A DNA stretch of 64,000 bases from positions 2,531,001 through 2,595,000 of the forward strand of contig NZ_CP113432.1 in assembly GCF_026686735.1 (NCBI RefSeq), read 5' to 3'. Both the position numbers and the translations under genes were made by a program. Each line of letters opens with the position of its first letter. The stretch's first letter is position 1. Source of the stretch: Pseudomonas triclosanedens (lineage in GTDB: Bacteria; Pseudomonadota; Gammaproteobacteria; Pseudomonadales; Pseudomonadaceae). The notes under the pieces are model-generated. The model did not search any database. It was given only the letters and a program-made list of their open reading frames with translations, and had not been told where the DNA came from. This document shows positions 1-64,000 of the stretch, piece after piece.

Positions 1-923
1 GCCACGAAGAGGCTCAGGGCGGCAACCGCGCTGGACAGGTGGAACCCCACCGCGGCGATGCAGATCGAGGCGACGGTGTACATCACCAGCAGGCTGCGGA
101 TACCACCGATGCGATCGGCCAGCGCGCCGCCCATTGGACGCATGAGGCTGCCGGCGAACACGCAGGCGGCGGTGTAGTAGCCCGCCTTGACCGGGTCCAG
201 CCCATACTGGTCGTTGAAGTAGCCGGGCAGTGTGCTGGCCAGGCCAAGGAAGCCGCCGAAGGTCACGCTGTAGAAGAACATGAACCACCAACTGTCGCGG
301 TCACCAAGGGCCTTCAGATAGTCGGCCAGGGATTTGGGCGCTGGGCACCCCGGCGCATTGCGGGCGAACAGGGCGAATACCAGGAGGGTCGCCAGCAAGG
401 GGATCAGCGCGAAGCCGAATACATTCTGCCAGCCGAATGCGGCGGCGATGCCGGGCGCGAACAGTGCGGTGAGCACTGTGCCGGAGTTTCCCGCGCCAGC
501 GATACCCATCGCCTTGCCCTGGTGCTGCGGCGGGTACCACTGCGAGGCCAGGGGCAGCGCTACGGCGAAGGAGGCGCCGGCCATGCCCAGCAGTACGCCC
601 AGCAGAAGGGCATGCTCCAGCGTTTGGATTCCCAGTTGCCAGGCTCCAGACAGCGCGCAGATGACGACTACCTGGCCGAGGATGCCGGCGGCCTTGGGCG
701 ACCAGCGATCGGCCAGCAGGCCCATCAGGAAGCGCAGTACGGCGCCTGAAAGAATCGGTGTGGCCACCATCAGCGCGCGCTGCTGGGTGGACAGTTCGAG
801 GTCGGTGGCGATCTGCACGGCCAGTGGGCCGAGCACGTACCAGACCATGAAGCTCAGGTCGAAATAGAGGAAGGCGGCGAAGAGCGTCGGCGCGTGGCCG
901 GCTTTCCAGAAGCTCGTCTGCAT
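1..923 (-). CDS. nasA: Nitrate/nitrite MFS transporter, NasA/NarK family (3' end outside window)
   Basis: Inner-membrane transporter importing nitrate for assimilation. Reading leftwards from an ATG at 923, about 307 codons are visible and the C-terminus lies beyond position 1. Hydrophobic segments alternate with short loops. The arginine of AVLRFLMG (about residue 64) matches the helix-2 arginine of NarK-type carriers, and GIAGAGNSGT at 140-149 matches the nitrate signature motif. An AGGTG ribosome site lies before the start. The gene follows a leader with a sigma-54 promoter, ANTAR hairpins and a terminator, so it should be made only when nitrogen is limiting and nitrate is present. Family assignment is firm; the substrate rests on the motif and the nasS/nasT neighbours. 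Confidence 0.9.
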   Translation of the reverse strand, partial: MQTSFWKAGHAPTLFAAFLYFDLSFMVWYVLGPLAVQIATDLELSTQQRALMVATPILSGAVLRFLMGLLADRWSPKAAGILGQVVVICALSGAWQLGIQTLEHALLLGVLLGMAGASFAVALPLASQWYPPQHQGKAMGIAGAGNSGTVLTALFAPGIAAAFGWQNVFGFALIPLLATLLVFALFARNAPGCPAPKSLADYLKALGDRDSWWFMFFYSVTFGGFLGLASTLPGYFNDQYGLDPVKAGYYTAACVFAGSLMRPMGGALADRIGGIRSLLVMYTVASICIAAVGFHLSSAVAALSLFV

Positions 924-1011
924 GGAACACCTCATCAGCAACGGTTGAGTACCCCGGTCGGGCGCCCATATGGCATCCGCCGGTGCTGCAAGGCCCCTGC
1001 GCCGGGGCAAA

Positions 1012-1064
1012 CGAAAAAGGCGTCGCTCCACCCTCGCACTAGGTGCGGGTGCGGATGCGACGCC
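1012..1064 (-). terminator. Leader attenuator (intrinsic terminator) of nasA
   Basis: On the minus strand an 8-bp outer stem (GGCGTCGC with GCGACGCC) encloses CACCC/GGGTG and GCAC/GTGC pairings and ends in TTTTTC. It sits between the predicted transcription start and the nasA start codon, so it would stop transcription prematurely unless disrupted. Its 5' arm overlaps the second ANTAR hairpin at 1058-1071, making the two structures mutually exclusive. Confidence 0.85.
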
Positions 1065-1097
1065 TTTGTCGTAGTTGGGTAACCGCCGTTGATTACC
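1058..1097 (-). promoter_or_regulatory. ANTAR (NasT) two-hairpin RNA target in the nasA leader
   Basis: Hairpin 1 (1078-1097) has a 7-bp stem, GGTAATC with GGTTACC, and a six-base loop AACGGC. Hairpin 2 (1058-1071) has a 4-bp stem, CGAC with GTCG, and a six-base loop AAAGGC. Both loops have A at position 1 and G at position 4, the hallmark of RNA targets of ANTAR antiterminators such as NasR and NasT. A 6-nt linker separates them. Hairpin 2 uses bases of the 5' arm of the terminator, so NasT binding should release the attenuator. Confidence 0.8.
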
Positions 1098-1110
1098 ACC
1101 GGCTGGACTA

Positions 1111-1128
1111 CAGCAAGCGCTGGGCCAA
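1111..1128 (-). promoter_or_regulatory. Sigma-54 promoter of nasA
   Basis: On the minus strand TTGGCCCAGCGCTTGCTG fits the RpoN -24/-12 pattern with the invariant GG and GC exactly 10 nt apart. The predicted start lies about 12 nt downstream, immediately before ANTAR hairpin 1. NtrC activation is expected from known nitrate-assimilation promoters; I could not identify an NtrC enhancer with confidence. Confidence 0.7.
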
Positions 1129-1182
1129 GTGTAAAAAGTCTTTTGGACTCAGTGGATTACCGTGATCCAGCCGTTTTGCGAT

Positions 1183-1228
1183 GCCCCAACGCAGCGCTAG
1201 CGGCGGGGCGCGTGCGCTGCGTTGGGGC
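1183..1228. repeat. 15-bp perfect inverted repeat between the cytochrome gene and nasA promoter
   Basis: GCCCCAACGCAGCGC (1183-1197) is followed after 16 nt by its exact reverse complement (1214-1228). It lies just past the cytochrome c stop. It may help end that transcript, but no T-run follows on the minus strand. A protein-binding site or a REP-like unit are alternatives. Confidence 0.6.
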
Positions 1229-1234
1229 GTGGGC

Positions 1235-1726
1235 TCAGAGCGTTGGTGGGGAGGGAAAGAGCACCACCGGCCCTTGCGGTACGGTCCCTGGCGGCAGGTA
1301 GGCAGGGGCGATCTGGCCGGCCGGGCCAAGGTGACGAAGATAGCGGTAGATACCGCGCAGGTCGTCATCGCTCATGATGCGCAGCACATGGGAGGGCATG
1401 GGTGGCCGGAAGCTCGCCTGGCGCGCGTTGGCCAGCCACTGCTCCTCGCTGTAGCCCTGCATGTACAGGCGCAGGTTGCTGGGATAGGTGGTGCCCCAGG
1501 GGCCGCTCCAGCCCAGTTGATCGCCGGTGAGCCAGGCGCTCTCCGGGACTTTCTCCGGCGCCATCGCGTAGCCGGCGGTGTGGCAGTCGTTGCAGCCGGC
1601 GATCTGCACCAGATAGCGGCCGCGTTGCAGGGAATCGGAGTCCGCAGCTGGTGTTGGCGCGGAAAGGGACATAAGTGGCAGGCACAGACAACCGGACAGC
1701 GCGCCCACCCGAGGGAAGGACGGCAT
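1235..1726 (-). CDS. Periplasmic monohaem c-type cytochrome
   Basis: Small exported electron carrier of 163 residues. The N-terminus is hydrophobic and ends in a plausible signal-peptidase site near residue 28 (PTPAAD). The haem-attachment motif CNDCH is at 45-49 and a candidate axial methionine at 110 in RPPMP. The C-terminal tail is proline-rich. AGGAG precedes the start. It lies between nasA and the alginate-lyase gene, a place where I recall no such gene in P. aeruginosa, so it may be a lineage insertion. Its redox partner cannot be told from sequence; resemblance to diheme-dehydrogenase cytochrome subunits is possible but unproven. Confidence 0.85.
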   Translation of the reverse strand: MPSFPRVGALSGCLCLPLMSLSAPTPAADSDSLQRGRYLVQIAGCNDCHTAGYAMAPEKVPESAWLTGDQLGWSGPWGTTYPSNLRLYMQGYSEEQWLANARQASFRPPMPSHVLRIMSDDDLRGIYRYLRHLGPAGQIAPAYLPPGTVPQGPVVLFPSPPTL

Positions 1727-1805
1727 GGTGTGTATCTCCTCTGATAGCGATCGGGTTCACGGCTCCAGAGGTATAGCGCGTTGTCGGCGTGCCTGCCGGG
1801 ATGGC

Positions 1806-2264
1806 TCAGGCGACCCAGTTGACGTTGGGGAAGGTATCGCGGAAGGCGTCGGGAATCGGGGTGACTTGACCGGCTTTGTAGTCGAAGAACACGAAGCCGG
1901 ATTTTGCCATTGCCACGAGGGTGTCGTCCGCTGGGCGTGTGATGCGGAAGATGATGTCGCCGCCGTACTTGTTGAAGTCCATGACGCCGACCTCGAACAG
2001 CAGTTGGTCGCGGGCGTGCGCTTCGGCGCGGTATGTGGTGGCGAGGTCAGTGACGATGATGCCGGTCTCGCGGATGCCGTAATCGAACAGGAAGCGCGCG
2101 CGGGCCTCAGAAATCATCGAGATCATCGAATCGTTGCCCAGGTGGTTGGCGCCGTTGATGTCGGTGACGCGGACGGTCAGCTTGGTGCTGTAGATGAAGA
2201 GTTCGTCGGGGAATTCCAGTTTCAGGCGGGCCATAGCGATCTCGAATGACGATGAATGCGTCAT
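1806..2264 (-). CDS. Acyl-CoA thioesterase, hotdog fold (4HBT family)
   Basis: Predicted cytoplasmic thioester hydrolase of 152 residues. The segment TVRVTDINGANHLGND resembles the 4-hydroxybenzoyl-CoA thioesterase/YbgC active-site region, followed by the long central helix SMISEARARFLFDYG. The ATG at 2264 has a poor ribosome site; an internal ATG at 2234 (MARLKLEF) gives 142 residues and begins at the usual family position, so it may be the real start. It shares strand with the cytochrome gene, whose start lies 80 nt downstream. Substrate unknown. Confidence 0.8.
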   Translation of the reverse strand: MTHSSSFEIAMARLKLEFPDELFIYSTKLTVRVTDINGANHLGNDSMISMISEARARFLFDYGIRETGIIVTDLATTYRAEAHARDQLLFEVGVMDFNKYGGDIIFRITRPADDTLVAMAKSGFVFFDYKAGQVTPIPDAFRDTFPNVNWVA

Positions 2265-2318
2265 TGTACGAAGCCCGCCACCGGTTTCGCAGTGCCATTG
2301 GCGGGCTGAATGGGAGCC

Positions 2319-3008
2319 TCAGTGCGCTGCGTTGAGGTGATAGAAGGTCACGCGGCCGCCTTCGTCGTCGGCGCCCTTGTTGTCGCTGATGTAGGCGCCA
2401 GCCTTGAAGTAGAGCAATTGCTTGCTCCAGGTCTTGCTCAGGGCCTGGCGGTAATACTGCTTTTCGCCATCGGCGCTCTCTGCGCGCAGGCCGAGCTGGC
2501 CGGAGGATGTGACGCGCAGGCTGTAGGTAACGCGCTCGTTCAGGCGGACATCGGTGAGCAGTGGGATGTTCTTGCTAGCGCTGTCGTCGGGGTGGTTGCG
2601 CACCAGCGCTTCGATGCTGCCGGTCCTGGTCCTGGGATAGTAGTGGTACTGAAGCTTCACCAGTGGCTCGCCATCGCCGCTGGTGGGCGACTTGCTGTGG
2701 ATCTGGCCGATGATGATCTTGTTCTGCGATGGCACACGGCCGACGCTGAGGGTGGCGCGCAGTTCATTGTCGCCACCGCTGTAGTACCAGTTGTAGAGGC
2801 TGCCATCGCGTGACGTTTCGCGCAGCTCGGTGCGCGGGAAGGTACTGTCTTGGGTGTGGGAGCCACCGACGGGGACCCAGAAGACGATGCTGTCGCCGTC
2901 GCGCTTGAAGTAGCGGCTCTGATAACCCTTCTGCAATTGCTGGGTGGGGACTTCGGTGGGGCGGGGTTCGCTGGGGATGGTGAGGTTCCAGGTAGATAGG
3001 TCGATCAT
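2319..3008 (-). CDS. Polysaccharide lyase family 7 (alginate lyase-like), no signal peptide
   Basis: Protein of 229 residues from MIDLSTWN. The three PL7 signatures appear in order: RTELRE at 59-64, QIH at 102-104 and YFKAGAY at 200-206, which carry the catalytic and substrate-binding Arg, Gln, His and Tyr. It should cleave alginate or a related uronate by beta-elimination. The frame is open upstream to 3068, but that extension is arginine-rich and unlike the family, so I place the start at 3008. No secretion signal is visible in either version, so it would act in the cytoplasm or leave by an unusual route. A similar gene lies next to nasT in P. aeruginosa (PA1784). Confidence 0.85.
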   Translation of the reverse strand: MIDLSTWNLTIPSEPRPTEVPTQQLQKGYQSRYFKRDGDSIVFWVPVGGSHTQDSTFPRTELRETSRDGSLYNWYYSGGDNELRATLSVGRVPSQNKIIIGQIHSKSPTSGDGEPLVKLQYHYYPRTRTGSIEALVRNHPDDSASKNIPLLTDVRLNERVTYSLRVTSSGQLGLRAESADGEKQYYRQALSKTWSKQLLYFKAGAYISDNKGADDEGGRVTFYHLNAAH

Positions 3009-3224
3009 GCTGTCTCGCTCGCGATGGGTTCGGGCGCGGCCGGCGGGTTCCTGGCCGGCAGGCCGCACTGCGGACTTCCACGGTCGTGCAATGGAAGCGA
3101 GGGGGACCGCGCAAGGTGCGTCGCGGCGCGGGCAGCATACGCAGCGTGTTCGGCGGCGGGGGCCAGCAGCGCAACTGGCGTTCTGATCGCGGTATGCCGC
3201 CGCTGGCAGATGGCCGGCGGCGCG

Positions 3225-3803
3225 TCATTGCCCGAGCATGTCGTGCATGGCGATGATCTGCTCGGCCACCTGCACCAGCTTCTGTTGACGTCCCATCGCC
3301 TGCCGCCGCATCAGGGTATATGCCTCCTCTTCGGTGCAGCCCTTCATCTTCATCAGCAGTCCCTTGGCCAGCTCGACCCGCTTGCGCTCGGCCAGTTGCT
3401 GTTCGCGGGCCTGGAGCTGCGCGCGCAGCGCCTGGTCGCTCTCGAAGCGCGCCATAGCCACGTCGAGGATCGGCTGCAGGCGCTGCGCCTGGATGCCTTC
3501 GACGATGTAGGCGCTGACCCCGGAGCGGATGGCCTGGCGCATCACCTGCGGGTCGTGCTCGTCGGTGAACATTACGATGGGCCGTGGCTGGTCGCGGCTG
3601 ACCAGCACCACTTGCTCCATCACGTCGCGACCGGGGGACTCGGTGTCGATGAGGATCACATCCGGACGCAGGACTTCCACCCGTTGCGCCAGGTCGATGG
3701 TCAGGCCGGACTCATCGACCACCTCGAAGCCGCTTTCCAGCAGGGCGGCCTTGAGGCGCCCGACTTTCTTCGGGGTGTCGTTGATCAGCAGGACGCGCAG
3801 CAT
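3225..3803 (-). CDS. nasT: Nitrate-responsive antiterminator NasT (ANTAR domain)
   Basis: RNA-binding response regulator of 192 residues. Residues 1-120 form a receiver-like domain with Asp53 in LIDTES; the C-terminal 60 residues form the three-helix ANTAR domain (ERKRVELAKGLLM ... EEEAYTLMRRQAM). Established role of the family: NasS holds NasT when nitrate is absent; nitrate frees NasT, which binds two-hairpin leaders and prevents termination. Two such leaders are visible here, at 1058-1097 and 5061-5101. The start at 3803 lies 2 nt after the nasS stop, so the two genes are co-transcribed. Because its own operon leader carries the target, NasT should stimulate its own synthesis. Confidence 0.95.
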   Translation of the reverse strand: MLRVLLINDTPKKVGRLKAALLESGFEVVDESGLTIDLAQRVEVLRPDVILIDTESPGRDVMEQVVLVSRDQPRPIVMFTDEHDPQVMRQAIRSGVSAYIVEGIQAQRLQPILDVAMARFESDQALRAQLQAREQQLAERKRVELAKGLLMKMKGCTEEEAYTLMRRQAMGRQQKLVQVAEQIIAMHDMLGQ

Positions 3804-3805
3804 GC

Positions 3806-5002
3806 TCAACCTCGCTCTACCAGGGCGTTCAGTTCGAAACCGCGGGCATAGCCGGCGGGATCGCTGCCGTCCCAGATGCGGCCGTCGATCAGTGCCGAAC
3901 TGCGCAGGTCTGCTTCGGGCGCGGCCACGCCCACGGCCTCGGCGGCTTGCCGGTACAGCGCCAGTTGCTGGACCTGGCGGGCGACGCCGAGGTAGTCGAT
4001 GTCGTCGCGCAGCAGGCCCCAGCGACGGAATTGGGTCATGAACCACATGCCGTCGGACAGCCAGGGCATGTTGGCCAGGCCGTGATTGAAGAAGCGCAGC
4101 GGGTGCGCATCCTGCCAGGCGTGGCCGAGCCCGTCCTGGTAGCGGCCGAAAAGGCGGGGCTCGATGCAGGAGAGCGGCGCGTCAACGTACTCATGGCCGC
4201 TGATCAACTGCGCGGTGCTGCGCAGGTTGTCTTCGCTGGCCTCGATGAATCGGCTGGCATCCAGCATGGCCATCACCAGCGCGCGTGCGGTGTTGGGGTA
4301 CTGCTCGACGAAGCCGCGTGTGGTGCCCAGCACCTTTTCCGGGTGATCCGGCCATATCTGCTGGCTGGTCGCCAGTGTGAACCCCATTCCCTCGTCCACC
4401 GCCAGCGCGCCCCACGGGCCTCCTGCGCAGAAGCCGTCGATACGACCGGCCTTGAGGTGCTCCACCATCTGCGCTGGCGGGACCACCAGCGTGCGCACGT
4501 CGTGCAGTGGGTGGATGCCGTGGGCGGCCAGCCAGTAGTTCAACCACAGTGCGTGGGTGCCGGTGGGGAAGGTGTGGGCCAGGGTGAGTCGCGCACCGTT
4601 GTGGATCACGTGATGCCGGAGTGCCTCGACAGAGGTCACGCCATCGCGCAGCAGCGGTGCGGAGAGGTTGATCGACTGGCCGTTCTGACACAGGCCCATG
4701 AGCACGGCCATGTCGGTGGCAGGTGTGCCGCCAAGGCCGAGCTGGATGCCATAGATCATGCCGTAAAGGCTCTGGGCGGCGTCCAGTTCGCCACTGAGCA
4801 GGCGGTCGCGCAGGCTGGCCCAGGAGCTTTGCCTCCGTAGGTTGAGGGTCAGCCCGTAGGGCTGGGCGAAGCCCTGGGTGGCAGCGACTATCAGCGAGGC
4901 AGAGTCGCTGAGGGCCATGAAGCCTAGATTGAGCTCGGTTCTTTCCGGGGCATCGGAGCCGGCAACCCAGGCTAGGCTGTCCGGGCTTGTGCTGTCGATC
5001 AT
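3806..5002 (-). CDS. nasS: Nitrate sensor NasS (NrtA-like binding protein, cytoplasmic)
   Basis: Protein of 398 residues resembling the nitrate-binding protein NrtA but lacking a signal peptide, consistent with cytoplasmic sensing. Conserved NrtA-type segments include LNLGFMALSDSASLIVA near the N-terminus and GRIDGFCAGGPWG in the middle. It binds and restrains NasT and releases it on binding nitrate or nitrite. The start ATG at 5002 has AGGTGG upstream; the frame continues to 5068, but that stretch is the leader terminator and is not translated. First gene of a nasS-nasT operon. Confidence 0.93.
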   Translation of the reverse strand: MIDSTSPDSLAWVAGSDAPERTELNLGFMALSDSASLIVAATQGFAQPYGLTLNLRRQSSWASLRDRLLSGELDAAQSLYGMIYGIQLGLGGTPATDMAVLMGLCQNGQSINLSAPLLRDGVTSVEALRHHVIHNGARLTLAHTFPTGTHALWLNYWLAAHGIHPLHDVRTLVVPPAQMVEHLKAGRIDGFCAGGPWGALAVDEGMGFTLATSQQIWPDHPEKVLGTTRGFVEQYPNTARALVMAMLDASRFIEASEDNLRSTAQLISGHEYVDAPLSCIEPRLFGRYQDGLGHAWQDAHPLRFFNHGLANMPWLSDGMWFMTQFRRWGLLRDDIDYLGVARQVQQLALYRQAAEAVGVAAPEADLRSSALIDGRIWDGSDPAGYARGFELNALVERG

Positions 5003-5016
5003 TTCCACCTCTGAAT

Positions 5017-5066
5017 GCAAAAGGCGCCGCTCCACGGACCGTCGGTGGACGGGTGGATACGACGCC
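5017..5066 (-). terminator. Leader attenuator (intrinsic terminator) of nasS-nasT
   Basis: Minus strand: GGCGTCG pairs with CGGCGCC (7 bp, one G-T pair), enclosing CCAC/GTGG and CCGTC/GACGG, and is followed by TTTT. It sits 14 nt before the nasS ATG. The outer stem closely resembles the nasA attenuator, and its 5' arm overlaps ANTAR hairpin 2 at 5061-5072. Confidence 0.85.
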
Positions 5067-5101
5067 ATTGTCTGTCAGGGGCCCACCGTTGGGCTGCCTG
5101 A
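5061..5101 (-). promoter_or_regulatory. ANTAR (NasT) two-hairpin RNA target in the nasS leader
   Basis: Hairpin 1 (5075-5101) has a lower stem TCAGG/CCTGA, an internal loop and an upper stem GCCC/GGGC closing the six-base loop AACGGT. Hairpin 2 (5061-5072) has a short stem GAC/GTC and loop AATGGC. Both loops have A1 and G4. Hairpin 2 shares bases with the 5' arm of the terminator, so it acts as the antiterminating form. Confidence 0.8.
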
Positions 5102-5112
5102 GATCATGGGCT

Positions 5113-5130
5113 CAGCAAGGGATGTGCCAG
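5113..5130 (-). promoter_or_regulatory. Sigma-54 promoter of nasS-nasT
   Basis: Minus strand CTGGCACATCCCTTGCTG is a near-perfect RpoN site (TGGCAC-N5-TTGC, GG and GC 10 nt apart). The predicted start lies about 12 nt downstream, directly before ANTAR hairpin 1. Confidence 0.85.
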
Positions 5131-5137
5131 TCGCGGC

Positions 5138-5168
5138 AGAAAAAAGAAGCCCCGCTCGAAGGCGGGGC
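5138..5168 (-). terminator. Intrinsic terminator upstream of the nasS promoter
   Basis: Minus strand GCCCCGC, a six-base loop, GCGGGGC, then TTCTTTTTTC. It ends any transcript entering from the acnB side, just upstream of the nasS sigma-54 promoter. A separate terminator already follows acnB, so this one may belong to a short unannotated RNA. Confidence 0.75.
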
Positions 5169-5338
5169 GCAGAGGAAGGGAGCGCACCTCTGGAGGGTTC
5201 CATCAAGGGCACCTGAGCACGGATATCGGCAGGGCCTGTTGTCACCATAGCTGCATGGCCCGGTGGCGCAACGGTCAATAAGTATTAGCGCCATCGTGAG
5301 TGGGGCGTGGGGCGCTCTATTGCAGGTAACGCAGAAAA
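5169..5338. other. Intergenic stretch between two minus-strand terminators; no gene recognised
   Basis: These 170 bp lie between the acnB terminator and a second terminator. I see no convincing ORF with a ribosome site. A short minus-strand RNA ending at the 5138-5168 terminator is possible but no clear promoter is visible. Confidence 0.4.
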
Positions 5339-5367
5339 GAAAAGCCCCGCACTGGGCGGGGCTTTTC
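5339..5367 (-). terminator. acnB terminator
   Basis: GAAAAGCCCCGC, a five-base loop region and GCGGGGCTTTTC form a symmetric hairpin with T-runs on both strands, 16 nt past the acnB stop. Confidence 0.85.
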
Positions 5368-5382
5368 GTCACGCTAGGAGAC

Positions 5383-7992
5383 TCAGGCCTGAACGACCGG
5401 GATCTTCGCGTTGGCCGCGGCTTCGCGGAACTCGGCGATCTGGTCGAAGCTCAGGTAGCGGTAGATATCGGCAGACATGCTGTCGATGTCCTTCGCGTAG
5501 GCCATGTATTCCTCGACGGTCGGCAGCTTGCCGATGATCGAGGAAACGGCGGCCAGTTCGGCCGATGCCAGGAACACATCGGTCGCGTCGCCCAGGCGGT
5601 TCGGGAAGTTACGGGTCGAGGTGGAAACCACGGTCGAGCCGGTCTGTACGCGAGCCTGGTTACCCATGCACAGCGAGCAGCCTGGCATTTCCATGCGCGC
5701 GCCAGCCTTGCCGTAGATGCCGTAGTAGCCTTCCTCGGTCAGCTGGTGGGCGTCCATCTTGGTCGGCGGAGCCAGCCACAGACGGGTCGGGATACCACCC
5801 TTGACCTTGTCCAGCAGCTTGCCGGCGGCGCGGAAGTGACCGATGTTGGTCATGCAGGAACCGATGAACACTTCATCGATCTTGCGGCCTTGAACGCTGG
5901 ACAGCAGGCGAGCGTCGTCCGGGTCGTTCGGCGCGCAGAGTACCGGCTCCTTGACGTCGGCCAGGTCGATCTCGATGACTGCAGCGTATTCGGCATCCTT
6001 GTCGGCTTCCAGCAACTGCGGGTTGGCCAGCCAGGCTTCCATCGCCTTGGCGCGGCGCTCCAGGGTGCGGGCATCGCCGTAGCCTTCGCCGATCATCCAG
6101 CGCAGCAGGGTGATGTTGGACTTCAGGTACTCGGCGATAGCCTCTTCCGGCAGCTTGATGGTGCAACCGGCAGCCGAACGCTCGGCGGAGGCGTCGGACA
6201 GCTCGAAGGCTTGCTCGACGGTCAGGTCGTTCAGACCTTCGATCTCGAGAATGCGGCCGGAGAAGATGTTCTTCTTGCCTTTCTTCTCGACGGTCAGCAG
6301 GCCGGCCTGGATGGCGTAGTAGGGGATCGCATGGACCAGGTCACGCAGGGTAATGCCCGGTTGCAGCTTGCCCTTGAAGCGCACCAGAACCGATTCCGGC
6401 ATGTCCAGCGGCATGACGCCGGTGGCAGCGGCGAAGGCCACCAGGCCGGAACCGGCCGGGAAGCTGATGCCGATCGGGAAGCGGGTGTGCGAGTCGCCGC
6501 CGGTGCCGACGGTGTCAGGCAGCAGCATGCGGTTCAGCCAGCTGTGGATGATGCCGTCGCCCGGACGCAGGGAAACACCACCGCGGGTCATGATGAAGTC
6601 CGGCAGGGTGTGGTGGGTCTTGACGTCGATCGGCTTCGGATAGGCAGCGGTGTGGCAGAAGGACTGCATCACCAGGTCGGCGGAGAAGCCCAGGCAAGCC
6701 AGGTCTTTCAGCTCGTCGCGGGTCATCGGGCCGGTGGTGTCCTGGGAACCGACGGTGGTCATCTTCGGTTCGCAGTAGGTGCCCGGACGCACGCCCTGGC
6801 CTTCCGGCAGACCGCAGGCGCGGCCAACCATCTTCTGGGCGAGGGTGAAGCCCTTGCCGCTGTCGGCCGGCGCTTCCGGCTTCTTGAACAGGTCGGAAGC
6901 ACCCAGGCCGAGTTCGGCGCGGGCCTTCTCGGTCAGGCCACGGCCAACGATCAGCGGGATACGGCCGCCGGCGCGGACTTCGTCCAGCAGAACCGGGGTC
7001 TTCAGCTCGAAGGTGGTGACCACTTCGCCGCTGTCATGACGCACGACCTTGCCTTCATACGGGTACACGTCGATGACGTCGCCCATGGCCAGGTTGGTGC
7101 AATCGAATTCGATCGGCAGGGCGCCGGCGTCTTCCATGGTGTTGTAGAAGATCGGCGCGATCTTGGTGCCGAAGCAGAAGCCGCCGGCACGCTTGTTCGG
7201 AACGTAGGGGATGTCGTCGCCGAAGAACCACAGCACCGAGTTGGTGGCGGACTTGCGGGACGAACCGGTGCCGACCACGTCACCGACGTAGGCGACCGGG
7301 AAGCCCTTGGCCTTGACGGCTTCGATCTGCTTCAGCGGACCGACTACGCCCGGCTGGACCGGCTCGATGCCGTCGCGGGCCATTTTCAGCATGGCCAGGG
7401 CGTGCAGCGGGATGTCGGGGCGCGACCAGGCGTCCGGAGCGGGGGACAGGTCGTCGGTGTTGGTTTCGCCGGGGACCTTGAACACGGTCAGGGTCAGCTT
7501 CTCGGCGACAGCCGGACGGGCCTTGAACCATTCGCCATCGGCCCAGGACTGCAGCACGGCCTTGGCGGCGGCGTTGCCTTTCTTGGCGCGTTCGGCGACG
7601 TCGTGGAAGGCGTCGAACATCAGCAGGGTGTGCTTCAGTTGCTCGGCGGCGACTTCAGCCAGCTCTGCGCTGTCCAGCAGCTCTACCATCGTGGCGATAT
7701 TGTAGCCGCCCTGCATGGTGCCCAGCAGCTCGACGGCGCGGGTCTTGTTCAGCAGCGGGGAGGTGGCTTCGCCCTTGGCGATAGCGGAGAGGAAACCGGC
7801 CTTCACATAGGCGGCTTCGTCGACGCCCGGCGGTACGCGGTTGGTGATCAGATCGAGGAGGAATTCTTCTTCGCCGGCCGGCGGGTTCTTCAGGAGTTCG
7901 ACCAGACCAGCGGTCTGTTCGGCGTTCAGCGGCTGGGGCACGACGCCCTGGGCGGCACGCTCTTCTACGTGTTTGCGGTAGGCTTCAAGCAC
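5383..7992 (-). CDS. acnB: Aconitate hydratase B
   Basis: Bifunctional aconitate hydratase/2-methylisocitrate dehydratase of the TCA and methylcitrate cycles, 869 residues, as in P. aeruginosa. An N-terminal HEAT-like domain precedes the catalytic domains. The 4Fe-4S cysteines are in GSCMTNIGH and in PGCSLCMGN (about residues 772 and 775). The start is a GTG at 7992 preceded by GAGGG; the frame is open to 8079 but only this start gives the family N-terminus ([12 protein letters not shown]). In P. aeruginosa acnB is repressed by iron-responsive PrrF RNAs near the start codon; whether that applies here was not tested. A 17-bp inverted repeat lies upstream. Confidence 0.97.
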
Positions 7993-8110
7993 AGTTTTTC
8001 CCTCATCAGTGGTCCCGGAGGACGCGTATCCAGGAGACCCTTCCGATCCATTCGTCAGGCATGGTGGACGGTAATCCACGGACCTACGACGGCACCGGCG
8101 ATCTCCGGGC

Positions 8111-8234
8111 AGAAGCTGTTTTCAAAGTTTTACGCCGGTGTGGCCTGGGACGAGTGGGCCTGGACGCTTGAGGGGTGCGCCAGGCCGCGCGGCTGCCGGA
8201 ATCTGTGCTTCGTGACGCTTTGAAAACAGCTTCT
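8111..8234. repeat. Pair of 17-bp perfect inverted repeats upstream of acnB
   Basis: AGAAGCTGTTTTCAAAG at 8111-8127 recurs as its exact reverse complement at 8218-8234, with 90 bp between. The unit is 124 bp. It lies between the acnB GTG (7992) and the divergent DUF1289 gene (8373). No flanking target duplication is evident, so a mobile-element origin is unproven. It could be a pair of regulator sites or a long-range RNA stem in the acnB leader. Confidence 0.7.
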
Positions 8235-8372
8235 TTCGGACAATGACGCCAAAAAGGCGGAGCAATTCTAATGGAAAAAGGCCGTGTTGGTAAGCCGATT
8301 TACCGCACCTCAAAGGGTGATCTTGCCTAGACAAAGGGCTAAGATGCCGGCTTTGCCCGTAACCTGTTCGCC

Positions 8373-8849
8373 ATGTCTTCTCAGCGTATCAAAACCCCCT
8401 GCGTCGGCCTTTGCTCGACGGTCTACGGTGACCTGGTCTGCCGTGGCTGCAAGCGTTTCCACCACGAGGTGGTGAACTGGAATGGTTACAGCGACGACGA
8501 GAAGCGTTCGGTGTGGACGCGCCTGGAACTGCTGCTGGGGCAGGTGATGATGGCCAAGGTCGAGGTCTTCGATCCGCAGCGTCTGCGCGTGCAGCTTGAG
8601 CAGCGGCAGATCCGCTTCGTCCCCGATCAGTCGCCGTATTGCTGGGCCTATCAGTTGATTGCCCGTGGCTCGCGGATGATCAACCAACTGGAGGCATATG
8701 GCCTGGCGCTGCTGCCGGAATTCCGTGGCTGGGCATTGCCGGACCTGCGCGATGCGATCGACAAGGAGTTCTTCATCCTTTCCGAGGCGCACTATGAGCG
8801 CTATATCGCACCGCGATTCCTGGCCGAGGGCATGGAAACGCGCATCTGA
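8373..8849 (+). CDS. DUF1289 domain protein
   Basis: Cytoplasmic protein of 158 residues. The N-terminus carries the DUF1289 cysteine pattern, C10-x3-C14-x8-C23-x2-C26 (TPCVGLCSTV ... CRGC), which probably binds zinc or an Fe-S cluster. The rest is a helical region rich in Arg, Leu and aromatic residues and longer than the minimal DUF1289 unit. The equivalent P. aeruginosa gene (PA1788) sits beside acnB in the same orientation. Function unknown. The gene is followed at once by a bidirectional terminator. Confidence 0.85.
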   Translation: MSSQRIKTPCVGLCSTVYGDLVCRGCKRFHHEVVNWNGYSDDEKRSVWTRLELLLGQVMMAKVEVFDPQRLRVQLEQRQIRFVPDQSPYCWAYQLIARGSRMINQLEAYGLALLPEFRGWALPDLRDAIDKEFFILSEAHYERYIAPRFLAEGMETRI

Positions 8850-8863
8850 GCAACCCGCCATTG

Positions 8864-8890
8864 AAAAAGCCGCCCTGGAGGCGGCTTTTT
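8864..8890. terminator. Bidirectional terminator between DUF1289 and usp genes
   Basis: AAAAAGCCGCC, a short loop, GGCGGCTTTTT. It lies between converging genes and should serve both. Confidence 0.9.
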
Positions 8891-8903
8891 CTTGGAGGTG
8901 CGT

Positions 8904-9767
8904 CTAGCGTTGGGCGACCAGTTCCTCAAGGTGGGCGATGATGTCGTCCGGCTTGAGGACCAGAATGTCGCTTTCCAGCGCGTCGAGCACGACTTCGGCG
9001 GTATTGCCGATCAGAGCGCCGGAAAAGCCGGTGCGCGCCACGGTGCCGATCACCGTCACAGCCGTGTCGAGGTGATGGGCGGTGCTCGGTATGAGTACGT
9101 CCGCCGGGCCTTCCTCGATGTGCAGGTGCTCGTCGTCGACGCCATATTCCGCCTGGAAGGCGCGGCAGGCCTCGCGGTACTTCGCTTCGATGGTCTCGCT
9201 GAGCTGGAAGGTCGGGTCAGCGGCCGAAAGCATCGGCGAGGGGTGGGCGCTGATCACGTGCAACTGGCCATGTGCCAGGCCGGCGATGTCGTAGGCATGG
9301 CTGACGATTCCCGCATGCAGCGTGCGGTGCTCCGCGTCATTGTTGCCAACATCCACGGCGGCGAGAATGTTGCGGCCGGCCCAGGGCTGTTCGGTCTTTA
9401 CCAGCAGCACAGGGGCGGGGCAGTAGCGCAGCAGCTTCCAGTCATCCGGGGTCAGCAGCGCCTTCTTCAGTGGGTTGTCCGGGCTGTGCTGCTTGATCAC
9501 CAGGCCGCAGCCCTCGGCTTGCTGCTCGGCAATGATGGTGTGGTGCAGGCTGTCTTTCCAGGCTTGCCGGCATGATGCGCTGAAACCTTCCTGGAGCAGG
9601 GCTCCGGTGGTTTCTTCGAGTTGAGCGCTGAAGTCGCCGCGCTTCTCGCAGGCCAGCAGGTGCAGGTGGGACTGTGTGACGCTGGCGATCAGTCTGGCCC
9701 GTTTGAGGGCGAGACCGTCCGGCTGGTCGGGGTCCACGACTACGAGGATGCTACGGATGGCTTGCAT
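8904..9767 (-). CDS. Tandem universal stress protein (UspE-like)
   Basis: Protein of 287 residues made of two Usp domains, about 1-140 and 150-287. The second has a glycine-rich nucleotide-binding loop (GTVARTGFSGALIGNTAE) like that of UspE; the first lacks it. GGGAG precedes the ATG. An Anr-type box at 9835-9848 is centred about 41 nt before a predicted start with TACAGT as -10, the class II arrangement, so induction under oxygen limitation is expected. The P. aeruginosa counterpart, PA1789, belongs to the Anr-controlled usp set as I recall it. Confidence 0.9.
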   Translation of the reverse strand: MQAIRSILVVVDPDQPDGLALKRARLIASVTQSHLHLLACEKRGDFSAQLEETTGALLQEGFSASCRQAWKDSLHHTIIAEQQAEGCGLVIKQHSPDNPLKKALLTPDDWKLLRYCPAPVLLVKTEQPWAGRNILAAVDVGNNDAEHRTLHAGIVSHAYDIAGLAHGQLHVISAHPSPMLSAADPTFQLSETIEAKYREACRAFQAEYGVDDEHLHIEEGPADVLIPSTAHHLDTAVTVIGTVARTGFSGALIGNTAEVVLDALESDILVLKPDDIIAHLEELVAQR

Positions 9768-9834
9768 GATCGTCTCCCTTCGTGCGCGTTGTTATATGTG
9801 GAACAACTGTAGTCGGGATATCGCCTTGATGACG

Positions 9835-9848
9835 TTGAGGCATATCAA
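9835..9848 (-). promoter_or_regulatory. Anr/Fnr-type box for the usp gene
   Basis: TTGAGGCATATCAA differs from the Anr consensus TTGAT-N4-ATCAA at one base. Its centre is about -41.5 from a predicted start near 9800, with TACAGT around 9808-9813 as -10 on the minus strand. It lies in the region shared with the divergent miaE gene. Confidence 0.6.
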
Positions 9849-9963
9849 GGCCGGAAGCTGGTTCCGCGCGGCGGCATTCGTATAATGCTCCGCCTCGACG
9901 ACACCGGCCAGCCTGACGCCGGTGTGGCGAGTATCGCCGAGTGGCTTTTCGTTGGAGTGGAAC

Positions 9964-10575
9964 ATGCTGTCTGAAATCAGGGAATTCCTCGGTTGTGCCA
10001 CGCCGGATGCGTGGGTGGAGGCCGCTCTGCGGGATCAGGCGGTAATGCTGATCGACCACAAGAACAACGAGTTCAAGGCCGCCAGCACGGCTTTGGCCCT
10101 GATCGCCAAGTACAGTGCCCACGAGGATCTGGTGAACTTCATGTCGCGCCTTGCGCGCGAGGAGCTGCGCCATCACGAGCAGGTCCTGACGATCCTGAAG
10201 AAGCGCGGTATCCCGCTGCGGCCGATCTCCGCGGGCCGCTATGCTTCCGGCCTGCGCGCGGTGGTGCGTAATCACGAGCCGCAGAAGCTGGTGGACACGC
10301 TGATCGTGGGTGCCTTCATCGAATGCCGCAGCTGCGAGCGTTTCGCGGCGCTGGTGGATCACCTGGATGCCGATCTGGCAAAGTTCTACGGTTCTCTGCT
10401 GAAGTCCGAGGCGCGGCATTTTCAGGGATATCTGAGCCTGGCGCGGCGCTACGGCGATGGCGCCGACATCGATCGACGCGTGGCGGAGATCCGCGAAGTG
10501 GAGGCTGGCCTGATCCGGTCGCCGGACAGTGAATTCCGCTTCCATAGTGGTGTGCCGGTGGAGCAGGCGGCCTGA
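9964..10575 (+). CDS. miaE: tRNA-(ms2io6A37) hydroxylase MiaE
   Basis: Oxygen-dependent diiron enzyme that hydroxylates the isopentenyl group of ms2i6A37 in tRNAs reading UNN codons. The 203-residue protein is a ferritin-like helical bundle with iron-ligand motifs E67-x2-H70 and E149-x2-H152 plus glutamates in NNEFKAAS and FIECRSCE. The start is placed at 9964 (MLSEIREF), preceded by GGAGTGGAAC; the frame extends to 9922 but without family similarity. It diverges from the usp gene and ends at a strong terminator. Confidence 0.93.
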   Translation: MLSEIREFLGCATPDAWVEAALRDQAVMLIDHKNNEFKAASTALALIAKYSAHEDLVNFMSRLAREELRHHEQVLTILKKRGIPLRPISAGRYASGLRAVVRNHEPQKLVDTLIVGAFIECRSCERFAALVDHLDADLAKFYGSLLKSEARHFQGYLSLARRYGDGADIDRRVAEIREVEAGLIRSPDSEFRFHSGVPVEQAA

Positions 10576-10591
10576 GCCGCTCGCCGGAGTG

Positions 10592-10618
10592 AAAAAGCGC
10601 CCTGACGGGCGCTTTTTA
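10592..10618. terminator. Bidirectional terminator between miaE and the SPFH gene
   Basis: AAAAAGCGCCC, short loop, GGGCGCTTTTT with a further T-rich tail on the plus strand. Confidence 0.9.
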
Positions 10619-10636
10619 TTTTGCTCTTCGCCAGCC

Positions 10637-11968
10637 TCAGTCCTTCACCTTGAGGTCCAGTGCCAGATCACGTGCTGCCTTGGTGGCCAGCACGCCCATC
10701 AATTGACCGATTTCGTCCTGTCGGCTGCTGGCGCCGGTCGGGCTGCCGGCCATCATCACGCTGGGCACCGGCGCCTGGGCGGCGGCTTCTGCCCATACCT
10801 TGTTGATGGCGATCAGCGCGTCAAGCTTGGGCTGCAGCGCACCGTCTGCCTTGATTACCGCTTCGCGGGCGTAAGCTTCGGCATCGGCGGTTATCTTGGT
10901 AGCCTGGGCAGTGACGGTGGCCTTGTCGCGCAGCAGCTCGGCGGTCTGTTTCTCGATCTCGGCGCGCTGTTTCTCGCGCTCGGCGTTGATCACCGCCAAT
11001 TGCTTATCGGTCTCTGCCTGGGTGGTGCGCTCGATCTGGTCGCGCAGGGTTTCCTGGCGCTTGGCTTCCACTTCCTTTTCACCACGGGCGGTGACCAGCA
11101 GCTTTTCTTCCTCTTCCTTCAGGCGGTTCTGCCGCGCCACGGCCAGTTCGGCCAGTGCCTGCTGGACCTTGACCATGCGTTGCTTGTACTGCGGGTTGGG
11201 GTCGACGTTGGTGATGCGCGCTTCGACCACTTCCACGCCGAATTTGCGGAATTGCTGCTGCTTGCGCACCGGGATGCCCTTGGTATCGGTGACTTTCTCG
11301 GTGACGAACTGACTTGCGTTGTTGTCGCCGAAGCTGCCCTGTTCGGTACCTGCCTGCAGGATGGCGGTCTGATGCGGGACTGCGCCGCGCGGGCCGCGGA
11401 CTTCCTTGCGCTTGATGAGGTACAGGCCGTCGTTGAGCTGGTTCTCGAACTCGGCGGCGAACTCGCTGCGGGCGCCGGCGTAATAGTCGTCGGCGGTCAT
11501 CAGGGATGCGGTGGCCTGCAGGGTTTCCTTGATGGCCGGTACGAGTGCTGTGCGGATGAAGTTGTCAGGGTTGCGGTATTCCTGGGCCATTTTCAGGAAC
11601 TGCTCGCCGCCTGGCAGACGGAAGCGCGCAGACGACTCCACCTTGGCGTCGACGTTGCCGAGAAACACGATGGGGAATGCTTCGATGGTGGCGCCGAGGG
11701 CATCGTTATCCGGATTGTTGTCGTTCTCGTCCATGACCAGCACGGACTGCACGCTGATGGCTTTCTTCCAAGTGGTGGCCCGGCCGAACCACTTGGTGGC
11801 ATAGCCGACGTCATCGACGATCTTTTCGTCGCCGAAGATGGTTCGCACGTGGGTCATGTAGCCGGCTTCGTTATAGAAGAAGACCCCGTTGAACAGGATG
11901 AAGCCGGCAGCTGCCAGCGCCAGCGGGGCAGCGCCGAATTTGATGAGATTTCCCTTTGAGATCAGCAT
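10637..11968 (-). CDS. SPFH/Band-7 domain membrane protein
   Basis: Predicted membrane-anchored protein of 443 residues. One hydrophobic segment near residues 10-30 (FGAAPLALAAAGFILFNGVF) is followed by an SPFH domain and a long charged coiled coil (about 270-390, rich in KEEEEK, EKEVEAKRQE, EREKQRAEIEKQ), as in flotillin- and prohibitin-like proteins that assemble into membrane scaffolds. The start at 11968 has AAGGAAG; the frame is open to 12025. It corresponds to P. aeruginosa PA1791. Client proteins are unknown. Confidence 0.85.
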   Translation of the reverse strand: MLISKGNLIKFGAAPLALAAAGFILFNGVFFYNEAGYMTHVRTIFGDEKIVDDVGYATKWFGRATTWKKAISVQSVLVMDENDNNPDNDALGATIEAFPIVFLGNVDAKVESSARFRLPGGEQFLKMAQEYRNPDNFIRTALVPAIKETLQATASLMTADDYYAGARSEFAAEFENQLNDGLYLIKRKEVRGPRGAVPHQTAILQAGTEQGSFGDNNASQFVTEKVTDTKGIPVRKQQQFRKFGVEVVEARITNVDPNPQYKQRMVKVQQALAELAVARQNRLKEEEEKLLVTARGEKEVEAKRQETLRDQIERTTQAETDKQLAVINAEREKQRAEIEKQTAELLRDKATVTAQATKITADAEAYAREAVIKADGALQPKLDALIAINKVWAEAAAQAPVPSVMMAGSPTGASSRQDEIGQLMGVLATKAARDLALDLKVKD

Positions 11969-12088
11969 GTTTCTTCCTTGAGTGAGCAAACCGGCAATGC
12001 TGCGCAAGGAGGCGGTATTGGTCAATAGGACGCGTCTGGTAGTGCGGGTGGGTTAGCACCAGAAGGCCACCGGTGCGGTGGCCGGGAT

Positions 12089-12811
12089 TCAGAGAGGGAA
12101 GGGTGCCTGCCGCATGCCTCTGTCGTCGGCTTCCAGCGCCCAGCCTTGCTGGTCCCAGTCGCCAAGCACAATGCGACGGGCCGAGCGGCCGTCGATGTCC
12201 AGCTCATGAACCGCCGGGCGGTGGGTATGGCCGTGGATCAGAATGCGTACGCCTTTGTCGCGCATGATGCGTTCGACTTCGGCTGGCGTGACATCAACGA
12301 TCTCGCTGGCCTTCATTCGTGTCTGGGTGCGGCTTTCCTTGCGCAGCTTGCGCGCCAGCTTGCGACGGGTGGCCAGCGGCAGGTTGCGCAGGATGAACAG
12401 CGACAGCGGGTTGCGCAGCCAGCGTCGCAGTTTCATGTAGGCTGCATCGAGGGTGCACAAGCTGTCGCCGTGCATCAGCAGGATCTTCTCGCCGCCGAGG
12501 TCGATCAGGCTGGGGTCGCGCAGTAGTGTGCAGCGGGCCTCGCGGCAGAACGCCTTGCCGATCAGAAAGTCGCGGTTGCCGTGCATCAGGTATATGCGTG
12601 TGCCGCTGTCGGCCAGCTCGCGCAAGGAGCGGGCGATGGAGTGCTGGAACTCGTCCATGCCGTCGTCGCCGATCCAGGCTTCAAAGAAGTCGCCGAGAAT
12701 ATATAGCGCTTCGGCCGAACGGGCGCGGGTAGCAAGGAAATGCAAGAACGCCCGGGTGATGTCCGGGCGTTCCACTTCGAGATGCAGGTCCGAGATGAAC
12801 AGGACGCTCAT
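12089..12811 (-). CDS. lpxH: UDP-2,3-diacylglucosamine pyrophosphatase LpxH
   Basis: Peripheral inner-membrane metallophosphoesterase that hydrolyses UDP-2,3-diacylglucosamine to lipid X and UMP in lipid A synthesis. The 240-residue protein shows the metal motifs in order: DLHL at 8-11, [11 protein letters not shown] near 40-50, GNRDF near 80, MHGDS, and GHTHRP near 195. The ATG at 12811 lies 4 nt after the ppiB stop (TGAGTTGATG), so the genes are probably translated together. An in-frame TTG one codon earlier is less likely. Confidence 0.96.
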
Positions 12812-12815
12812 CAAC

Positions 12816-13322
12816 TCACTCGCCGACGATTTCGGCTTTCTCGATGATCACATCGTCGGCCGGCACGTCCTGGTGGCCCGAGCGCATGGTGGTGGCTACG
12901 CCCTTGATCTTGTTGACCACGTCCATGCCATCGCTCACCTGGCCGAACACGCAATAGCCCCAGCCCTGCACGGTCGGCTCGCTGTGGTTGAGGAAGTCAT
13001 TGTCGGCGACGTTGATGAAGAACTGCGCGCTGGCGGAGTGCGGTTCCATCGTGCGGGCCATCGCGACGGTACCGACCTTGTTGCCGACGCCGTTGTTGGC
13101 TTCGTTCTTGATCGGCTTTCTGGTGCTCTTCTGCTTCATGCCCGGCTCGAAACCGCCGCCCTGGATCATGAAGTTGTTGATGACACGGTGGAAGACGGTG
13201 TTGTCGTAGTGGCCGGCCTTCACATATTCCTTGAAGTTGGCCACGGTTTCCGGCGCCTTGTCGTCGAAGAGTTCAAGGGTGATGTCGCCGAAGTTGGTCT
13301 GAAGTTTGACGGTGGTAGTCAT
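12816..13322 (-). CDS. ppiB: Cytoplasmic peptidyl-prolyl cis-trans isomerase B
   Basis: Cyclophilin of 168 residues catalysing proline isomerisation. The cyclophilin core is present: [13 protein letters not shown] holds the catalytic Arg/Phe/Gln segment and [10 protein letters not shown] the substrate-binding stretch. There is no signal peptide, so it is the cytoplasmic form. First gene of ppiB-lpxH; glnS is divergent across 121 bp. Confidence 0.96.
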
Positions 13323-13443
13323 CAGGGAATTCCGCTCTTTGGAAAAATCGAAGGCCTGTCAGGGGGTTGACAGCTTCGGCTATGATAAGCGCTTTGGTTT
13401 GGCTGGCCTACCCTGGCCGAACACCAGCATGATCAAGGACACC

Positions 13444-15126
<1,683 letters not shown>

Positions 15127-15129
15127 GGG

Positions 15130-16518
15130 ATGGCTGACTTGCAGATCTACAGCACGCTGTCCAAGACCAAGAACGCCTTCAAGCCATTGGTGGGCAACCA
15201 GGTGCGCATGTATGTGTGCGGCATGACTGTCTACGACTTCTGCCACATCGGGCATGCCCGCGTGATGGTGGCGTTCGACGTCATCGCCCGCTGGTTGCGC
15301 CATCGTGGTTATGACCTGACCTACGTACGCAACATTACCGACATCGACGACAAGATCATTCGTCGCGCACAGGAGAACGGCGAATCGTTCGAAGACCTGA
15401 CCGCCCGCATGATCGCCGCGATGCACGAGGATGAGGCGCGGCTGTCGGTTCTGCGTCCGGATATCGAGCCGCGCGCCACCGGCCACATCGCCGGTATGCA
15501 TGAGATGATCCAGACACTGATCGACAAGGGTTATGCCTATGCGCCGGGCAATGGCGACGTTTACTACCGGGTCGGCAAGTTCGCTGGCTACGGCAAATTG
15601 TCGCGTAAGAAGATCGAGGACCTGCGTATCGGGGCACGAATCGAGGTCGACGAATCCAAGGAAGACCCGCTGGACTTCGTGCTCTGGAAAGGTGCCAAGC
15701 CGGGCGAGCCGAGCTGGGAGTCGCCCTGGGGTGCGGGACGCCCAGGCTGGCACATCGAGTGCTCGGTGATGTCCACCTGCTGCCTGGGCGAGACTTTTGA
15801 TATCCACGGCGGCGGCCCTGATCTGGTGTTCCCGCACCATGAGAACGAGATCGCCCAGAGCGAGGCGGCCACGGGCAAGCTCTACGCGGCCAACTGGATG
15901 CACGCTGGCGCAGTGCGTGTGGATGGCGAGAAGATGTCCAAGTCGTTGGGCAACTTCTTCACCATTCGTGAAGTGCTGGAAAAGTACCACCCGGAGGTGG
16001 TTCGCTTCCTGCTGGTTTCCAGTCACTACCGCAGCCCGATCAACTATTCGGAAGACAACCTGAAGGAGGCCAAGGGCGCGCTGGAGCGTTTCTACACTGC
16101 ATTGCGCGGCCTGCCGCAGGTGGCTGCCGAAGGCGGAGAAGCGTTCGTCGAGCGCTTCGGCGCGGCGATGGACGACGACTTCGGTACGCCGGAAGCGGTT
16201 GCCGTACTATTCGAGATGGTCCGCGAGGTCAACCGTCTGCGCGAAAGCGATCCGGCGGCGGCTGCCGCGCTGGCGGCGCGAGTGCGTGAGCTGGGTGCTC
16301 TGCTGGGTGTGCTGCAACTGGATGCCGACGAGTTCCTCCAGGCGGGTGCGGCTGGCAAGGTCGATGCAGCGCAGGTCGAGGCTCTGATCCAGGCGCGTCT
16401 GGATGCTCGCGCGGCGAAGAACTGGGCAGAGTCCGACCGCATTCGCGACGAGCTGACCGCTCTGGGTGTAGTGCTGGAAGATGGCAAGGGCGGTACTACC
16501 TGGCGTCTTGCCGAGTAA
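15130..16518 (+). CDS. cysS: Cysteinyl-tRNA synthetase
   Basis: Class I enzyme charging tRNA-Cys, 462 residues, the usual length. Visible are [16 protein letters not shown] (HIGH plus zinc ligands), [10 protein letters not shown] after [15 protein letters not shown], and EKMSKSLGN. Zinc-ligand residues (C-x-G near the start, the CSVMSTC region and HHENE) are intact. It follows glnS with 3 nt between and ends before a bidirectional terminator shared with folD. Confidence 0.97.
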
Positions 16519-16534
16519 TCGTCCCCGGGAAATG

Positions 16535-16562
16535 AAAAAGGCCGCTGATCAGCGGCCTTTTT
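16535..16562. terminator. Bidirectional terminator between cysS and folD
   Basis: AAAAAGGCCGCTGATCAGCGGCCTTTTT: a perfect palindromic hairpin between converging genes. Confidence 0.92.
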
Positions 16563-16578
16563 CCTGCGCGTCAAAACC

Positions 16579-17433
16579 TCAGGGGTGCAGGTGTTCGGCG
16601 GCGTACAGGGTATTTTCCAGCAGGCAGGCGCGGGTCATCGGGCCGACGCCGCCCGGCACCGGGGTGATCCAGCTGGCGCGTTCGGCGGCCACGTCGTATT
16701 CCACGTCGCCCACCAGCTTGCCGTCGGCCTGGCGGTTGATGCCCACGTCGATGACGATGGCGCCTTCCTTGATCCACTCGCCCTTGACCAGGCCCGGCTT
16801 GCCGGCGGCCACGACCACCAGGTCGGCGCGCCGCACATGATCGGCCAGGTCGCGGGTGAATCGGTGGGTCACGGTCACGGTGCAGCCGCCCAGCAGCAGC
16901 TCCAGTGCCATCGGGCGGCCGACGATGTTGGACGCGCCAACGACGACTGCGTCCATGCCGTACAGGTCGACGCCGGTGCTTTGCAGAAGGGTCATGATGC
17001 CCTTCGGGGTGCAGGGGCGCAGCAGCGGGATGCGCTGGGCCAGGCGGCCGATGTTGAAGGGGTGGAAGCCGTCAACGTCCTTGTCCGGGCTGATGCGCTC
17101 AAGTAACTGCGAGGCATCGAGGTGGGCGGGCAGGGGGAGCTGGACAAGGATGCCGTCGATGGCTGGATCGGCGTTCAGGCGGTCGATCAGTGCCAGCAGC
17201 TCGTCCTGGGTGGTGCTGGCGGGGAGGTCGTACGCCTGGGAGAGGAAGCCGACCTCTTCACAGTCCTTGCGCTTGTGCGCGACATAGACCTGAGAGGCGG
17301 GATCGCTGCCGACCAGGATCACAGCCAGGCCGGGAATGCGCAGTCCTTGCTGACGTCGTTCGTTGACGCGTTGGGCAATCTGCTGGCGGAGGCTGGCGGC
17401 GATCGCTTTGCCGTCGATCAGTTTTGCAGTCAT
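16579..17433 (-). CDS. folD: Methylenetetrahydrofolate dehydrogenase/cyclohydrolase FolD
   Basis: Bifunctional enzyme interconverting 5,10-methylene-THF and 10-formyl-THF. The 284-residue protein has the catalytic [14 protein letters not shown] segment (Tyr and Lys), the QLPLPAHLD loop, DKDVDGFHP and the Rossmann motif [12 protein letters not shown], ending with [12 protein letters not shown]. The start at 17433 (MTAKLIDG) matches the family; the open frame to 17502 is not conserved. The ribosome site is weak. It is divergent from the tRNA operon. Confidence 0.96.
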
Positions 17434-17564
17434 GTCAGGGGGGAACCATCGGGGCGGGTGAAAAAAGGACGCGCATTTTCGCATGCTGCCTTCATAAGGC
17501 AAAGGCAGGCCCCCCTGATTTGCCGTAACTCCTTTATCTCTTTGAATTTTTTTTGAAAAAGGTG

Positions 17565-17593
17565 TTGACGGGGTAGAGGCTCATCGATAACAT
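17565..17593 (+). promoter_or_regulatory. Sigma-70 promoter of the tRNA operon
   Basis: TTGACG (17565-17570), a 17-nt spacer and TAACAT (17588-17593), followed by a GC-rich discriminator (GCGCCCCGC) typical of stringently controlled stable-RNA promoters. An A/T-rich stretch lies just upstream and could act as an UP element. Confidence 0.75.
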
Positions 17594-17695
17594 GCGCCCC
17601 GCTTGCCGAGCACAGCCTGAAGCAAAAGCAGAAGGCGGTGCGAACCGGTTCAGTGGGTTCCACTGATCTGCTTAGCAAGGGTTGCAGCCACTAAA

Positions 17696-17772
17696 GCGCC
17701 CGTAGCTCAGCTGGATAGAGCATCCGCCTTCTAAGCGGATGGTCGCAGGTTCGAGTCCTGCCGGGTGCGCCA
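17696..17772 (+). tRNA. tRNA-Arg (anticodon TCT)
   Basis: A 77-nt cloverleaf: acceptor GCGCCCG pairs with CGGGTGC (one G-T), D arm GCTCAGCTGGATAGAGC, anticodon loop CTTCTAA with TCT, T arm GGTTCGAGTCC, encoded GCCA end. It reads AGA/AGG codons, rare in Pseudomonas. Confidence 0.97.
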
Positions 17773-17800
17773 AGTGGCGTTCGGTGCAAGCATGTAATAT

Positions 17801-17877
17801 GGTGGGCGTAGCTCAGTTGGTAGAGCACAGGATTGTGGCTCCTGGTGTCGTGGGTTCGATTCCCATCGTCCACCCCA
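17801..17877 (+). tRNA. tRNA-His (anticodon GTG)
   Basis: Acceptor GTGGGCG pairs with CGTCCAC. The extra G at -1, needed by HisRS, is encoded at 17801 and faces C73. Anticodon loop ATTGTGG contains GTG; T loop TTCGATTC; CCA is encoded. Confidence 0.97.
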
Positions 17878-17887
17878 TATTCCGAAG

Positions 17888-17917
17888 CGCCAGGCCCAGA
17901 GCCTGGCGTTTTCGTTT
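17888..17917 (+). terminator. Terminator-like hairpin between tRNA-His and tRNA-Leu
   Basis: CGCCAGGC, loop CCAGA, GCCTGGCG followed by TTTTCGTTT. It has the form of an intrinsic terminator but lies inside the apparent tRNA operon, so it may attenuate tRNA-Leu or guide processing. Confidence 0.6.
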
Positions 17918-17929
17918 CTGCGGTACCCT

Positions 17930-18014
17930 GCGGACGTGGTGAAATTGGTAGACACGCTGGATTTAGGTTCCAGTGGCGCAAGCTGTGAGAGTTCGAGTCT
18001 CTCCGTCCGCACCA
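17930..18014 (+). tRNA. tRNA-Leu (anticodon TAG)
   Basis: An 85-nt class II tRNA with a long variable arm. Acceptor GCGGACG pairs with CGTCCGC; anticodon loop TTTAGGT contains TAG, reading CUN codons; T arm GTTCGAGTC; ACCA is encoded. Confidence 0.97.
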
Positions 18015-18156
18015 TCTTCTCTCCATTAGTTCTCGCATCCGTGAATTTTCGCAGCTTTCAGCCTGGGTGACTTCTGCATTTCTAGCTACTAAAATGCTTG
18101 CCCTTGATTCTGGGAGCCGGAAGGACCGGCTTACGTCTGTGCCACGAGGAATATCC

Positions 18157-19467
18157 ATGCAAGTTTCCGTTGAAAGCACCTCCGCTCTTGAGCGCCGCAT
18201 GACCGTTGGCGTGCCGGCCGAGCGTATCGAGACCGAAGTCAACAAGCGTCTGCAGCAGACCGCTCGTCGTGCCAAGGTTCCTGGCTTCCGTCCCGGCAAG
18301 GTGCCGATGAGCGTGATCCGTCAGCGTTACGAAGCCGCCGCTCGTCAGGAAGCCCTTGGTGACCTGATCCAGGAAACCTTCTACGAAGCTGTGGTCGAGC
18401 AGAAGCTGAACCCGGCTGGCGCGCCTTCCGTCGAGCCGAAGGTCTTCGAAAAGGAGAAGGGCCTCGAGTACGTCGCTACTTTCGAAGTCTTCCCCGAGTT
18501 CCAGGTTGCCGGCTTCGACGGCATCAAGATCGAGCGCCTGCAGGCTGAAGTCGCCGATGCCGACCTCGACAACATGCTGGAAATTCTGCGCAAGCAGAAC
18601 ACTCGTTTCGAGGCTGTTGACCGCGCCGCTCAGAACGACGATCAGGTGAATATCGACTTCGTTGGCAAAATCGATGGCGAAGCCTTCGCTGGCGGGTCCG
18701 CCAAGGGCACACTGCTGGTGCTGGGCTCCGGTCGTATGATTCCGGGCTTCGAAGAAGGCCTGGTCGGCGCCAAGGCCGGTGAAGAGCGCGTCCTGAACGT
18801 GACCTTCCCCGAGGATTATCAGAACCTGGACCTGGCCGGCAAGGCTGCCGAGTTCACCGTAACCGTCAACAGTGTCGCCGAGCCCAAGCTGCCGGAACTG
18901 AACGAAGAATTCTTCGCTCTGTTCGGCGTGAAGGAAAGCACCCTGGAAGGTTTCCGTACCGAGGTTCGCAAGAACATGGAGCGCGAGCTGCGCCAGGCTA
19001 TCAAGTCCAAGGTCAAGAATCAGGTGATGGAAGGTCTGGTCGAGTCCAATCCGATCGAAGTCCCGAAGGCCCTGGTCAGCAACGAAGTGAACCGCCTGCG
19101 TGTACAGGCTGTCCAGCAGTTCGGCGGCAACATCAAGCCGGACCAACTGCCGGCAGAGCTGTTTGAAGAGCAGGCCAAGCGCCGCGTTGTGCTGGGTCTG
19201 ATCGTTGCCGAGCTGGTCAAGCAGCACGAGCTGAAGGCTGACGAAGCGCGCGTTCGCGAAATGATCGAAGAAATGGCTTCGGCCTACCAGGAACCCGAGC
19301 AAGTCGTTGCCTGGTATTATAAAAATGACCAGCAATTGAACGAAGTCCGCTCGGTTGTACTGGAAGAACAAGTTGTAGATACTGTCCTGCAGAAGGCCAA
19401 TGTGACTGACAAGCAGGTTTCCTACGAAGATGCGGTCAAGCCTGCAGAAGCTCCGCAAGCGGCCTGA
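18157..19467 (+). CDS. tig: Trigger factor
   Basis: Ribosome-bound chaperone and prolyl isomerase, 436 residues. The ribosome-binding loop is in the N-terminal domain ([10 protein letters not shown], the GFRxGxxP signature), followed by an FKBP-type domain near 155-245 ([10 protein letters not shown] ... [15 protein letters not shown]) and a helical C-terminal cradle. The start at 18157 has CGAGGA upstream; the upstream open frame is not conserved. First gene of the conserved tig-clpP-clpX-lon string. Confidence 0.97.
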
Positions 19468-19489
19468 TTAATCGCTTCGTTCGATTGTC

Positions 19490-19515
19490 ACAAGCCAGCC
19501 CTCGGGCTGGCTTGT
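19490..19515 (+). terminator. Strong hairpin after tig
   Basis: ACAAGCCAGCCC pairs with GGGCTGGCTTGT across a two-base loop. No T-run follows, so it may act as a processing or partial termination site between tig and clpP. Confidence 0.5.
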
Positions 19516-19560
19516 GCGTCTATAGAGACATGACTTTTTATTAGGGAGTGATCGTCGGAC

Positions 19561-20199
19561 ATGCACAATTCATATATGCCGCAAGTTCCGAACATCCAGG
19601 CCGCCGGTGGTCTGGTGCCGATGGTGGTGGAACAGTCCGCCCGCGGTGAGCGTTCCTACGACATCTATTCGCGCCTGCTGAAGGAGCGGATCATCTTCCT
19701 GGTAGGCCAGGTCGAGGATTACATGGCCAACCTGGTGGTTGCCCAGCTGCTGTTCCTCGAGGCTGAAAACCCGGACAAGGACATCCATCTCTACATCAAC
19801 TCCCCGGGCGGCTCCGTGACTGCTGGCATGTCGATCTATGACACCATGCAGTTCATCAAGCCCGACGTGTCCACCATCTGCGTTGGTCAAGCGTGCAGTA
19901 TGGGGGCGTTGCTGCTGGCTGGCGGCGCCGCTGGCAAGCGCTACTGCCTGCCGCACTCGCGCATGATGATTCACCAGCCGCTGGGCGGCTTCCAGGGCCA
20001 GGCTTCGGATATCGAGATCCACGCCAAGGAAATCCTCTTCATCAAGGAACGCTTGAACCAGGTGCTGGCACACCACACCGGCCAGCCCTTGGACGTTATT
20101 GCACGTGATACCGACCGCGATCGCTTCATGAGCGGCGATGAGGCGGTCAAGTATGGTCTGATCGATCAGGTCTTTACTCAGCGCCCTTCCGCGAGCTGA
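19561..20199 (+). CDS. clpP: ATP-dependent Clp protease proteolytic subunit
   Basis: Serine protease subunit that forms tetradecamers and works with ClpX or ClpA. The 212-residue protein has the triad Ser113 (ACSMGA), His138 (MMIHQP) and Asp187 (DRDRF) with the 25- and 49-residue spacing of E. coli ClpP. The N-terminus is probably trimmed autocatalytically. Start at 19561; AGGGAG lies 13 nt upstream, and an internal ATG at 19576 is possible. clpX follows 108 nt downstream. Confidence 0.97.
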
Positions 20200-20307
20200 G
20201 TCTCTCCGCAACACTGCGGCCGGTGATCCGGCCGCTTCGCGGGCTTGAAAATGCCCGCGAATGCCTTCATCTTGTCCCTCACGTATATCCCCGATTGGAA
20301 CGATCGA

Positions 20308-21588
20308 ATGACTGACACCCGCAACGGCGAGGACAACGGCAAGCTGCTGTATTGCTCCTTCTGCGGCAAGAGCCAGCACGAAGTGCGCAAGTTGATTGCC
20401 GGCCCCTCGGTCTTTATCTGCGACGAGTGCGTCGACCTGTGCAATGACATCATCCGTGAGGAGGTGCAGGAAGCACAGGCGGAGAGCAGTGCGCACAAGC
20501 TACCGGCGCCGAAAGAGATCCGCACGATCCTCGATCAGTACGTGATCGGCCAGGAACGTGCCAAGAAAACCCTGGCAGTAGCGGTATACAACCACTACAA
20601 ACGCCTGAATCAGCGCGAGCGCAAGGATGATGTCGAGCTGGGCAAGAGCAATATCCTGCTGATCGGGCCGACTGGCTCGGGCAAGACCTTGCTCGCCGAG
20701 ACTCTGGCTCGCCTGCTCAATGTTCCCTTCACCATCGCCGATGCCACCACCCTTACCGAGGCAGGCTACGTCGGCGAAGACGTCGAGAACATCATTCAAA
20801 AGCTGTTGCAGAAGTGTGATTACGACGTCGAAAAGGCCCAGATGGGCATCGTCTATATCGATGAAATCGACAAGATCTCGCGTAAGTCGGATAACCCTTC
20901 GATTACCCGCGACGTGTCCGGTGAGGGCGTTCAGCAGGCTCTGCTGAAGCTGATCGAGGGTACTGTGGCTTCCGTGCCGCCGCAGGGTGGTCGCAAGCAC
21001 CCGCAGCAGGAGTTCCTGCAGGTCGATACCCGTAACATCCTGTTCATCTGTGGTGGTGCGTTCGCCGGCCTGGAAAAGGTCATCCAGAACCGATCCACCA
21101 AAGGTGGCATCGGCTTCAATGCCGAGGTTCGCAGTCAGGAAGCGGGCAAGAAAGTTGGCGAGGCGCTGCGCGAAGTGGAACCGGAAGATCTGGTGAAGTT
21201 CGGCCTGATTCCGGAGTTCGTCGGTCGTCTGCCGATCATTGCGACCTTGGATGAGCTGGACGAAGCTGCGCTGATGCAGATTCTCACCGAACCGAAGAAT
21301 GCCTTGACCAAGCAGTATGCCAAGCTCTTCGAAATGGAAGGCGTGGATCTAGAATTCCGCCCCGATGCCCTCAAGGCAGTAGCTCGCAAGGCTCTGGAGC
21401 GCAAGACTGGTGCCCGCGGCCTGCGCTCCATACTCGAAGGCATCCTGCTCGACACCATGTACGAAATTCCTTCGCAGACTGACGTAAGCAAGGTGGTGAT
21501 CGACGAAAGTGTCATCGATGGGGCGTCCCAGCCCCTGCTGATCTATGAGAACACAGAGCAGCCGGCCAAGGCTGCGCCTGACGCCTGA
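20308..21588 (+). CDS. clpX: ATP-dependent unfoldase ClpX
   Basis: AAA+ unfoldase that recognises tagged substrates and feeds ClpP; 426 residues, as in P. aeruginosa. The zinc-binding N-domain has C16, C19, C38 and C41; then Walker A GPTGSGKT, Walker [10 protein letters not shown] and pore loop GYVGED. The start at 20308 ([10 protein letters not shown]) has GGAAC upstream; earlier in-frame codons are not conserved. Followed by a strong terminator, so lon has its own promoter. Confidence 0.97.
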
Positions 21589-21593
21589 ATGTG

Positions 21594-21619
21594 AAAGGGG
21601 CCCTCGGGCCCCTTTTTTC
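21594..21619 (+). terminator. clpX terminator
   Basis: AAAGGGGCCC, short loop, GGGCCCCTTTTTTC. Confidence 0.9.
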
Positions 21620-21634
21620 TTCCCATCTACCGCG

Positions 21635-21665
21635 CTTGTTTTTTCCCAGTCCTAACCCCATCTTA
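21635..21665 (+). promoter_or_regulatory. Sigma-32 (heat-shock) type promoter of lon
   Basis: CTTGTT (21635-21640), 15 nt, then CCCCATCTTA (21656-21665). This fits the RpoH pattern CTTGAA-N(13-15)-CCCCATNT with minor differences, 57 nt before the lon ATG. lon is a classic RpoH target. Confidence 0.6.
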
Positions 21666-21721
21666 GGCCGAAGGGTCCAATCCCATCGTTTTGGCCAAGT
21701 GCCGCTGTAGAGCCGAATATC

Positions 21722-24118
21722 ATGAAAACACTCGTCGAGTTGCCCCTGCTCCCCCTGCGTGACGTAGTGGTGTATCCGCACATGGTCATCCCGCTGTTCG
21801 TGGGGCGTGAGAAATCCATCGAGGCCCTCGAGGCCGCCATGACCAGCGACAAGCAGATCCTGTTGCTGGCGCAGAAGAATCCGGCTGACGACGATCCGGG
21901 TGAAGACGGCCTGTACCGCATGGGGACTGTGGCTACCGTCCTGCAACTGCTCAAGCTGCCTGATGGCACTGTCAAAGTGCTGGTGGAGGGCGAGCAACGT
22001 GGTCAGGTAGAGCGCTTCATCGAGGAGGAGGCCTACTGCCGCGCCGAAGTTTCGATCATCGACGAGGTATCGGTCGGTGAGCGTGAGTCCGAAGTCTTTA
22101 CCCGCAGCCTGCTGAGCCAGTTCGAGCAGTACGTGCAGTTGGGCAAGAAGGTTCCTGCTGAAGTGCTGTCCTCGCTGAACAGCATCGATGAACCGGGCCG
22201 CCTGGTCGACACGATGGCGGCGCACATGGCGCTGAAGATCGAGCAGAAGCAGGAGATCCTCGAGATCACCGAGCTGTCTGCCCGCGTCGAGCACGTCCTG
22301 GCGATGCTGGATGCAGAGATCGACCTGCTGCAGGTCGAGAAGCGCATCCGTGGCCGCGTCAAGAAGCAGATGGAGCGCAGCCAGCGTGAGTATTACCTCA
22401 ACGAGCAGATGAAGGCCATCCAGAAGGAACTGGGTGATATCGACGAAGGCCATAACGAAGTCGAGGAGCTGAAAAAGCGTATCGACGCCGCTGGTCTCAC
22501 CAAGGAAGCTCTGGCCAAGGCCAATGCTGAGCTGAACAAGCTCAAGCAGATGTCGCCCATGTCCGCCGAGGCGACCGTCGTACGTTCCTACATTGACTGG
22601 TTGGTGAACGTGCCGTGGAAGGCTGAGAGTAAGGTACGCCACGACCTGGAAAAGGCCGAGGACATCCTCGACGCGGACCACTACGGCCTCGAGGAGGTCA
22701 AGGAGCGTATCCTCGAATACCTCGCAGTGCAGAAGCGCGTGAAGAAGCTCAAGGGACCGGTGCTCTGCCTGGTCGGTCCCCCCGGGGTGGGCAAGACTTC
22801 GTTGGCGGAGTCCATCGCTCGCGCCACCAATCGCAAGTTCGTGCGCATGGCGCTGGGTGGCGTGCGCGACGAAGCCGAGATTCGTGGTCACCGCCGTACC
22901 TATATCGGTTCCATGCCCGGTCGTCTGATTCAGAAAATGACCAAGGTCGGCGTGCGCAACCCGCTGTTCCTGCTCGACGAGATCGACAAGATGGGCAGCG
23001 ACATGCGTGGCGACCCCGCGTCGGCGCTGCTCGAGGTCCTTGATCCGGAGCAGAATCACAACTTCAACGACCACTATCTTGAAGTCGATTACGATCTGTC
23101 CGACGTGATGTTCCTCTGCACGGCGAACTCCATGAACATTCCGGCCGCACTGCTGGACCGTATGGAAGTGATTCGCCTGCCGGGCTACACCGAGGATGAG
23201 AAGGTCAACATTGCCTCGAAATATCTTGTACCGAAACAGACTGCCGCCAATGGTCTCAAGAAGGGCGAGCTGACCTTCGAAGAAGCGGCTACTCGTGACA
23301 TCATCCGCTACTACACCCGGGAAGCCGGTGTGCGTAGCCTTGAGCGACAGATTGCCAAGGTCTGCCGCAAGGCAGTGAAGGAGGGTGGCAAGGCCAAGCG
23401 AATCGACGCCAAGGTGACTCCTGAGACCCTGGAGAACTACTTGGGTGTGCGCAAGTTCCGCTACGGCCTGGCCGAGCAGCAGGACCAGATCGGCCAGGTT
23501 ACCGGCCTCGCCTGGACTCAGGTAGGCGGCGAATTGTTGACGATCGAGTCGGCTATCGTCCCTGGCAAGGGTGCCCTGACCAAGACAGGCTCGCTGGGCG
23601 ATGTGATGGCGGAGTCCATTACCGCCGCGCTGACCGTGGTGCGTAGCCGCGCGAAGAGTCTGGGTATTGCGCCGGACTTCCATGAGAAGCACGACATCCA
23701 TATTCACGTCCCGGAAGGCGCCACACCTAAGGATGGCCCAAGTGCTGGCATCGGTATGTGTACGGCGCTGGTTTCCGCCATCACCCAGATTCCGGTGCGC
23801 GCAGATGTCGCAATGACTGGCGAGATCACCCTGAGGGGGCAGGTACTGGCTATCGGTGGCCTGAAGGAAAAACTTCTGGCCGCGCATCGCGGTGGAATCA
23901 AGACTGTGATCATTCCCGAGGAAAATGTACGGGATCTTAGGGAAATTCCGGATAATATTAAGGCTGATCTCGTTATTAAACCGGTTAAATGGATTGACGA
24001 GGTCCTGCAAATTGCGCTGCAATACGCGCCGGAGCCCTTGCCCGATGCGGCTCCCGAGATGGTTGCAAAGGATGAGAAACGCGAGTCTGATTCCAAGGAG
24101 CGAATCAGCACGCATTAG
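21722..24118 (+). CDS. lon: ATP-dependent Lon protease
   Basis: Hexameric protease degrading misfolded and regulatory proteins; 798 residues. N-terminal LON substrate domain (LPLLPLRDVVVYPHMVIPLFVG), coiled-coil linker, AAA+ module with GPPGVGKT and FLLDEIDKMG, then the protease domain with catalytic Ser in PKDGPSAGIG and Lys in GGLKEKLLA. The start at 21722 agrees with the family. A heat-shock type promoter lies upstream and a hupB promoter starts just after the stop. Confidence 0.97.
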   Translation: MKTLVELPLLPLRDVVVYPHMVIPLFVGREKSIEALEAAMTSDKQILLLAQKNPADDDPGEDGLYRMGTVATVLQLLKLPDGTVKVLVEGEQRGQVERFIEEEAYCRAEVSIIDEVSVGERESEVFTRSLLSQFEQYVQLGKKVPAEVLSSLNSIDEPGRLVDTMAAHMALKIEQKQEILEITELSARVEHVLAMLDAEIDLLQVEKRIRGRVKKQMERSQREYYLNEQMKAIQKELGDIDEGHNEVEELKKRIDAAGLTKEALAKANAELNKLKQMSPMSAEATVVRSYIDWLVNVPWKAESKVRHDLEKAEDILDADHYGLEEVKERILEYLAVQKRVKKLKGPVLCLVGPPGVGKTSLAESIARATNRKFVRMALGGVRDEAEIRGHRRTYIGSMPGRLIQKMTKVGVRNPLFLLDEIDKMGSDMRGDPASALLEVLDPEQNHNFNDHYLEVDYDLSDVMFLCTANSMNIPAALLDRMEVIRLPGYTEDEKVNIASKYLVPKQTAANGLKKGELTFEEAATRDIIRYYTREAGVRSLERQIAKVCRKAVKEGGKAKRIDAKVTPETLENYLGVRKFRYGLAEQQDQIGQVTGLAWTQVGGELLTIESAIVPGKGALTKTGSLGDVMAESITAALTVVRSRAKSLGIAPDFHEKHDIHIHVPEGATPKDGPSAGIGMCTALVSAITQIPVRADVAMTGEITLRGQVLAIGGLKEKLLAAHRGGIKTVIIPEENVRDLREIPDNIKADLVIKPVKWIDEVLQIALQYAPEPLPDAAPEMVAKDEKRESDSKERISTH

Positions 24119-24131
24119 TTGGGGGGCTTTC

Positions 24132-24160
24132 TTGACACTGTTTTTGAGCCCTTGTTATAA
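24132..24160 (+). promoter_or_regulatory. Sigma-70 promoter of hupB
   Basis: TTGACA (24132-24137), 17-nt spacer and TTATAA (24155-24160): close to consensus, 95 nt before the GTG start. It suits the high expression expected for HU. Confidence 0.85.
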
Positions 24161-24254
24161 AGCGGCACTTGCTTTGTCAGTTGGCAAACCAACACCTGCT
24201 TTTGCTTACACCTAACACATAGAAACATACTCAACAGAAATAAGGGGACTTAGA

Positions 24255-24527
24255 GTGAACAAGTCGGAACTGATCGATGCTATCGCCGCATCTGCTGATA
24301 TCCCGAAAGCTGTTGCCGGTCGCGCTCTGGACGCGGTGATCGAGTCTGTAACTGGCGCCCTGAAGGCTGGTGACTCCGTCGTACTGGTAGGCTTCGGCAC
24401 CTTCGCCGTTAAAGAGCGTGCTGCTCGCACCGGTCGCAACCCGCAAACCGGCAAGCCGATCAAGATCGCTGCTGCTAAGATCCCGGGCTTCAAGGCCGGT
24501 AAAGCCCTCAAGGATGCTGTCAACTAA
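24255..24527 (+). CDS. hupB: DNA-binding protein HU-beta
   Basis: Nucleoid protein of 90 residues that bends and compacts [14 protein letters not shown] and the arm segment [16 protein letters not shown] are diagnostic. Translation starts at a GTG (24255) after AAGGGG. It lies directly after lon, as in other gammaproteobacteria, but has its own strong promoter. Confidence 0.97.
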
Positions 24528-24550
24528 GCGTCTTTCTGGACTTGACCTGT

Positions 24551-24576
24551 ACCGATTCAGCTTCGGCTGAATCGGT
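24551..24576 (+). terminator. 11-bp hairpin with TTCG loop after hupB
   Basis: ACCGATTCAGC and GCTGAATCGGT enclose a TTCG tetraloop. No T-run follows; it may protect the hupB message at its 3' end. Confidence 0.5.
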
Positions 24577-24661
24577 TACGGAGCGGCGGCAAGTCAGGTG
24601 TTCAGCCTGCCGTGTTCGCCAGGGGTCACGGGCCTAGGCCCGCAAGCTCCACAGTTACGAG

Positions 24662-24689
24662 AAGGCGCATCCTTGGATGCGCCTTTCTT
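24662..24689 (+). terminator. Terminator upstream of ppiD
   Basis: AAGGCGCATCC, TT loop, GGATGCGCC then TTTCTT. It probably ends the hupB transcript. Confidence 0.85.
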
Positions 24690-24754
24690 ATATCCGCCTT
24701 TCTTCCACGCCGCGCCGCCATTGACGGCGGGCCGTGGCCGCTTGTGGGGGCCGC

Positions 24755-26641
24755 ATGCTGCAAAACATCAGGGACAATTCTCAAGGCTGGATCGCCAAGA
24801 CCATCATTGGCGTCATCGTCGTGCTCATGGCGTTGACTGGCTTCGATGCGATCATTCGCGCGACCCATCATGAGAACGTCGCTGCCCAGGTCAACGGTGA
24901 TGACATCAGCTTGAACGAGTTGCAGCAGGCTGTGGACATGCAACGTCGCCAGCTGATGCAGCGTCTGGGCAAGGACTTCGATTCGTCCATGCTGGACGAC
25001 AAGCTGCTCAAGGATTCCGCGCTGAAGTCACTCGTTGAGCGCAAGCTGATCCTGCAGGCTGCGCAGAATGACAAATTCGCCTTTTCCCAGCAGTCGCTGG
25101 ACCAACTGATTCTGCAGACCCCTGAGTTCCAGGTGGATGGCAAGTTCAACGCCGATCGCTTCGACCAGGTGATTCGCCAGATGGGCTATAGCCGCATGCA
25201 GTTCCGCCAGATGTTCCAGGAGGAAATGCTGATCGGCCAACTTCGCGCCGGTATCGCCGGCACCGGCTTCGTGACCGATGAAGAGCTGAAGGCGTTTGCA
25301 CGTCTGGAAAAACAGACCCGTGATTTCGCAACGCTGACCCTCAAGGCCGATCCGTCCAAGAGCAAGGTCGAGGACAGCCAGATCAAGGCGTATTACGACG
25401 CACACAGCACCGAGTTCATGACTCCGGAGCAGGTGGTCATCGATTACATCGAGCTTAAGAAGTCGGGCTTCTTCGATCAGGTCGAGGTCAAGAAGGAAGA
25501 TCTCGATGCCCTGTATCAGAAAGAGATCGCCGGCCTCGCTGAGCAACGTGACGCCGCGCACATCCTCATCGAAGTGAATGACAAGCAGACCGATGCCCAG
25601 GCCAAGGCCAAGATCGACGAGATCAAGGCGCGCCTGGACAAGGGTGAGGACTTTGCCAAGCTGGCCAAGGAGCAGTCCAACGACGTTGGTTCGGCTGCCA
25701 GCGGTGGCGATCTGGGTTATGCCGGTCGCGGTGTCTATGACCCGGCCTTCGAAGAAGCGTTGTACGCGCTGAAGAAGGGCGAAGTTTCCGCTCCGGTGAA
25801 GACTCCTTACGGCTGGCACCTCATCAAGCTGCTGGGCGTAGAAGCACCGGATATCCCGAGCTTCGACAGCCTGAAGGCCAAGCTCGAGAAGGAAGTGAAG
25901 ACCCAACTGGTCGAGCAGCGCTTCGTCGATGCGACCAAGCAACTGGAAAGCGCCGCCTACGAGGCGTCCGATCTGGCCCAGCCAGCTCAGGACATGGGCC
26001 TCAAGGTACAGACCAGCAAGCCGTTCGGCCGTGAAGGTGGCGATGGCATCACTGCCAACCGTCAGGTGGTTCAGTCTGCATTCAGCACCGAGGTGCTGGA
26101 AGACGGCGCCAACAGCGGTGCGATCGAACTGGACCCGGATACCGTCGTCGTGCTCCGCGTCAAGGAGCATCGCAAGCCTGAACAGGAAAGCCTGGAGCAG
26201 GTGAGTGCGGCCATCCGTACCCGTCTGCAGCAGGAGCACGCGGCTGCCGATGCCAAGGCTCGTGGCGAAGCGCTGCTTGCCGACCTGCGTGACGGCAAGA
26301 CTCCGCTGAACCAGGCTCAGGATGGCCAGAACTGGAAGGTTGTGGAAGCAGCTTCCCGTGGCCAGGAGGGAGTCGATCCGGTTGTGCTGCAGGATGTGTT
26401 CCGCATGGCGCATCCGGCCTCTGCCGAAAAGCCGACGTTGTCCGGCGTCGCTCTGGCTAACGGCGACTATGTGCTGGTTCGCCTGAGCGGTGTGAGCGAG
26501 CCTGAAGCCAAGATGACCGAGGAAGAGAAAGCAATGTACCAGCGCTTCCTTGCCTCGCGCAGCGGCCAGGACGATTTCTCTGCCTTCCGTCGCCATTTGC
26601 AGGAGCAGGCGAAGATCGAGAAATTCGACAACGCCAAGTAA
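24755..26641 (+). CDS. ppiD: Membrane-anchored periplasmic chaperone/PPIase PpiD
   Basis: Inner-membrane anchored folding factor of 628 residues associated with the SecYEG exit. One transmembrane helix lies near residues 14-31 (TIIGVIVVLMALTGFDA), with a short cytoplasmic N-terminus. SurA_N-like helices follow, a parvulin domain lies near 265-355 (AAHILIEVND ... GYAGRGVYDPAFEEA ... GWHLIKLLG), then a long C-terminal domain. The start at 24755 has GGGGG upstream; the extra open frame to 24734 is not conserved. Confidence 0.95.
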   Translation: MLQNIRDNSQGWIAKTIIGVIVVLMALTGFDAIIRATHHENVAAQVNGDDISLNELQQAVDMQRRQLMQRLGKDFDSSMLDDKLLKDSALKSLVERKLILQAAQNDKFAFSQQSLDQLILQTPEFQVDGKFNADRFDQVIRQMGYSRMQFRQMFQEEMLIGQLRAGIAGTGFVTDEELKAFARLEKQTRDFATLTLKADPSKSKVEDSQIKAYYDAHSTEFMTPEQVVIDYIELKKSGFFDQVEVKKEDLDALYQKEIAGLAEQRDAAHILIEVNDKQTDAQAKAKIDEIKARLDKGEDFAKLAKEQSNDVGSAASGGDLGYAGRGVYDPAFEEALYALKKGEVSAPVKTPYGWHLIKLLGVEAPDIPSFDSLKAKLEKEVKTQLVEQRFVDATKQLESAAYEASDLAQPAQDMGLKVQTSKPFGREGGDGITANRQVVQSAFSTEVLEDGANSGAIELDPDTVVVLRVKEHRKPEQESLEQVSAAIRTRLQQEHAAADAKARGEALLADLRDGKTPLNQAQDGQNWKVVEAASRGQEGVDPVVLQDVFRMAHPASAEKPTLSGVALANGDYVLVRLSGVSEPEAKMTEEEKAMYQRFLASRSGQDDFSAFRRHLQEQAKIEKFDNAK

Positions 26642-26649
26642 TGGAATCA

Positions 26650-26676
26650 GGGCCGCTTCAGCGGCCCTTGTTCTTT
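26650..26676 (+). terminator. ppiD terminator
   Basis: GGGCCGC, TTCA loop, GCGGCCC followed by TTGTTCTTT, 9 nt past the stop. Confidence 0.8.
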
Positions 26677-26686
26677 CCGGGTAGTG

Positions 26687-26716
26687 AAAAAAAGGGCCGC
26701 GAATGCGGCCTTTTTT
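26687..26716. terminator. Second, bidirectional terminator between ppiD and fabI
   Basis: An A-run, GGCCGC, loop, GCGGCC and TTTTTT. It should end the minus-strand npp-fabI transcript and back up ppiD termination. Confidence 0.88.
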
Positions 26717-26739
26717 CATTGGAGCCGGGAGGAAGTGGA

Positions 26740-27537
26740 TCAGTCTTCCTCCAGCGGCCCCATTGCTGTGGTATTGAAGCCACCATCCACGTACAGGATT
26801 TCGCCGCTGATACCGCTGGCAAGGTCCGAGCAGAGGAATGCGCCGGCATTGCCGACTTCTTCGATAGTGACGTTACGGCGCAGCGGTGTTTGTCGCTCGT
26901 TGGCGGTGAGCATCTTGCGGAAGCTCTTGATGCCCGAGGCGGCCAGGGTGCGGATGGGGCCGGCGGAAATTGCGTTGACGCGAGTACCCTCCGGGCCGAG
27001 GCTGCCGGCCAGGTAGCGCACGCCGGCCTCAAGGCTGGCCTTGGCCATGCCCATCACGTTGTAGTTGGGTATGGTGCGCTCGGCGCCGAGATAGGAGAGG
27101 GTAAGCAGGCTGCCGTTGCGGCCGCGCATCAGTTCCCGACCAGCCTTGGCCAGAGCAATGAAGCTGTAGGCGCTGATATCGTGGGCGATCCTGAATCCGT
27201 CGCGGGTGGTGACCTCGGTGAAGTCACCGTCGAGCTGGTCCCCCGGGGCGAAACCAACAGAGTGAACGATGCAGTCCAGCCCGTCCCATTTATTGCCCAG
27301 TGCGGCGAACACTGCGGCGATGTCCGCGTCGTTGGCCACGTCGCAGGGGAAGCACAGCTCGGCGCTGGAGCCCCAGCCGGCGGCGAATTCCTCGACACGG
27401 CCCTTGAGCTTGTCGTTCTGGTAGGTGAAGGCCAGTTCCGCTCCCTCGCGGTGCATCGCAGCGGCAATGCCCGAGGCGATGGACAGCTTGCTGGCGACAC
27501 CTACGATCAATACGCGCTTGCCTGCGAGAAATCCCAT
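26740..27537 (-). CDS. fabI: Enoyl-ACP reductase FabI (NADH)
   Basis: Last step of type II fatty-acid elongation; the triclosan target. The 265-residue protein has the NADH-binding start [17 protein letters not shown] and the catalytic pair Tyr159-x6-Lys166 ([11 protein letters not shown]). Its start is 23 nt after the nppD stop with AGGAAGAGG between, so it is probably the last gene of the npp transcript, though an internal promoter is likely for an essential gene. Confidence 0.96.
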
Positions 27538-27560
27538 GTTCGCTTCCTCTTCCTGGTGGC

Positions 27561-29174
27561 TCAGTGAGCTTCTGCGGGAGCCATGAAGGCGGCCTCCAGC
27601 AGTTGCTGCGTATAGGCATGCTGCGGGGCGGAGAAGACCTGCTCCGCCGTGCCCTGTTCGACAACCTTGCCCTGGCGAATCACCATCAATTGGTGGCTCA
27701 GCGCCTTGACTACTGCAAGGTCGTGGCTGATGAACAGGTAGGTCAGGTTGTACTTGCTCTGCAGGTGACGAAGTAGCTCCACGACCTGGCGCTGCACCGT
27801 GCGATCCAGCGCCGAGGTGGGTTCATCCAGCAAGATCAGGGCGGGTTTGAGTACCAATGCCCTGGCAATAGCGATGCGTTGGCGTTGACCGCCCGAGAAC
27901 TCGTGAGGGTAGCGATGGCGGGTTTCGGGGTCGAGCCCGACTTCCCGGAGTGCGTCGATAATCGCCTGCTCTCGTTCCTCGGCGTTGCCTATGCCGTGGA
28001 TTTCCAGCCCTTCGCCGACGATCTGGCCGACTGACATACGTGGGCTGAGGCTGCCGAACGGGTCCTGGAAGACCACCTGCATCTCGCGGCGTAGCGGGCG
28101 AACTTCCGCCTGGCTCATGTCTTCCAGCGCCTGGCCTTCGAAGCGGATGCCGCCCTGGCTGTTGATCAGTCGCAGGATAGCGAGGCCTAGAGTGGACTTG
28201 CCCGAGCCGCTCTCACCGACGATGCCCAGGGTCTGCCCGCGGGGCAGGGTGAAATCGATGCCGTCCACAGCCTTGATGTGGTCCACAGTGCGGCGGAATA
28301 CGCCTTTCTTGATCGGGAACCAGACGCGCAGGTCATTCACGTCAAGCAGCACCGGGCCGGGTGGGTTGTCGGCAGGGCCGCCACGTGGCTCGGCACCCAG
28401 AAGCTCGCGGGTGTACGGGTGCTGTGGCGACTGGAACAGTGTTTCGCACTCCGCCTGTTCGACGATGTGCCCATGCTGCATGACGCAGACGCGATGGGCG
28501 ATGCGTCGAACCAGGTTGAGATCGTGGGTGATCAGTAGCAGTGCCATGCCCAGACGCTGCTGCAAGTCGCGTAGCAGATCGAGGATCTTCAACTGCACGG
28601 TGACGTCCAGTGCGGTGGTCGGTTCGTCGGCGATCAGCAGTTCCGGCTCGCAGGCCAGAGCCATCGCGATCATCACCCGCTGTCGCTGGCCACCCGAGAG
28701 CTCGTGGGGGTAGGACTTCAGGCGGCTGGCCGGATTGGGTATGCCGACCAGGTCCAGCAATTCCAGGGTACGTGCCCGAGCCTGGCCAGCGTTCATGCCC
28801 TTGTGCAGCGCGAGGACCTCGCCGATCTGCTTCTCGATGGTGTGCAGCGGGTTCAGCGACGTCATCGGCTCCTGGAACACCATCGCTATGCGGTTGCCGC
28901 GGATGCCGCGCAGCTTGCTTTCCGGCAACTTGAGAAGGTCCTTGCCGGCGTACAGGATACAGCCGCTGGGATGGCTGGCCGTGGGGTAGGGCAGCAGGCG
29001 CAGGATCGAGTGGGCCGATACCGATTTGCCGGAGCCGCTCTCGCCGACCAGGGCCAGGGTTTCGCCCTTGCGGATGTCGAAGCTGATGCGCTCGACCGCG
29101 TGGACCGTCTCGTTGCCGCAGAGGAAGTCGACCGAGAGGTCGCGGACTTCGATGAGGTTGTCGGTTTGGGTCAT
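27561..29174 (-). CDS. nppD: Npp ABC transporter, double ATP-binding protein (YejF-like)
   Basis: ATPase energising peptide import; 537 residues with two ABC cassettes in one chain. Cassette 1 has Walker A GESGSGKS at 44-51 and signature LSGGQRQR; cassette 2 has a second GESGSGKST near 320 and FSGGQRQR. Each is followed by the AELL/LLDEP-type Walker B. The start at 29174 (MTQTDNLI) has GAGGAAG and lies 1 nt from the nppC stop. The locus corresponds to P. aeruginosa nppA1A2BCD (PA1811-PA1807), known to import peptidyl-nucleoside antibiotics, and resembles E. coli yejABEF, the microcin C importer. Confidence 0.92.
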
Positions 29175-29175
29175 C

Positions 29176-30195
29176 TCACTTCCTCGGGTCGAAGGCATCA
29201 CGGGCGGCTTCGCCGATGAACACCAGCAGGCTGAGCATTACTGCCAGCACCATGAAGGCGCTGATGCCGAGCCAGGGGGCTTGCAGGTTGGACTTGCCCT
29301 GGGCGACCAGCTCGCCCAGCGACGGCGCACCGGCGGGCAGGCCGAAGCCGAGGAAGTCCAGCGAGGTCAGGGTGCCGATGGCTCCTGTGAGGATGAAGGG
29401 CATGAAGGTCAGCGTGGAAATCATTGCGTTGGGCAGGATGTGGCGGAACATGATCGCGCCATTGCGCATCCCCAGCGCGCGCGCGGCACGGACGTATTCG
29501 AGGTTGCGGCCGCGCAGGAATTCGGCACGCACTACATCCACCAGGCTCATCCAGGAGAACAGCAACATGATGCCCAGCAGCCACCAGAAGCCGGGTTGGA
29601 CGAAGCTGGCGAGGATGATCAGCAGGTAGAGCACCGGCAGGCCCGACCAGATTTCCAGGAAGCGCTGGCCGAGCAGGTCTACCCAGCCACCGTAGAAGCC
29701 CTGCAGGGCGCCGACGGTGACACCGATAATCGAACTGAGCACTGTGAGGATCAGGGCGAACAGCACCGATATGCGGAAGCCATAGATGACTCGCGCGAGT
29801 ACGTCGCGCGCCTGGTCATCGGTGCCGAGCCAGTTCTCGCCGCTGGGCGGTGACGGTGCGGGGACGCGCAGGTCGTAGTTGATGGTGTCGTAGCTGTAGG
29901 CGATTGGCGGCCACAAGGTCCAGCCGTTCTTCGCGGCGATCAGTTCGCGCATGTAGGGGCTCTTGTAGTTCGCCTCCATCGGAAACTCGCCGCCGAAGGT
30001 GGTTTCGGGGTAGCGTTTGGCGACTGGAAAGTACCACTGGCCGTCGTAGTGGATGGCGAGCGGCTTGTCGTTGGCGATCAGCTCGGCGCCAAGGCTTACG
30101 ACGAACAGGATGAGGAACAGCCAGAGCGACCACCAGCCGCGCTTGTTGGCCTTGAAGCGCGCCCAGCGGCGCTGATTGATGGGAGACAGGCGCAT
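29176..30195 (-). CDS. nppC: Npp ABC transporter permease (YejE-like)
   Basis: Inner-membrane permease of 339 residues. One N-terminal helix (WWSLWLFLILFVVSLGAELIA) is followed by a long periplasmic segment typical of YejE, then a DppC-type membrane domain (BPD_transp_1) ending EAARDAFDPR. The coupling EAA-like loop is YVRAARALGMRNGAIMFRHILPNA. The start at 30195 is 4 nt after the nppB stop; the open frame to 30252 overlaps nppB and is rejected. Confidence 0.92.
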   Translation of the reverse strand: MRLSPINQRRWARFKANKRGWWSLWLFLILFVVSLGAELIANDKPLAIHYDGQWYFPVAKRYPETTFGGEFPMEANYKSPYMRELIAAKNGWTLWPPIAYSYDTINYDLRVPAPSPPSGENWLGTDDQARDVLARVIYGFRISVLFALILTVLSSIIGVTVGALQGFYGGWVDLLGQRFLEIWSGLPVLYLLIILASFVQPGFWWLLGIMLLFSWMSLVDVVRAEFLRGRNLEYVRAARALGMRNGAIMFRHILPNAMISTLTFMPFILTGAIGTLTSLDFLGFGLPAGAPSLGELVAQGKSNLQAPWLGISAFMVLAVMLSLLVFIGEAARDAFDPRK

Positions 30196-30199
30196 CGGA

Positions 30200-31282
30200 T
30201 TACTCCCGGTTCTCGAAGTCGATGCGCGGATCGACCAGCGTATAGAGGACATCGCTGACCAGCTTCATGATCAAGCCGAACAGGGTGAAGATGAACAGCG
30301 TGCCGAACACCACCGGGTAGTCGCGGTTCAGCGCTGCTTCAAAGCTGAGCAGGCCGAGGCCGTCGAGGGAGAAGATCACTTCTATCAGCAGTGAGCCAGT
30401 GAAGAAAATCCCCAGCAGTGCCGACGGCAGGCCGGCAATGATCAGCAGCATGGCGTTGCGGAACACGTGGCCGTAGAGCACGCGGCGCTCGGTCAGGCCT
30501 TTGGCGCGGGCGGTGACCACGTACTGCTTGCCGATCTCGTCGAGGAAGCTGTTCTTGGTCAGCAGGGTGATGGTGGCGAAGTTGCCGATCACCAGCGCGG
30601 TGATCGGTAACGCCAGGTGCCAGAAGTAGTCGCGGATCTTGCCGCCGACGGACAGCTCATCGAAGTTGTTGGATGTCAGTCCGCGCAAAGGGAACCAGTC
30701 CCAGTAGCTGCCGCCGGCGAACAGCACCACCAGCAGGATGGCGAAGAGGAAGGCGGGAATGGCGTAGCCGACGATGATTGCCGAACTGGTCCATACATCG
30801 AAGTGGCTGCCGTGGCGCACTGCCTTGGCGATGCCCAGCGGAATCGACACCAGGTACATGATCAGGGTGCTCCATAGCCCGAGAGAGATGGAGACCGGCA
30901 GCTTCTCGACGATCAGATCGGTGACCTTGGCGTCGCGGAAGAAGCTCTGGCCAAAGTCCAGGTGCACGTAGTTCTTGAGCATGATCCAGAAGCGTTCGGG
31001 CGCCGGCTTGTCGAAGCCGTACATGCGCTCGATTTCCTTCACCAGCTCTGGGTCCAGACCTTGCGCGCCGCGGTAGTGCGTGCCGGCCGAGGCGACTTCG
31101 CCGCCGCCGCCGGAGATGCGCCCGGTGGCGCCGCCGCTTGCGGCGTCGAAGCCTTCCAGCTTGGCGATCATCTGCTCCACCGGACCGCCGGGGGCGGCCT
31201 GGATGATGATGAAGTTGATCAGCAGGATGCCGAACAGGGTGGGGATGATCAGCAGCAGTCGCCGCAGGATGTAGGCCAGCAT
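30200..31282 (-). CDS. nppB: Npp ABC transporter permease (YejB-like)
   Basis: Inner-membrane permease of 360 residues. The N-terminus ([23 protein letters not shown]) is the DppB-type first helix. A YejB-specific glycine-rich periplasmic insert ([14 protein letters not shown]) follows, then the core with loop [24 protein letters not shown]. The ATG at 31282 overlaps the preceding stop (TGATG); a GTG one codon earlier is also possible. Confidence 0.92.
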
Positions 31283-33147
31283 CACTGGGCCCCTTGGACG
31301 ACGGCTTCGTCTGCCGGCGCCGTGTCGGCGGCCTTGGCGTCAGTCTTGGTCGGCACTGCCTGGTCGCGGGCCTGCCACCAGGTCATCAGCGCGTAGCTGT
31401 AGGGCGGCAGATTTTTCGGGTGGGCGATGCGGTTCCAGTAGGCGATGCGCCAGTTGCCCAGGTACCAGTTGGGCACGACGTAGTGCCCCCAGAGCAGTGC
31501 GCGGTCCAGGGCACGGGCGTGGCGCACCAGGCTGTCGCGGGAGTCGGCGTTGATCAGCGAGTCCACCAGGGCGTCGATGCCGGGATCGCGCAGGCCGATA
31601 AAGTTGCGGCTGCCGGGCTTGTCGGCGCTGCTGGAGTGCCAGAATTCGCGTTGTTCGTTGCCCGGCGAATTGGACTGCGGCCAACTGCTGACGATCATGT
31701 CGTAGTCCCGCGAGCGCAGGCGGTTGACGTACTGGGATACGTCCACCCGGCGCAACTGCATGTCGATACCCAGTTCCGCGAGGTTGCGCTTGAACGGCAG
31801 CAGCACACGCTCGAAATCTGCCTGGGCGAGCATGAACTCGAAGCTCAGCGGCTTGCCATCCGGGTCGACCATCTTGTCGTTCTCGATCTTGTAGCCGGCA
31901 TCCAGCAACAGTTGGTACGCCTTGCGCTTCTGTTCCCGGATGATGCCGCTGCCATCGCTGGTGGGCGGAACGTAGACCTGGGTGAAGACTTCCGGCGGCA
32001 GTTTTTCGCGCAGCGGCTCAAGGATTTTCAGCTCCTCCGCATCCGGCAACTGGTGGGCGGCCATCTCGGAGTTCTCGAAGTAGCTGCCGTCGCGCAGGTA
32101 GGAGCCGAAGAACAACTGCTTGTTGGTCCACTCGAAGTCGAACAGCTGGGTGATGGCTTCGCGCACACGCGGGTCCTGGAACACCGGGCGACGGATGTTG
32201 AAGACGAAGCCCTGCATCCCCCAGGGGTTGCCGTTCACCGGCTCTTCGCGAACGATGCGGCCGTCGCGCACCGCCGGGGAGTCGTAGGCGGTCGCCCAGT
32301 TCTTGGCGATGCGCTCGTCGTTGAAGTCGAACTGGCCGGCCTTGAAGGCTTCCAGCGCCACGGTGAGGTCCCGGTAGGAGTCCACCACCACCGCGTCGAA
32401 ATTATTGAAGCCGCGGTTTACCGCCAGTTTGTCGCCCCACCAGTCCTTGACCCGCTCGTAGCGGATCGAGCGGCCGGCATCCACCCGTGCGATGCGGTAA
32501 GGGCCGCTGCCCAACGGCGGCTCCATGTTGGTCTTGTTGAAGTCGCGGGTTGCCCACCAGTGCATGGGCAGGATGGCGATCTGGCCGAGGATCAGCGGAA
32601 GTTCGCGGTTGTTGCCGTGCTTGAAGTCGAAGCGCACGCGCAGCTTGTCTTCGGCTACCACCTTGTCGACGTCCGCGTAGTAGTTGCGGTACATCGGGTC
32701 ACCGTCCTTCATCAGGGTCTCGAAGGTGAAGACCACGTCTTCGGCAGTGACCGGCGTGCCGTCCTGGAATTTCGCTTCGGGGCGGAGGTAGTAGCGAACG
32801 AAACGGTGCTCCGGGTCCTTCTCGATCTTCTCGGCGAGCAGGCCGTACTCGGTGAAGGGTTCGTCGAGGGAGTGGAAGGTGAGTGTGTCGTAGATCAGGT
32901 TGATCTGTGGCGCAGAGTTGCCCTTGGCAATGAACGGGTTGAGGCTGTCGAAGCCGCCGAAATCGGAAAGCCGCAAAGTGCCGCCCTTGGGCGCGTCCGG
33001 GTTGACGAAGTCGAAATGCTTGAAGTTGGCGGGGTACTTCGGTGCTTCGTCGTAGAGGGTGATAGCGTGCTGCGGCGCGGCCTGTGCACTGCCCAGCAGT
33101 CCCAGCAACAGGCCGGCGAGCAGCGCGGCGCGTCGGGGGCTTTTCAT
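31282..33147 (-). CDS. nppA2: Npp ABC transporter substrate-binding protein 2 (YejA-like)
   Basis: Periplasmic solute-binding protein of family SBP_bac_5, 621 residues. A signal peptide ([17 protein letters not shown]) is cleaved near residue 23. The family signature [17 protein letters not shown] and [14 protein letters not shown] are clear. The start at 33147 has AGGAG and overlaps the upstream stop by ATGA. It is related to its neighbour nppA1, implying an old duplication. The C-terminal 20 residues are a low-complexity Ala/Asp tail. Confidence 0.92.
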
Positions 33148-34973
33148 AGGGAGTTCTCCTGATTTTTCTGCCACCAGGCACGCAGGCCCAGCGTGTAGGG
33201 CGGCGTGGTGACGAAGGCGAAGCGGTTGCGGTACGCCAGTCGATGTCGGTTCAGGTACCAGTTGGGAATGCTGTAGTGCTGCCACAGCAGCACCCGGTCG
33301 AGGGCGCGGGCGGCGGCTTCCTGCTGGTCGCGGTCGGTAGCGCCGAGAAGTTTTTCCAGCATCGCGTCCACCACGGGATTGGCGATACCCGCATAGTTCT
33401 TGCTGCCCTTCACCGCCACCTGGCTGGAATGGAAGTATTGCCACTGTTCGAGGCCGGGGCTCAGGGTCTGGGGCAGGGTCATCAGAATCATGTCGTAGTC
33501 GAACTGGTCCAGACGCTGTTTGTACTGGGCGCGGTCCACGGTGCGCAAGCGTGCATCGATGCCAATGCTGGCAAGATTTTCCCGATACGGCTGAAGTATC
33601 CGTTCCAGGCTGGGGTTGACCAGCAGAATTTCGAAGCGTAGCGGCTTGCCCGAAGCGTCCAGCAGTCGGTCGCCGGAGAGCTTCCAGCCGGCATCGGCCA
33701 ATAGACCCAGGGCGCGCCGCAGGGTTTCACGGGGAATGCCGCGACCATCGGTAACCGGCAGCGCGAAGGGCTTGCTGAACAATGCCTCCGGCAACTGTTT
33801 GCGGTAGGGCGAGAGCAGCAGCCACTCCTGGCCCTGCGGCAGGCCGTTGGCGGAGAAACTGCTGTTGGGGTAATAGCTGGCAGCACGCACATAGGCGTCG
33901 TTGAACAGCGCACGGTTGGTCCACTGGAAATCGAACATCATGCCCAGCGCCTCGCGCAACCGTCGATCGGCGAACGTGGCGCGACGGGTGTTCATGAATA
34001 GCGCCTGGGTCTGGGTTGGAATCCGGTGCGGAATTTCCGCGCGGATCACCGCGCCGCGGCGTACCGCAGGGAAGCTATAGCCGTTACGCCAGTTCTTCGC
34101 CTGGTGCTCGATGTAGAAATCGAACTCGCCGGCCTTGAAGGCTTCGAAGGCAATGCCAGAGTCCCGATAGAACTCCACTTCGACGCGATCGAAATTGTAC
34201 TTGCCACGGTTCACCGGCAGGTCCGCTCCCCACCAATCCTTGACCCGCTCGAATACCAGGCTGCGGCCGGGCGTTACGGCTGTGATCCGATAAGGTCCGC
34301 TGCCCAGGGGCGGCTCGAAGGTGGTGGCCTGGAAGTCTCGATCCTTCCAGTAGTGCTGTGGCAGCACCGGCATTTCACCCAGGCGCAGGATCAGCAGCGG
34401 ATTGTTGCGGCGCTTGAAGACGAAGCGGATGCGCTGGGATGAGAGGATGTCGACCCGCTGCACTTCCTGCAGCGCCGTGCGGTACATCGGGTGCCCCCGC
34501 TTGAGCAGCGTGCGGTAGGAGAATGCCACGTCGTAGGCGGTGATCGGCTTGCCATCGTGGAAGCGCGCCTCGGAGCGCAGGTTGAACACCACCCAGCTAC
34601 GATCCTCGGCGTACTCCACGCTGCGGGCGATCAGGCCGTAGCTGGAGGCCGGCTCGTCACCGGACGGGTCATACAGGCCGGTGCCGACCATCAACGGCTC
34701 GTTCAGCTCGTTGACGCCGTACTGCAGGAAGTCCGCGGTACTGATCGGCGGGCTGCCCTTGAAGGTGTAGGCGTTGAGCGTATCGAAGCTGCCCATTCCC
34801 ATCAGCCGCAGCGTGCCGCCCTTGGGCGCCCTGGGATCCACCCAGTCGAAGTGATCGAAATTGGCGGGATACTTCAGGTCGCCGAATTGCGCATAGCCGT
34901 GGCTTTCGGTGATTTGTGCGAAGGCGGGCAGGCCGAAGATGAGGCCGAGGAGCAGGAGGGGCAGGCGACGCAT
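33144..34973 (-). CDS. nppA1: Npp ABC transporter substrate-binding protein 1 (YejA-like)
   Basis: Periplasmic solute-binding protein of 609 residues, first gene of the npp operon. Signal peptide LPLLLLGLIFGLPAFA, cleavage near residue 19. It shares with nppA2 the stretches KYPANFDHFDWVDPRAPKGG and [10 protein letters not shown] and an aromatic-rich C-terminus. Two binding proteins for one permease pair suggests a broadened peptide range. Its stop overlaps the nppA2 start by 4 nt. Which of the two corresponds to A1 in P. aeruginosa is assumed from order. Confidence 0.9.
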   Translation of the reverse strand: MRRLPLLLLGLIFGLPAFAQITESHGYAQFGDLKYPANFDHFDWVDPRAPKGGTLRLMGMGSFDTLNAYTFKGSPPISTADFLQYGVNELNEPLMVGTGLYDPSGDEPASSYGLIARSVEYAEDRSWVVFNLRSEARFHDGKPITAYDVAFSYRTLLKRGHPMYRTALQEVQRVDILSSQRIRFVFKRRNNPLLILRLGEMPVLPQHYWKDRDFQATTFEPPLGSGPYRITAVTPGRSLVFERVKDWWGADLPVNRGKYNFDRVEVEFYRDSGIAFEAFKAGEFDFYIEHQAKNWRNGYSFPAVRRGAVIRAEIPHRIPTQTQALFMNTRRATFADRRLREALGMMFDFQWTNRALFNDAYVRAASYYPNSSFSANGLPQGQEWLLLSPYRKQLPEALFSKPFALPVTDGRGIPRETLRRALGLLADAGWKLSGDRLLDASGKPLRFEILLVNPSLERILQPYRENLASIGIDARLRTVDRAQYKQRLDQFDYDMILMTLPQTLSPGLEQWQYFHSSQVAVKGSKNYAGIANPVVDAMLEKLLGATDRDQQEAAARALDRVLLWQHYSIPNWYLNRHRLAYRNRFAFVTTPPYTLGLRAWWQKNQENSL

Positions 34974-35052
34974 CAGGCGTAGGATCCGATCCTGGGCTGG
35001 CGGGGCGAGTGGTCCCGTACAGTAGCAGCTTGTCCGTGCTGCAAGAAGTCAT

Positions 35053-35079
35053 GGCGCCGGATCATTTGCATCCGGCGCC
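35053..35079 (-). terminator. Strong hairpin after mltD
   Basis: GGCGCCGGAT, seven-base loop, ATCCGGCGCC; 10 nt past the mltD stop. No T-run follows, so a protective or partial termination role is likely. Confidence 0.5.
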
Positions 35080-35088
35080 ACGCGAGGA

Positions 35089-36672
35089 TCAGCGGCTGGC
35101 GGTGTCGAGATAGAGCGTCAGGGTCTGGCCAGGCTTCAGGGCCTTGCCGCTGCGCGGGTTCCAGCGCTTGATGTGCTGCATTTCGACGTTGAAGCGCTTG
35201 GCGATCAGGTACATCGAGTCGCCTTGCTTGACCTTGTAGTAGGTCACATTGTCCTGCTTGCTCTTGCTGCGCGATGCCACCTGGGTCGCCGCGGTGGTGC
35301 CGCCCTGCAGCTTGAGCACCTGGCCCGGCTTGACGCCGTGGCTGCCCAGGTCGTTCCAGCGCTTGATATCGGCAACATCGACGTTGTTCTTCTTGGCGAT
35401 CTGCCAGAGGTTATCACCGCTCTTCACGGTGTAGGTGCGGCTGGCGGTGCGTGCGGGAGAGCGCTCGACCTGCGCCAGTTGGCGCGGGCTCTCCGGCTCG
35501 ATGACCGGGCGACCCGGCTGGCCGGGGATGACCAGTACCTGGCCATTGCGCAGGCGGTTTGCACTCAGGCGGTTGGCGGATTTCAGCTCGGCGACGGTCA
35601 GGCGGTAGCGCTGGGCGATGCTGTGCAGGCTGTCGCCCTTGCGAACGCGGTACTGCTGGGAGGCGACGATTTCCTGGGGCTTGAGCGTGGCGATGCTCGC
35701 GCGCAGGGTGTCGGCCTTGTCCATCGGCACGAGTAGGTGGTTCGCGGCATCGACGGTGATACGGCGTTTGAATGCCGGGTTGAGCTGGTAGAGCTCGTCT
35801 TCATCCAGGTCGGCGAGGGCAGCGACGCGCGACAGGTCAAGGCCCGGTTTCACTCGAATGGAGGTGAAGTACGGCTCGTTGGCGATCGGGTTGAGGCTGA
35901 TGCCGTAGATATTGGGCGCCATCACCAGTTGCGACAGAGCCAGCAGTTTGGGCACGTAGTCCTGGGTTTCCTGCGGCAGCGGCAGGTTCCAGTAGTCGGT
36001 TGGCAGGCCGAGCTTCTGGTTGCGCTCGATGGCGCGGCTGACGGTACCTTCGCCGGCGTTGTAGGCGGCCAGGGCCAGCAGCCAGTCGCCGTTGAACATG
36101 TCATGCAGGCGGGTCAGGTAGGTCAGGGCGGCGTTGGTCGATGCGGTGATATCGCGACGACCATCGTACAGGTTGGTCTGGCGCAGATTGAAATGCGTGC
36201 CGGTGCTCGGGATGAACTGCCAGAGGCCGACAGCCTGGGCGCGGGATACCGCCATCGGGTTGTAGGAGCTCTCGATCACCGGAAGCAGGGCCAGCTCCAG
36301 CGGCATGTCGCGCTCTTCCAGACGCTCGACGATGTAGTGCATGTAAGGGCTGCCGCGCTCGCTGGCGTTTTCCAGGAACGACTGGTTGCTCATGAACCAG
36401 AGGCGCTGGCGCTCGATGCGCGGATTGGTGTCGATCTGGTCCTGCAACTGGAAACCGGAGCGCATGCGTTCCCAGATGTCGTTCTGGGACTCCGACCAGG
36501 CCGGATTGAACTGCACATCGACTGCGCGAGAGGCGTTGCGGGCCGGGCCGTCATTGTCGACCTGCTTGGTCGACTGGCAGCCGGCGAGACCGGCTGCCAG
36601 CAGCAGCACGGAGACTCGGATGGCACGAGCCAATGCGTCTAGATCGGAGGTCTTTCTGGTCTTTGGCGGCAT
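35089..36672 (-). CDS. mltD: Membrane-bound lytic murein transglycosylase D
   Basis: Outer-membrane lipoprotein that cleaves peptidoglycan to anhydromuropeptides; 527 residues. Lipobox LAGC puts the lipidated cysteine at 32. The SLT domain spans about 105-235 with the catalytic Glu in LLPVIESSYNP and the motifs VGLWQFIPSTG and LALAAYNAGEG. Three LysM repeats follow at about 341-384, 411-453 and 471-523 (each starting YRV/YTV/YKV-x-GD). gloB lies upstream on the same strand, 79 nt away. Confidence 0.95.
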   Translation of the reverse strand: MPPKTRKTSDLDALARAIRVSVLLLAAGLAGCQSTKQVDNDGPARNASRAVDVQFNPAWSESQNDIWERMRSGFQLQDQIDTNPRIERQRLWFMSNQSFLENASERGSPYMHYIVERLEERDMPLELALLPVIESSYNPMAVSRAQAVGLWQFIPSTGTHFNLRQTNLYDGRRDITASTNAALTYLTRLHDMFNGDWLLALAAYNAGEGTVSRAIERNQKLGLPTDYWNLPLPQETQDYVPKLLALSQLVMAPNIYGISLNPIANEPYFTSIRVKPGLDLSRVAALADLDEDELYQLNPAFKRRITVDAANHLLVPMDKADTLRASIATLKPQEIVASQQYRVRKGDSLHSIAQRYRLTVAELKSANRLSANRLRNGQVLVIPGQPGRPVIEPESPRQLAQVERSPARTASRTYTVKSGDNLWQIAKKNNVDVADIKRWNDLGSHGVKPGQVLKLQGGTTAATQVASRSKSKQDNVTYYKVKQGDSMYLIAKRFNVEMQHIKRWNPRSGKALKPGQTLTLYLDTASR

Positions 36673-36751
36673 TGGCTGATGACTGTGTCCGGGGCAAAAA
36701 TTTCGGGGATTCTAGGAATCGCGCCAGCCCTGGTCAAGATTTCGCCAACCG

Positions 36752-37528
36752 TCAGAACTGATCCTTCCAGCGACGAATAGTCGCAAAAACCTCTTCGGGA
36801 GTGCGGATTTCCTGGCCATCCCGCTCGTCGGCTATTTTCTTAACGGATGTTTCCTGTACCCGCAGGAAGGGGTTTGTCGCGCGTTCCAGGGCGATGGAAG
36901 AGGGCAGGCTGATCCGTCCTTGTTCGCGCCATTGCCTGACCTGCTCGAAGCGCGCCTGTACTTCCGGGTTGTTCGGCTCCACCGCGCAGGCGAAGCGCAG
37001 GTTGCTCAGGGTGTACTCGTGCGTGCAGTAAACGCCGGTCTGACCGGGCAGCGCGGCCAGGCGGCTCAGTGACGCGTACATCTGCGCTGGCGTTCCTTCG
37101 AACAGGCGGCCGCAGCCTCCGGCGAACAGGGTATCGCCGCAGAACAGCAGCGGCTGGTCGGCGTCATGGAAATAGGCAATGTGGCCGAGGGTATGTCCTG
37201 GAACGTGGAGAATCTCGAAGCCCAGCCCGAGCACTTCGACGCGGTCACCGTCTTCCAGGGCGAGATCGCGCGCGGGGATATTCTCGCCAGCCGGGCCGAG
37301 CACCCGCGCGCCGGTATCGGCCTTCAGCCGGGCGACGCCGCCAACGTGATCGGCATGGTGATGGGTGACCAGGATATCGGTCAGCGTCCAGCCAGGATGG
37401 GCCTCGAGCCAGGCCAGTACCGGGCCGGCATCGCCCGGGTCGACCACCGCGCACTGGAGACGGGTCACATCCTGCAACAGCCAGAGGTAGTTGTCGGAAA
37501 AGGCGGGTAGCGCGTCTATCTGTATCAT
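36752..37528 (-). CDS. gloB: Hydroxyacylglutathione hydrolase (glyoxalase II)
   Basis: Hydrolyses S-lactoylglutathione to D-lactate in methylglyoxal detoxification. The 258-residue protein has the metallo-beta-lactamase motif THHHADH at 55-61, [25 protein letters not shown] and [13 protein letters not shown]. The start at 37528 (MIQIDALP) matches the family; the long open frame upstream to 37849 overlaps the divergent gene and is rejected. Confidence 0.96.
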
Positions 37529-37614
37529 GGCCGGAAAGTCGCTAAGTAGTGGGCGTTGGCGCATAGTAGTGCGATTACGTACTTTTGTGTCGCGCGCTCC
37601 CGCAGGGGGTAGTG

Positions 37615-38376
37615 ATGATCGAACAGGAACCTTTCGCCCAGGCCGACGCGGATTGGCTTGAGCTGATCGCCCAGGCACGTGACTGGCTCGCCGGGCCGAT
37701 CGGCGGAATGATGCTCGCCGAAGAGCAGCAGTTGCTGATCGACGAACTGGAACGCTATTTCGGTGGTTATCTGGTGCACTACGGCCCCCACGCCGAACTG
37801 CCGGCCAGTACCGGCAACATCCAGCGCGGCGTGCGCCTCGGACCACCATTGCCGGGTGTCGAGATAGCCTGCGACGAAGCGGCCTGGCCGCTGGGCGAGC
37901 ACGCAGCCGATGTCGTGCTCCTGCAGCATGGCCTCGACTTCTGCCTTTCGCCGCACCGCCTGTTGCGCGAAGCGGCGCGCAGCGTGCGCCCGGGAGGGCA
38001 TCTGCTGGTGGTCGGGGTCAATCCCTGGAGCGCCTGGGGCATCCGTCATTACTTCGCCCGTGATGCCCTGCGCCGCGCGCGCTGCATCTCGCCGGCGCGG
38101 GTCTGCGACTGGCTCAATCTGCTGGGATTCGCGCTGGAGAAACGCCGCTACGGGTGCTATCGTCCGCCGCTTGCGTCGGCGGCCTGGCAGGCTCGCCTGG
38201 CCCGCATGGAGTCCTGGGGGCCGGTCCTGCAGGGTTCGGGAGCGGGCTTCTATCTTCTTGTGGCGCGCAAGCTGGTGGTAGGCCTGCGGCCGCTGCGCCA
38301 GCTCCGTCGGGAGCCGCGCGGCCAACTGGTGCCGCTGCCGGTGGCCAAGGTCAGCCGCCGCGATTCCGAGTCCTGA
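37615..38376 (+). CDS. Methyltransferase-like protein (Methyltransf_11 fold)
   Basis: Protein of 253 residues resembling SAM-dependent methyltransferases: [40 protein letters not shown] corresponds in outline to motifs II-III, split here only for orientation. The glycine-rich motif I is not obvious at the expected place, so catalytic activity is uncertain. The ATG at 37615 follows AGGGGG; a GTG one codon earlier is possible. It diverges from gloB and leads into rnhA, as PA1814 does in P. aeruginosa. Substrate unknown. Confidence 0.75.
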
Positions 38377-38387
38377 ACACGAGCGAT

Positions 38388-38831
38388 ATGAGCGAAGAGA
38401 AAGTCGAGATCTACACCGACGGCGCCTGCAAGGGCAATCCTGGCCCCGGAGGCTGGGGAGCCGTGCTGTTCTACAAGGGCGCCGAGCGCGAACTGTGGGG
38501 CGGCGAGCCGGAAACCACCAACAATCGCATGGAACTGATGGCAGCCATCATGGCCCTTGCCGCGCTCAAGCGGCGTTGTGATGTGCGCATAGTTACCGAC
38601 TCGCAGTACGTCATGCAGGGTATCACCGAGTGGATGGTCAACTGGAAGAAGCGTGGCTGGAAGACCGCCGCCAAGCAGCCGGTGAAGAATGCCGACCTGT
38701 GGCAGGCACTGGACGAGCAGGTGAACCGGCATAATGTCGAGTGGAGCTGGGTGCGCGGGCATACCGGCCATCCCGGCAACGAGCGGGCGGACATGCTCGC
38801 CAACCGTGGCGTGAGCGAACTGCCGCGCTGA
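38388..38831 (+). CDS. rnhA: Ribonuclease HI
   Basis: Cuts RNA in RNA:DNA hybrids (R-loops, Okazaki primers). The 147-residue protein has the DEDD set: Asp11 in [11 protein letters not shown], Glu in NNRMELMAA, Asp in IVTDSQYV and Asp in GNERADMLA, plus the basic handle WKKRGWK. The start at 38388 lies 11 nt after the methyltransferase stop. dnaQ follows 65 nt later, the usual pairing. Confidence 0.97.
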
Positions 38832-38896
38832 CCATCCAGATATCAGAGTCGTCCGGCTGAGCCGGGCGAACTTTCCGCAAGAAGGTTTCAAACACA

Positions 38897-39634
38897 ATGC
38901 GCAGCGTCGTACTGGATACCGAAACGACCGGCATGCCGGTCACCGATGGCCACCGGATCATCGAGATCGGCTGCGTCGAGCTGGAAGGCCGCCGCCTGAC
39001 CGGTCGGCACTTCCACGTTTACCTGCAGCCGGACCGCGAAGTGGACGAGGGCGCCATTGCTGTCCACGGCATCACCAATGACTTCCTGAAGGACAAGCCG
39101 CGTTTCCGCGAGGTTGCCGACGACTTCTTCGAGTTCATCAACGGCGCCCAGTTGATCATCCACAACGCGGCGTTCGACGTCGGCTTCATCAACAACGAAT
39201 TCGCCCTGCTGGGGCAGTCGGAGCGCGCCGAGGTCAGCGACTACTGTTCGATCCTCGATACCCTGCTGATGGCCCGTGAGCGCCATCCGGGCCAGCGCAA
39301 CAATCTCGATGCCCTGTGCAAGCGCTATGGCGTCGATAACTCCGGCCGCGACCTGCACGGCGCACTGCTCGATGCCGAGATTCTCGCCGACGTCTATCTG
39401 GCGATGACTGGTGGCCAGACCAGCCTGTCGCTGGCTGGCAATGGTGCGGATGTCGACGGCAGCGGTCGCGCGCAGGCCAGTGCGATCCGGCGCCTTGCCG
39501 CCGGTCGCGCGGCGACCCGGGTGATCCGTGCCAGCGAGGAAGAACTGGCGGCCCATATGGCGCGCCTGGCAGTGATCGAGAAGTCCGCTGGCGGCCCGTC
39601 GCTTTGGGTACAGATGGACGCCCCCAAGGAGTGA
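38897..39634 (+). CDS. dnaQ: DNA polymerase III epsilon subunit (3'-5' proofreading exonuclease)
   Basis: Proofreading subunit of 245 residues. DEDDh motifs: D7 and E9 in LDTETTG, Asp in HNAAFDVGF, and HGALLDAEIL supplying His and Asp. After the exonuclease domain a flexible linker leads to the C-terminal segment that binds the alpha subunit. AAGAAGG precedes the start. It ends at a strong terminator. Confidence 0.97.
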   Translation: MRSVVLDTETTGMPVTDGHRIIEIGCVELEGRRLTGRHFHVYLQPDREVDEGAIAVHGITNDFLKDKPRFREVADDFFEFINGAQLIIHNAAFDVGFINNEFALLGQSERAEVSDYCSILDTLLMARERHPGQRNNLDALCKRYGVDNSGRDLHGALLDAEILADVYLAMTGGQTSLSLAGNGADVDGSGRAQASAIRRLAAGRAATRVIRASEEELAAHMARLAVIEKSAGGPSLWVQMDAPKE

Positions 39635-39650
39635 TCGGCTCCGCTCGACG

Positions 39651-39681
39651 AAGAAGGCCCTGCGAAGGGCCTTCTTCGTTT
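39651..39681 (+). terminator. rnhA-dnaQ terminator
   Basis: AAGAAGGCCC, TGCGAA loop region, GGGCCTTCTT then CGTTT. Confidence 0.88.
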
Positions 39682-39814
39682 CTGCGGCAGCGCCGGACCT
39701 GTCGGCGGTGCGACGTTTTCTTACAGGCGTCAGTCAAGAGCATTCCCCTACATTCTGTGAGTCCATACTCTGGTAAGGATCGACGTCAGCAGTTCGTCCG
39801 TTCAGGGGCTCACA

Positions 39815-42067
39815 ATGTATAAAGACCTCAAGTTCCCCATCCTCATCGTTCACCGCGACATCAAGGCCGATACCGTGGCCGGCGACCGAGTCCGCGACAT
39901 CGCCCGGGAGCTGGAGCAGGACGGTTTCAGCATCCTTTCCACTGCAAGTTCCGCCGAAGGACGAATCGTCGCCTCCACCCACCACGGGCTGGCGTGCATT
40001 CTGGTGGCCGCCGAAGGGGCGGGGGAGAACCAGCGCCTGTTGCAGGACGTGGTGGAACTGATCCGGATGGCGCGGGTTCGCGCCCCGCAGTTGCCTATCT
40101 TCGCCCTTGGCGAGCAGATGACTATCGAGAACGCGCCGGCTGAATCGATGGCCGACCTGCACCAGTTGCGCGGCATTCTCTATCTCTTCGAAGATACCGT
40201 GCCATTCCTCGCCCGCCAGGTAAGCCGCGCAGCGCGACGATACCTGGAAGGCTTGCTGCCACCATTCTTCCGCGCGCTGGTGGAGCACACCGCGCAATCC
40301 AACTATTCCTGGCATACGCCCGGCCACGGTGGTGGCGTCGCCTACCGCAAGAGCCCGGTGGGGCAGGCGTTCCACCAGTTCTTCGGCGAGAACACCCTGC
40401 GTTCGGATCTCTCGGTGTCGGTGCCTGAGCTCGGTTCGCTGCTGGACCACACCGGCCCGCTGGCCGAGGCGGAAGCACGCGCCGCGCGCAATTTCGGTGC
40501 GGACCATACCTACTTCGTCATCAACGGCACCTCTACCGCGAACAAGATCGTCTGGCATTCGATGGTCTGCCGCGACGACCTGGTGCTGGTGGACCGCAAC
40601 TGCCACAAGTCCGTGCTGCACTCGATCATCATGACCGGCGCGATTCCGCTCTACCTCACACCGGAGCGCAACGAGCTGGGCATCATCGGACCTATCCCGC
40701 TCTCCGAATTCAGCCGCGAGTCGATCGCCGCGAAGATTGCCGCCAGCCCGTTGGCTCACGGCCGCGAGCCGAAGGTCAGGCTGGCGGTGGTGACCAACTC
40801 CACCTACGACGGCCTTTGCTACAACGCCGAGATGATCAAGCAGGCGCTAGGCGAGAGCGTCGAGGTGCTGCACTTCGACGAGGCGTGGTACGCCTATGCG
40901 GCCTTCCACGATTTCTACGCCGGCCGCTACGGCATGGCGACCAGCCGGCAGGACAATGGCCCGCTGGTGTTCACCACGCACTCTACCCACAAGATGCTGG
41001 CCGCGTTCAGTCAGGCGTCGATGATCCATGTCCAGGATGGCGGCGCGCGGCGCTTCGACCGGGCACGCTTCAACGAAGCCTTCATGATGCACATCTCCAC
41101 CTCGCCGCAGTACGGCATCATCGCCTCCCTGGACGTGGCTTCGGCGATGATGGAAGGGCCGGCCGGGCGCTCGCTGATCCAGGAAACCTTCGACGAGGCA
41201 CTGAGCTTCCGCCGCGCCCTGGCCAACGTGCAGCAGAACCTGGCCGAGGATGACTGGTGGTTCTGCGTCTGGCAGCCGCCGGGAGTGGAAGGTACCGACG
41301 AGGTGCGCACGCAGGACTGGGTGCTGGAGCCCAACGCCGACTGGCATGGTTTTGGCGATGCGGTCGAGGACTACGTCCTGCTCGATCCGATCAAGGTCAC
41401 CCTGGCAACCCCGGGCCTGACCGCTGGCGGGCGACTGGATGCTCGCGGTATTCCAGCCGCGGTGGTCAGCCGCTTCCTCTGGGAGCGTGGACTGGTGGTG
41501 GAAAAGACCGGCCTCTACTCCTTCCTGGTGCTGTTCTCGATGGGCGTGACCAAGGGCAAGTGGAGCACCCTGGTCACCGAGCTGCTGGAGTTCAAGCGCA
41601 GCTACGACGCCAACCAGCCGCTGGCCGAGGTGCTGCCCAGCGTCGCCCTGGCCGGTGGCGGCCGCTACGCCGGCATGGGGCTGCGCGACCTGTGCGACGA
41701 ACTGCACCGCTGCTACCGCGACCACGCCACGGCCAAGGCGATGAAGCGCATGTACACCGTGCTGCCGGAGATCGCCATGCGTCCGGCGGACGCCTACGCA
41801 CAGTTGGTGCGTGGCGAAGTCGAAGCGGTGCCGATCGACCAGTTGGAAGGTCGTATCGCAGCGGTGATGCTGGTGCCATATCCGCCGGGCATCCCGCTGA
41901 TCATGCCGGGCGAACGTTTCACCGAGTCCACCCGCTCGATCCTCGACTACCTGGCCTTTGCGCAGAGCTTCGAGCGCAACTTCCCAGGCTTCGACTCCGA
42001 TGTCCACGGCCTGCAAGTGCGCGAGGTGGACGGCGAGCGGCGTTACACCGTGGAGTGCTGCAGGTAG
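39815..42067 (+). CDS. ldcA: Lysine decarboxylase LdcA
   Basis: PLP enzyme converting lysine to cadaverine and CO2, the entry to the decarboxylase route of lysine catabolism in Pseudomonas. 750 residues: an N-terminal wing domain (about 1-130), the aminotransferase-like PLP domain with the Schiff-base lysine at 393 (THSTHKMLAAFSQ) and WHTPGHGGG earlier, and the C-terminal domain. AGGGG precedes the ATG. In P. aeruginosa ldcA and ldcB form an arginine/ArgR-controlled operon; here another gene separates them. Confidence 0.95.
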   Translation: MYKDLKFPILIVHRDIKADTVAGDRVRDIARELEQDGFSILSTASSAEGRIVASTHHGLACILVAAEGAGENQRLLQDVVELIRMARVRAPQLPIFALGEQMTIENAPAESMADLHQLRGILYLFEDTVPFLARQVSRAARRYLEGLLPPFFRALVEHTAQSNYSWHTPGHGGGVAYRKSPVGQAFHQFFGENTLRSDLSVSVPELGSLLDHTGPLAEAEARAARNFGADHTYFVINGTSTANKIVWHSMVCRDDLVLVDRNCHKSVLHSIIMTGAIPLYLTPERNELGIIGPIPLSEFSRESIAAKIAASPLAHGREPKVRLAVVTNSTYDGLCYNAEMIKQALGESVEVLHFDEAWYAYAAFHDFYAGRYGMATSRQDNGPLVFTTHSTHKMLAAFSQASMIHVQDGGARRFDRARFNEAFMMHISTSPQYGIIASLDVASAMMEGPAGRSLIQETFDEALSFRRALANVQQNLAEDDWWFCVWQPPGVEGTDEVRTQDWVLEPNADWHGFGDAVEDYVLLDPIKVTLATPGLTAGGRLDARGIPAAVVSRFLWERGLVVEKTGLYSFLVLFSMGVTKGKWSTLVTELLEFKRSYDANQPLAEVLPSVALAGGGRYAGMGLRDLCDELHRCYRDHATAKAMKRMYTVLPEIAMRPADAYAQLVRGEVEAVPIDQLEGRIAAVMLVPYPPGIPLIMPGERFTESTRSILDYLAFAQSFERNFPGFDSDVHGLQVREVDGERRYTVECCR

Positions 42068-42161
42068 CCCGGGCAGGGCGGGCCTGCCGGCGGTTTTGCA
42101 AAGTCCAACTATTCTTGTCGGAATCGGTACAGGGAGAAACGAGGAAAAAGGGAGGTTTCCC

Positions 42162-44348
42162 ATGCGCTGCCCCTCGACGTTGCCGAACGAAAACGAGCGC
42201 CTGAGAGCGCTTTCCGACTATGGATTCGATGACGAAGCGCTGCTGCCCAGCCTGGACCCGGTGGTGCAGATCGCTGTCCGCATGTTCGGCATGCCGGCCG
42301 CGGCGGTGAACATGATCGGCAGCGACCACGTGTTCTTCGCCGCTGCCACCGGTGTGGGAGAAGTGGACATGGGGCGCGACGTTTCCTTCTGTGCCCACGC
42401 CATCAGCCAGGCAGAGGTGATGGTGGTGCCCGATGCCCGTCGTGACGGGCGCTTCCATGACAACCCGTTGGTCACCGGCTCGGCCGGCGTGCGCTTCTAT
42501 GCTGGTGTTCCGCTGCTCTCGGTGGACGGCCTCCCGCTGGGGGCGTTGTGCATCATCGACAGGCAGCCCCATGAGGATTTCTCGGGCGACGACCGCGAGC
42601 GTCTGCGCGAACTGGCGCGCATGGCCGCCGACCGCCTGGAACTGCGCCGCATCGAGGTGGCCTCGGCGCGCACCCGGCCGTTGTTCGACGAATACGCCGG
42701 CAGCTCTCCGACGCCTGTGGTGTGGTTCGACTGCTGGGGGGAGATCGCTGCCTGGAATGAAGCGGCTGCCGGCCTCTACGGCTACTCGCTGGAAGAGGGC
42801 GCGGGGCAGTCGTTCGAGGCGCTGCTGCCTGAGCGCAACCGGGCCGCGTTTCGCAGCCTGATCAACCGCGCAATCGACGCCACCTCGCTGGACGGCATGG
42901 ACGTCCCGGCGGAGATCACTGGCGTACGCAGCGATGGTTCCGAGCTGGCGCTGGGGCTCACGCTGTTCTGCTGGACGGAGAAGGGCAAGCTCAAGTTCGA
43001 GGCCGTACTGAAGGACCTGACCGTGCTGCACCAGGAGGAGCATGCGCTGCGCCAGTTGGTCAATGTCGACATGCTCACCGGCCTGGTGAACCGTGGGCGT
43101 TTCTATCGGATTACCGAGGATATCCTGGTGCAGTCGAGGCCCGCGGCGGTGCTGGTGATCGACCTGGACGGCTTCAAGGATGTCAACGATTCGCTCGGCC
43201 ATGCCGTGGGGGACGGCATCCTGCGCGAAGTCGCCGCCCGGCTGGAGCGGCTGGCCAGTACCGGCGCCACGGTGGCGCGGATCGGCGGCGACGAGTTCGC
43301 TATCCTCGAATCCAACCTGATTTCTCCGGAGCAGGCGATGCGCCTGGCGCAGACGGCTATCAGCCGTATTGCCGAGCCGATCGTGATCGATTCCCACGAG
43401 GTGCGGGTCGCGGCCAGTTGCGGGGTTGCGCTGGCGCCACTGCACGCCCAGGAGGCCCTGGAGCTGGTTGGCGATGCCGATCTGGCTCTATTCAAGGCCA
43501 AGAGCAGCGGGCGCAGCCACGCCTTCGTCTTCGTGCCGGCGCTGAAAATGGAGGCGGCGGCACGGCATCTGTACGGCATGGAGCTGCACAGGGCAGTGGC
43601 CAATGGCGAGTTCCTGCTGTTCTACCAGTCGCAGGTCAGCCTCAAGGACGGTGCCCTGCGAGGCGCCGAAGCGCTGCTGCGCTGGCAGCACCCGCAACGT
43701 GGCCTGCTGTCGCCAGCGGCATTCCTGCCGTCCCTGGAAGGCGGGCCGCTGGCGGCGATCGTCGGCACCTGGATTCTCGACGAAGCCTGCGCCCAGGCTG
43801 CGTACTGGCGACGCAACGGTGCGCCGTATTTGCGTGTCGGAGTGAACCTGTTCGGCGCGCAGTTCCGCATGGGCAACCTGGTCTCCCAGGTGCTCGAAGC
43901 GCTCGACCGCCACGGACTCCCGGCCGAGGCGCTGGAGCTGGAAATCACCGAGAACATTGTGCTCAACCACGACGACGCGGTTCTCAATACCCTGCGAACC
44001 CTGCGCAGCCACGGTGTGGGCATCGCCTTTGACGATTTCGGCACGGGCTACGCCTCGCTCAGTCTGCTCAAGACCTATCCGCTGAGCCGTATCAAGATCG
44101 ATCGCAGCTTCGTGCTGGGCATGCTGGAGTCCCAGCAGGATCTGTCGGTGATCCGCGCCATTCTCGACATGGCTCGCAGCTTCGACCTGGAAACCATCGC
44201 CGAAGGAATCGAGACCACCGCACAGCGAGACCGGCTGCGCAAAGAACGCTGCACGGAGGGGCAGGGCTACCTGTTCGCCAAGCCGATGCCGGCCAGTCAG
44301 TTCGAGCAGGCATTCGCTATCGGAGGCCGCCAGTTCGGCTCAGCCTGA
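42162..44348 (+). CDS. GAF-PAS-GGDEF-EAL protein (c-di-GMP synthesis/hydrolysis)
   Basis: Cytoplasmic signalling protein of 728 residues without membrane segments. Order: GAF (about 10-165, FCAHAI at 77-82), PAS (182-290), GGDEF domain with intact GGDEF at 375-379, and EAL with EAL at 503-505. Metal and catalytic residues of EAL appear intact: N562 region, ELEITEN near 593, DDFGTGY at 624-630, K645 and ETIAEGIET. No RxxD inhibitory site precedes GGDEF. Both activities are therefore possible. The start at 42162 has GGGAGG. It lies 94 nt after ldcA and 228 nt before ldcB, same strand, splitting the usual ldcAB pair. Confidence 0.9.
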   Translation: MRCPSTLPNENERLRALSDYGFDDEALLPSLDPVVQIAVRMFGMPAAAVNMIGSDHVFFAAATGVGEVDMGRDVSFCAHAISQAEVMVVPDARRDGRFHDNPLVTGSAGVRFYAGVPLLSVDGLPLGALCIIDRQPHEDFSGDDRERLRELARMAADRLELRRIEVASARTRPLFDEYAGSSPTPVVWFDCWGEIAAWNEAAAGLYGYSLEEGAGQSFEALLPERNRAAFRSLINRAIDATSLDGMDVPAEITGVRSDGSELALGLTLFCWTEKGKLKFEAVLKDLTVLHQEEHALRQLVNVDMLTGLVNRGRFYRITEDILVQSRPAAVLVIDLDGFKDVNDSLGHAVGDGILREVAARLERLASTGATVARIGGDEFAILESNLISPEQAMRLAQTAISRIAEPIVIDSHEVRVAASCGVALAPLHAQEALELVGDADLALFKAKSSGRSHAFVFVPALKMEAAARHLYGMELHRAVANGEFLLFYQSQVSLKDGALRGAEALLRWQHPQRGLLSPAAFLPSLEGGPLAAIVGTWILDEACAQAAYWRRNGAPYLRVGVNLFGAQFRMGNLVSQVLEALDRHGLPAEALELEITENIVLNHDDAVLNTLRTLRSHGVGIAFDDFGTGYASLSLLKTYPLSRIKIDRSFVLGMLESQQDLSVIRAILDMARSFDLETIAEGIETTAQRDRLRKERCTEGQGYLFAKPMPASQFEQAFAIGGRQFGSA

Positions 44349-44576
44349 GAGCACCAGCGGTGAAATTTCGCCGCGCCGATTGATCTGCGCGATGAATTCG
44401 TTCGAAGCCGATACGAACGCTGCGGAAACTGTTTCCTCCTTTGCCGTGCGCTGACTACCCTGTAGGGCAGATCGGAACGATACTTCCGGGCCGATAGGCC
44501 TTCACCGTGGCTGGCGCACGGCGCATCGGCACGGATAGGAACCAATTGAACAGGCCGCAGGCTTTAAGGAGTGCAG

Positions 44577-45920
44577 ATGGCGGGAGCGAAAAAGGGCAGC
44601 ATGGGGTTCTGGAGCTGCACCGCGCTGGTAGTGGGGAACATGATCGGTTCGGGAGTATTCCTGCTGCCGTCGAGCCTGGCGGCATTCGGTGGGCTCAGCC
44701 TGCTCGGCTGGCTGGTCTCGACCACGGGAGCCGTGATCCTGGCGTTCACCTTCGCCCGGCTGGCGCGACTCAACCCCGGTGCTGGCGGCCCGTACGCCTA
44801 TACCCGCGACGGTTTCGGCAGTTTCGCCGGCTATCTGTGCGCCTGGACCTACTGGAAAGCCGCGTGGATCGGTAACGCCGCCATAGCGGTGACGCTGGTG
44901 GGCTACCTGCGGGTGTTCATTCCTGCGCTCGCCGACCCGATGTTGATGGTGGTCACCGCCATCGGTTCCATCTGGCTGTGTACCCTGATCAACCTGCGTG
45001 GTATCACCGCATTTGCCGTGGTGCAGAACTGCCTCACCGCGCTAAAGCTGATCCCATTGCTGCTGGTGGGGATTCTCGGCTGGTTCCACTTCAATCCCGA
45101 CTACCTGAGCATTCCCGCGCCGAGCGAACTGCCGAACATGGGCTATGCCCAGGCCATCGCCACCACCGCGGCACTGACCCTATGGTCGTTCATCGGCCTG
45201 GAGTCGGCCACTGTGCCGGCCGATGACGTGCACGATCCGAAGAGGACCATTCCCCGCGCGACGCTGTTCGGCACTCTGGCCGCGGCTGCGGTGTACATCC
45301 TCTCGATCACCGCCGTGCAGGGACTGATGCCGCCCGAAGTGCTGGCCAAGTCCACGTCGCCGTTCGCCGATGCCGCGCGCATTCTCCTGGGCGAGTGGGG
45401 CTACTACCTGGTGGCTGCCGGTGCGGTGATCGCCTGTCTCGGCGCCCTCAATGGCTGGGTCCTGCTGCAAGGGCAGATTCCGGTGGCTCCGGCGCGCGAC
45501 GGGCTGTTCCCGGAGTCCCTGGGCAAGCTCAACAAGAATGGCGCGCCGGGTAATGGCCTGCTCGCCTCGGGCCTGCTGGTCACCGCGCTGGTGATGGTCG
45601 ACGGCCACGGCGACCTGGTCGACGTATTCAACGTCATCATCCTGCTCGGCACCATGACCGGCGTTGTGCCCTATGCCTTCTGCACCGCCGCGTTGCTGCA
45701 GCTGCTGGCAGTGAAGCCGGAGTCCTTCTCGCCGCGCTCGCGTCCGCAGGTGCTGGCAATCGGCTGCCTGGGCTTCCTCTACTCGCTGTGGGCGCTCTAT
45801 GGCACCGGCCAGCAGGCGATCTTCTGGGGCTTCCTGGTGTTCATGGCGGGCATCCCGATGTACACCTGGCGGCAGTACCGTAACCGTGCCCAGGGGCTCC
45901 CCCTGGCGAGCGGGGACTGA
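44577..45920 (+). CDS. ldcB: Amino-acid/polyamine antiporter, probable lysine/cadaverine exchanger LdcB
   Basis: APC-superfamily carrier of 447 residues and about 12 membrane segments. GNMIGSGVFLLPSSLAAFG is the helix-1 signature of AdiC/CadB/PotE antiporters, and WSFIGLESATVPADDVHDPKRTIPRAT marks helix 6 and the next loop. AAGGAG lies 6 nt before the ATG at 44577; the GTG two codons earlier is less likely. Substrate is inferred from ldcA nearby and the P. aeruginosa ldcAB operon: lysine in, cadaverine out, which would consume protons with LdcA. Confidence 0.88.
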   Translation: MAGAKKGSMGFWSCTALVVGNMIGSGVFLLPSSLAAFGGLSLLGWLVSTTGAVILAFTFARLARLNPGAGGPYAYTRDGFGSFAGYLCAWTYWKAAWIGNAAIAVTLVGYLRVFIPALADPMLMVVTAIGSIWLCTLINLRGITAFAVVQNCLTALKLIPLLLVGILGWFHFNPDYLSIPAPSELPNMGYAQAIATTAALTLWSFIGLESATVPADDVHDPKRTIPRATLFGTLAAAAVYILSITAVQGLMPPEVLAKSTSPFADAARILLGEWGYYLVAAGAVIACLGALNGWVLLQGQIPVAPARDGLFPESLGKLNKNGAPGNGLLASGLLVTALVMVDGHGDLVDVFNVIILLGTMTGVVPYAFCTAALLQLLAVKPESFSPRSRPQVLAIGCLGFLYSLWALYGTGQQAIFWGFLVFMAGIPMYTWRQYRNRAQGLPLASGD

Positions 45921-46139
45921 CTTTCCCGCGTTGGGCAGGCAGTGGACCTTGTCAGATCAAGCACTTGGTGGCTGTTCTGCGAGCCATTTCCAGCCCGGCG
46001 CCGTGGGCTGTGTCACAGTGCGCCGCATCGACTTTTACCTTTGCCTTGTTATAGTGACGCGTTTTTCAACACTATAAGAACCGTTGGCCCGGGTTCTCGC
46101 GGCGATCCGTCGTGGTGATGGACCGGGCATTTTCCGAGG

Positions 46140-46961
46140 ATGCCCCCCGTGACCGAGTACAAAGCATTCCGCGTCGAACTGGCGGACAAGATCGCTCATG
46201 TGCAGATCAACCGTCCGGAAAAACTCAATGCCATGAACGCCGACTTCTGGAAGGAGATCATTGAAATCTTCCAGTGGGCCGACGACACCGACGAGGTGCG
46301 CGCCGTGGTCCTGAGCGGCGCCGGCAAGCACTTCTCCGCGGGCATCGATCTCGCCCTGCTGGCCCAGGCTGGCAGCCGTCTGGGCAAGGATGTCGGCCGC
46401 AATGCCCGTGCCCTGCGCAAGACCATCCTGGAGCTGCAGGGATCCTTCAACGCCGTGGACAACTGCAGCAAGCCGGTACTCGCTGCGATCCAGGGCTACT
46501 GCATCGGTGGCGGGATCGACCTGATCTCCGCATGCGACATGCGCTATTGCAGCGCTGACGCGCAGTTCTCCATCAAGGAAATCGACATGGGCATGGCCGC
46601 CGACGTCGGTACCCTGCAGCGCCTGCCACGGCTGATCGGCGATGGCATCATGCGTGAGCTGGCCTACACCGGGCGCAATGTCGATGCCGAGGAAGCCCGC
46701 CGCATCGGCCTGGTCAATAACGTCTATGCCGACCATTCCGCGCTGCTCGACGGAGTCATGGGGCTGGCCCGGCAGATCGCTTCGAAGTCGCCCATCGCCA
46801 TTCGCGGTACCAAGGAAATGATCCGCTTCGCCCGCGACCACCGCGTCGAGGACGGTCTGGAATACATTGCCACTTGGAATGCCGCGATGCTGCAGTCTGC
46901 CGATCTGCAGACGGCCATGATGGCGCACATGAGCAAGAAGAACCCCGAGTTCGCCGATTGA
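46140..46961 (+). CDS. Enoyl-CoA hydratase/isomerase family, dienoyl-CoA isomerase-like
   Basis: Crotonase-fold protein of 273 residues. It carries the acid residues of delta3,5-delta2,4-dienoyl-CoA isomerase (ECH1): D127 (GGGIDLIS), E147 (IKEIDMG) and D155 (AADVGTLQRLP), with the spacing of 20 and 8 seen in rat ECH1, and the family tract AADVGTLQRLP. It would act on polyunsaturated acyl-CoAs with odd double bonds. The ATG at 46140 abuts a GAGG; the GTG at 46149 (MTEYKAF) has better spacing and may be the true start. In P. aeruginosa nhaB lies just upstream (PA1820); it is absent here. Confidence 0.88.
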   Translation: MPPVTEYKAFRVELADKIAHVQINRPEKLNAMNADFWKEIIEIFQWADDTDEVRAVVLSGAGKHFSAGIDLALLAQAGSRLGKDVGRNARALRKTILELQGSFNAVDNCSKPVLAAIQGYCIGGGIDLISACDMRYCSADAQFSIKEIDMGMAADVGTLQRLPRLIGDGIMRELAYTGRNVDAEEARRIGLVNNVYADHSALLDGVMGLARQIASKSPIAIRGTKEMIRFARDHRVEDGLEYIATWNAAMLQSADLQTAMMAHMSKKNPEFAD

Positions 46962-47003
46962 TGCCCATCCACTCTTCTTGCGCGCAGGAGGCGCACTAGG
47001 CCG

Positions 47004-48677
47004 ATGGTTACTGGAGCCACGTCCCTCAGTCTGGTTCGCGACGAGCTGTTCGCCACGATGGAGGAGGCCGAGCAGAATCTCGAGCACTTCATCGCTGAGC
47101 GCCAGAACGGTAGCCTGCTGCAGCATTCGGTCGAGTGCCTGAGCCAGATTCGCGGCACCCTCAATCTCATCGAGCTGGCGGGCGCCGAGCTGCTGGCCCA
47201 GGAAGCCCTGGACCTGGCTACCGACATTCCTGCCGGCGTCAGCGAGGACCGTGATGGTCAGTTGGCGGCCCTGGGCAATGCACTCTACGTGTTGCGCCGC
47301 TACCTCGAGAACCTCGAGGCGCATCGCCAGGAAATTCCGGAATTGCTGCTGCCGGCGATCAACGACGTACGCCAGGCCGCCGGGCAGCCGGCACTGCCGG
47401 AAAGCTTCTTCTTCAGTGCGCGGCTGGACCTGCCGCGCCCGCTGCGTGCCGTGACGGTGCCGCAGGTGGACGATCCCGCCCGCGAAGTCCGCCGTTTGCG
47501 GCAGATGTACCAGGTCGGCCTGCTGGGGCTGATCCGCGACCAGAATCTCTATCCCAGCCTGAAACTGATGAGCCGCGCCCTGGGCAAGCTCGATGTGCTG
47601 CTGGGCAGTGCCGCGCGAACCCGGCTGTGCTGGGTGGGCGCTGGCGCGCTGGAGGCTCTGGTGGATGCGCAGATGCTGCCGCGCAAGACCCGCAAGCAGG
47701 TCTTCGCCCGCCTGGACCGCGAGCTCAAGCAACTGATCGGCAACCCGCAGTACGAAGCTCCGCGCCAATTGCTCAAGGAACTGCTGTACCTCACCGCCCT
47801 GGCCGATACCAGCGGCCCGCGTGCCAGTGAACTGCGCCAGGTGTTCGGCCTGACGCCGCTGCCCTTCACCGATCACCTGCTCGAAGACGAGTCACAGCGG
47901 CTATCCGGCCCGGGGCAGTCGGTCATGCGCTCGCTGTCGGTGGCGATCCGCGAGGAACTGACCGCGGTGAAGGACCAGCTCGACCTGATCGAGCGCGGTG
48001 TGTCCCAGGCCGATGCACTGGGTATCCTGCATACCCAACTGGGCAAGCTGGCCAAGACCCTCGGCATGGTCGGCCTGAATTCCGCCTCCAATGTCTTGCA
48101 GCACCAGCATGGCGTCGTCGCTGGCTGGGCGGCCCAGGGCTCGGCCGACGACCGCAATGCGCTGAACGCCTTGGCGGACGCCTTGCTCTATGTCGAAAGC
48201 ATGGTCAGCAATCTGGAGCGGGGCGAGCGCATGAACGCGCGTCCGGCGCCGCAGGGGGAGGACGAGTCCTTCGCCGTGCACCAGTTGGCCGAGGCCCGCA
48301 TCGTGGTGATCGACGAGGCGCAGGCCGGGCTTGCCCTGGCCAAGCGGGCAATCACCGCGTACCTCGAATCCAATGGCGACAAGCTGCATCTGGCCAACGT
48401 ACCCACCAGCCTGCAGGCGGTGCGTGGCGGCCTCTGGTTCCTCGGCCTCGAGCGCGCGGCTCTGCTGGTAGGCGCCTGTGCCGACTATATTCAACAGCAG
48501 ATGATCGAAACGGCCCAGATGCCCTCCGAGCAGATGCTGGAAACCCTGGCGGATGCTCTTACCGGCCTGGAATACTATCTGGAAGGCGGAGCCATGATGC
48601 GCCCTGAAGGACAGCCCGACGTGCTGGACGTTGCCAGCGAGAGCGTCAAGGCGCTCGGACTGACGGTGGCTGCCTGA
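47004..48677 (+). CDS. fimL: Type IV pilus/cAMP regulator FimL
   Basis: Cytoplasmic regulator of twitching motility and cAMP production, 557 residues. It resembles the N-terminal part of the chemotaxis kinase ChpA: mostly helical, with degenerate Hpt-like units ([25 protein letters not shown] split across the first helices). No kinase or receiver domain is visible. In P. aeruginosa FimL works with the Pil-Chp system and adenylate cyclase CyaB. Position next to nudC agrees with PA1822. Its stop overlaps the nudC start (TGATG). Confidence 0.88.
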
Positions 48678-49516
48678 TGCGTACCGGTCGCTGGGTATCC
48701 TCGATGTTCGAGGTGGCTGCCAATGGCGGTTGGGCGCTCGCCCATTGCCAGCAGCAATTCCTCGCCGATAGTAACGGCGTGCTGTTTCCCCGGGACTGGC
48801 TGAAGCGCCAGGACATCTCGGTGCTGTCCGAGCACGCTGTCGGCCATTTCGATGGCGAACCGGTATACCTGCTGGAAATCGACCGTCCCGATCCGCTGGA
48901 TGGTGCCGGTTGGATCGGTCTGCGCCAGTTCATGATGCAGGCCGAGGAAGACATCTTCGCCATGCTCGGTTTCGCCAGCCAGATCGGTATCTGGTGGCGG
49001 CAGAACCGCTTCTGCGGCAGTTGTGGCCAGCCCAATCAGCGCATGCCGCGCGACCGTGCGATGCACTGCGAGGCATGTGGTATCCAGCGCTACCCGCTGT
49101 TGTCGCCGAGCATGATCGTGCTGGTGACCCGCGGCGACGAGTTGCTGCTGGCGCGTTCGCCGCGCTTCGTGCCGGACATGTACAGCACCTTGGCCGGCTT
49201 CGTCGAGCCCGGCGAGTCGGTAGAGCACTGCGTCGCCCGTGAGGTACGTGAAGAGGTCGGGGTGGAAATTGGCAATATCCGCTACATCGGCAGCCAACCG
49301 TGGCCGTTCCCGCACTCGCTGATGTTCGGCTATCACGCCGAGTACGTCAGCGGTGAGATTGTCCCGCAACCGGACGAAATTGAAGACGCGCGCTGGTTCC
49401 ACATCGACGAGTTGCCGCGCCTGCCCGCAGAGCGCTCCATCGCTCGCTACCTGATCGAGCTGTACCTGGCGCGCCGTGCCGGACGGCCTGATCCGCAACT
49501 GCCTGGAAGCGTCTGA
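48677..49516 (+). CDS. nudC: NAD(H) pyrophosphatase/NAD-cap RNA hydrolase NudC
   Basis: Nudix enzyme cleaving NADH to NMNH and AMP and removing NAD caps from RNA; 279 residues. The zinc ribbon has FCGSCG and HCEACG; the Nudix box runs from [10 protein letters not shown] to REVREEVGV with its glutamates intact; SQPWPFPHS is specific to NudC. The ATG overlaps the fimL stop by one base, so translation is coupled. Confidence 0.96.
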
Positions 49517-49523
49517 GTCGCCG

Positions 49524-50303
49524 TCAGGCCGCGTTGAACCAGTGCTGCCAGGCCAGGCGCACGGTTAGCGCAAGCACAACCAGGATGAACACCGGGCGGA
49601 TGAATTTGGCCCCGCCGCCAATCGCTGTGCGTGCGCCGAAGTAGGCGCCGATCATCAGCGCGCTGCCCATGCACAGCCCCATCAGCCAGACCACCTGTCC
49701 CGAGGCGATGAACACCGCCAGCGCAACGATGTTGCTGACGAAGTTCATGCTGCGAGCCACGCCGCTGGCGCGCACCAGGTCCAGTGGGTACATCAGCAGC
49801 GTGCTGACGGTCCAGAATGCGCCGGTTCCCGGGCCGGCGACACCGTCATAGAAGCCCAGGCCAAGGCCCTGTGGCCATTGGCGGCGCTGGGCGATGCGCG
49901 GGTTGGCGTCCAGCGGTGCCTCGGGTGTCTTGCCCAGCAGCAGGTACAGGCCACAACCGAATACCACCACCGGCAACATGCGGTTCAGCCATTCGGCCGG
50001 CATCAAGTGTGCCGCCCAGGCGCCCAGTGCCGCACCGATGGCGGTTGCCAGCAGCCCATTGCGCCATTTGCGCGGTTCGAACAGCTTGCGCCGGTAGAAG
50101 GTGTGGCTGGCCACGGCGGCGCCGAAGGTGGAGCTCAGCTTGTTGGTGCCCAGCGCCAGGTGCGGCGGCACGCCGGCCGTGAGCAGGGCGGGAATGGTCA
50201 GGAGGCCGCCGCCGCCGGCGATGGCGTCGATGAAGCCGGCCAGGAAGGCCACGCCCGCGAGGATGAGGAGGGTGCTGGGGTCTACGACGAGTTCGAAGGG
50301 CAT
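49524..50303 (-). CDS. TSUP (TauE/SafE) family membrane permease
   Basis: Inner-membrane protein of 259 residues with about eight hydrophobic segments in two related halves. The first half has AGFIDAIAGGGGLLTIPAL and GTNKLSST, the second GLGFYDGVAGPGTGAFW, typical of TSUP carriers for sulfite, sulfonates or related organic anions. The start at 50303 (MPFELVVD) matches the family; the frame is open to 50390 but unlike it. The gene converges with nudC. Substrate unknown. Confidence 0.88.
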   Translation of the reverse strand: MPFELVVDPSTLLILAGVAFLAGFIDAIAGGGGLLTIPALLTAGVPPHLALGTNKLSSTFGAAVASHTFYRRKLFEPRKWRNGLLATAIGAALGAWAAHLMPAEWLNRMLPVVVFGCGLYLLLGKTPEAPLDANPRIAQRRQWPQGLGLGFYDGVAGPGTGAFWTVSTLLMYPLDLVRASGVARSMNFVSNIVALAVFIASGQVVWLMGLCMGSALMIGAYFGARTAIGGGAKFIRPVFILVVLALTVRLAWQHWFNAA

Positions 50304-50460
50304 GGTGTTCGCCTTGATCGGGGGCCCGTTGCGCCACTCCCTTGTAAGGCGTGGGCGGAAGGAAAACGTTAACGGACCCGAAAGCTGCAACGGTCTGGCT
50401 GGCCGTGCAGGTACGCGGTGCGCATAATGCCGGCAATTCTACGTGGAAGGAAATCATTCG

Positions 50461-51105
50461 ATGCAGTACGACGGTCTGGCCTGGGTCGTTGCCTTCGTGG
50501 CGCTGCTGGCCCTGCTGGTGGCGGCGCGCATTCTGTTCGATCGTCACTGGTTTCTCGGCTGGCTGCGTGGCATGACGGGTATCGTCTTCATCGCCCTTGC
50601 CGTGCTGGTCGGCCTGGTGGCCTGGGACCTGCGCAGCTACGATCCGCTGCCCCAGGAGCGGCCCTTGGCCACGCTCAGCTTCAAGCAATTGAGCCCGCAG
50701 AGCTTCGAGGTGACGTTGCTGGAGGGGGACCGCGAGCGCCATGTGGAACTGGCCGGCGATCTCTGGCAACTGGATGCGCGAGTGCTGGAGTGGAAAGGGC
50801 TGGCCCGGTTGATCGGCCTGGTGCCGGGGTATCGCCTGCAGGACCTCAGTGGCCGCTTCCTGGCGGTGGAGCAGCAGGCGCAGGGGCGCAAGGTGCCGCT
50901 GGCCGGGGATGTCTTTGGCGTCGATCTGTGGCACTGGCTACGCGATGGCCAGCACGACCTGCTTACCTTCGCCCCCAAGGCTGGACGAGTGAATTACCTG
51001 CCGACTGCCGACCAGGCTGTATTTGCGGTGCGCTATGGGCCGGGTGGGTTGACCGCCGAGCCGATGAACGCGATGGCGACGCAAGCCCTGAAAGACTGGC
51101 AATAA
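50461..51105 (+). CDS. Conserved membrane protein of unknown function
   Basis: Protein of 214 residues. Two N-terminal helices (about 5-24 and 37-55, LAWVVAFVALLALLVAARI and MTGIVFIALAVLVGLVAWDL) precede a soluble, probably periplasmic, domain of about 155 residues rich in Trp, Leu and charged residues. I recognise no catalytic motif. AAGGAAA precedes the ATG at 50461; the upstream GTG at 50443 overlaps this site. A counterpart lies here in P. aeruginosa, sometimes labelled a multidrug transporter, which its topology does not support. Confidence 0.75.
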   Translation: MQYDGLAWVVAFVALLALLVAARILFDRHWFLGWLRGMTGIVFIALAVLVGLVAWDLRSYDPLPQERPLATLSFKQLSPQSFEVTLLEGDRERHVELAGDLWQLDARVLEWKGLARLIGLVPGYRLQDLSGRFLAVEQQAQGRKVPLAGDVFGVDLWHWLRDGQHDLLTFAPKAGRVNYLPTADQAVFAVRYGPGGLTAEPMNAMATQALKDWQ

Positions 51106-51122
51106 GGGCAGGCGAGCCAATG

Positions 51123-51151
51123 AAAAAGGGAGCCGACGGGCTCCCTTTTTT
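51123..51151. terminator. Bidirectional terminator before the SDR gene
   Basis: AAAAAGGGAGCC, GACG loop, GGCTCCCTTTTTT; between converging genes. Confidence 0.9.
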
Positions 51152-51167
51152 AGGTCTGCGATCAGCC

Positions 51168-51935
51168 TCAGGCGAGGAATCCGCCATCGACGTTCAGCGT
51201 CACGCCAGTCGTGTAGCTGGACGCATCGCTGGCGAGGTACAGCACGGCGCCGGCCATTTCGCTGGGATCGGCTACGCGCTTGAGCGGAATGCGCTGCAGG
51301 GCGACGTTGCGGATGGCGTCGTTGCTCACCAGTGCCGAGGCGAACTTGGTGTCGGTCAGGCCCGGCAGCAGGGCGTTGCAGCGGATGCCGAACTGCGCGC
51401 ATTCCTTGGCGAATACCTTGGTCATGCTGATCACCGCGGCCTTGGTCACCGAGTAGATGCCCTGGAACTCGCCCGGGGTGACACCGTTGACCGACGCGAC
51501 GTTGATGATGCTGCCGCCGCCGTTGGCTTTCATCAGCTTGCCGCCTTCGATGGACATGAAGTAGTAACCGCGGATGTTCACGTCGACGGTCTTCTGGAAG
51601 GCCGACAGGTCGGTGTCCAGCACGTTGCAGAACTGTGGGTTGGTGGCGGCATTGTTGACCAGGATGTCGAGGCGGCCGAACTGCTCGCGGATCTGCGCGA
51701 AGACGCTCTGGATCTGCTCCATTTCACCGATGTGGCAGGCGATGGCGGTGGCCTTGCCGCCGGCGGCGACGATTTCGTCAGCGACTGCCTGGCAGCCGTC
51801 GATCTTGCGGCTGGACACGATCACGTGAGCGCCCTGCTGGGCCAGTAGCTTGGCGATGGCTTCGCCGATGCCGCGGCTGGCGCCGGAAACGAAGGCGATC
51901 TTGCCGTCGAGGTCGAACAGTTGGGTCTTGGACAT
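51168..51935 (-). CDS. Short-chain dehydrogenase/reductase
   Basis: NAD(P)-dependent oxidoreductase of 255 residues. Coenzyme motif GASRGIG at 17-23, NNAAT, catalytic Ser in NVASVNG and YSVTK (Tyr-x3-Lys) are intact, and the C-terminus VTLNVDGGF is typical of classical SDRs such as FabG-like enzymes. It lies 28 nt after the APH-like gene and is probably co-transcribed, suggesting a role with hydroxyacyl-CoA or alcohol substrates. Substrate unknown. Confidence 0.88.
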   Translation of the reverse strand: MSKTQLFDLDGKIAFVSGASRGIGEAIAKLLAQQGAHVIVSSRKIDGCQAVADEIVAAGGKATAIACHIGEMEQIQSVFAQIREQFGRLDILVNNAATNPQFCNVLDTDLSAFQKTVDVNIRGYYFMSIEGGKLMKANGGGSIINVASVNGVTPGEFQGIYSVTKAAVISMTKVFAKECAQFGIRCNALLPGLTDTKFASALVSNDAIRNVALQRIPLKRVADPSEMAGAVLYLASDASSYTTGVTLNVDGGFLA

Positions 51936-51963
51936 GGGAGGGCTCCTTGTTATTGAGCACGCC

Positions 51964-53031
51964 TTACAGGCGGGACTTGCCGATGACCTGCAGGCTTACT
52001 TGTTCCAGCAGCTTGTTGGCGTGAATGAAGGTGGCGAAGCGCTTGTCCTGGGTCTGGCCGTGGAAGAAGCGGTAGTAGATCTGCTGCATGATGCCGGCCA
52101 GGCGGAACATGCCGTAGGTGTAGTAGTAATCGAGGTTGTCGATCTGGATGCCGGCACGCTCGGCGTAGTAGTCGGCGAACTGCTGGCGGGTCAGCATGCC
52201 CGGCTCGTGGCTGGGCTGACGGCGCAGCATCTGCATCGGCTGCGGATCGTCGGCCTGAATCCAGTAGGCGAGGGTATTGCCCAGGTCCATCAGCGGGTCG
52301 CCGATCGTCGTCATTTCCCAGTCGAGCACGCCGATGATCTGCATCGGGTTGTTCGGGTCGAGGATGACGTTGTCGAAGCGGTAGTCGTTGTGGACGATGC
52401 CTGGCTTGTGGTGGTCGGCAGGCATTTTCTCGCGCAGCCACACCTTCACTTGTTCCCAGGCCGGTGCGTCGGGGGTCAGGGACTTCTCGTAGCGGTCGAT
52501 CCAGCCGCCGATCTGGCGCTGGACGTAGCCCTCGGGCTTGCCCAGGTCGCCCAGGCCGCAGGCGTTGTAGTCGACGTTGTGCAGATCGACGAACTTGTCG
52601 ATGAAGCTCTTGCACAGTGCTGTGGTCTGCCCGGCATCGAAGTTCAGCTCCTTGGGCAGGTCGCTGCGCAGGATGATGCCGTTGACCCGCTCCATGACAT
52701 AGAACTCGGCGCCGATCACCGATTCGTCAGTGCAATAGGTGTACGCCTTGGGGCAGTAGGGGAAGCCATCCTTGAGCTGGTTCAGGATGCGGTATTCGCG
52801 GCCCATGTCGTGAGCCGACTTGGCTTTCTTGCCGAACGGCGGGCGGCGCAGGACCAGTTCCTGGTTATCGTACTGGATCAGGTAGGTCAGGTTCGAGGCG
52901 CCGCCGGGGAACTGGCTGATGCGCGGCGTGCCTTGCAGTCCGGGAATGTGGTCCTTGAGATAACCGTCGATCACGGCGGCATCGAGTTCTTCACCTTCGC
53001 GGGAGCGGATGGTCTGGTCGGTCAACGACAT
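51964..53031 (-). CDS. Aminoglycoside-phosphotransferase-like kinase (ACAD10/11 N-domain type)
   Basis: Protein kinase-like enzyme of 355 residues. The catalytic loop HNDYRFDNVIL and the metal motif DWEMTTIGDP are intact, as is FPGGASNLTYLI for nucleotide binding. This subfamily equals the N-terminal domain of acyl-CoA dehydrogenases ACAD10/ACAD11, which phosphorylate 4-hydroxyacyl-CoAs before degradation, so lipid catabolism is more likely than antibiotic resistance. The SDR downstream and SCP2 upstream fit that view. Related P. aeruginosa gene: PA1829. Confidence 0.85.
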   Translation of the reverse strand: MSLTDQTIRSREGEELDAAVIDGYLKDHIPGLQGTPRISQFPGGASNLTYLIQYDNQELVLRRPPFGKKAKSAHDMGREYRILNQLKDGFPYCPKAYTYCTDESVIGAEFYVMERVNGIILRSDLPKELNFDAGQTTALCKSFIDKFVDLHNVDYNACGLGDLGKPEGYVQRQIGGWIDRYEKSLTPDAPAWEQVKVWLREKMPADHHKPGIVHNDYRFDNVILDPNNPMQIIGVLDWEMTTIGDPLMDLGNTLAYWIQADDPQPMQMLRRQPSHEPGMLTRQQFADYYAERAGIQIDNLDYYYTYGMFRLAGIMQQIYYRFFHGQTQDKRFATFIHANKLLEQVSLQVIGKSRL

Positions 53032-53264
53032 GCTGGTCCCTTCTTGTACTGGTCTTCCCCGGCGGGCCCAAGGCTCCGCGCGAGGTGGCGCGCAGGCCGG
53101 CGTCGTTCTCTCTCCGGATCAGGCAGAGCAATGATGGCGCCGGGTGATCATTGGCTAATCTAATGTCCGAGCCTGCCTGTCACAAGCGCGCCGGGACGTT
53201 ATTGGCGAGCGTGTTGGCCCCCGATCAAACTGCCTGATTCGCGGGCTTGCGCTTGTGCGGGCAT
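53032..53264. other. Intergenic region upstream of the APH-like gene
   Basis: About 230 bp without a recognisable gene. It should hold the promoter for the APH-SDR pair. I see several weak AT-rich boxes but none I would name. Confidence 0.4.
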
Positions 53265-53295
53265 AAAAAAACCGGAGCCTGAGACTCCGGTTTTT
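53265..53295. terminator. Bidirectional terminator after the SCP2 gene
   Basis: A-run, ACCGGAG, loop, CTCCGGT and TTTT; 27 nt past the SCP2 stop (minus strand). Confidence 0.9.
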
Positions 53296-53322
53296 CATGC
53301 TGCGTAGGCAGGTATCCGCGGA

Positions 53323-53634
53323 TCAGACCGGGAACAGTTCGCCCAGCTTCATGGCCAGCATCATGTCGCCTTCGGCGCGCAGCTTGCCAGCCATGAAAGC
53401 TTGCATGCCGTCGGTTTCGCCGCTGGTGATGCCTTTGAGGGTTTCGCTGTCCATGATCAGGGTGACGTTCGGGTTGGCGGCATCGCCCTGTACCACTTCG
53501 CAGGTGCCGTCCTTGACGACCAGATAGTGGTTGTCACCGTCTTCGATGTTGAACTGGAACACCAGGTCCAGGCCGGCGGCGGCGCTGGCGTTGAACTTGC
53601 TCTTCATGGTGGAAACGATGTCAGCAACGCTCAT
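53323..53634 (-). CDS. SCP2 sterol-carrier domain protein
   Basis: Single-domain protein of 103 residues. Its sequence (VFQFNIEDGDNHYLVVKDG, then LIMDSETLKGITSGETDGM and AFMAGKLRAEGDMMLAMKL) is the SCP-2 fold that binds acyl-CoAs or other hydrophobic ligands. No catalytic residues are expected. It sits between a phosphatase and acyl-metabolism genes, as PA1830 does in P. aeruginosa, and may ferry acyl substrates. Confidence 0.9.
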   Translation of the reverse strand: MSVADIVSTMKSKFNASAAAGLDLVFQFNIEDGDNHYLVVKDGTCEVVQGDAANPNVTLIMDSETLKGITSGETDGMQAFMAGKLRAEGDMMLAMKLGELFPV

Positions 53635-53693
53635 GGTTCTATTCCTTTTCTAGGTTTTCTCGCGCGACGCTCAAGGTCGCAGTAGGCCGGTAC

Positions 53694-54404
53694 TCAGCGA
53701 TAGGTGATGAGTTCCGGCGCCTTCAACAGCTCCAGGTGCACGTGGCTGTTGAAGGAAGCCAGGGCTACTTCGCTACCGCGGAACTTCAGGCGGTTCAGCG
53801 AAGTGTTGACGATCTGCCAGTTGAGTTCGAAGGCGTTCAGCGGCGGGATGCCAGTCACCAGTTGCAGCAATGCGGTGATGGTGCCGCCAGAGGTGAATAC
53901 GCCGATGCTGTCCTTGCCGCTGGCCTCTTGCAGCAGGCGCTGCAGGCCAGCGTGTACGGTGTCGAGGAATTCTGCCCAACTGATCAGCCCGTCCTTCGCA
54001 TGGTCGCCGGAAACCCAGCGGGCGATCACCGTGGAGAACAGGCGCTGGAACTCGGCGCGATGGTCGGCGGCGTTGCGCATGATGTGCAGTGCCTGCGGCT
54101 CGATTTCCAGCAGGTCGGGCAGGTGTGCGCGGATCACTGCGTCGGCTTCGAATTCATTGAAGGCGGAATCGATTTCCAGCGAGGGAGTCTCGATGCCTGC
54201 TTCGTTCAGCCGGCCCAGCACCGATTCGGCGGTATGGCGCTGGCGACGCAGATCGCCGCTGACGCAGCGGTCGAAGCGCAGGCCCAGCCCGGCGAGGTGA
54301 TCGCCGAGGACTTCGGCTTGGCGCACGCCGGTGGGCGAGAGCACGTCGTAGTCGTCGGCGCCGAACGAAGCCTGGCCATGTCGAATCAGATAGATGCTTC
54401 CCAC
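53694..54404 (-). CDS. Histidine phosphatase family protein
   Basis: Phosphoglycerate-mutase-like phosphatase of 236 residues. LIRHGQAS at 6-13 has the catalytic His and Arg; GDLRRQRHTAES supplies the second Arg, and FTSGGTITALL replaces the usual SHGG second-histidine motif, so the second catalytic histidine is not obvious. Phosphatase rather than mutase activity is likely. The start at 54404 (MGSIYLIRHG) is standard. Substrate unknown. Confidence 0.82.
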   Translation of the reverse strand: MGSIYLIRHGQASFGADDYDVLSPTGVRQAEVLGDHLAGLGLRFDRCVSGDLRRQRHTAESVLGRLNEAGIETPSLEIDSAFNEFEADAVIRAHLPDLLEIEPQALHIMRNAADHRAEFQRLFSTVIARWVSGDHAKDGLISWAEFLDTVHAGLQRLLQEASGKDSIGVFTSGGTITALLQLVTGIPPLNAFELNWQIVNTSLNRLKFRGSEVALASFNSHVHLELLKAPELITYR

Positions 54405-54613
54405 GCGCGGTTCTCGGCAGGGCTGAAAGTTCCGGCGAGGTTATGAGGATCACCTGGGGCTGTCAACGAAAAAACATACGCTTGTTTGAATGCCATTCGT
54501 TTGACTGATACAGGGCTTTGCCGGCGCTGGTGGCTGGCCGGCGGCGTGGGTATGCTTGCGGGATTCGGTGCGCCCGGTGCCTGGGCGGGACAGTGTTGCA
54601 AAAGGGGAAGTAT

Positions 54614-55648
54614 GTGGAGTTTCTAGCGGATTACGCGGGTTTTCTGGCGAGGACCTTCACCGTCCTGGTGGCGGTGGTGGTGATCCTGGTCGTGATCGCT
54701 GCGCTGCGCGGTCGCGGTCGTCGCGGTGGCAGTGGGCACCTGGAGGTACACAAGCTCAACGATTTCTACAAGGAACTACGCGAGCGCCTGCAGCACAGCG
54801 TGCTGGAGAAGGACAAACTGAAGTCCCTGCGCAAGTCCGAGGCGAAGGCCGCAAAGAATGCGAAGAAGGCCAAGAAGGGCGGCGAGCAGAAGAACCGTGT
54901 CTATGTGCTGGACTTCGACGGTGACATTAAAGCCTCGGCCACCGAGCAACTGCGCCATGAGGTAACCGCGCTGCTCAGCCTCGCCACCCCGCGCGACGAA
55001 GTGGTGCTGCGTCTGGAGAGCGGTGGCGGCATGGTGCACGGCTACGGCCTGGCAGCTTCACAACTGGCGCGCATCCGCCAGGCGGGCGTGCCGCTGACGG
55101 TGTGCGTCGACAAGGTCGCCGCCAGCGGCGGCTACATGATGGCCTGCATCGGCGAGCGGATTCTCTCCGCGCCCTTCGCTATCCTCGGCTCCATCGGCGT
55201 GGTGGCGCAGTTGCCGAACGTCCATCGCCTGTTGAAGAAACACGATATCGATTTCGAAGTGCTCACCGCCGGCGAGTACAAGCGCACCCTGACCGTCTTC
55301 GGCGAGAACACCGACAAGGGGCGGGAGAAGTTCCAGGAAGACCTGGAAACCACCCACGAGCTGTTCAAGCGCTTCGTCGTGCACTACCGCCCGCAACTGG
55401 CCATCGATGAGATCGCCACCGGTGAGGTGTGGCTGGGGCAGGCGGCGCTGGGCAAGAAACTGGTGGACGAGCTCAAGACCAGCGACGAATACCTGGCCGA
55501 ACGCGCCCGCGAAGCGGATGTCTACCAGCTCAGCTATGTACAGAAGAAATCCATCCAGGAGCGCTTCGGCGTGGGTGTCAGCAGCGTGATCGATCGCGTG
55601 CTGGTGACATGGTGGGAGCGCCTGGGGCGCAGCCGTTTCTGGCAATGA
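54614..55648 (+). CDS. sohB: Inner-membrane signal-peptide peptidase-like serine protease SohB
   Basis: S49 peptidase of 344 residues. One N-terminal helix (FTVLVAVVVILVVIAAL) is followed by a highly charged linker (SEAKAAKNAKKAKKGG) and the protease domain. The catalytic pair is Ser171 (AASGGYM) and Lys223 (GEYKRT). The start is the GTG at 54614, with AGGGGAAG upstream, giving the SohB N-terminus EFLADYAGF; the earlier open frame is not conserved. It should act on membrane or periplasmic peptides. Confidence 0.92.
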   Translation: MEFLADYAGFLARTFTVLVAVVVILVVIAALRGRGRRGGSGHLEVHKLNDFYKELRERLQHSVLEKDKLKSLRKSEAKAAKNAKKAKKGGEQKNRVYVLDFDGDIKASATEQLRHEVTALLSLATPRDEVVLRLESGGGMVHGYGLAASQLARIRQAGVPLTVCVDKVAASGGYMMACIGERILSAPFAILGSIGVVAQLPNVHRLLKKHDIDFEVLTAGEYKRTLTVFGENTDKGREKFQEDLETTHELFKRFVVHYRPQLAIDEIATGEVWLGQAALGKKLVDELKTSDEYLAERAREADVYQLSYVQKKSIQERFGVGVSSVIDRVLVTWWERLGRSRFWQ

Positions 55649-55700
55649 ATCCAGCGGGCGCGGGAGTGCGCCCGTCAGACTATCGAACGAGGAGGGCGAG

Positions 55701-56693
55701 ATGAGTGCATTCAAGGCGTTGTGGGTCACGGAAAGCGCGCATGGCGTGTACGACCTGCAGGTGACCGAGCGGCAGGTCGCCGATCTGCCTGCGGGCGAAG
55801 TGCTGGTGCGAGTGAAGTATTCCTCGCTGAACTACAAGGATGCGCTGTCCGCCAGCGGTAACCGCGGGGTGACTCGCAAGTACCCGCACACTCCCGGCAT
55901 CGACGCCGCTGGCGTGGTGGAAGAGTCCTCCGCGTCGGAGTTCGCGCCGGGCGATGAAGTGATCGTCACCGGTTACGACCTGGGCATGAACACCCCGGGT
56001 GGTTTCGGCCAGTACATCCGCGTTCCGGCGGCCTGGCTGATCAAACGCCCACAGGGGCTTTCGCTGCGTGAATCGATGATTCTCGGTACTGCCGGCCTGA
56101 CTGCCGCGCTGTGCGTCGATAAGCTCGAACGTGCCGGCCTGACGCCGTCCGCCGGCCCTATCCTGGTCACTGGTGCCACTGGCGGCGTGGGTAGCATTGC
56201 GGTGATGCTGCTGGCGCAACTGGGCTATACCGTGGCGGCCGCCACCGGCAAGCTGGAACAGGCGGAGCTGCTCAATCGTCTCGGCGCACGGCAGATTCTC
56301 GACCGCGCCACCGTTTCCGATGGCGTCGACAAGCCGCTGCTGCGCGAGCAGTGGGCCGGCGCGGTAGACACCGTGGGCGGCGATATCCTGTTCAACGTGG
56401 TCAAGTCGCTGCAGTACGGCGGCAGTGTCGCCTGCTGCGGCCTGACCGCCGGTGCGGCGTTCAAGGCTACGGTGCTGCCGTTCATCCTGCGTGGCGTGAA
56501 CCTGCTGGGCGTGGACTCGGTGGAGCTGCCGCTGGTGGTCAAGGCATCCATGTGGGACAAGCTGTCCTTGCAGTGGAAGCTCGACAACCTCGAAGCGGCA
56601 GTCCGCGAAGTCTCCCTCGACGATCTCCCGGCCGCCATCCACCAGATTCTCGCCGGCAAGCTGGTCGGCCGGGTACTGGTGAAGCTGGACTGA
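55701..56693 (+). CDS. Acrylyl-CoA reductase/quinone oxidoreductase, YhdH/AcuI family
   Basis: NADPH-dependent medium-chain reductase of 330 residues. SLNYKDALSASGNRGVTRKYPHTPGIDAAG is characteristic of YhdH/AcuI at residues 36-65, shown here as two halves: SLNYKDALSAS and TPGIDAAGVV. The Rossmann loop is VTGATGGVGSIA. Zinc ligands of alcohol dehydrogenases are absent. AcuI members reduce acrylyl-CoA to propionyl-CoA. AGGAGGG precedes the ATG. In P. aeruginosa this is PA1833. Confidence 0.88.
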   Translation: MSAFKALWVTESAHGVYDLQVTERQVADLPAGEVLVRVKYSSLNYKDALSASGNRGVTRKYPHTPGIDAAGVVEESSASEFAPGDEVIVTGYDLGMNTPGGFGQYIRVPAAWLIKRPQGLSLRESMILGTAGLTAALCVDKLERAGLTPSAGPILVTGATGGVGSIAVMLLAQLGYTVAAATGKLEQAELLNRLGARQILDRATVSDGVDKPLLREQWAGAVDTVGGDILFNVVKSLQYGGSVACCGLTAGAAFKATVLPFILRGVNLLGVDSVELPLVVKASMWDKLSLQWKLDNLEAAVREVSLDDLPAAIHQILAGKLVGRVLVKLD

Positions 56694-56713
56694 CCCTCCT
56701 GCCGGACCTGGGA

Positions 56714-57568
56714 TCAGCCCAGGTCCGGCAACAGGTAGTCCGCCCATAGCGAATCGGCGAACTGGCTGCGGAAAAACCCGAAGTGGCCGATGCGCTTCAC
56801 GCCGATATCCTGTGGAGCGATCCGTTTCACGGTCTTCGTCGCGCCACGGTAGAAACCGTGAAGCGATTCGGTATTGCGGCCCGACATCATTTCATCGTCA
56901 GTGAACGAGATCGACGTGATCGGGGTACGTATGGCCGAGTAAGCTTCGCGCACCTCGGCCCCTTCCACGCCCACCGAGTATTCCGGGTGTAGGCACCAGC
57001 GACGCCATTGCTGGATCACGCCGCGTGGCAGGTCGCCCACGACGCCGATTCTGCCGCCGGGGAAGTAACCGGTCAGTGGCGTAAGCGTTGGTGCCAGGCA
57101 ATACCAGAGCAGCCATGCCTTGTGCCGCAGCGACTTGGTGTTTTCGCGCCAGTAGCCACTGCCGGTAGCGATGGTGAAGGCGCGATGGATGCGTTCGCTG
57201 CCACGGACGAAGGGCAGGATCTGGCCGCCCAGGCTATGGCCGATCCAGTACACCGGGAGTTCTCCGGCGGTTTCCACCGCTGCGTCGAGCATGGCACTGC
57301 AGTCATGGCGGCCCCAACTGATGATGTCCACATCGAGATCGCGAAGCGGACCGCTGCGCGACAAGCCCATGCCAACGTAGTCGAACGTCACGGTCAGGTA
57401 GCCGCGCTCGGCGAGCCAGCGGGCGAAGGCGGCGTAGAAGCGCTGCTCGACGCCCATGGCCGGGACGACCAGGACGACACCGCGGGCGGCTCCCTGCGGG
57501 TAGTACCAATGGCTGGAAAGGGTGTGCCCGTTGCCGTTGTGGAGCGGGCGAGGGAGCGGGGTGGTCAT
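56714..57568 (-). CDS. Alpha/beta hydrolase
   Basis: Hydrolase of 284 residues. The nucleophile elbow is GHSLGG; PAMGVEQRFYAAFARWLAERG gives the oxyanion region (split as PAMGVEQ and FARWLAERG). A C-terminal histidine in RIGHFGFF and an Asp in FTDDEMM complete a likely triad. GGAG precedes the ATG at 57568; the frame is open to 57706, overlapping the upstream gene. It is 22 nt downstream of the DUF4442 gene and probably co-transcribed under the divergent TetR regulator. Confidence 0.85.
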   Translation of the reverse strand: MTTPLPRPLHNGNGHTLSSHWYYPQGAARGVVLVVPAMGVEQRFYAAFARWLAERGYLTVTFDYVGMGLSRSGPLRDLDVDIISWGRHDCSAMLDAAVETAGELPVYWIGHSLGGQILPFVRGSERIHRAFTIATGSGYWRENTKSLRHKAWLLWYCLAPTLTPLTGYFPGGRIGVVGDLPRGVIQQWRRWCLHPEYSVGVEGAEVREAYSAIRTPITSISFTDDEMMSGRNTESLHGFYRGATKTVKRIAPQDIGVKRIGHFGFFRSQFADSLWADYLLPDLG

Positions 57569-57590
57569 GGCTGACTCCATAGAAACCGCA

Positions 57591-58028
57591 TCAGGCCTGG
57601 CTGACGTACATGGTGATTTCCGCACGGAACACCGGCTTGTCGTCGACATAGGCGACCACCGGAACCTTGATGTCGCCTTCGGCATTCCAGTCCACCGAGC
57701 TGCCATCGGCGACGGCGCGGACGTCGCCGGTTGCCTTGGCCAGGTATTCCACCGTCATGCCGCGCGGAATCCAGCGTCGGCCAGCGGGAATGGATACGTC
57801 GGTCACGGTACCGGCGGCCAGTTCGGCGGCATTGCACAGGGCGATGGCATGTACGGTGCCGATATGATTGAGCACTTCGCGACGCTTGGGGAAGGTGACT
57901 TCCGCATAGCCCGGGCGCAGTTCGATGAACTGCGGAGCGATACTGGAGAAATAAGGAGCGATCTGGCCGATCATGGCGCTGAACTGCGCCGGGCCTACCT
58001 GCTGGTACATCTGCATCATCTGACTCAT
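57591..58028 (-). CDS. DUF4442/PaaI-like hotdog thioesterase
   Basis: Protein of 145 residues with a hotdog fold. VLNHIGTVHAIALCNAAELAAG holds the conserved His/Asn-Glu segment (seen as NHIGTVHA and NAAELAAG) typical of DUF4442 and PaaI-type acyl-CoA thioesterases. It starts 123 bp from a divergent TetR gene, with palindromic CTAGAAT elements between, and leads an operon with the alpha/beta hydrolase. Likely role: hydrolysis of a CoA thioester in a repressible pathway. Confidence 0.85.
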   Translation of the reverse strand: MSQMMQMYQQVGPAQFSAMIGQIAPYFSSIAPQFIELRPGYAEVTFPKRREVLNHIGTVHAIALCNAAELAAGTVTDVSIPAGRRWIPRGMTVEYLAKATGDVRAVADGSSVDWNAEGDIKVPVVAYVDDKPVFRAEITMYVSQA

Positions 58029-58084
58029 GGTGACTCCGTGGCGGAAGATTGAAGATGGATGCGCGCCCAGGCAGTATACAAATA

Positions 58085-58120
58085 CTAGAATTTTATTCTA
58101 GAAGAATATTCTAGAATTCT
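58085..58120. promoter_or_regulatory. Palindromic operator cluster for the TetR regulator
   Basis: CTAGAAT-TTT-ATTCTAG (58085-58101) is a perfect 7-3-7 palindrome. The half-site recurs at 58109-58117 (ATTCTAGAA), and AGAATATTCT (58103-58112) links them. The cluster lies between divergent genes: 57 nt from the thioesterase start and 32 nt from the tetR start, a position that would let one repressor control both. Confidence 0.7.
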
Positions 58121-58151
58121 CTTCGATCAGGTTTCCCCCGACAGGAACTCT

Positions 58152-58730
58152 ATGGCTCGACCTTCACGCAAAGACGACATCCTTCAGGCCGCGCTGGCCT
58201 GCTTCAGCGAATCGGGGGTGGATGCCACCACCATCGAGATGATTCGCGACCGCTCCGGCGCCAGCATCGGCAGCCTCTACCACCACTACGGCAACAAGGA
58301 GCGCATCATCGGTGCTCTCTATCTCGAAGGTGTCGGGCAGTATGCCGCCCTGCTTGACGAAGGCCTGCAGCAGGCGCAGGGAGCCGAGACCGTGGTGAAG
58401 CTGTTCGTCACTTGCTACATCGACTGGGTATCGGCCAACCCGGATTGGGCTCGGTTCATTCTGCACAGCCGTGGGCGGGTCGAGGCAGGTGAGGTCGGTG
58501 AAGCGTTGCGCGAGGCCAATCGGCAGCAGGGCCGACGGATTGCCGAGTTGCTGGCCGAATATCGCAAGGCGGGTGCCTTCAAGAATCTGGCGCCCGAGTT
58601 GTTCAATTCGGTCGTAATCGGCCCTGCGCAGGATTACGCGCGCAACTGGCTGGCGGGACGCACGCGAGTCGATCTGATCGATTGCCGGGAGCAATTGGCG
58701 CAGATCGCCTGGGACAGCGTGCGTGCCTGA
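58152..58730 (+). CDS. TetR-family transcriptional regulator
   Basis: DNA-binding repressor of 192 residues. The N-terminal helix-turn-helix (ESGVDATTIEMIRDRSG and IGSLYHHYGNKE) is standard; the C-terminal ligand domain is variable and has WVSANPDWARFILHSRG. It faces the thioesterase-hydrolase operon across palindromic repeats, so it probably represses that operon and itself, with an acyl-CoA or fatty acid as candidate inducer. It corresponds to PA1836. Ends at a bidirectional terminator. Confidence 0.92.
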   Translation: MARPSRKDDILQAALACFSESGVDATTIEMIRDRSGASIGSLYHHYGNKERIIGALYLEGVGQYAALLDEGLQQAQGAETVVKLFVTCYIDWVSANPDWARFILHSRGRVEAGEVGEALREANRQQGRRIAELLAEYRKAGAFKNLAPELFNSVVIGPAQDYARNWLAGRTRVDLIDCREQLAQIAWDSVRA

Positions 58731-58778
58731 AGGACTCGTGAGAAATCTCCGTCTGCCCGATGAATCAGTGGCGCAAAT

Positions 58779-58808
58779 GAAAGAGCCCCGCATATGCGGG
58801 GCTCTTTC
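58779..58808. terminator. Bidirectional terminator between tetR and DUF934 gene
   Basis: GAAAGAGCCCCGCATATGCGGGGCTCTTTC: a perfect 13-bp-plus stem around CATATG. Confidence 0.88.
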
Positions 58809-58820
58809 ATGTCGGTCGGA

Positions 58821-59324
58821 TCAGGCGAGCTGGCGGCGGCGGAACAACGGCAGGGGCTGGGTAACCGAGGTCTGATAGACCTCGGAGAAGTCGTTCAGGC
58901 TGGCCAGCGCGTCGTGAGGATCGCGGTCCGCTCGGATCGCGTAGGCATCGAAGCCGCAGCTCTGCATGAAGAACAACTGGTCGCGAAGCACGTCGCCGAT
59001 GGCGCGCACTTCGCCCTTATAGCCGAAGCGCTCGCGCAGCAGGCGGGCAGTGCTGAAACCACGGCCATCTGTAAAGGCCGGGAAGTTCACGGCGATTACC
59101 TTGAGCTCGTCCAGGTCGTCGGCAATGGCTTCAGGTTCTTCATCGGCGTCCAGCCAGACGCCGATGCCGCCGTCACGACCACGCAGTGCGGGGCCATGCT
59201 CCAGCCATAGTGCCAGCGGGATGATCACGTCGTCGCTGTTGGGCACGCTTTCCAGGGTCGCGTCCTTGGGCAGCAGGTGCCAGCGGTCGTCGACCACCTC
59301 GCGGTTTTTAATGATTCGCTGCAT
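58821..59324 (-). CDS. DUF934 protein, sulfite-reductase associated
   Basis: Protein of 167 residues of the DUF934 family, whose members lie beside cysI in many proteobacteria. Typical segments are IPLALWLEHGPAL and DGRGFSTARLLRERFGYKG, then LRDQLFFMQSCGFDAY. No metal motif is visible. It overlaps the cysI end by 17 nt in another frame, so it is co-transcribed and translated with the reductase. Suggested role in assembly or electron supply for sulfite reduction; untested. Confidence 0.9.
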   Translation of the reverse strand: MQRIIKNREVVDDRWHLLPKDATLESVPNSDDVIIPLALWLEHGPALRGRDGGIGVWLDADEEPEAIADDLDELKVIAVNFPAFTDGRGFSTARLLRERFGYKGEVRAIGDVLRDQLFFMQSCGFDAYAIRADRDPHDALASLNDFSEVYQTSVTQPLPLFRRRQLA

Positions 59325-60966
59325 ATACGCGCTCCTTGAAGAGATCGATGCCGATGCGACGGTAGGTATCGAGGAAGCGTTCCTCTTCGGTGCGCTGTTC
59401 CACGTAGACGTTGATGATCTTCTCGATTACGTCGGCCATCTGCTCCTGGGCGAACGAGGGGCCGAGAATCTGTGCCAGGCTGGCGTCTCGGCCGGCGCTG
59501 CCGCCGAGAGACACCTGGTAGAACTCCTCACCCTTCTTGTCTACGCCAAGGATGCCGATGTGGCCGACGTGGTGATGGCCGCAGGCGTTCATGCAGCCGG
59601 AGATATTCAGGTCGAGGTCTCCGATGTCGAACAGGTAGTCCAGGTCGTCGAAGCGGCGCTGGATGGCTTCGGCCACCGGGATCGACTTGGCGTTGGCCAG
59701 GGAGCAGAAGTCGCCGCCCGGGCAGCAGATGATGTCGGTCAGCAGGCCCACGTTGGGGGTGGCGAAGCCGTTCTCGCGCAGTTCGCCCCAGAGCGCGAAC
59801 AACTGCGACTGCTCGACGTCGGCGAGGATGATGTTCTGGTTATGGCTGTTGCGTACTTCGCCGAAGCTGTAGCGATCGGCCAGGTCGGCGACGGCGTCCA
59901 ACTGCTTGTCGGTGATGTCGCCGGGTGCCATGCCTGTGGGCTTGAGCGACAGCGTCACGGCAACATAGCCGGGTTTCTTGTGGGCGAAGGTATTGCGGGC
60001 ACGCCAGCGGGCGAAGCCGGGATGCTCGGCGTCGAGCTGGGCCAGGGCAGTGTCCTGATCTTCCAGGGTTTGGTAGGCCGGGTCGACGAAGTGTGCGGCC
60101 ACGCGCTGCAGTTCGGCTTCGGTCAGGGTGCTCGGGCCGTCCTTCAGGTGTGCCCACTCGGCGTCGACCTTCTGGGCGAAGACTTCCGGAGTCAGTGCCT
60201 TGACCAGAATCTTGATGCGCGCCTTGTACTTATTGTCCCGACGGCCATAGCGGTTGTACACGCGCAGGATGGCGTCGAGGTAAGACAGCAGGTGCTGCCA
60301 CGGCAGGAATTCATTGATGAAGCTGCCGACGATCGGGGTACGGCCCAGGCCGCCGCCGACGGAGACACGGAAGCCCAGCTCGCCGGCTTCGTTCTTCACC
60401 GCTTCCAGGCCGATATCGTGCACCTCGATGGCGGCGCGGTCGCTTACTGCGCCGTTGACAGCGATCTTGAACTTGCGCGGCAGGTGGGCGAATTCGGGAT
60501 GGAAGGTCGACCACTGGCGGATGATCTCGCACCAGGGGCGAGGGTCGACGAGCTCGTCGCGGGCAACGCCGGCGAACTGATCGGTGGTGGTGTTGCGGAT
60601 GCAGTTGCCGCTGGTCTGGATCGCGTGCATCTGCACGGTGGCCAGTTCGGCGAGGATTTCCGGCACGTCTTCCAGTTCCGGCCAGTTGTACTGGACGTTC
60701 TGGCGGGTACTGATATGCGCGTAGCCCTTGTCATAGTCGCGGGCGATCTGCGCCAGCTTGCGCACCTGCCGGGACGACAGCAGGCCATAGGGCACGGCGA
60801 CGCGCAGCATGGGCGCATAGCGCTGGATGTACAGGCCATTCTGCAGACGCAGCGGGCGGAATTCCTCGCCGGTCAGTTCGCCCGCCAGGTAGCGGCGGGT
60901 CTGATCGCGGAACTGCTTGACGCGATCTTCTACGATCCTCTGATCGTATTCGTCATATACGTACAT
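59308..60966 (-). CDS. cysI: Sulfite reductase haemoprotein (CysI)
   Basis: Reduces sulfite to sulfide in cysteine synthesis, using a sirohaem-4Fe-4S centre. The 552-residue protein has the two ferredoxin-like repeats of the family; cluster cysteines are C415-x5-C421 (CCPGGDFC) and C458-x3-C462 (GCMNACG). HISTRQNVQYNW is the sirohaem-binding motif. The P. aeruginosa equivalent is PA1838. Upstream (60967-61215) lies the likely promoter. Confidence 0.93.
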   Translation of the reverse strand: MYVYDEYDQRIVEDRVKQFRDQTRRYLAGELTGEEFRPLRLQNGLYIQRYAPMLRVAVPYGLLSSRQVRKLAQIARDYDKGYAHISTRQNVQYNWPELEDVPEILAELATVQMHAIQTSGNCIRNTTTDQFAGVARDELVDPRPWCEIIRQWSTFHPEFAHLPRKFKIAVNGAVSDRAAIEVHDIGLEAVKNEAGELGFRVSVGGGLGRTPIVGSFINEFLPWQHLLSYLDAILRVYNRYGRRDNKYKARIKILVKALTPEVFAQKVDAEWAHLKDGPSTLTEAELQRVAAHFVDPAYQTLEDQDTALAQLDAEHPGFARWRARNTFAHKKPGYVAVTLSLKPTGMAPGDITDKQLDAVADLADRYSFGEVRNSHNQNIILADVEQSQLFALWGELRENGFATPNVGLLTDIICCPGGDFCSLANAKSIPVAEAIQRRFDDLDYLFDIGDLDLNISGCMNACGHHHVGHIGILGVDKKGEEFYQVSLGGSAGRDASLAQILGPSFAQEQMADVIEKIINVYVEQRTEEERFLDTYRRIGIDLFKERVYAANH

Positions 60967-61215
60967 GAATCATCCTGCTGTCAGGCTATAGCGCTCAGGC
61001 GTACTGCGTATCCCAGCGCGCACGGCAACGCGCTCCACGCGGAGTGGGGCGCACGATACCAGTTAGGGAATATGCGTAAAAGTGATGTTTGAGTATATGG
61101 CGAGAACTTTTCGATCTATGTGGCGCTGCCGCTGAAACGCAGGCAGGCCGGGAGGTTGCGCTGCGCTTGTCGTTCGCTCGCGCGCCGGCGCAATTGGTCG
61201 GCGCGCTGCCATGAG
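60967..61215. other. Intergenic region upstream of cysI
   Basis: About 250 bp containing the cysI promoter and the 3' side of the thioesterase gene. Nothing else recognisable; a CysB site is expected but I cannot delimit one. Confidence 0.35.
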
Positions 61216-61710
61216 TCAGGCGTCGCGGCCGTGGGCTGCATCGCGCAACTGGGAGGTGTCGACGCGCACGAAGATCGAGTCGCCCACACAGGTGAGCACG
61301 TCGCCGGCATAGACCTCGCATATGATCCGGCTCTTGCGCCCGACCTCGCCTTCGACATGGGCCTTGAGCGTCAGTGGGACGCCCATCGGGGTCGGCTTGA
61401 TGTATTTGATGCCCAGGTTGCCGGTGACGCAGTCGATGCGCGGCAGGCTACCCGGCTCGCGGCCTTCGGCACGGTAGTGGTAGGCCATCGCCGTCCAGTT
61501 CGAATGGCAGTCGACCAGCATGGCGATCAGCCCGCCGTAGACCAGCTCCGGCCAGCCGCAGTACTTGGCCTCGGGAAGGTGTTCGGCAACCACGTGAATA
61601 CCGTCTTCGTGCCAGCGGCTCTTTATGTGCAGGCCGTGCGGGTTACTGCCGCCGCAGCCATAGCAGACGCCTTCCGGCGCGACGGTGTCTTGCAGGGATA
61701 CCACATCCAT
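61216..61710 (-). CDS. Thioesterase-superfamily (hotdog) protein
   Basis: Protein of 164 residues. An N-terminal CYGCGGSNPHGLHIKS segment with two cysteines precedes a PaaI-like hotdog domain: LVYGGLIAMLVDCHSNWTA holds the conserved Gly-Gly/Asp region, and IKYIKPTPMGVPL the second strand block. Similar proteins with a CxGCG start are annotated as acyl-CoA thioesterases. AAGGAACG precedes the ATG at 61710; the frame is open to 61818. Substrate unknown. Confidence 0.85.
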   Translation of the reverse strand: MDVVSLQDTVAPEGVCYGCGGSNPHGLHIKSRWHEDGIHVVAEHLPEAKYCGWPELVYGGLIAMLVDCHSNWTAMAYHYRAEGREPGSLPRIDCVTGNLGIKYIKPTPMGVPLTLKAHVEGEVGRKSRIICEVYAGDVLTCVGDSIFVRVDTSQLRDAAHGRDA

Positions 61711-61841
61711 CGTTCGTTCCTTGTACCTGTCGAACACGCAGCCTAACGATTTTTGCCGCGTGACGGGAGTAGCGGGGCGGGCGGAGCTGGTCTTAACTCT
61801 CCGTGCAGTCCTGCGCAAAACAACTAGAAGAAGGGGGAAGC

Positions 61842-61952
61842 ATGAGCGAAGAGTCGAGCAATGATCGCGACAGCATCGTCGATGCGCGCGCAGCGTTCGT
61901 CCTGATCCTGCTGGTGGTCGCCACCGCGGTGTTCTGGGTCAGCCACCAGTGA
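61842..61952 (+). CDS. Small single-pass membrane protein, 36 residues
   Basis: MSEESSNDRDSIVDARAAF leads into FVLILLVVATAVFWVSHQ and a TGA stop. The acidic N-terminus would face the cytoplasm and one helix spans residues about 18-33. A strong ribosome site (AAGAAGGGGGAAG, 6-8 nt upstream) supports translation. It is too short for standard gene callers. It faces the divergent thioesterase and lies before the convergent DUF2970 gene. Function unknown; many small proteins of this shape modulate membrane enzymes. Confidence 0.65.
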   Translation: MSEESSNDRDSIVDARAAFVLILLVVATAVFWVSHQ

Positions 61953-62000
61953 TGCGAATGCCGTGGCGGGTCGCATGGCGGCCCGCCCGGTTTCCTGCGT

Positions 62001-62219
62001 TCAGACACCCGCCAGGTGCAGAACCAGTTGCACCAGCCCGTACAGCAGCAGTACGAACACCAGCGTGAACAGTATGCCCAGGGCGATGAAGTGGCTGGCC
62101 TTGCCCTGGCTGAAGTCGCGTGCGCGGTTCTTGCCGCTCTGCACGCCGAAGGCGGCGGCCAGCACGCTGTGCAGCATCTGCCAGAAGGTTGGCGGCCTGT
62201 TCTGCGGATCGTCGGTCAT
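62001..62219 (-). CDS. DUF2970 small membrane protein
   Basis: Protein of 72 residues with the DUF2970 core: FWQMLHSVLAAAFGVQSGK, then a basic-acidic linker and one long helix (FIALGILFTLVFVLLLYGLVQLVL, residues about 44-67). AGGAGGTGC is an excellent ribosome site. Function unknown. It lies 30 nt after the MATE gene and may be co-transcribed with it. Confidence 0.9.
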   Translation of the reverse strand: MTDDPQNRPPTFWQMLHSVLAAAFGVQSGKNRARDFSQGKASHFIALGILFTLVFVLLLYGLVQLVLHLAGV

Positions 62220-62249
62220 GATGCACCTCCTTTGCCTGAAGCCTAGCTC

Positions 62250-63572
62250 TCAGAGTTCGATCTGTGTCCACTGACGCTTCTGCCACATCATTGCGAATAT
62301 TGCCGATGCCAGGCCGCGCTGCAGGATCTGCATGCTCCAGATCGCCAGCAACCCGCCGCCGAGCACCGGGCCGACCAGGTACGCCAAAGGCAGGAAGAAC
62401 AGCCACTGGTTGCCCAGGCTGACGGCCATCACCGTGCGCGTGGCACCAGCACCGAGCAGGGCCTGGGTGAGCACCAGTGCCGTGGCATCGATCACCATGC
62501 CAAGCCCGGTCAGCGTCAGCGGCAGGCGGCCTAGCTCGATCAGCGTCGGATCGCTGACGAACAGCCGCAATATCGCCTCGGGGAACAGCCAGAACGGCGC
62601 CCCCAGCAGCGCCAGGCCGCAGGCCGCCACCTTCACCACGTCCCAGCCCCAGCGGTGCGCGCTGTCGAAATCGCGTTCGCCCATGCTCTGGCTTACCAGT
62701 GTGGTTGCCGCCATGCCCAGTCCGACACCGGGCAGGATCAGGAACAGTGCCAGGTTGATCAGCACATGGGCCACCGCCAGCTCACGGGTGCCGACCTGGG
62801 CGATGATCCAGAACAGCAAGGTGATTCCGGCGGCGAAGAAGAACTGCTGCAGCGAGTTGGGCAGCGAGAGGCGCAGCATCACGCGGATATCCCGCTCGCT
62901 CGGAAGGTGGGCCTGCAGACCCTGGGCACGGGCGTCGCGCCAGGTGATCCAGGCGTAGATCAGCGAACCCAGGTAAAGCGCCAGCGTTGTGCCCAGCCCG
63001 CTGCCGACCGCGCCCATGCGCGGCAGGCCGAACAGGCCGTGAATCAGGCTGTAGCTGATCGCTGCATTCGCCAGGTGCATCACCACCAGCGTGCGCATGT
63101 ACATGCCCGAGCGCCGCGTGCCGTTCCAGTATCCGCGGAAGGAGAAATTCAGGCCCACGGCCAGTACCGATAGCGCGCGCCATTCGAAGTAGGGGGTGCC
63201 GATGGCCAGTACGTCGGGGTCGTTGGACAGCGCCCGGACAATGGGCTCGGCGAACAGCAGGCAAATCAGCGTGATCGGCAACGACAGCCCCAGCGCCACC
63301 AGCAGGCCGCAGTTGAGCGGAGCGGCGACGTCGTCTCGGCCTTCGCCGCGTCGCCGTGCCACCAGCGCCTGTACGCCGGCGCCGAGGCCCATTACGAGGG
63401 AAATGGCGACGAAATTGGCGTAGCTGCCGATGCCGACCCCGGCCAGCGATTTCTCGCCCAGGTGGCCGACCATTGCGGCATCCACCAGGTTGAGCAGGCT
63501 CTGGCTGACCATGCCGCCGATGATGGGCAGCCCCAGGGTAAGAATGTTGAGGAACCGCTGGCGCTCTAGCAT
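62250..63572 (-). CDS. MATE-family multidrug/sodium efflux transporter
   Basis: Inner-membrane exporter of 440 residues and about 12 helices in two related halves. Early motifs are LGLPIIGGMVSQSLLNLVDAAMVGHLG (seen as LPIIGGMVSQ and DAAMVGHLG) and VMGLGAGVQALVARRRGEG; the second half has SLPNSLQQFF and GMAATTLVSQSMGE. The start at 63572 (MLERQRFLN) fits; no strong ribosome site is seen. Substrates of MATE pumps vary and are not deducible here. Confidence 0.88.
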   Translation of the reverse strand: MLERQRFLNILTLGLPIIGGMVSQSLLNLVDAAMVGHLGEKSLAGVGIGSYANFVAISLVMGLGAGVQALVARRRGEGRDDVAAPLNCGLLVALGLSLPITLICLLFAEPIVRALSNDPDVLAIGTPYFEWRALSVLAVGLNFSFRGYWNGTRRSGMYMRTLVVMHLANAAISYSLIHGLFGLPRMGAVGSGLGTTLALYLGSLIYAWITWRDARAQGLQAHLPSERDIRVMLRLSLPNSLQQFFFAAGITLLFWIIAQVGTRELAVAHVLINLALFLILPGVGLGMAATTLVSQSMGERDFDSAHRWGWDVVKVAACGLALLGAPFWLFPEAILRLFVSDPTLIELGRLPLTLTGLGMVIDATALVLTQALLGAGATRTVMAVSLGNQWLFFLPLAYLVGPVLGGGLLAIWSMQILQRGLASAIFAMMWQKRQWTQIEL

Positions 63573-63672
63573 GGCGTCTCTGGGCAAATAATCTTCCGGC
63601 CTGTTTGGAAATCCGGCGTGCCCATGCCGGTCGGGCGACGCTGACTGCAAGCCTAGCGCAAGGCGGGTTCCG

Positions 63673-63777
63673 GTGCCTCCTGGCCGTTCGCTCAAGGCGG
63701 TGCTGGACAAGGTGAAGGCCAACCTGGCGCTGGCGCGCCGCAAACTTCAGGAAGTCGAGGCGCAGGTAGCAATCTGA
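63673..63777 (+). CDS. Possible short ORF, 34 residues (uncertain)
   Basis: A GTG-initiated frame encoding PPGRSLKAVLDKVK and then NLALARRKLQEVEAQVAI. The second part looks like a regular amphipathic helix, and a hairpin with a T-rich tail follows on the plus strand at 63820-63847. It may be a tiny protein or the remnant 3' end of a decayed gene; the frame is open upstream to 63592 without a better start. Weak evidence only. Confidence 0.3.
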   Translation: MPPGRSLKAVLDKVKANLALARRKLQEVEAQVAI

Positions 63778-63819
63778 CCGGATCGGGTGGGGAGGTCCGT
63801 CCGGTTCGTCGACACGAAG

Positions 63820-63847
63820 CTGGCCCGCAACGGGCCAGTTTCATTTC
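63820..63847 (+). terminator. Hairpin with T-rich tail before the right-edge gene
   Basis: CTGGCCCG, short loop, CGGGCCAG, then TTTCATTT on the plus strand. It lies at the 3' end of the minus-strand FAD protein gene; its T-tail points to use by a plus-strand transcript. Confidence 0.55.
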
Positions 63848-64000
63848 AGTCCAGCAGCAGTTCGGCCAGGCGCGCGGCGTGTGTGCGCAGCTCCGGCACC
63901 GCCGTCGCTTCCCAGTGGCTGGCGCGGAGCATCGGGCTGAGCAGGTGTAGGTGCGGATGGGCGTTGCCGTGAGCATCCAGCAGGCGGTACTGGGCGTCGG
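63846..64000 (-). CDS. FAD/NAD(P)-binding protein, YdhS-like (C-terminus only)
   Basis: Fifty-one C-terminal residues and the stop (63846-63848) are visible; the rest lies beyond the window. The end, with HPHLHLLSPMLRASHWEATA and VPELRTHAARLAELLLD, resembles the C-terminus of YdhS-type FAD/NAD(P)-binding oxidoreductases, where the loop WExTAVPExR closes the FAD site. Assignment from this short piece is tentative. Confidence 0.5.
   Translation of the reverse strand, partial: DAQYRLLDAHGNAHPHLHLLSPMLRASHWEATAVPELRTHAARLAELLLD

Follow-up and report, generated by a model that had tools for sequence, protein, structure and literature searches.

For EutV, it is established that antitermination works through a two-hairpin RNA element with A1/G4 hexaloops whose second hairpin excludes a terminator (PMC3369931, accessible text). 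The nasS leader described here likewise carries tandem A1/G4 hexaloop hairpins, the second overlapping a terminator; unlike the phosphorylation-activated EutV-EutW system (same text), NasT is freed by a nitrate-binding partner. In Paracoccus, nitrate or nitrite dissociates the NasS-NasT complex, and NasT binds the nasA leader (accessible text of PMC3795266). NasT leaders of nasA and nirBD (narK RNA, RF03032; Pseudomonas in this work, Paracoccus in the available portions of PMC3795266 and PMC5424462) likewise combine two ANTAR hairpins, an overlapping terminator, and the same trans factor, and those of Pseudomonas also share a sigma-54 site with the nasS leader; unlike them, the nasS leader would control the sensor and regulator operon itself. 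A further precedent is AmiC-AmiR of the Pseudomonas aeruginosa amidase operon, likewise a ligand sensor holding an ANTAR regulator. There, the regulator genes lie inside the operon whose leader AmiR opens (amiECBRS; PMC3369936, accessible text), so that feedback is built in, whereas nasST have a dedicated leader and promoter rather than a place within a catabolic operon. The Paracoccus regulator operon is likewise induced under nitrogen limitation, from an NtrC-dependent nasT promoter, and the available text of PMC5424462 describes an NtrC site for nasTS and hairpins for nasA only. The leader RNA belongs to a known Rfam family and works by a known type of mechanism, and AmiC-AmiR is a precedent for a regulator behind its own antitermination leader. 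Azotobacter also has NasT leaders of the nasA/nirBD kind, and its nasST genes are reportedly under weak, autogenous control. We found no published NasT leader ahead of nasST, and literature searches for the narK motif returned nothing relevant; the primary NasT and narK RNA papers lay beyond the reach of these searches, so we make no claim to priority.

The window, i.e., the whole stretch of DNA analyzed, spans 64,000 nt of the Pseudomonas triclosanedens genome. In its acnB-nasS gap, on the minus strand at 5019-5129 and ending 16 nt ahead of nasS, lie all the parts that a sequence-only reading had claimed for this place: a sigma-54 site, the loops AACGGT and AATGGC, and an attenuator. The sigma-54-type -24/-12 promoter of nasST (TGGCACATCCCTTGCT, 5114-5129) is followed by hairpin P1 (5075-5101), identified by folding and covariation, with hexaloop AACGGT at 5090-5085, and by hairpin P2 (GAC-AATGGC-GTC, 5061-5072), with its loop at 5069-5064. 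P2 overlaps the 5' arm of an intrinsic terminator identified by folding (5019-5066; stem 5066-5023, T tract 5022-5019), and the two structures are mutually exclusive. A Shine-Dalgarno-like AGAGGTGGA, located by eye at 5004-5012, forms a ribosome site between the terminator and the nasS ATG at 5002. The leader thus shows the ANTAR arrangement of tandem hairpins of at least three pairs each with A1/G4 hexaloops, the second overlapping and excluding an intrinsic terminator. Its P1-P2 linker measures 9 nt counted from the inner P1 stem and 2 nt from the full stem; in the EutV system, a linker of either 3 or 14 bases functioned badly (accessible text of PMC3369931). With a T tract of only four residues and a P2 stem of only three pairs, the window copy ranks among the weaker nasS leaders. 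A simple terminator scan requiring at least five T in 8 bases did not list the nasS terminator, and its sole entry at nasA was a stem (1035-1016) within the 3' part of the nasA terminator. A designed leader peptide starting at the in-frame ATG of the P2 loop (5068-5066; ORF 3806-5068) was considered and rejected because this ATG is not conserved: the loop reads AAAGGC in 15 and AACGGC in 5 of 75 nasS leaders.

The leader precedes nasS (3806-5002, minus strand), which encodes a cytoplasmic nitrate/nitrite sensor with an NMT1-like domain (PF13379, 290.3 bits), and nasT (3225-3803, minus strand), which starts 2 nt after the nasS stop and encodes a pseudo-receiver and ANTAR RNA-binding regulator (PF03861, 63.9 bits). 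NasT is the single match of an ANTAR family search of the whole genome, which contains three leaders of NasT type, before nasA, nasS, and nirB. The nasA leader (1014-1127, minus strand), delineated from Rfam, folding, and inspection by eye, has its parts in the same order as that of nasS: a sigma-54 site at 1127-1112, P1 loop AACGGC, P2 GAC-AAAGGC-GTC, and a terminator. Behind it lies a gene for a major-facilitator-type nitrate transporter cut by the window edge (1-923, minus strand; ATG at 923 by eye), which is presumably nasA; its frame matches ORF 8213-9532 of locus L150 and resembles the proteins of relatives. The third leader (minus strand, G000:C1:2528819-2528921, locus L139) lies outside the window, before a gene whose first 373 residues match NirB (439 bits). 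Inspection by eye reveals a sigma-54-like site, hairpin loops of sequence AACGAA and AAAGGC, and a terminator in which the shared GGCGTCC recurs. This leader scores 29.4 bits with the leader model built in the present analysis and 20.4 bits with that of Rfam, below the cut-off, probably owing to its longer inter-hairpin spacer. Given three leaders and a single ANTAR protein in the genome, NasT is their obvious reader, if any ANTAR protein reads them. Leaders and ANTAR genes also occur together across genomes: all 35 leader-model-positive genomes of the class sample fall among the 97 of 321 that are ANTAR positive, and in the family sample ANTAR was found in 87 of 90 model-positive versus 2 of 29 model-negative genomes, although Fisher values of ~4e-21 overstate this evidence, the genomes being related and kinship uncorrected.

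The Rfam narK RNA (RF03032, cut-off 43.2 bits) matches the window on the strand of the nitrate genes, with 66.4 bits at nasA and 47.6 bits at nasS (5059-5128, minus strand), the latter match ending 56 nt before the nasS ATG. It exceeds the cut-off in none of 14 control genomes and is present in all 25 genomes of a genus sample. The match lies directly upstream of nasS in 19 of these 25, including the window's own genome; 14 of the 19, again including the window's, are over the Rfam cut-off and 5 below it, and in one sampled genome (G002) nasS runs into the contig end. The RF03032 consensus opens with GGCaCAgcucUUGCU (model positions 1-15, equivalent to 5128-5114 and 1126-1112 of the window). 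This sequence is a sigma-54 -24/-12 element, expected to precede the transcript start. The Rfam structure line has one hairpin only, P1, with P2 absent. RF03032 is best interpreted as the combination of a sigma-54 promoter and a two-hairpin NasT leader.

When the leader was compared with those of other pseudomonads, as proposed in the sequence-only reading, 75 of 80 named loci proved to have it in full; these loci were fetched by NasS and are the best 80 of 588 confirmed relatives. Since 53 of these 75 were in the seed alignment of the leader model (A1, 54 rows with the window), the independent Rfam counts of the genus sample matter. In the 119-genome family sample, a complete leader lies upstream of 60 of 85 nasS genes, 54 with a listed model match right upstream and 6 (group g5) clear by eye; matches were listed down to E ~3e-7 under strict filters, and all 31 nasS genes without a listed match were read by eye. 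A gene was counted among the 85 at 64% identity or more. Weaker or partial matches were dropped, as were 15 of 58-62% identity (2 with a model match upstream), these because similar proteins look like transport proteins, a judgment not made gene by gene. The leader occurs in most nasS-bearing genera of the family sample, and duplicated nasST keep it: all 17 nasS genes in the 11 nasS-bearing genomes of group g11, six of them with two copies, have the leader. The attenuator is missing or decayed, and therefore dispensable, in 25 of the 85 nasS genes. Fourteen retain the sigma-54 site only (all 11 of group g15, two of g9, and that of G074), nine of the 12 in group g6 have neither part at the usual place, and two are decayed (G004 and G015).

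Self-control leaders outside the family, hinted at by model matches beside NasS-like genes in the class sample, were rejected. Thirteen of 17 NasS-like genes read (L199-L215; 49-57% identity) encode transport binding proteins with twin-arginine-type signal sequences recognizable by eye, and the other four (L201, L204, L210, and L215) had no model match upstream among the matches listed. The gene-by-gene reading covered these 17 and no NasS-like match of 44% or less, and restriction of the nasS leader to the family holds only for the present 321 genomes. In six of the 17 loci, all from other families (L199, L206, L209, L211, L212, and L214), a model match stands directly before a twin-arginine-type nitrate-binding-protein-like gene, and at five of these six the leader is immediately preceded by an ANTAR gene.

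The hairpins themselves bear marks of constraint. Across 54 nasS leaders, the bases of P1 differ while its pairing tends to persist, and for 9 of its 10 pairs at least one leader has both partners changed. The covariation score of P1 plus P2 is 0.252 versus 0.104 for shuffled alignments (at most 0.099 with one side slid), and 94 cells are changed on both sides versus 39.8, values that none of 500 shuffles reach; 79.5% of cells pair versus 68.2% after shuffling. Two of the five covariation measures are less striking, namely, pairs with a double change (9 versus 7.0, with 35 of 500 shuffles as high) and pair types (27 versus 23.8, with 37 of 500 as high), and the variation is almost all in P1. 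The GAC/GTC arms of P2 are invariant in all 54 leaders, so covariation lends no support to P2 itself; this invariance is expected because the same bases act as hairpin arm and terminator arm. The pattern GAC-N6-GTC fits 75 of 76 leaders examined, with G at loop position 4 in all 75 and, at position 1, A in 70 and G in 5. A1 and G4 of the P1 loop are each at least 90% conserved, as counted from the alignment, since the P1 finder itself rewards both bases. Among close relatives of the window, the P2 loop reads GATGAC in L032, L034, and L057 and GACAGC in G015; this drift indicates that selection on the P2 loop may be weak in the window's subclade.

The segment 5106-5019 folds at -43.2 kcal/mol (z -3.7), lower than any of 200 shuffles, whereas the two-hairpin part alone does no better than shuffles (z -0.9, with 41 of 200 as low), so that it is the comparative data that carry this part. 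Forcing P2 in the window yields -30.1 kcal/mol, a cost of 13 kcal/mol; the terminator is thus what forms by default, and P2 must be favored by a protein or by timing. Of 75 nasS leaders, 73 have a minimum-energy fold in which the P2 3' arm is paired with terminator sequence, the two exceptions including L086, which was analyzed as a shortened sequence. P1 stays free in the folded terminated RNA of the window.

At the nasS promoter, GG and GC doublets stand 10 nt apart in TGGCNNNNNNNTTGC, as expected of sigma-54 elements, and TGGCN7TTGC occurs upstream of nasS in every one of the 80 named loci (best 80 of 588). By itself the sigma-54 pattern does not exceed chance in the window (4 occurrences versus 1.8 expected; 8 of 100 shuffles have as many), and the case for promoter and leader therefore rests on their combination and conservation. 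An NtrC palindrome, GCACN7GTGC, upstream of the sigma-54 site was rejected as evidence, the best sites in 81 regions being no better than those of shuffles. RpoN and NtrC dependence is predicted for the window species, and expression data come from its relatives. Under swarming conditions, an ntrC mutant of P. aeruginosa PA14 has nasS down 91-fold and nasT 83-fold (PMC7214821, accessible text), and both genes are strongly down in a Pseudomonas stutzeri ntrC mutant (available text of PMC8443478). Pseudomonas putida nasT rises 7.25-fold in the wild type under nitrogen limitation and 4.0-fold, not significantly, in an rpoN mutant (PMC7801951, accessible text), an equivocal result.

Taken together, the Rfam match, the conservation, and the sole ANTAR protein support a NasT-type attenuator leader before nasS-nasT, and the positive feedback with comade NasS that the sequence-only reading had proposed is likely. 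We consider it very probable that this leader is a NasT-operated transcription attenuator controlling nasS-nasT itself. Under nitrogen limitation, NtrC-activated sigma-54 polymerase would start the nasST transcript. Sigma-54 transcripts begin ~12 nt after the -12 element; from this spacing the predicted start would place P1 at the extreme 5' terminus of the transcript. In the absence of nitrate, NasS would hold NasT, P2 would yield to the terminator, and most transcripts would end before nasS, leaving a basal supply of NasS and NasT. Nitrate or nitrite would then cause NasS to release NasT. For the window species, we predict that free NasT binds P1 and P2 and holds the terminator 5' arm in P2, so that polymerase reads into nasS-nasT. 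Such read-through would raise NasS and NasT together, a nitrate-gated, nitrogen-limited positive feedback with its brake comade. The regulator probably raises its own production with nitrate in many Pseudomonas species.

The same parts could be arranged into other circuits. The terminator might be a fixed brake that lowers nasST output, NasT no longer acting in the window's subclade, where loops and T tract have drifted. The short T tract and three-pair P2 of the window would fit such a loss of function, as would the loop drift of its nearest relatives and the decay in G004 and G015; yet A1 and G4 are preserved in the loops of both window hairpins, the P2 arms do not vary over the 54 leaders, and duplicated nasST copies keep the leader, all of which renders a fixed brake improbable. 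Alternatively, a strong sigma-54 promoter could yield short terminated RNAs that act as decoys, soaking up NasT and damping the response. Sponge RNAs act in this way in the ethanolamine systems of Listeria and Enterococcus. That P1 is free in the terminated RNA, together with the sigma-54 motif present before nasS in all the named loci, would suit a decoy, but the terminator sequesters the P2 3' arm in nearly all folds, leaving the terminated RNA one hairpin only to offer, and a terminator right before a gene, with a ribosome site behind it, fits cis control better. We regard the decoy as highly improbable and retain NasT-operated attenuation as the preferred reading.

The origin of the leader is a separate matter. 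The sequence-only reading had taken the similarity of the attenuator arms as a sign of duplication, and the window does give it some ground: its nasS and nasA leaders are 61% identical over 84 aligned columns and have the GTCG-ATCC and GTGGAGCG stretches in common. The wider comparison does not bear this out. Identity between nasS and nasA leaders averages 0.547 within a genome (46 pairs) and 0.535 between genomes, while mean identity within a gene is 0.62 for nasS, 0.76 for nasA, and 0.83 for nirB, so that by sequence the leaders group by gene, not by genome; in this comparison the nasA and nirB labels of PA7 were assigned by hand. Terminators with P2 removed give the same picture in the window's group (A), with 0.648 within a genome (10 pairs), 0.647 between genomes, and 0.62 against other groups over a shuffled baseline of 0.558. 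The common stretch includes GGCGTC, which recurs in the nirB leader and is forced, serving simultaneously as loop, P2 3' arm, and terminator 5' arm. With the nasS leader present, moreover, in most nasS-bearing genera of the family sample, a recent duplication of the nasA leader, or its upkeep by gene conversion, is extremely unlikely. An ancient common origin of the leaders, before the spread of the family, is possible.

On a NasS tree, attenuator state changes at least nine times, or six counting well-supported branches alone, against a shuffled mean of 18.6. The tree is quick and midpoint rooted and covers a selection of 105 rows (the window, all 80 named loci, and 24 more), 20 of them labeled as lacking the attenuator: 14 with the sigma-54 site only, 2 decayed, and 4 with neither. 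The evidence favors repeated loss over repeated gain, a direction inferred from the wide occurrence of the leader and from remnants such as G074 and the decayed G004 and G015. The G074 nasS leader (L273), without hairpins but still with its sigma-54 site and a TTTTTT tract, looks like one from which the attenuator was excised. These events are best read as attenuator losses mostly with the sigma-54 site kept, including that of P. aeruginosa PA7. Five of the named loci (best 80 of 588) are without a nasS attenuator: PA7, linyingensis, sagittaria, alkylphenolica, and fragi. Other model leaders remain in PA7, alkylphenolica, and fragi, before nasA and/or nirB, and in linyingensis and sagittaria before another putative transport gene; the target branch therefore persists where self-control was lost. 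NasS of L053, from a genome of the window's genus (G018), groups with Pseudomonas alkylphenolica L126 on the tree (support 99), and L053 has a short leader without attenuator, similar to that of L126. Horizontal transfer of the nas cluster involving G018 is possible.

The surroundings of nasST hold further features. A minus-strand stretch at 5330-5140 (GGAACCCTCCAGAGGTGCGCTCCCTTCCTCTGCGCCCCGCC...), which separates the acnB terminator (5367-5339) from the nasS promoter, is conserved in close relatives and ends in a terminator of its own (5168-5149). This stretch is a candidate small RNA; an Rfam search of the acnB-nasS gap gave only subthreshold matches for it. Between nasT and the nasA leader (1128-3224) lie a 163-aa ORF (1235-1726), a 152-aa ORF (1806-2264), and an alginate lyase gene (2319-3020). 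In 32 of 33 fluorescens-type loci, the nasA leader begins 0.64-0.89 kb past the end of the NasS match, leaving room for little beyond nasT, and in L131 the distance is 1.39 kb.

A broader proposal is that nitrate-gated feedback on the sensor-regulator pair is old in Pseudomonadaceae and was lost many times, often through loss of the attenuator only with the sigma-54 promoter retained, and that it gives cells a memory in the form of a primed or bistable nitrate response. We put this forward as speculation that is rather unlikely to hold in full. If true, close relatives with and without the loop would constitute a ready natural experiment. Work on P. aeruginosa NasT would miss the loop if the usual strains, like PA7, are without the leader. 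With the regulator operon joining the likely NasT regulon, a linear induction pathway would become a feedback circuit whose presence varies among close relatives, and its value in speed, amplification, or nitrate memory could be tested by species comparison or by a deletion of ~90 nt.
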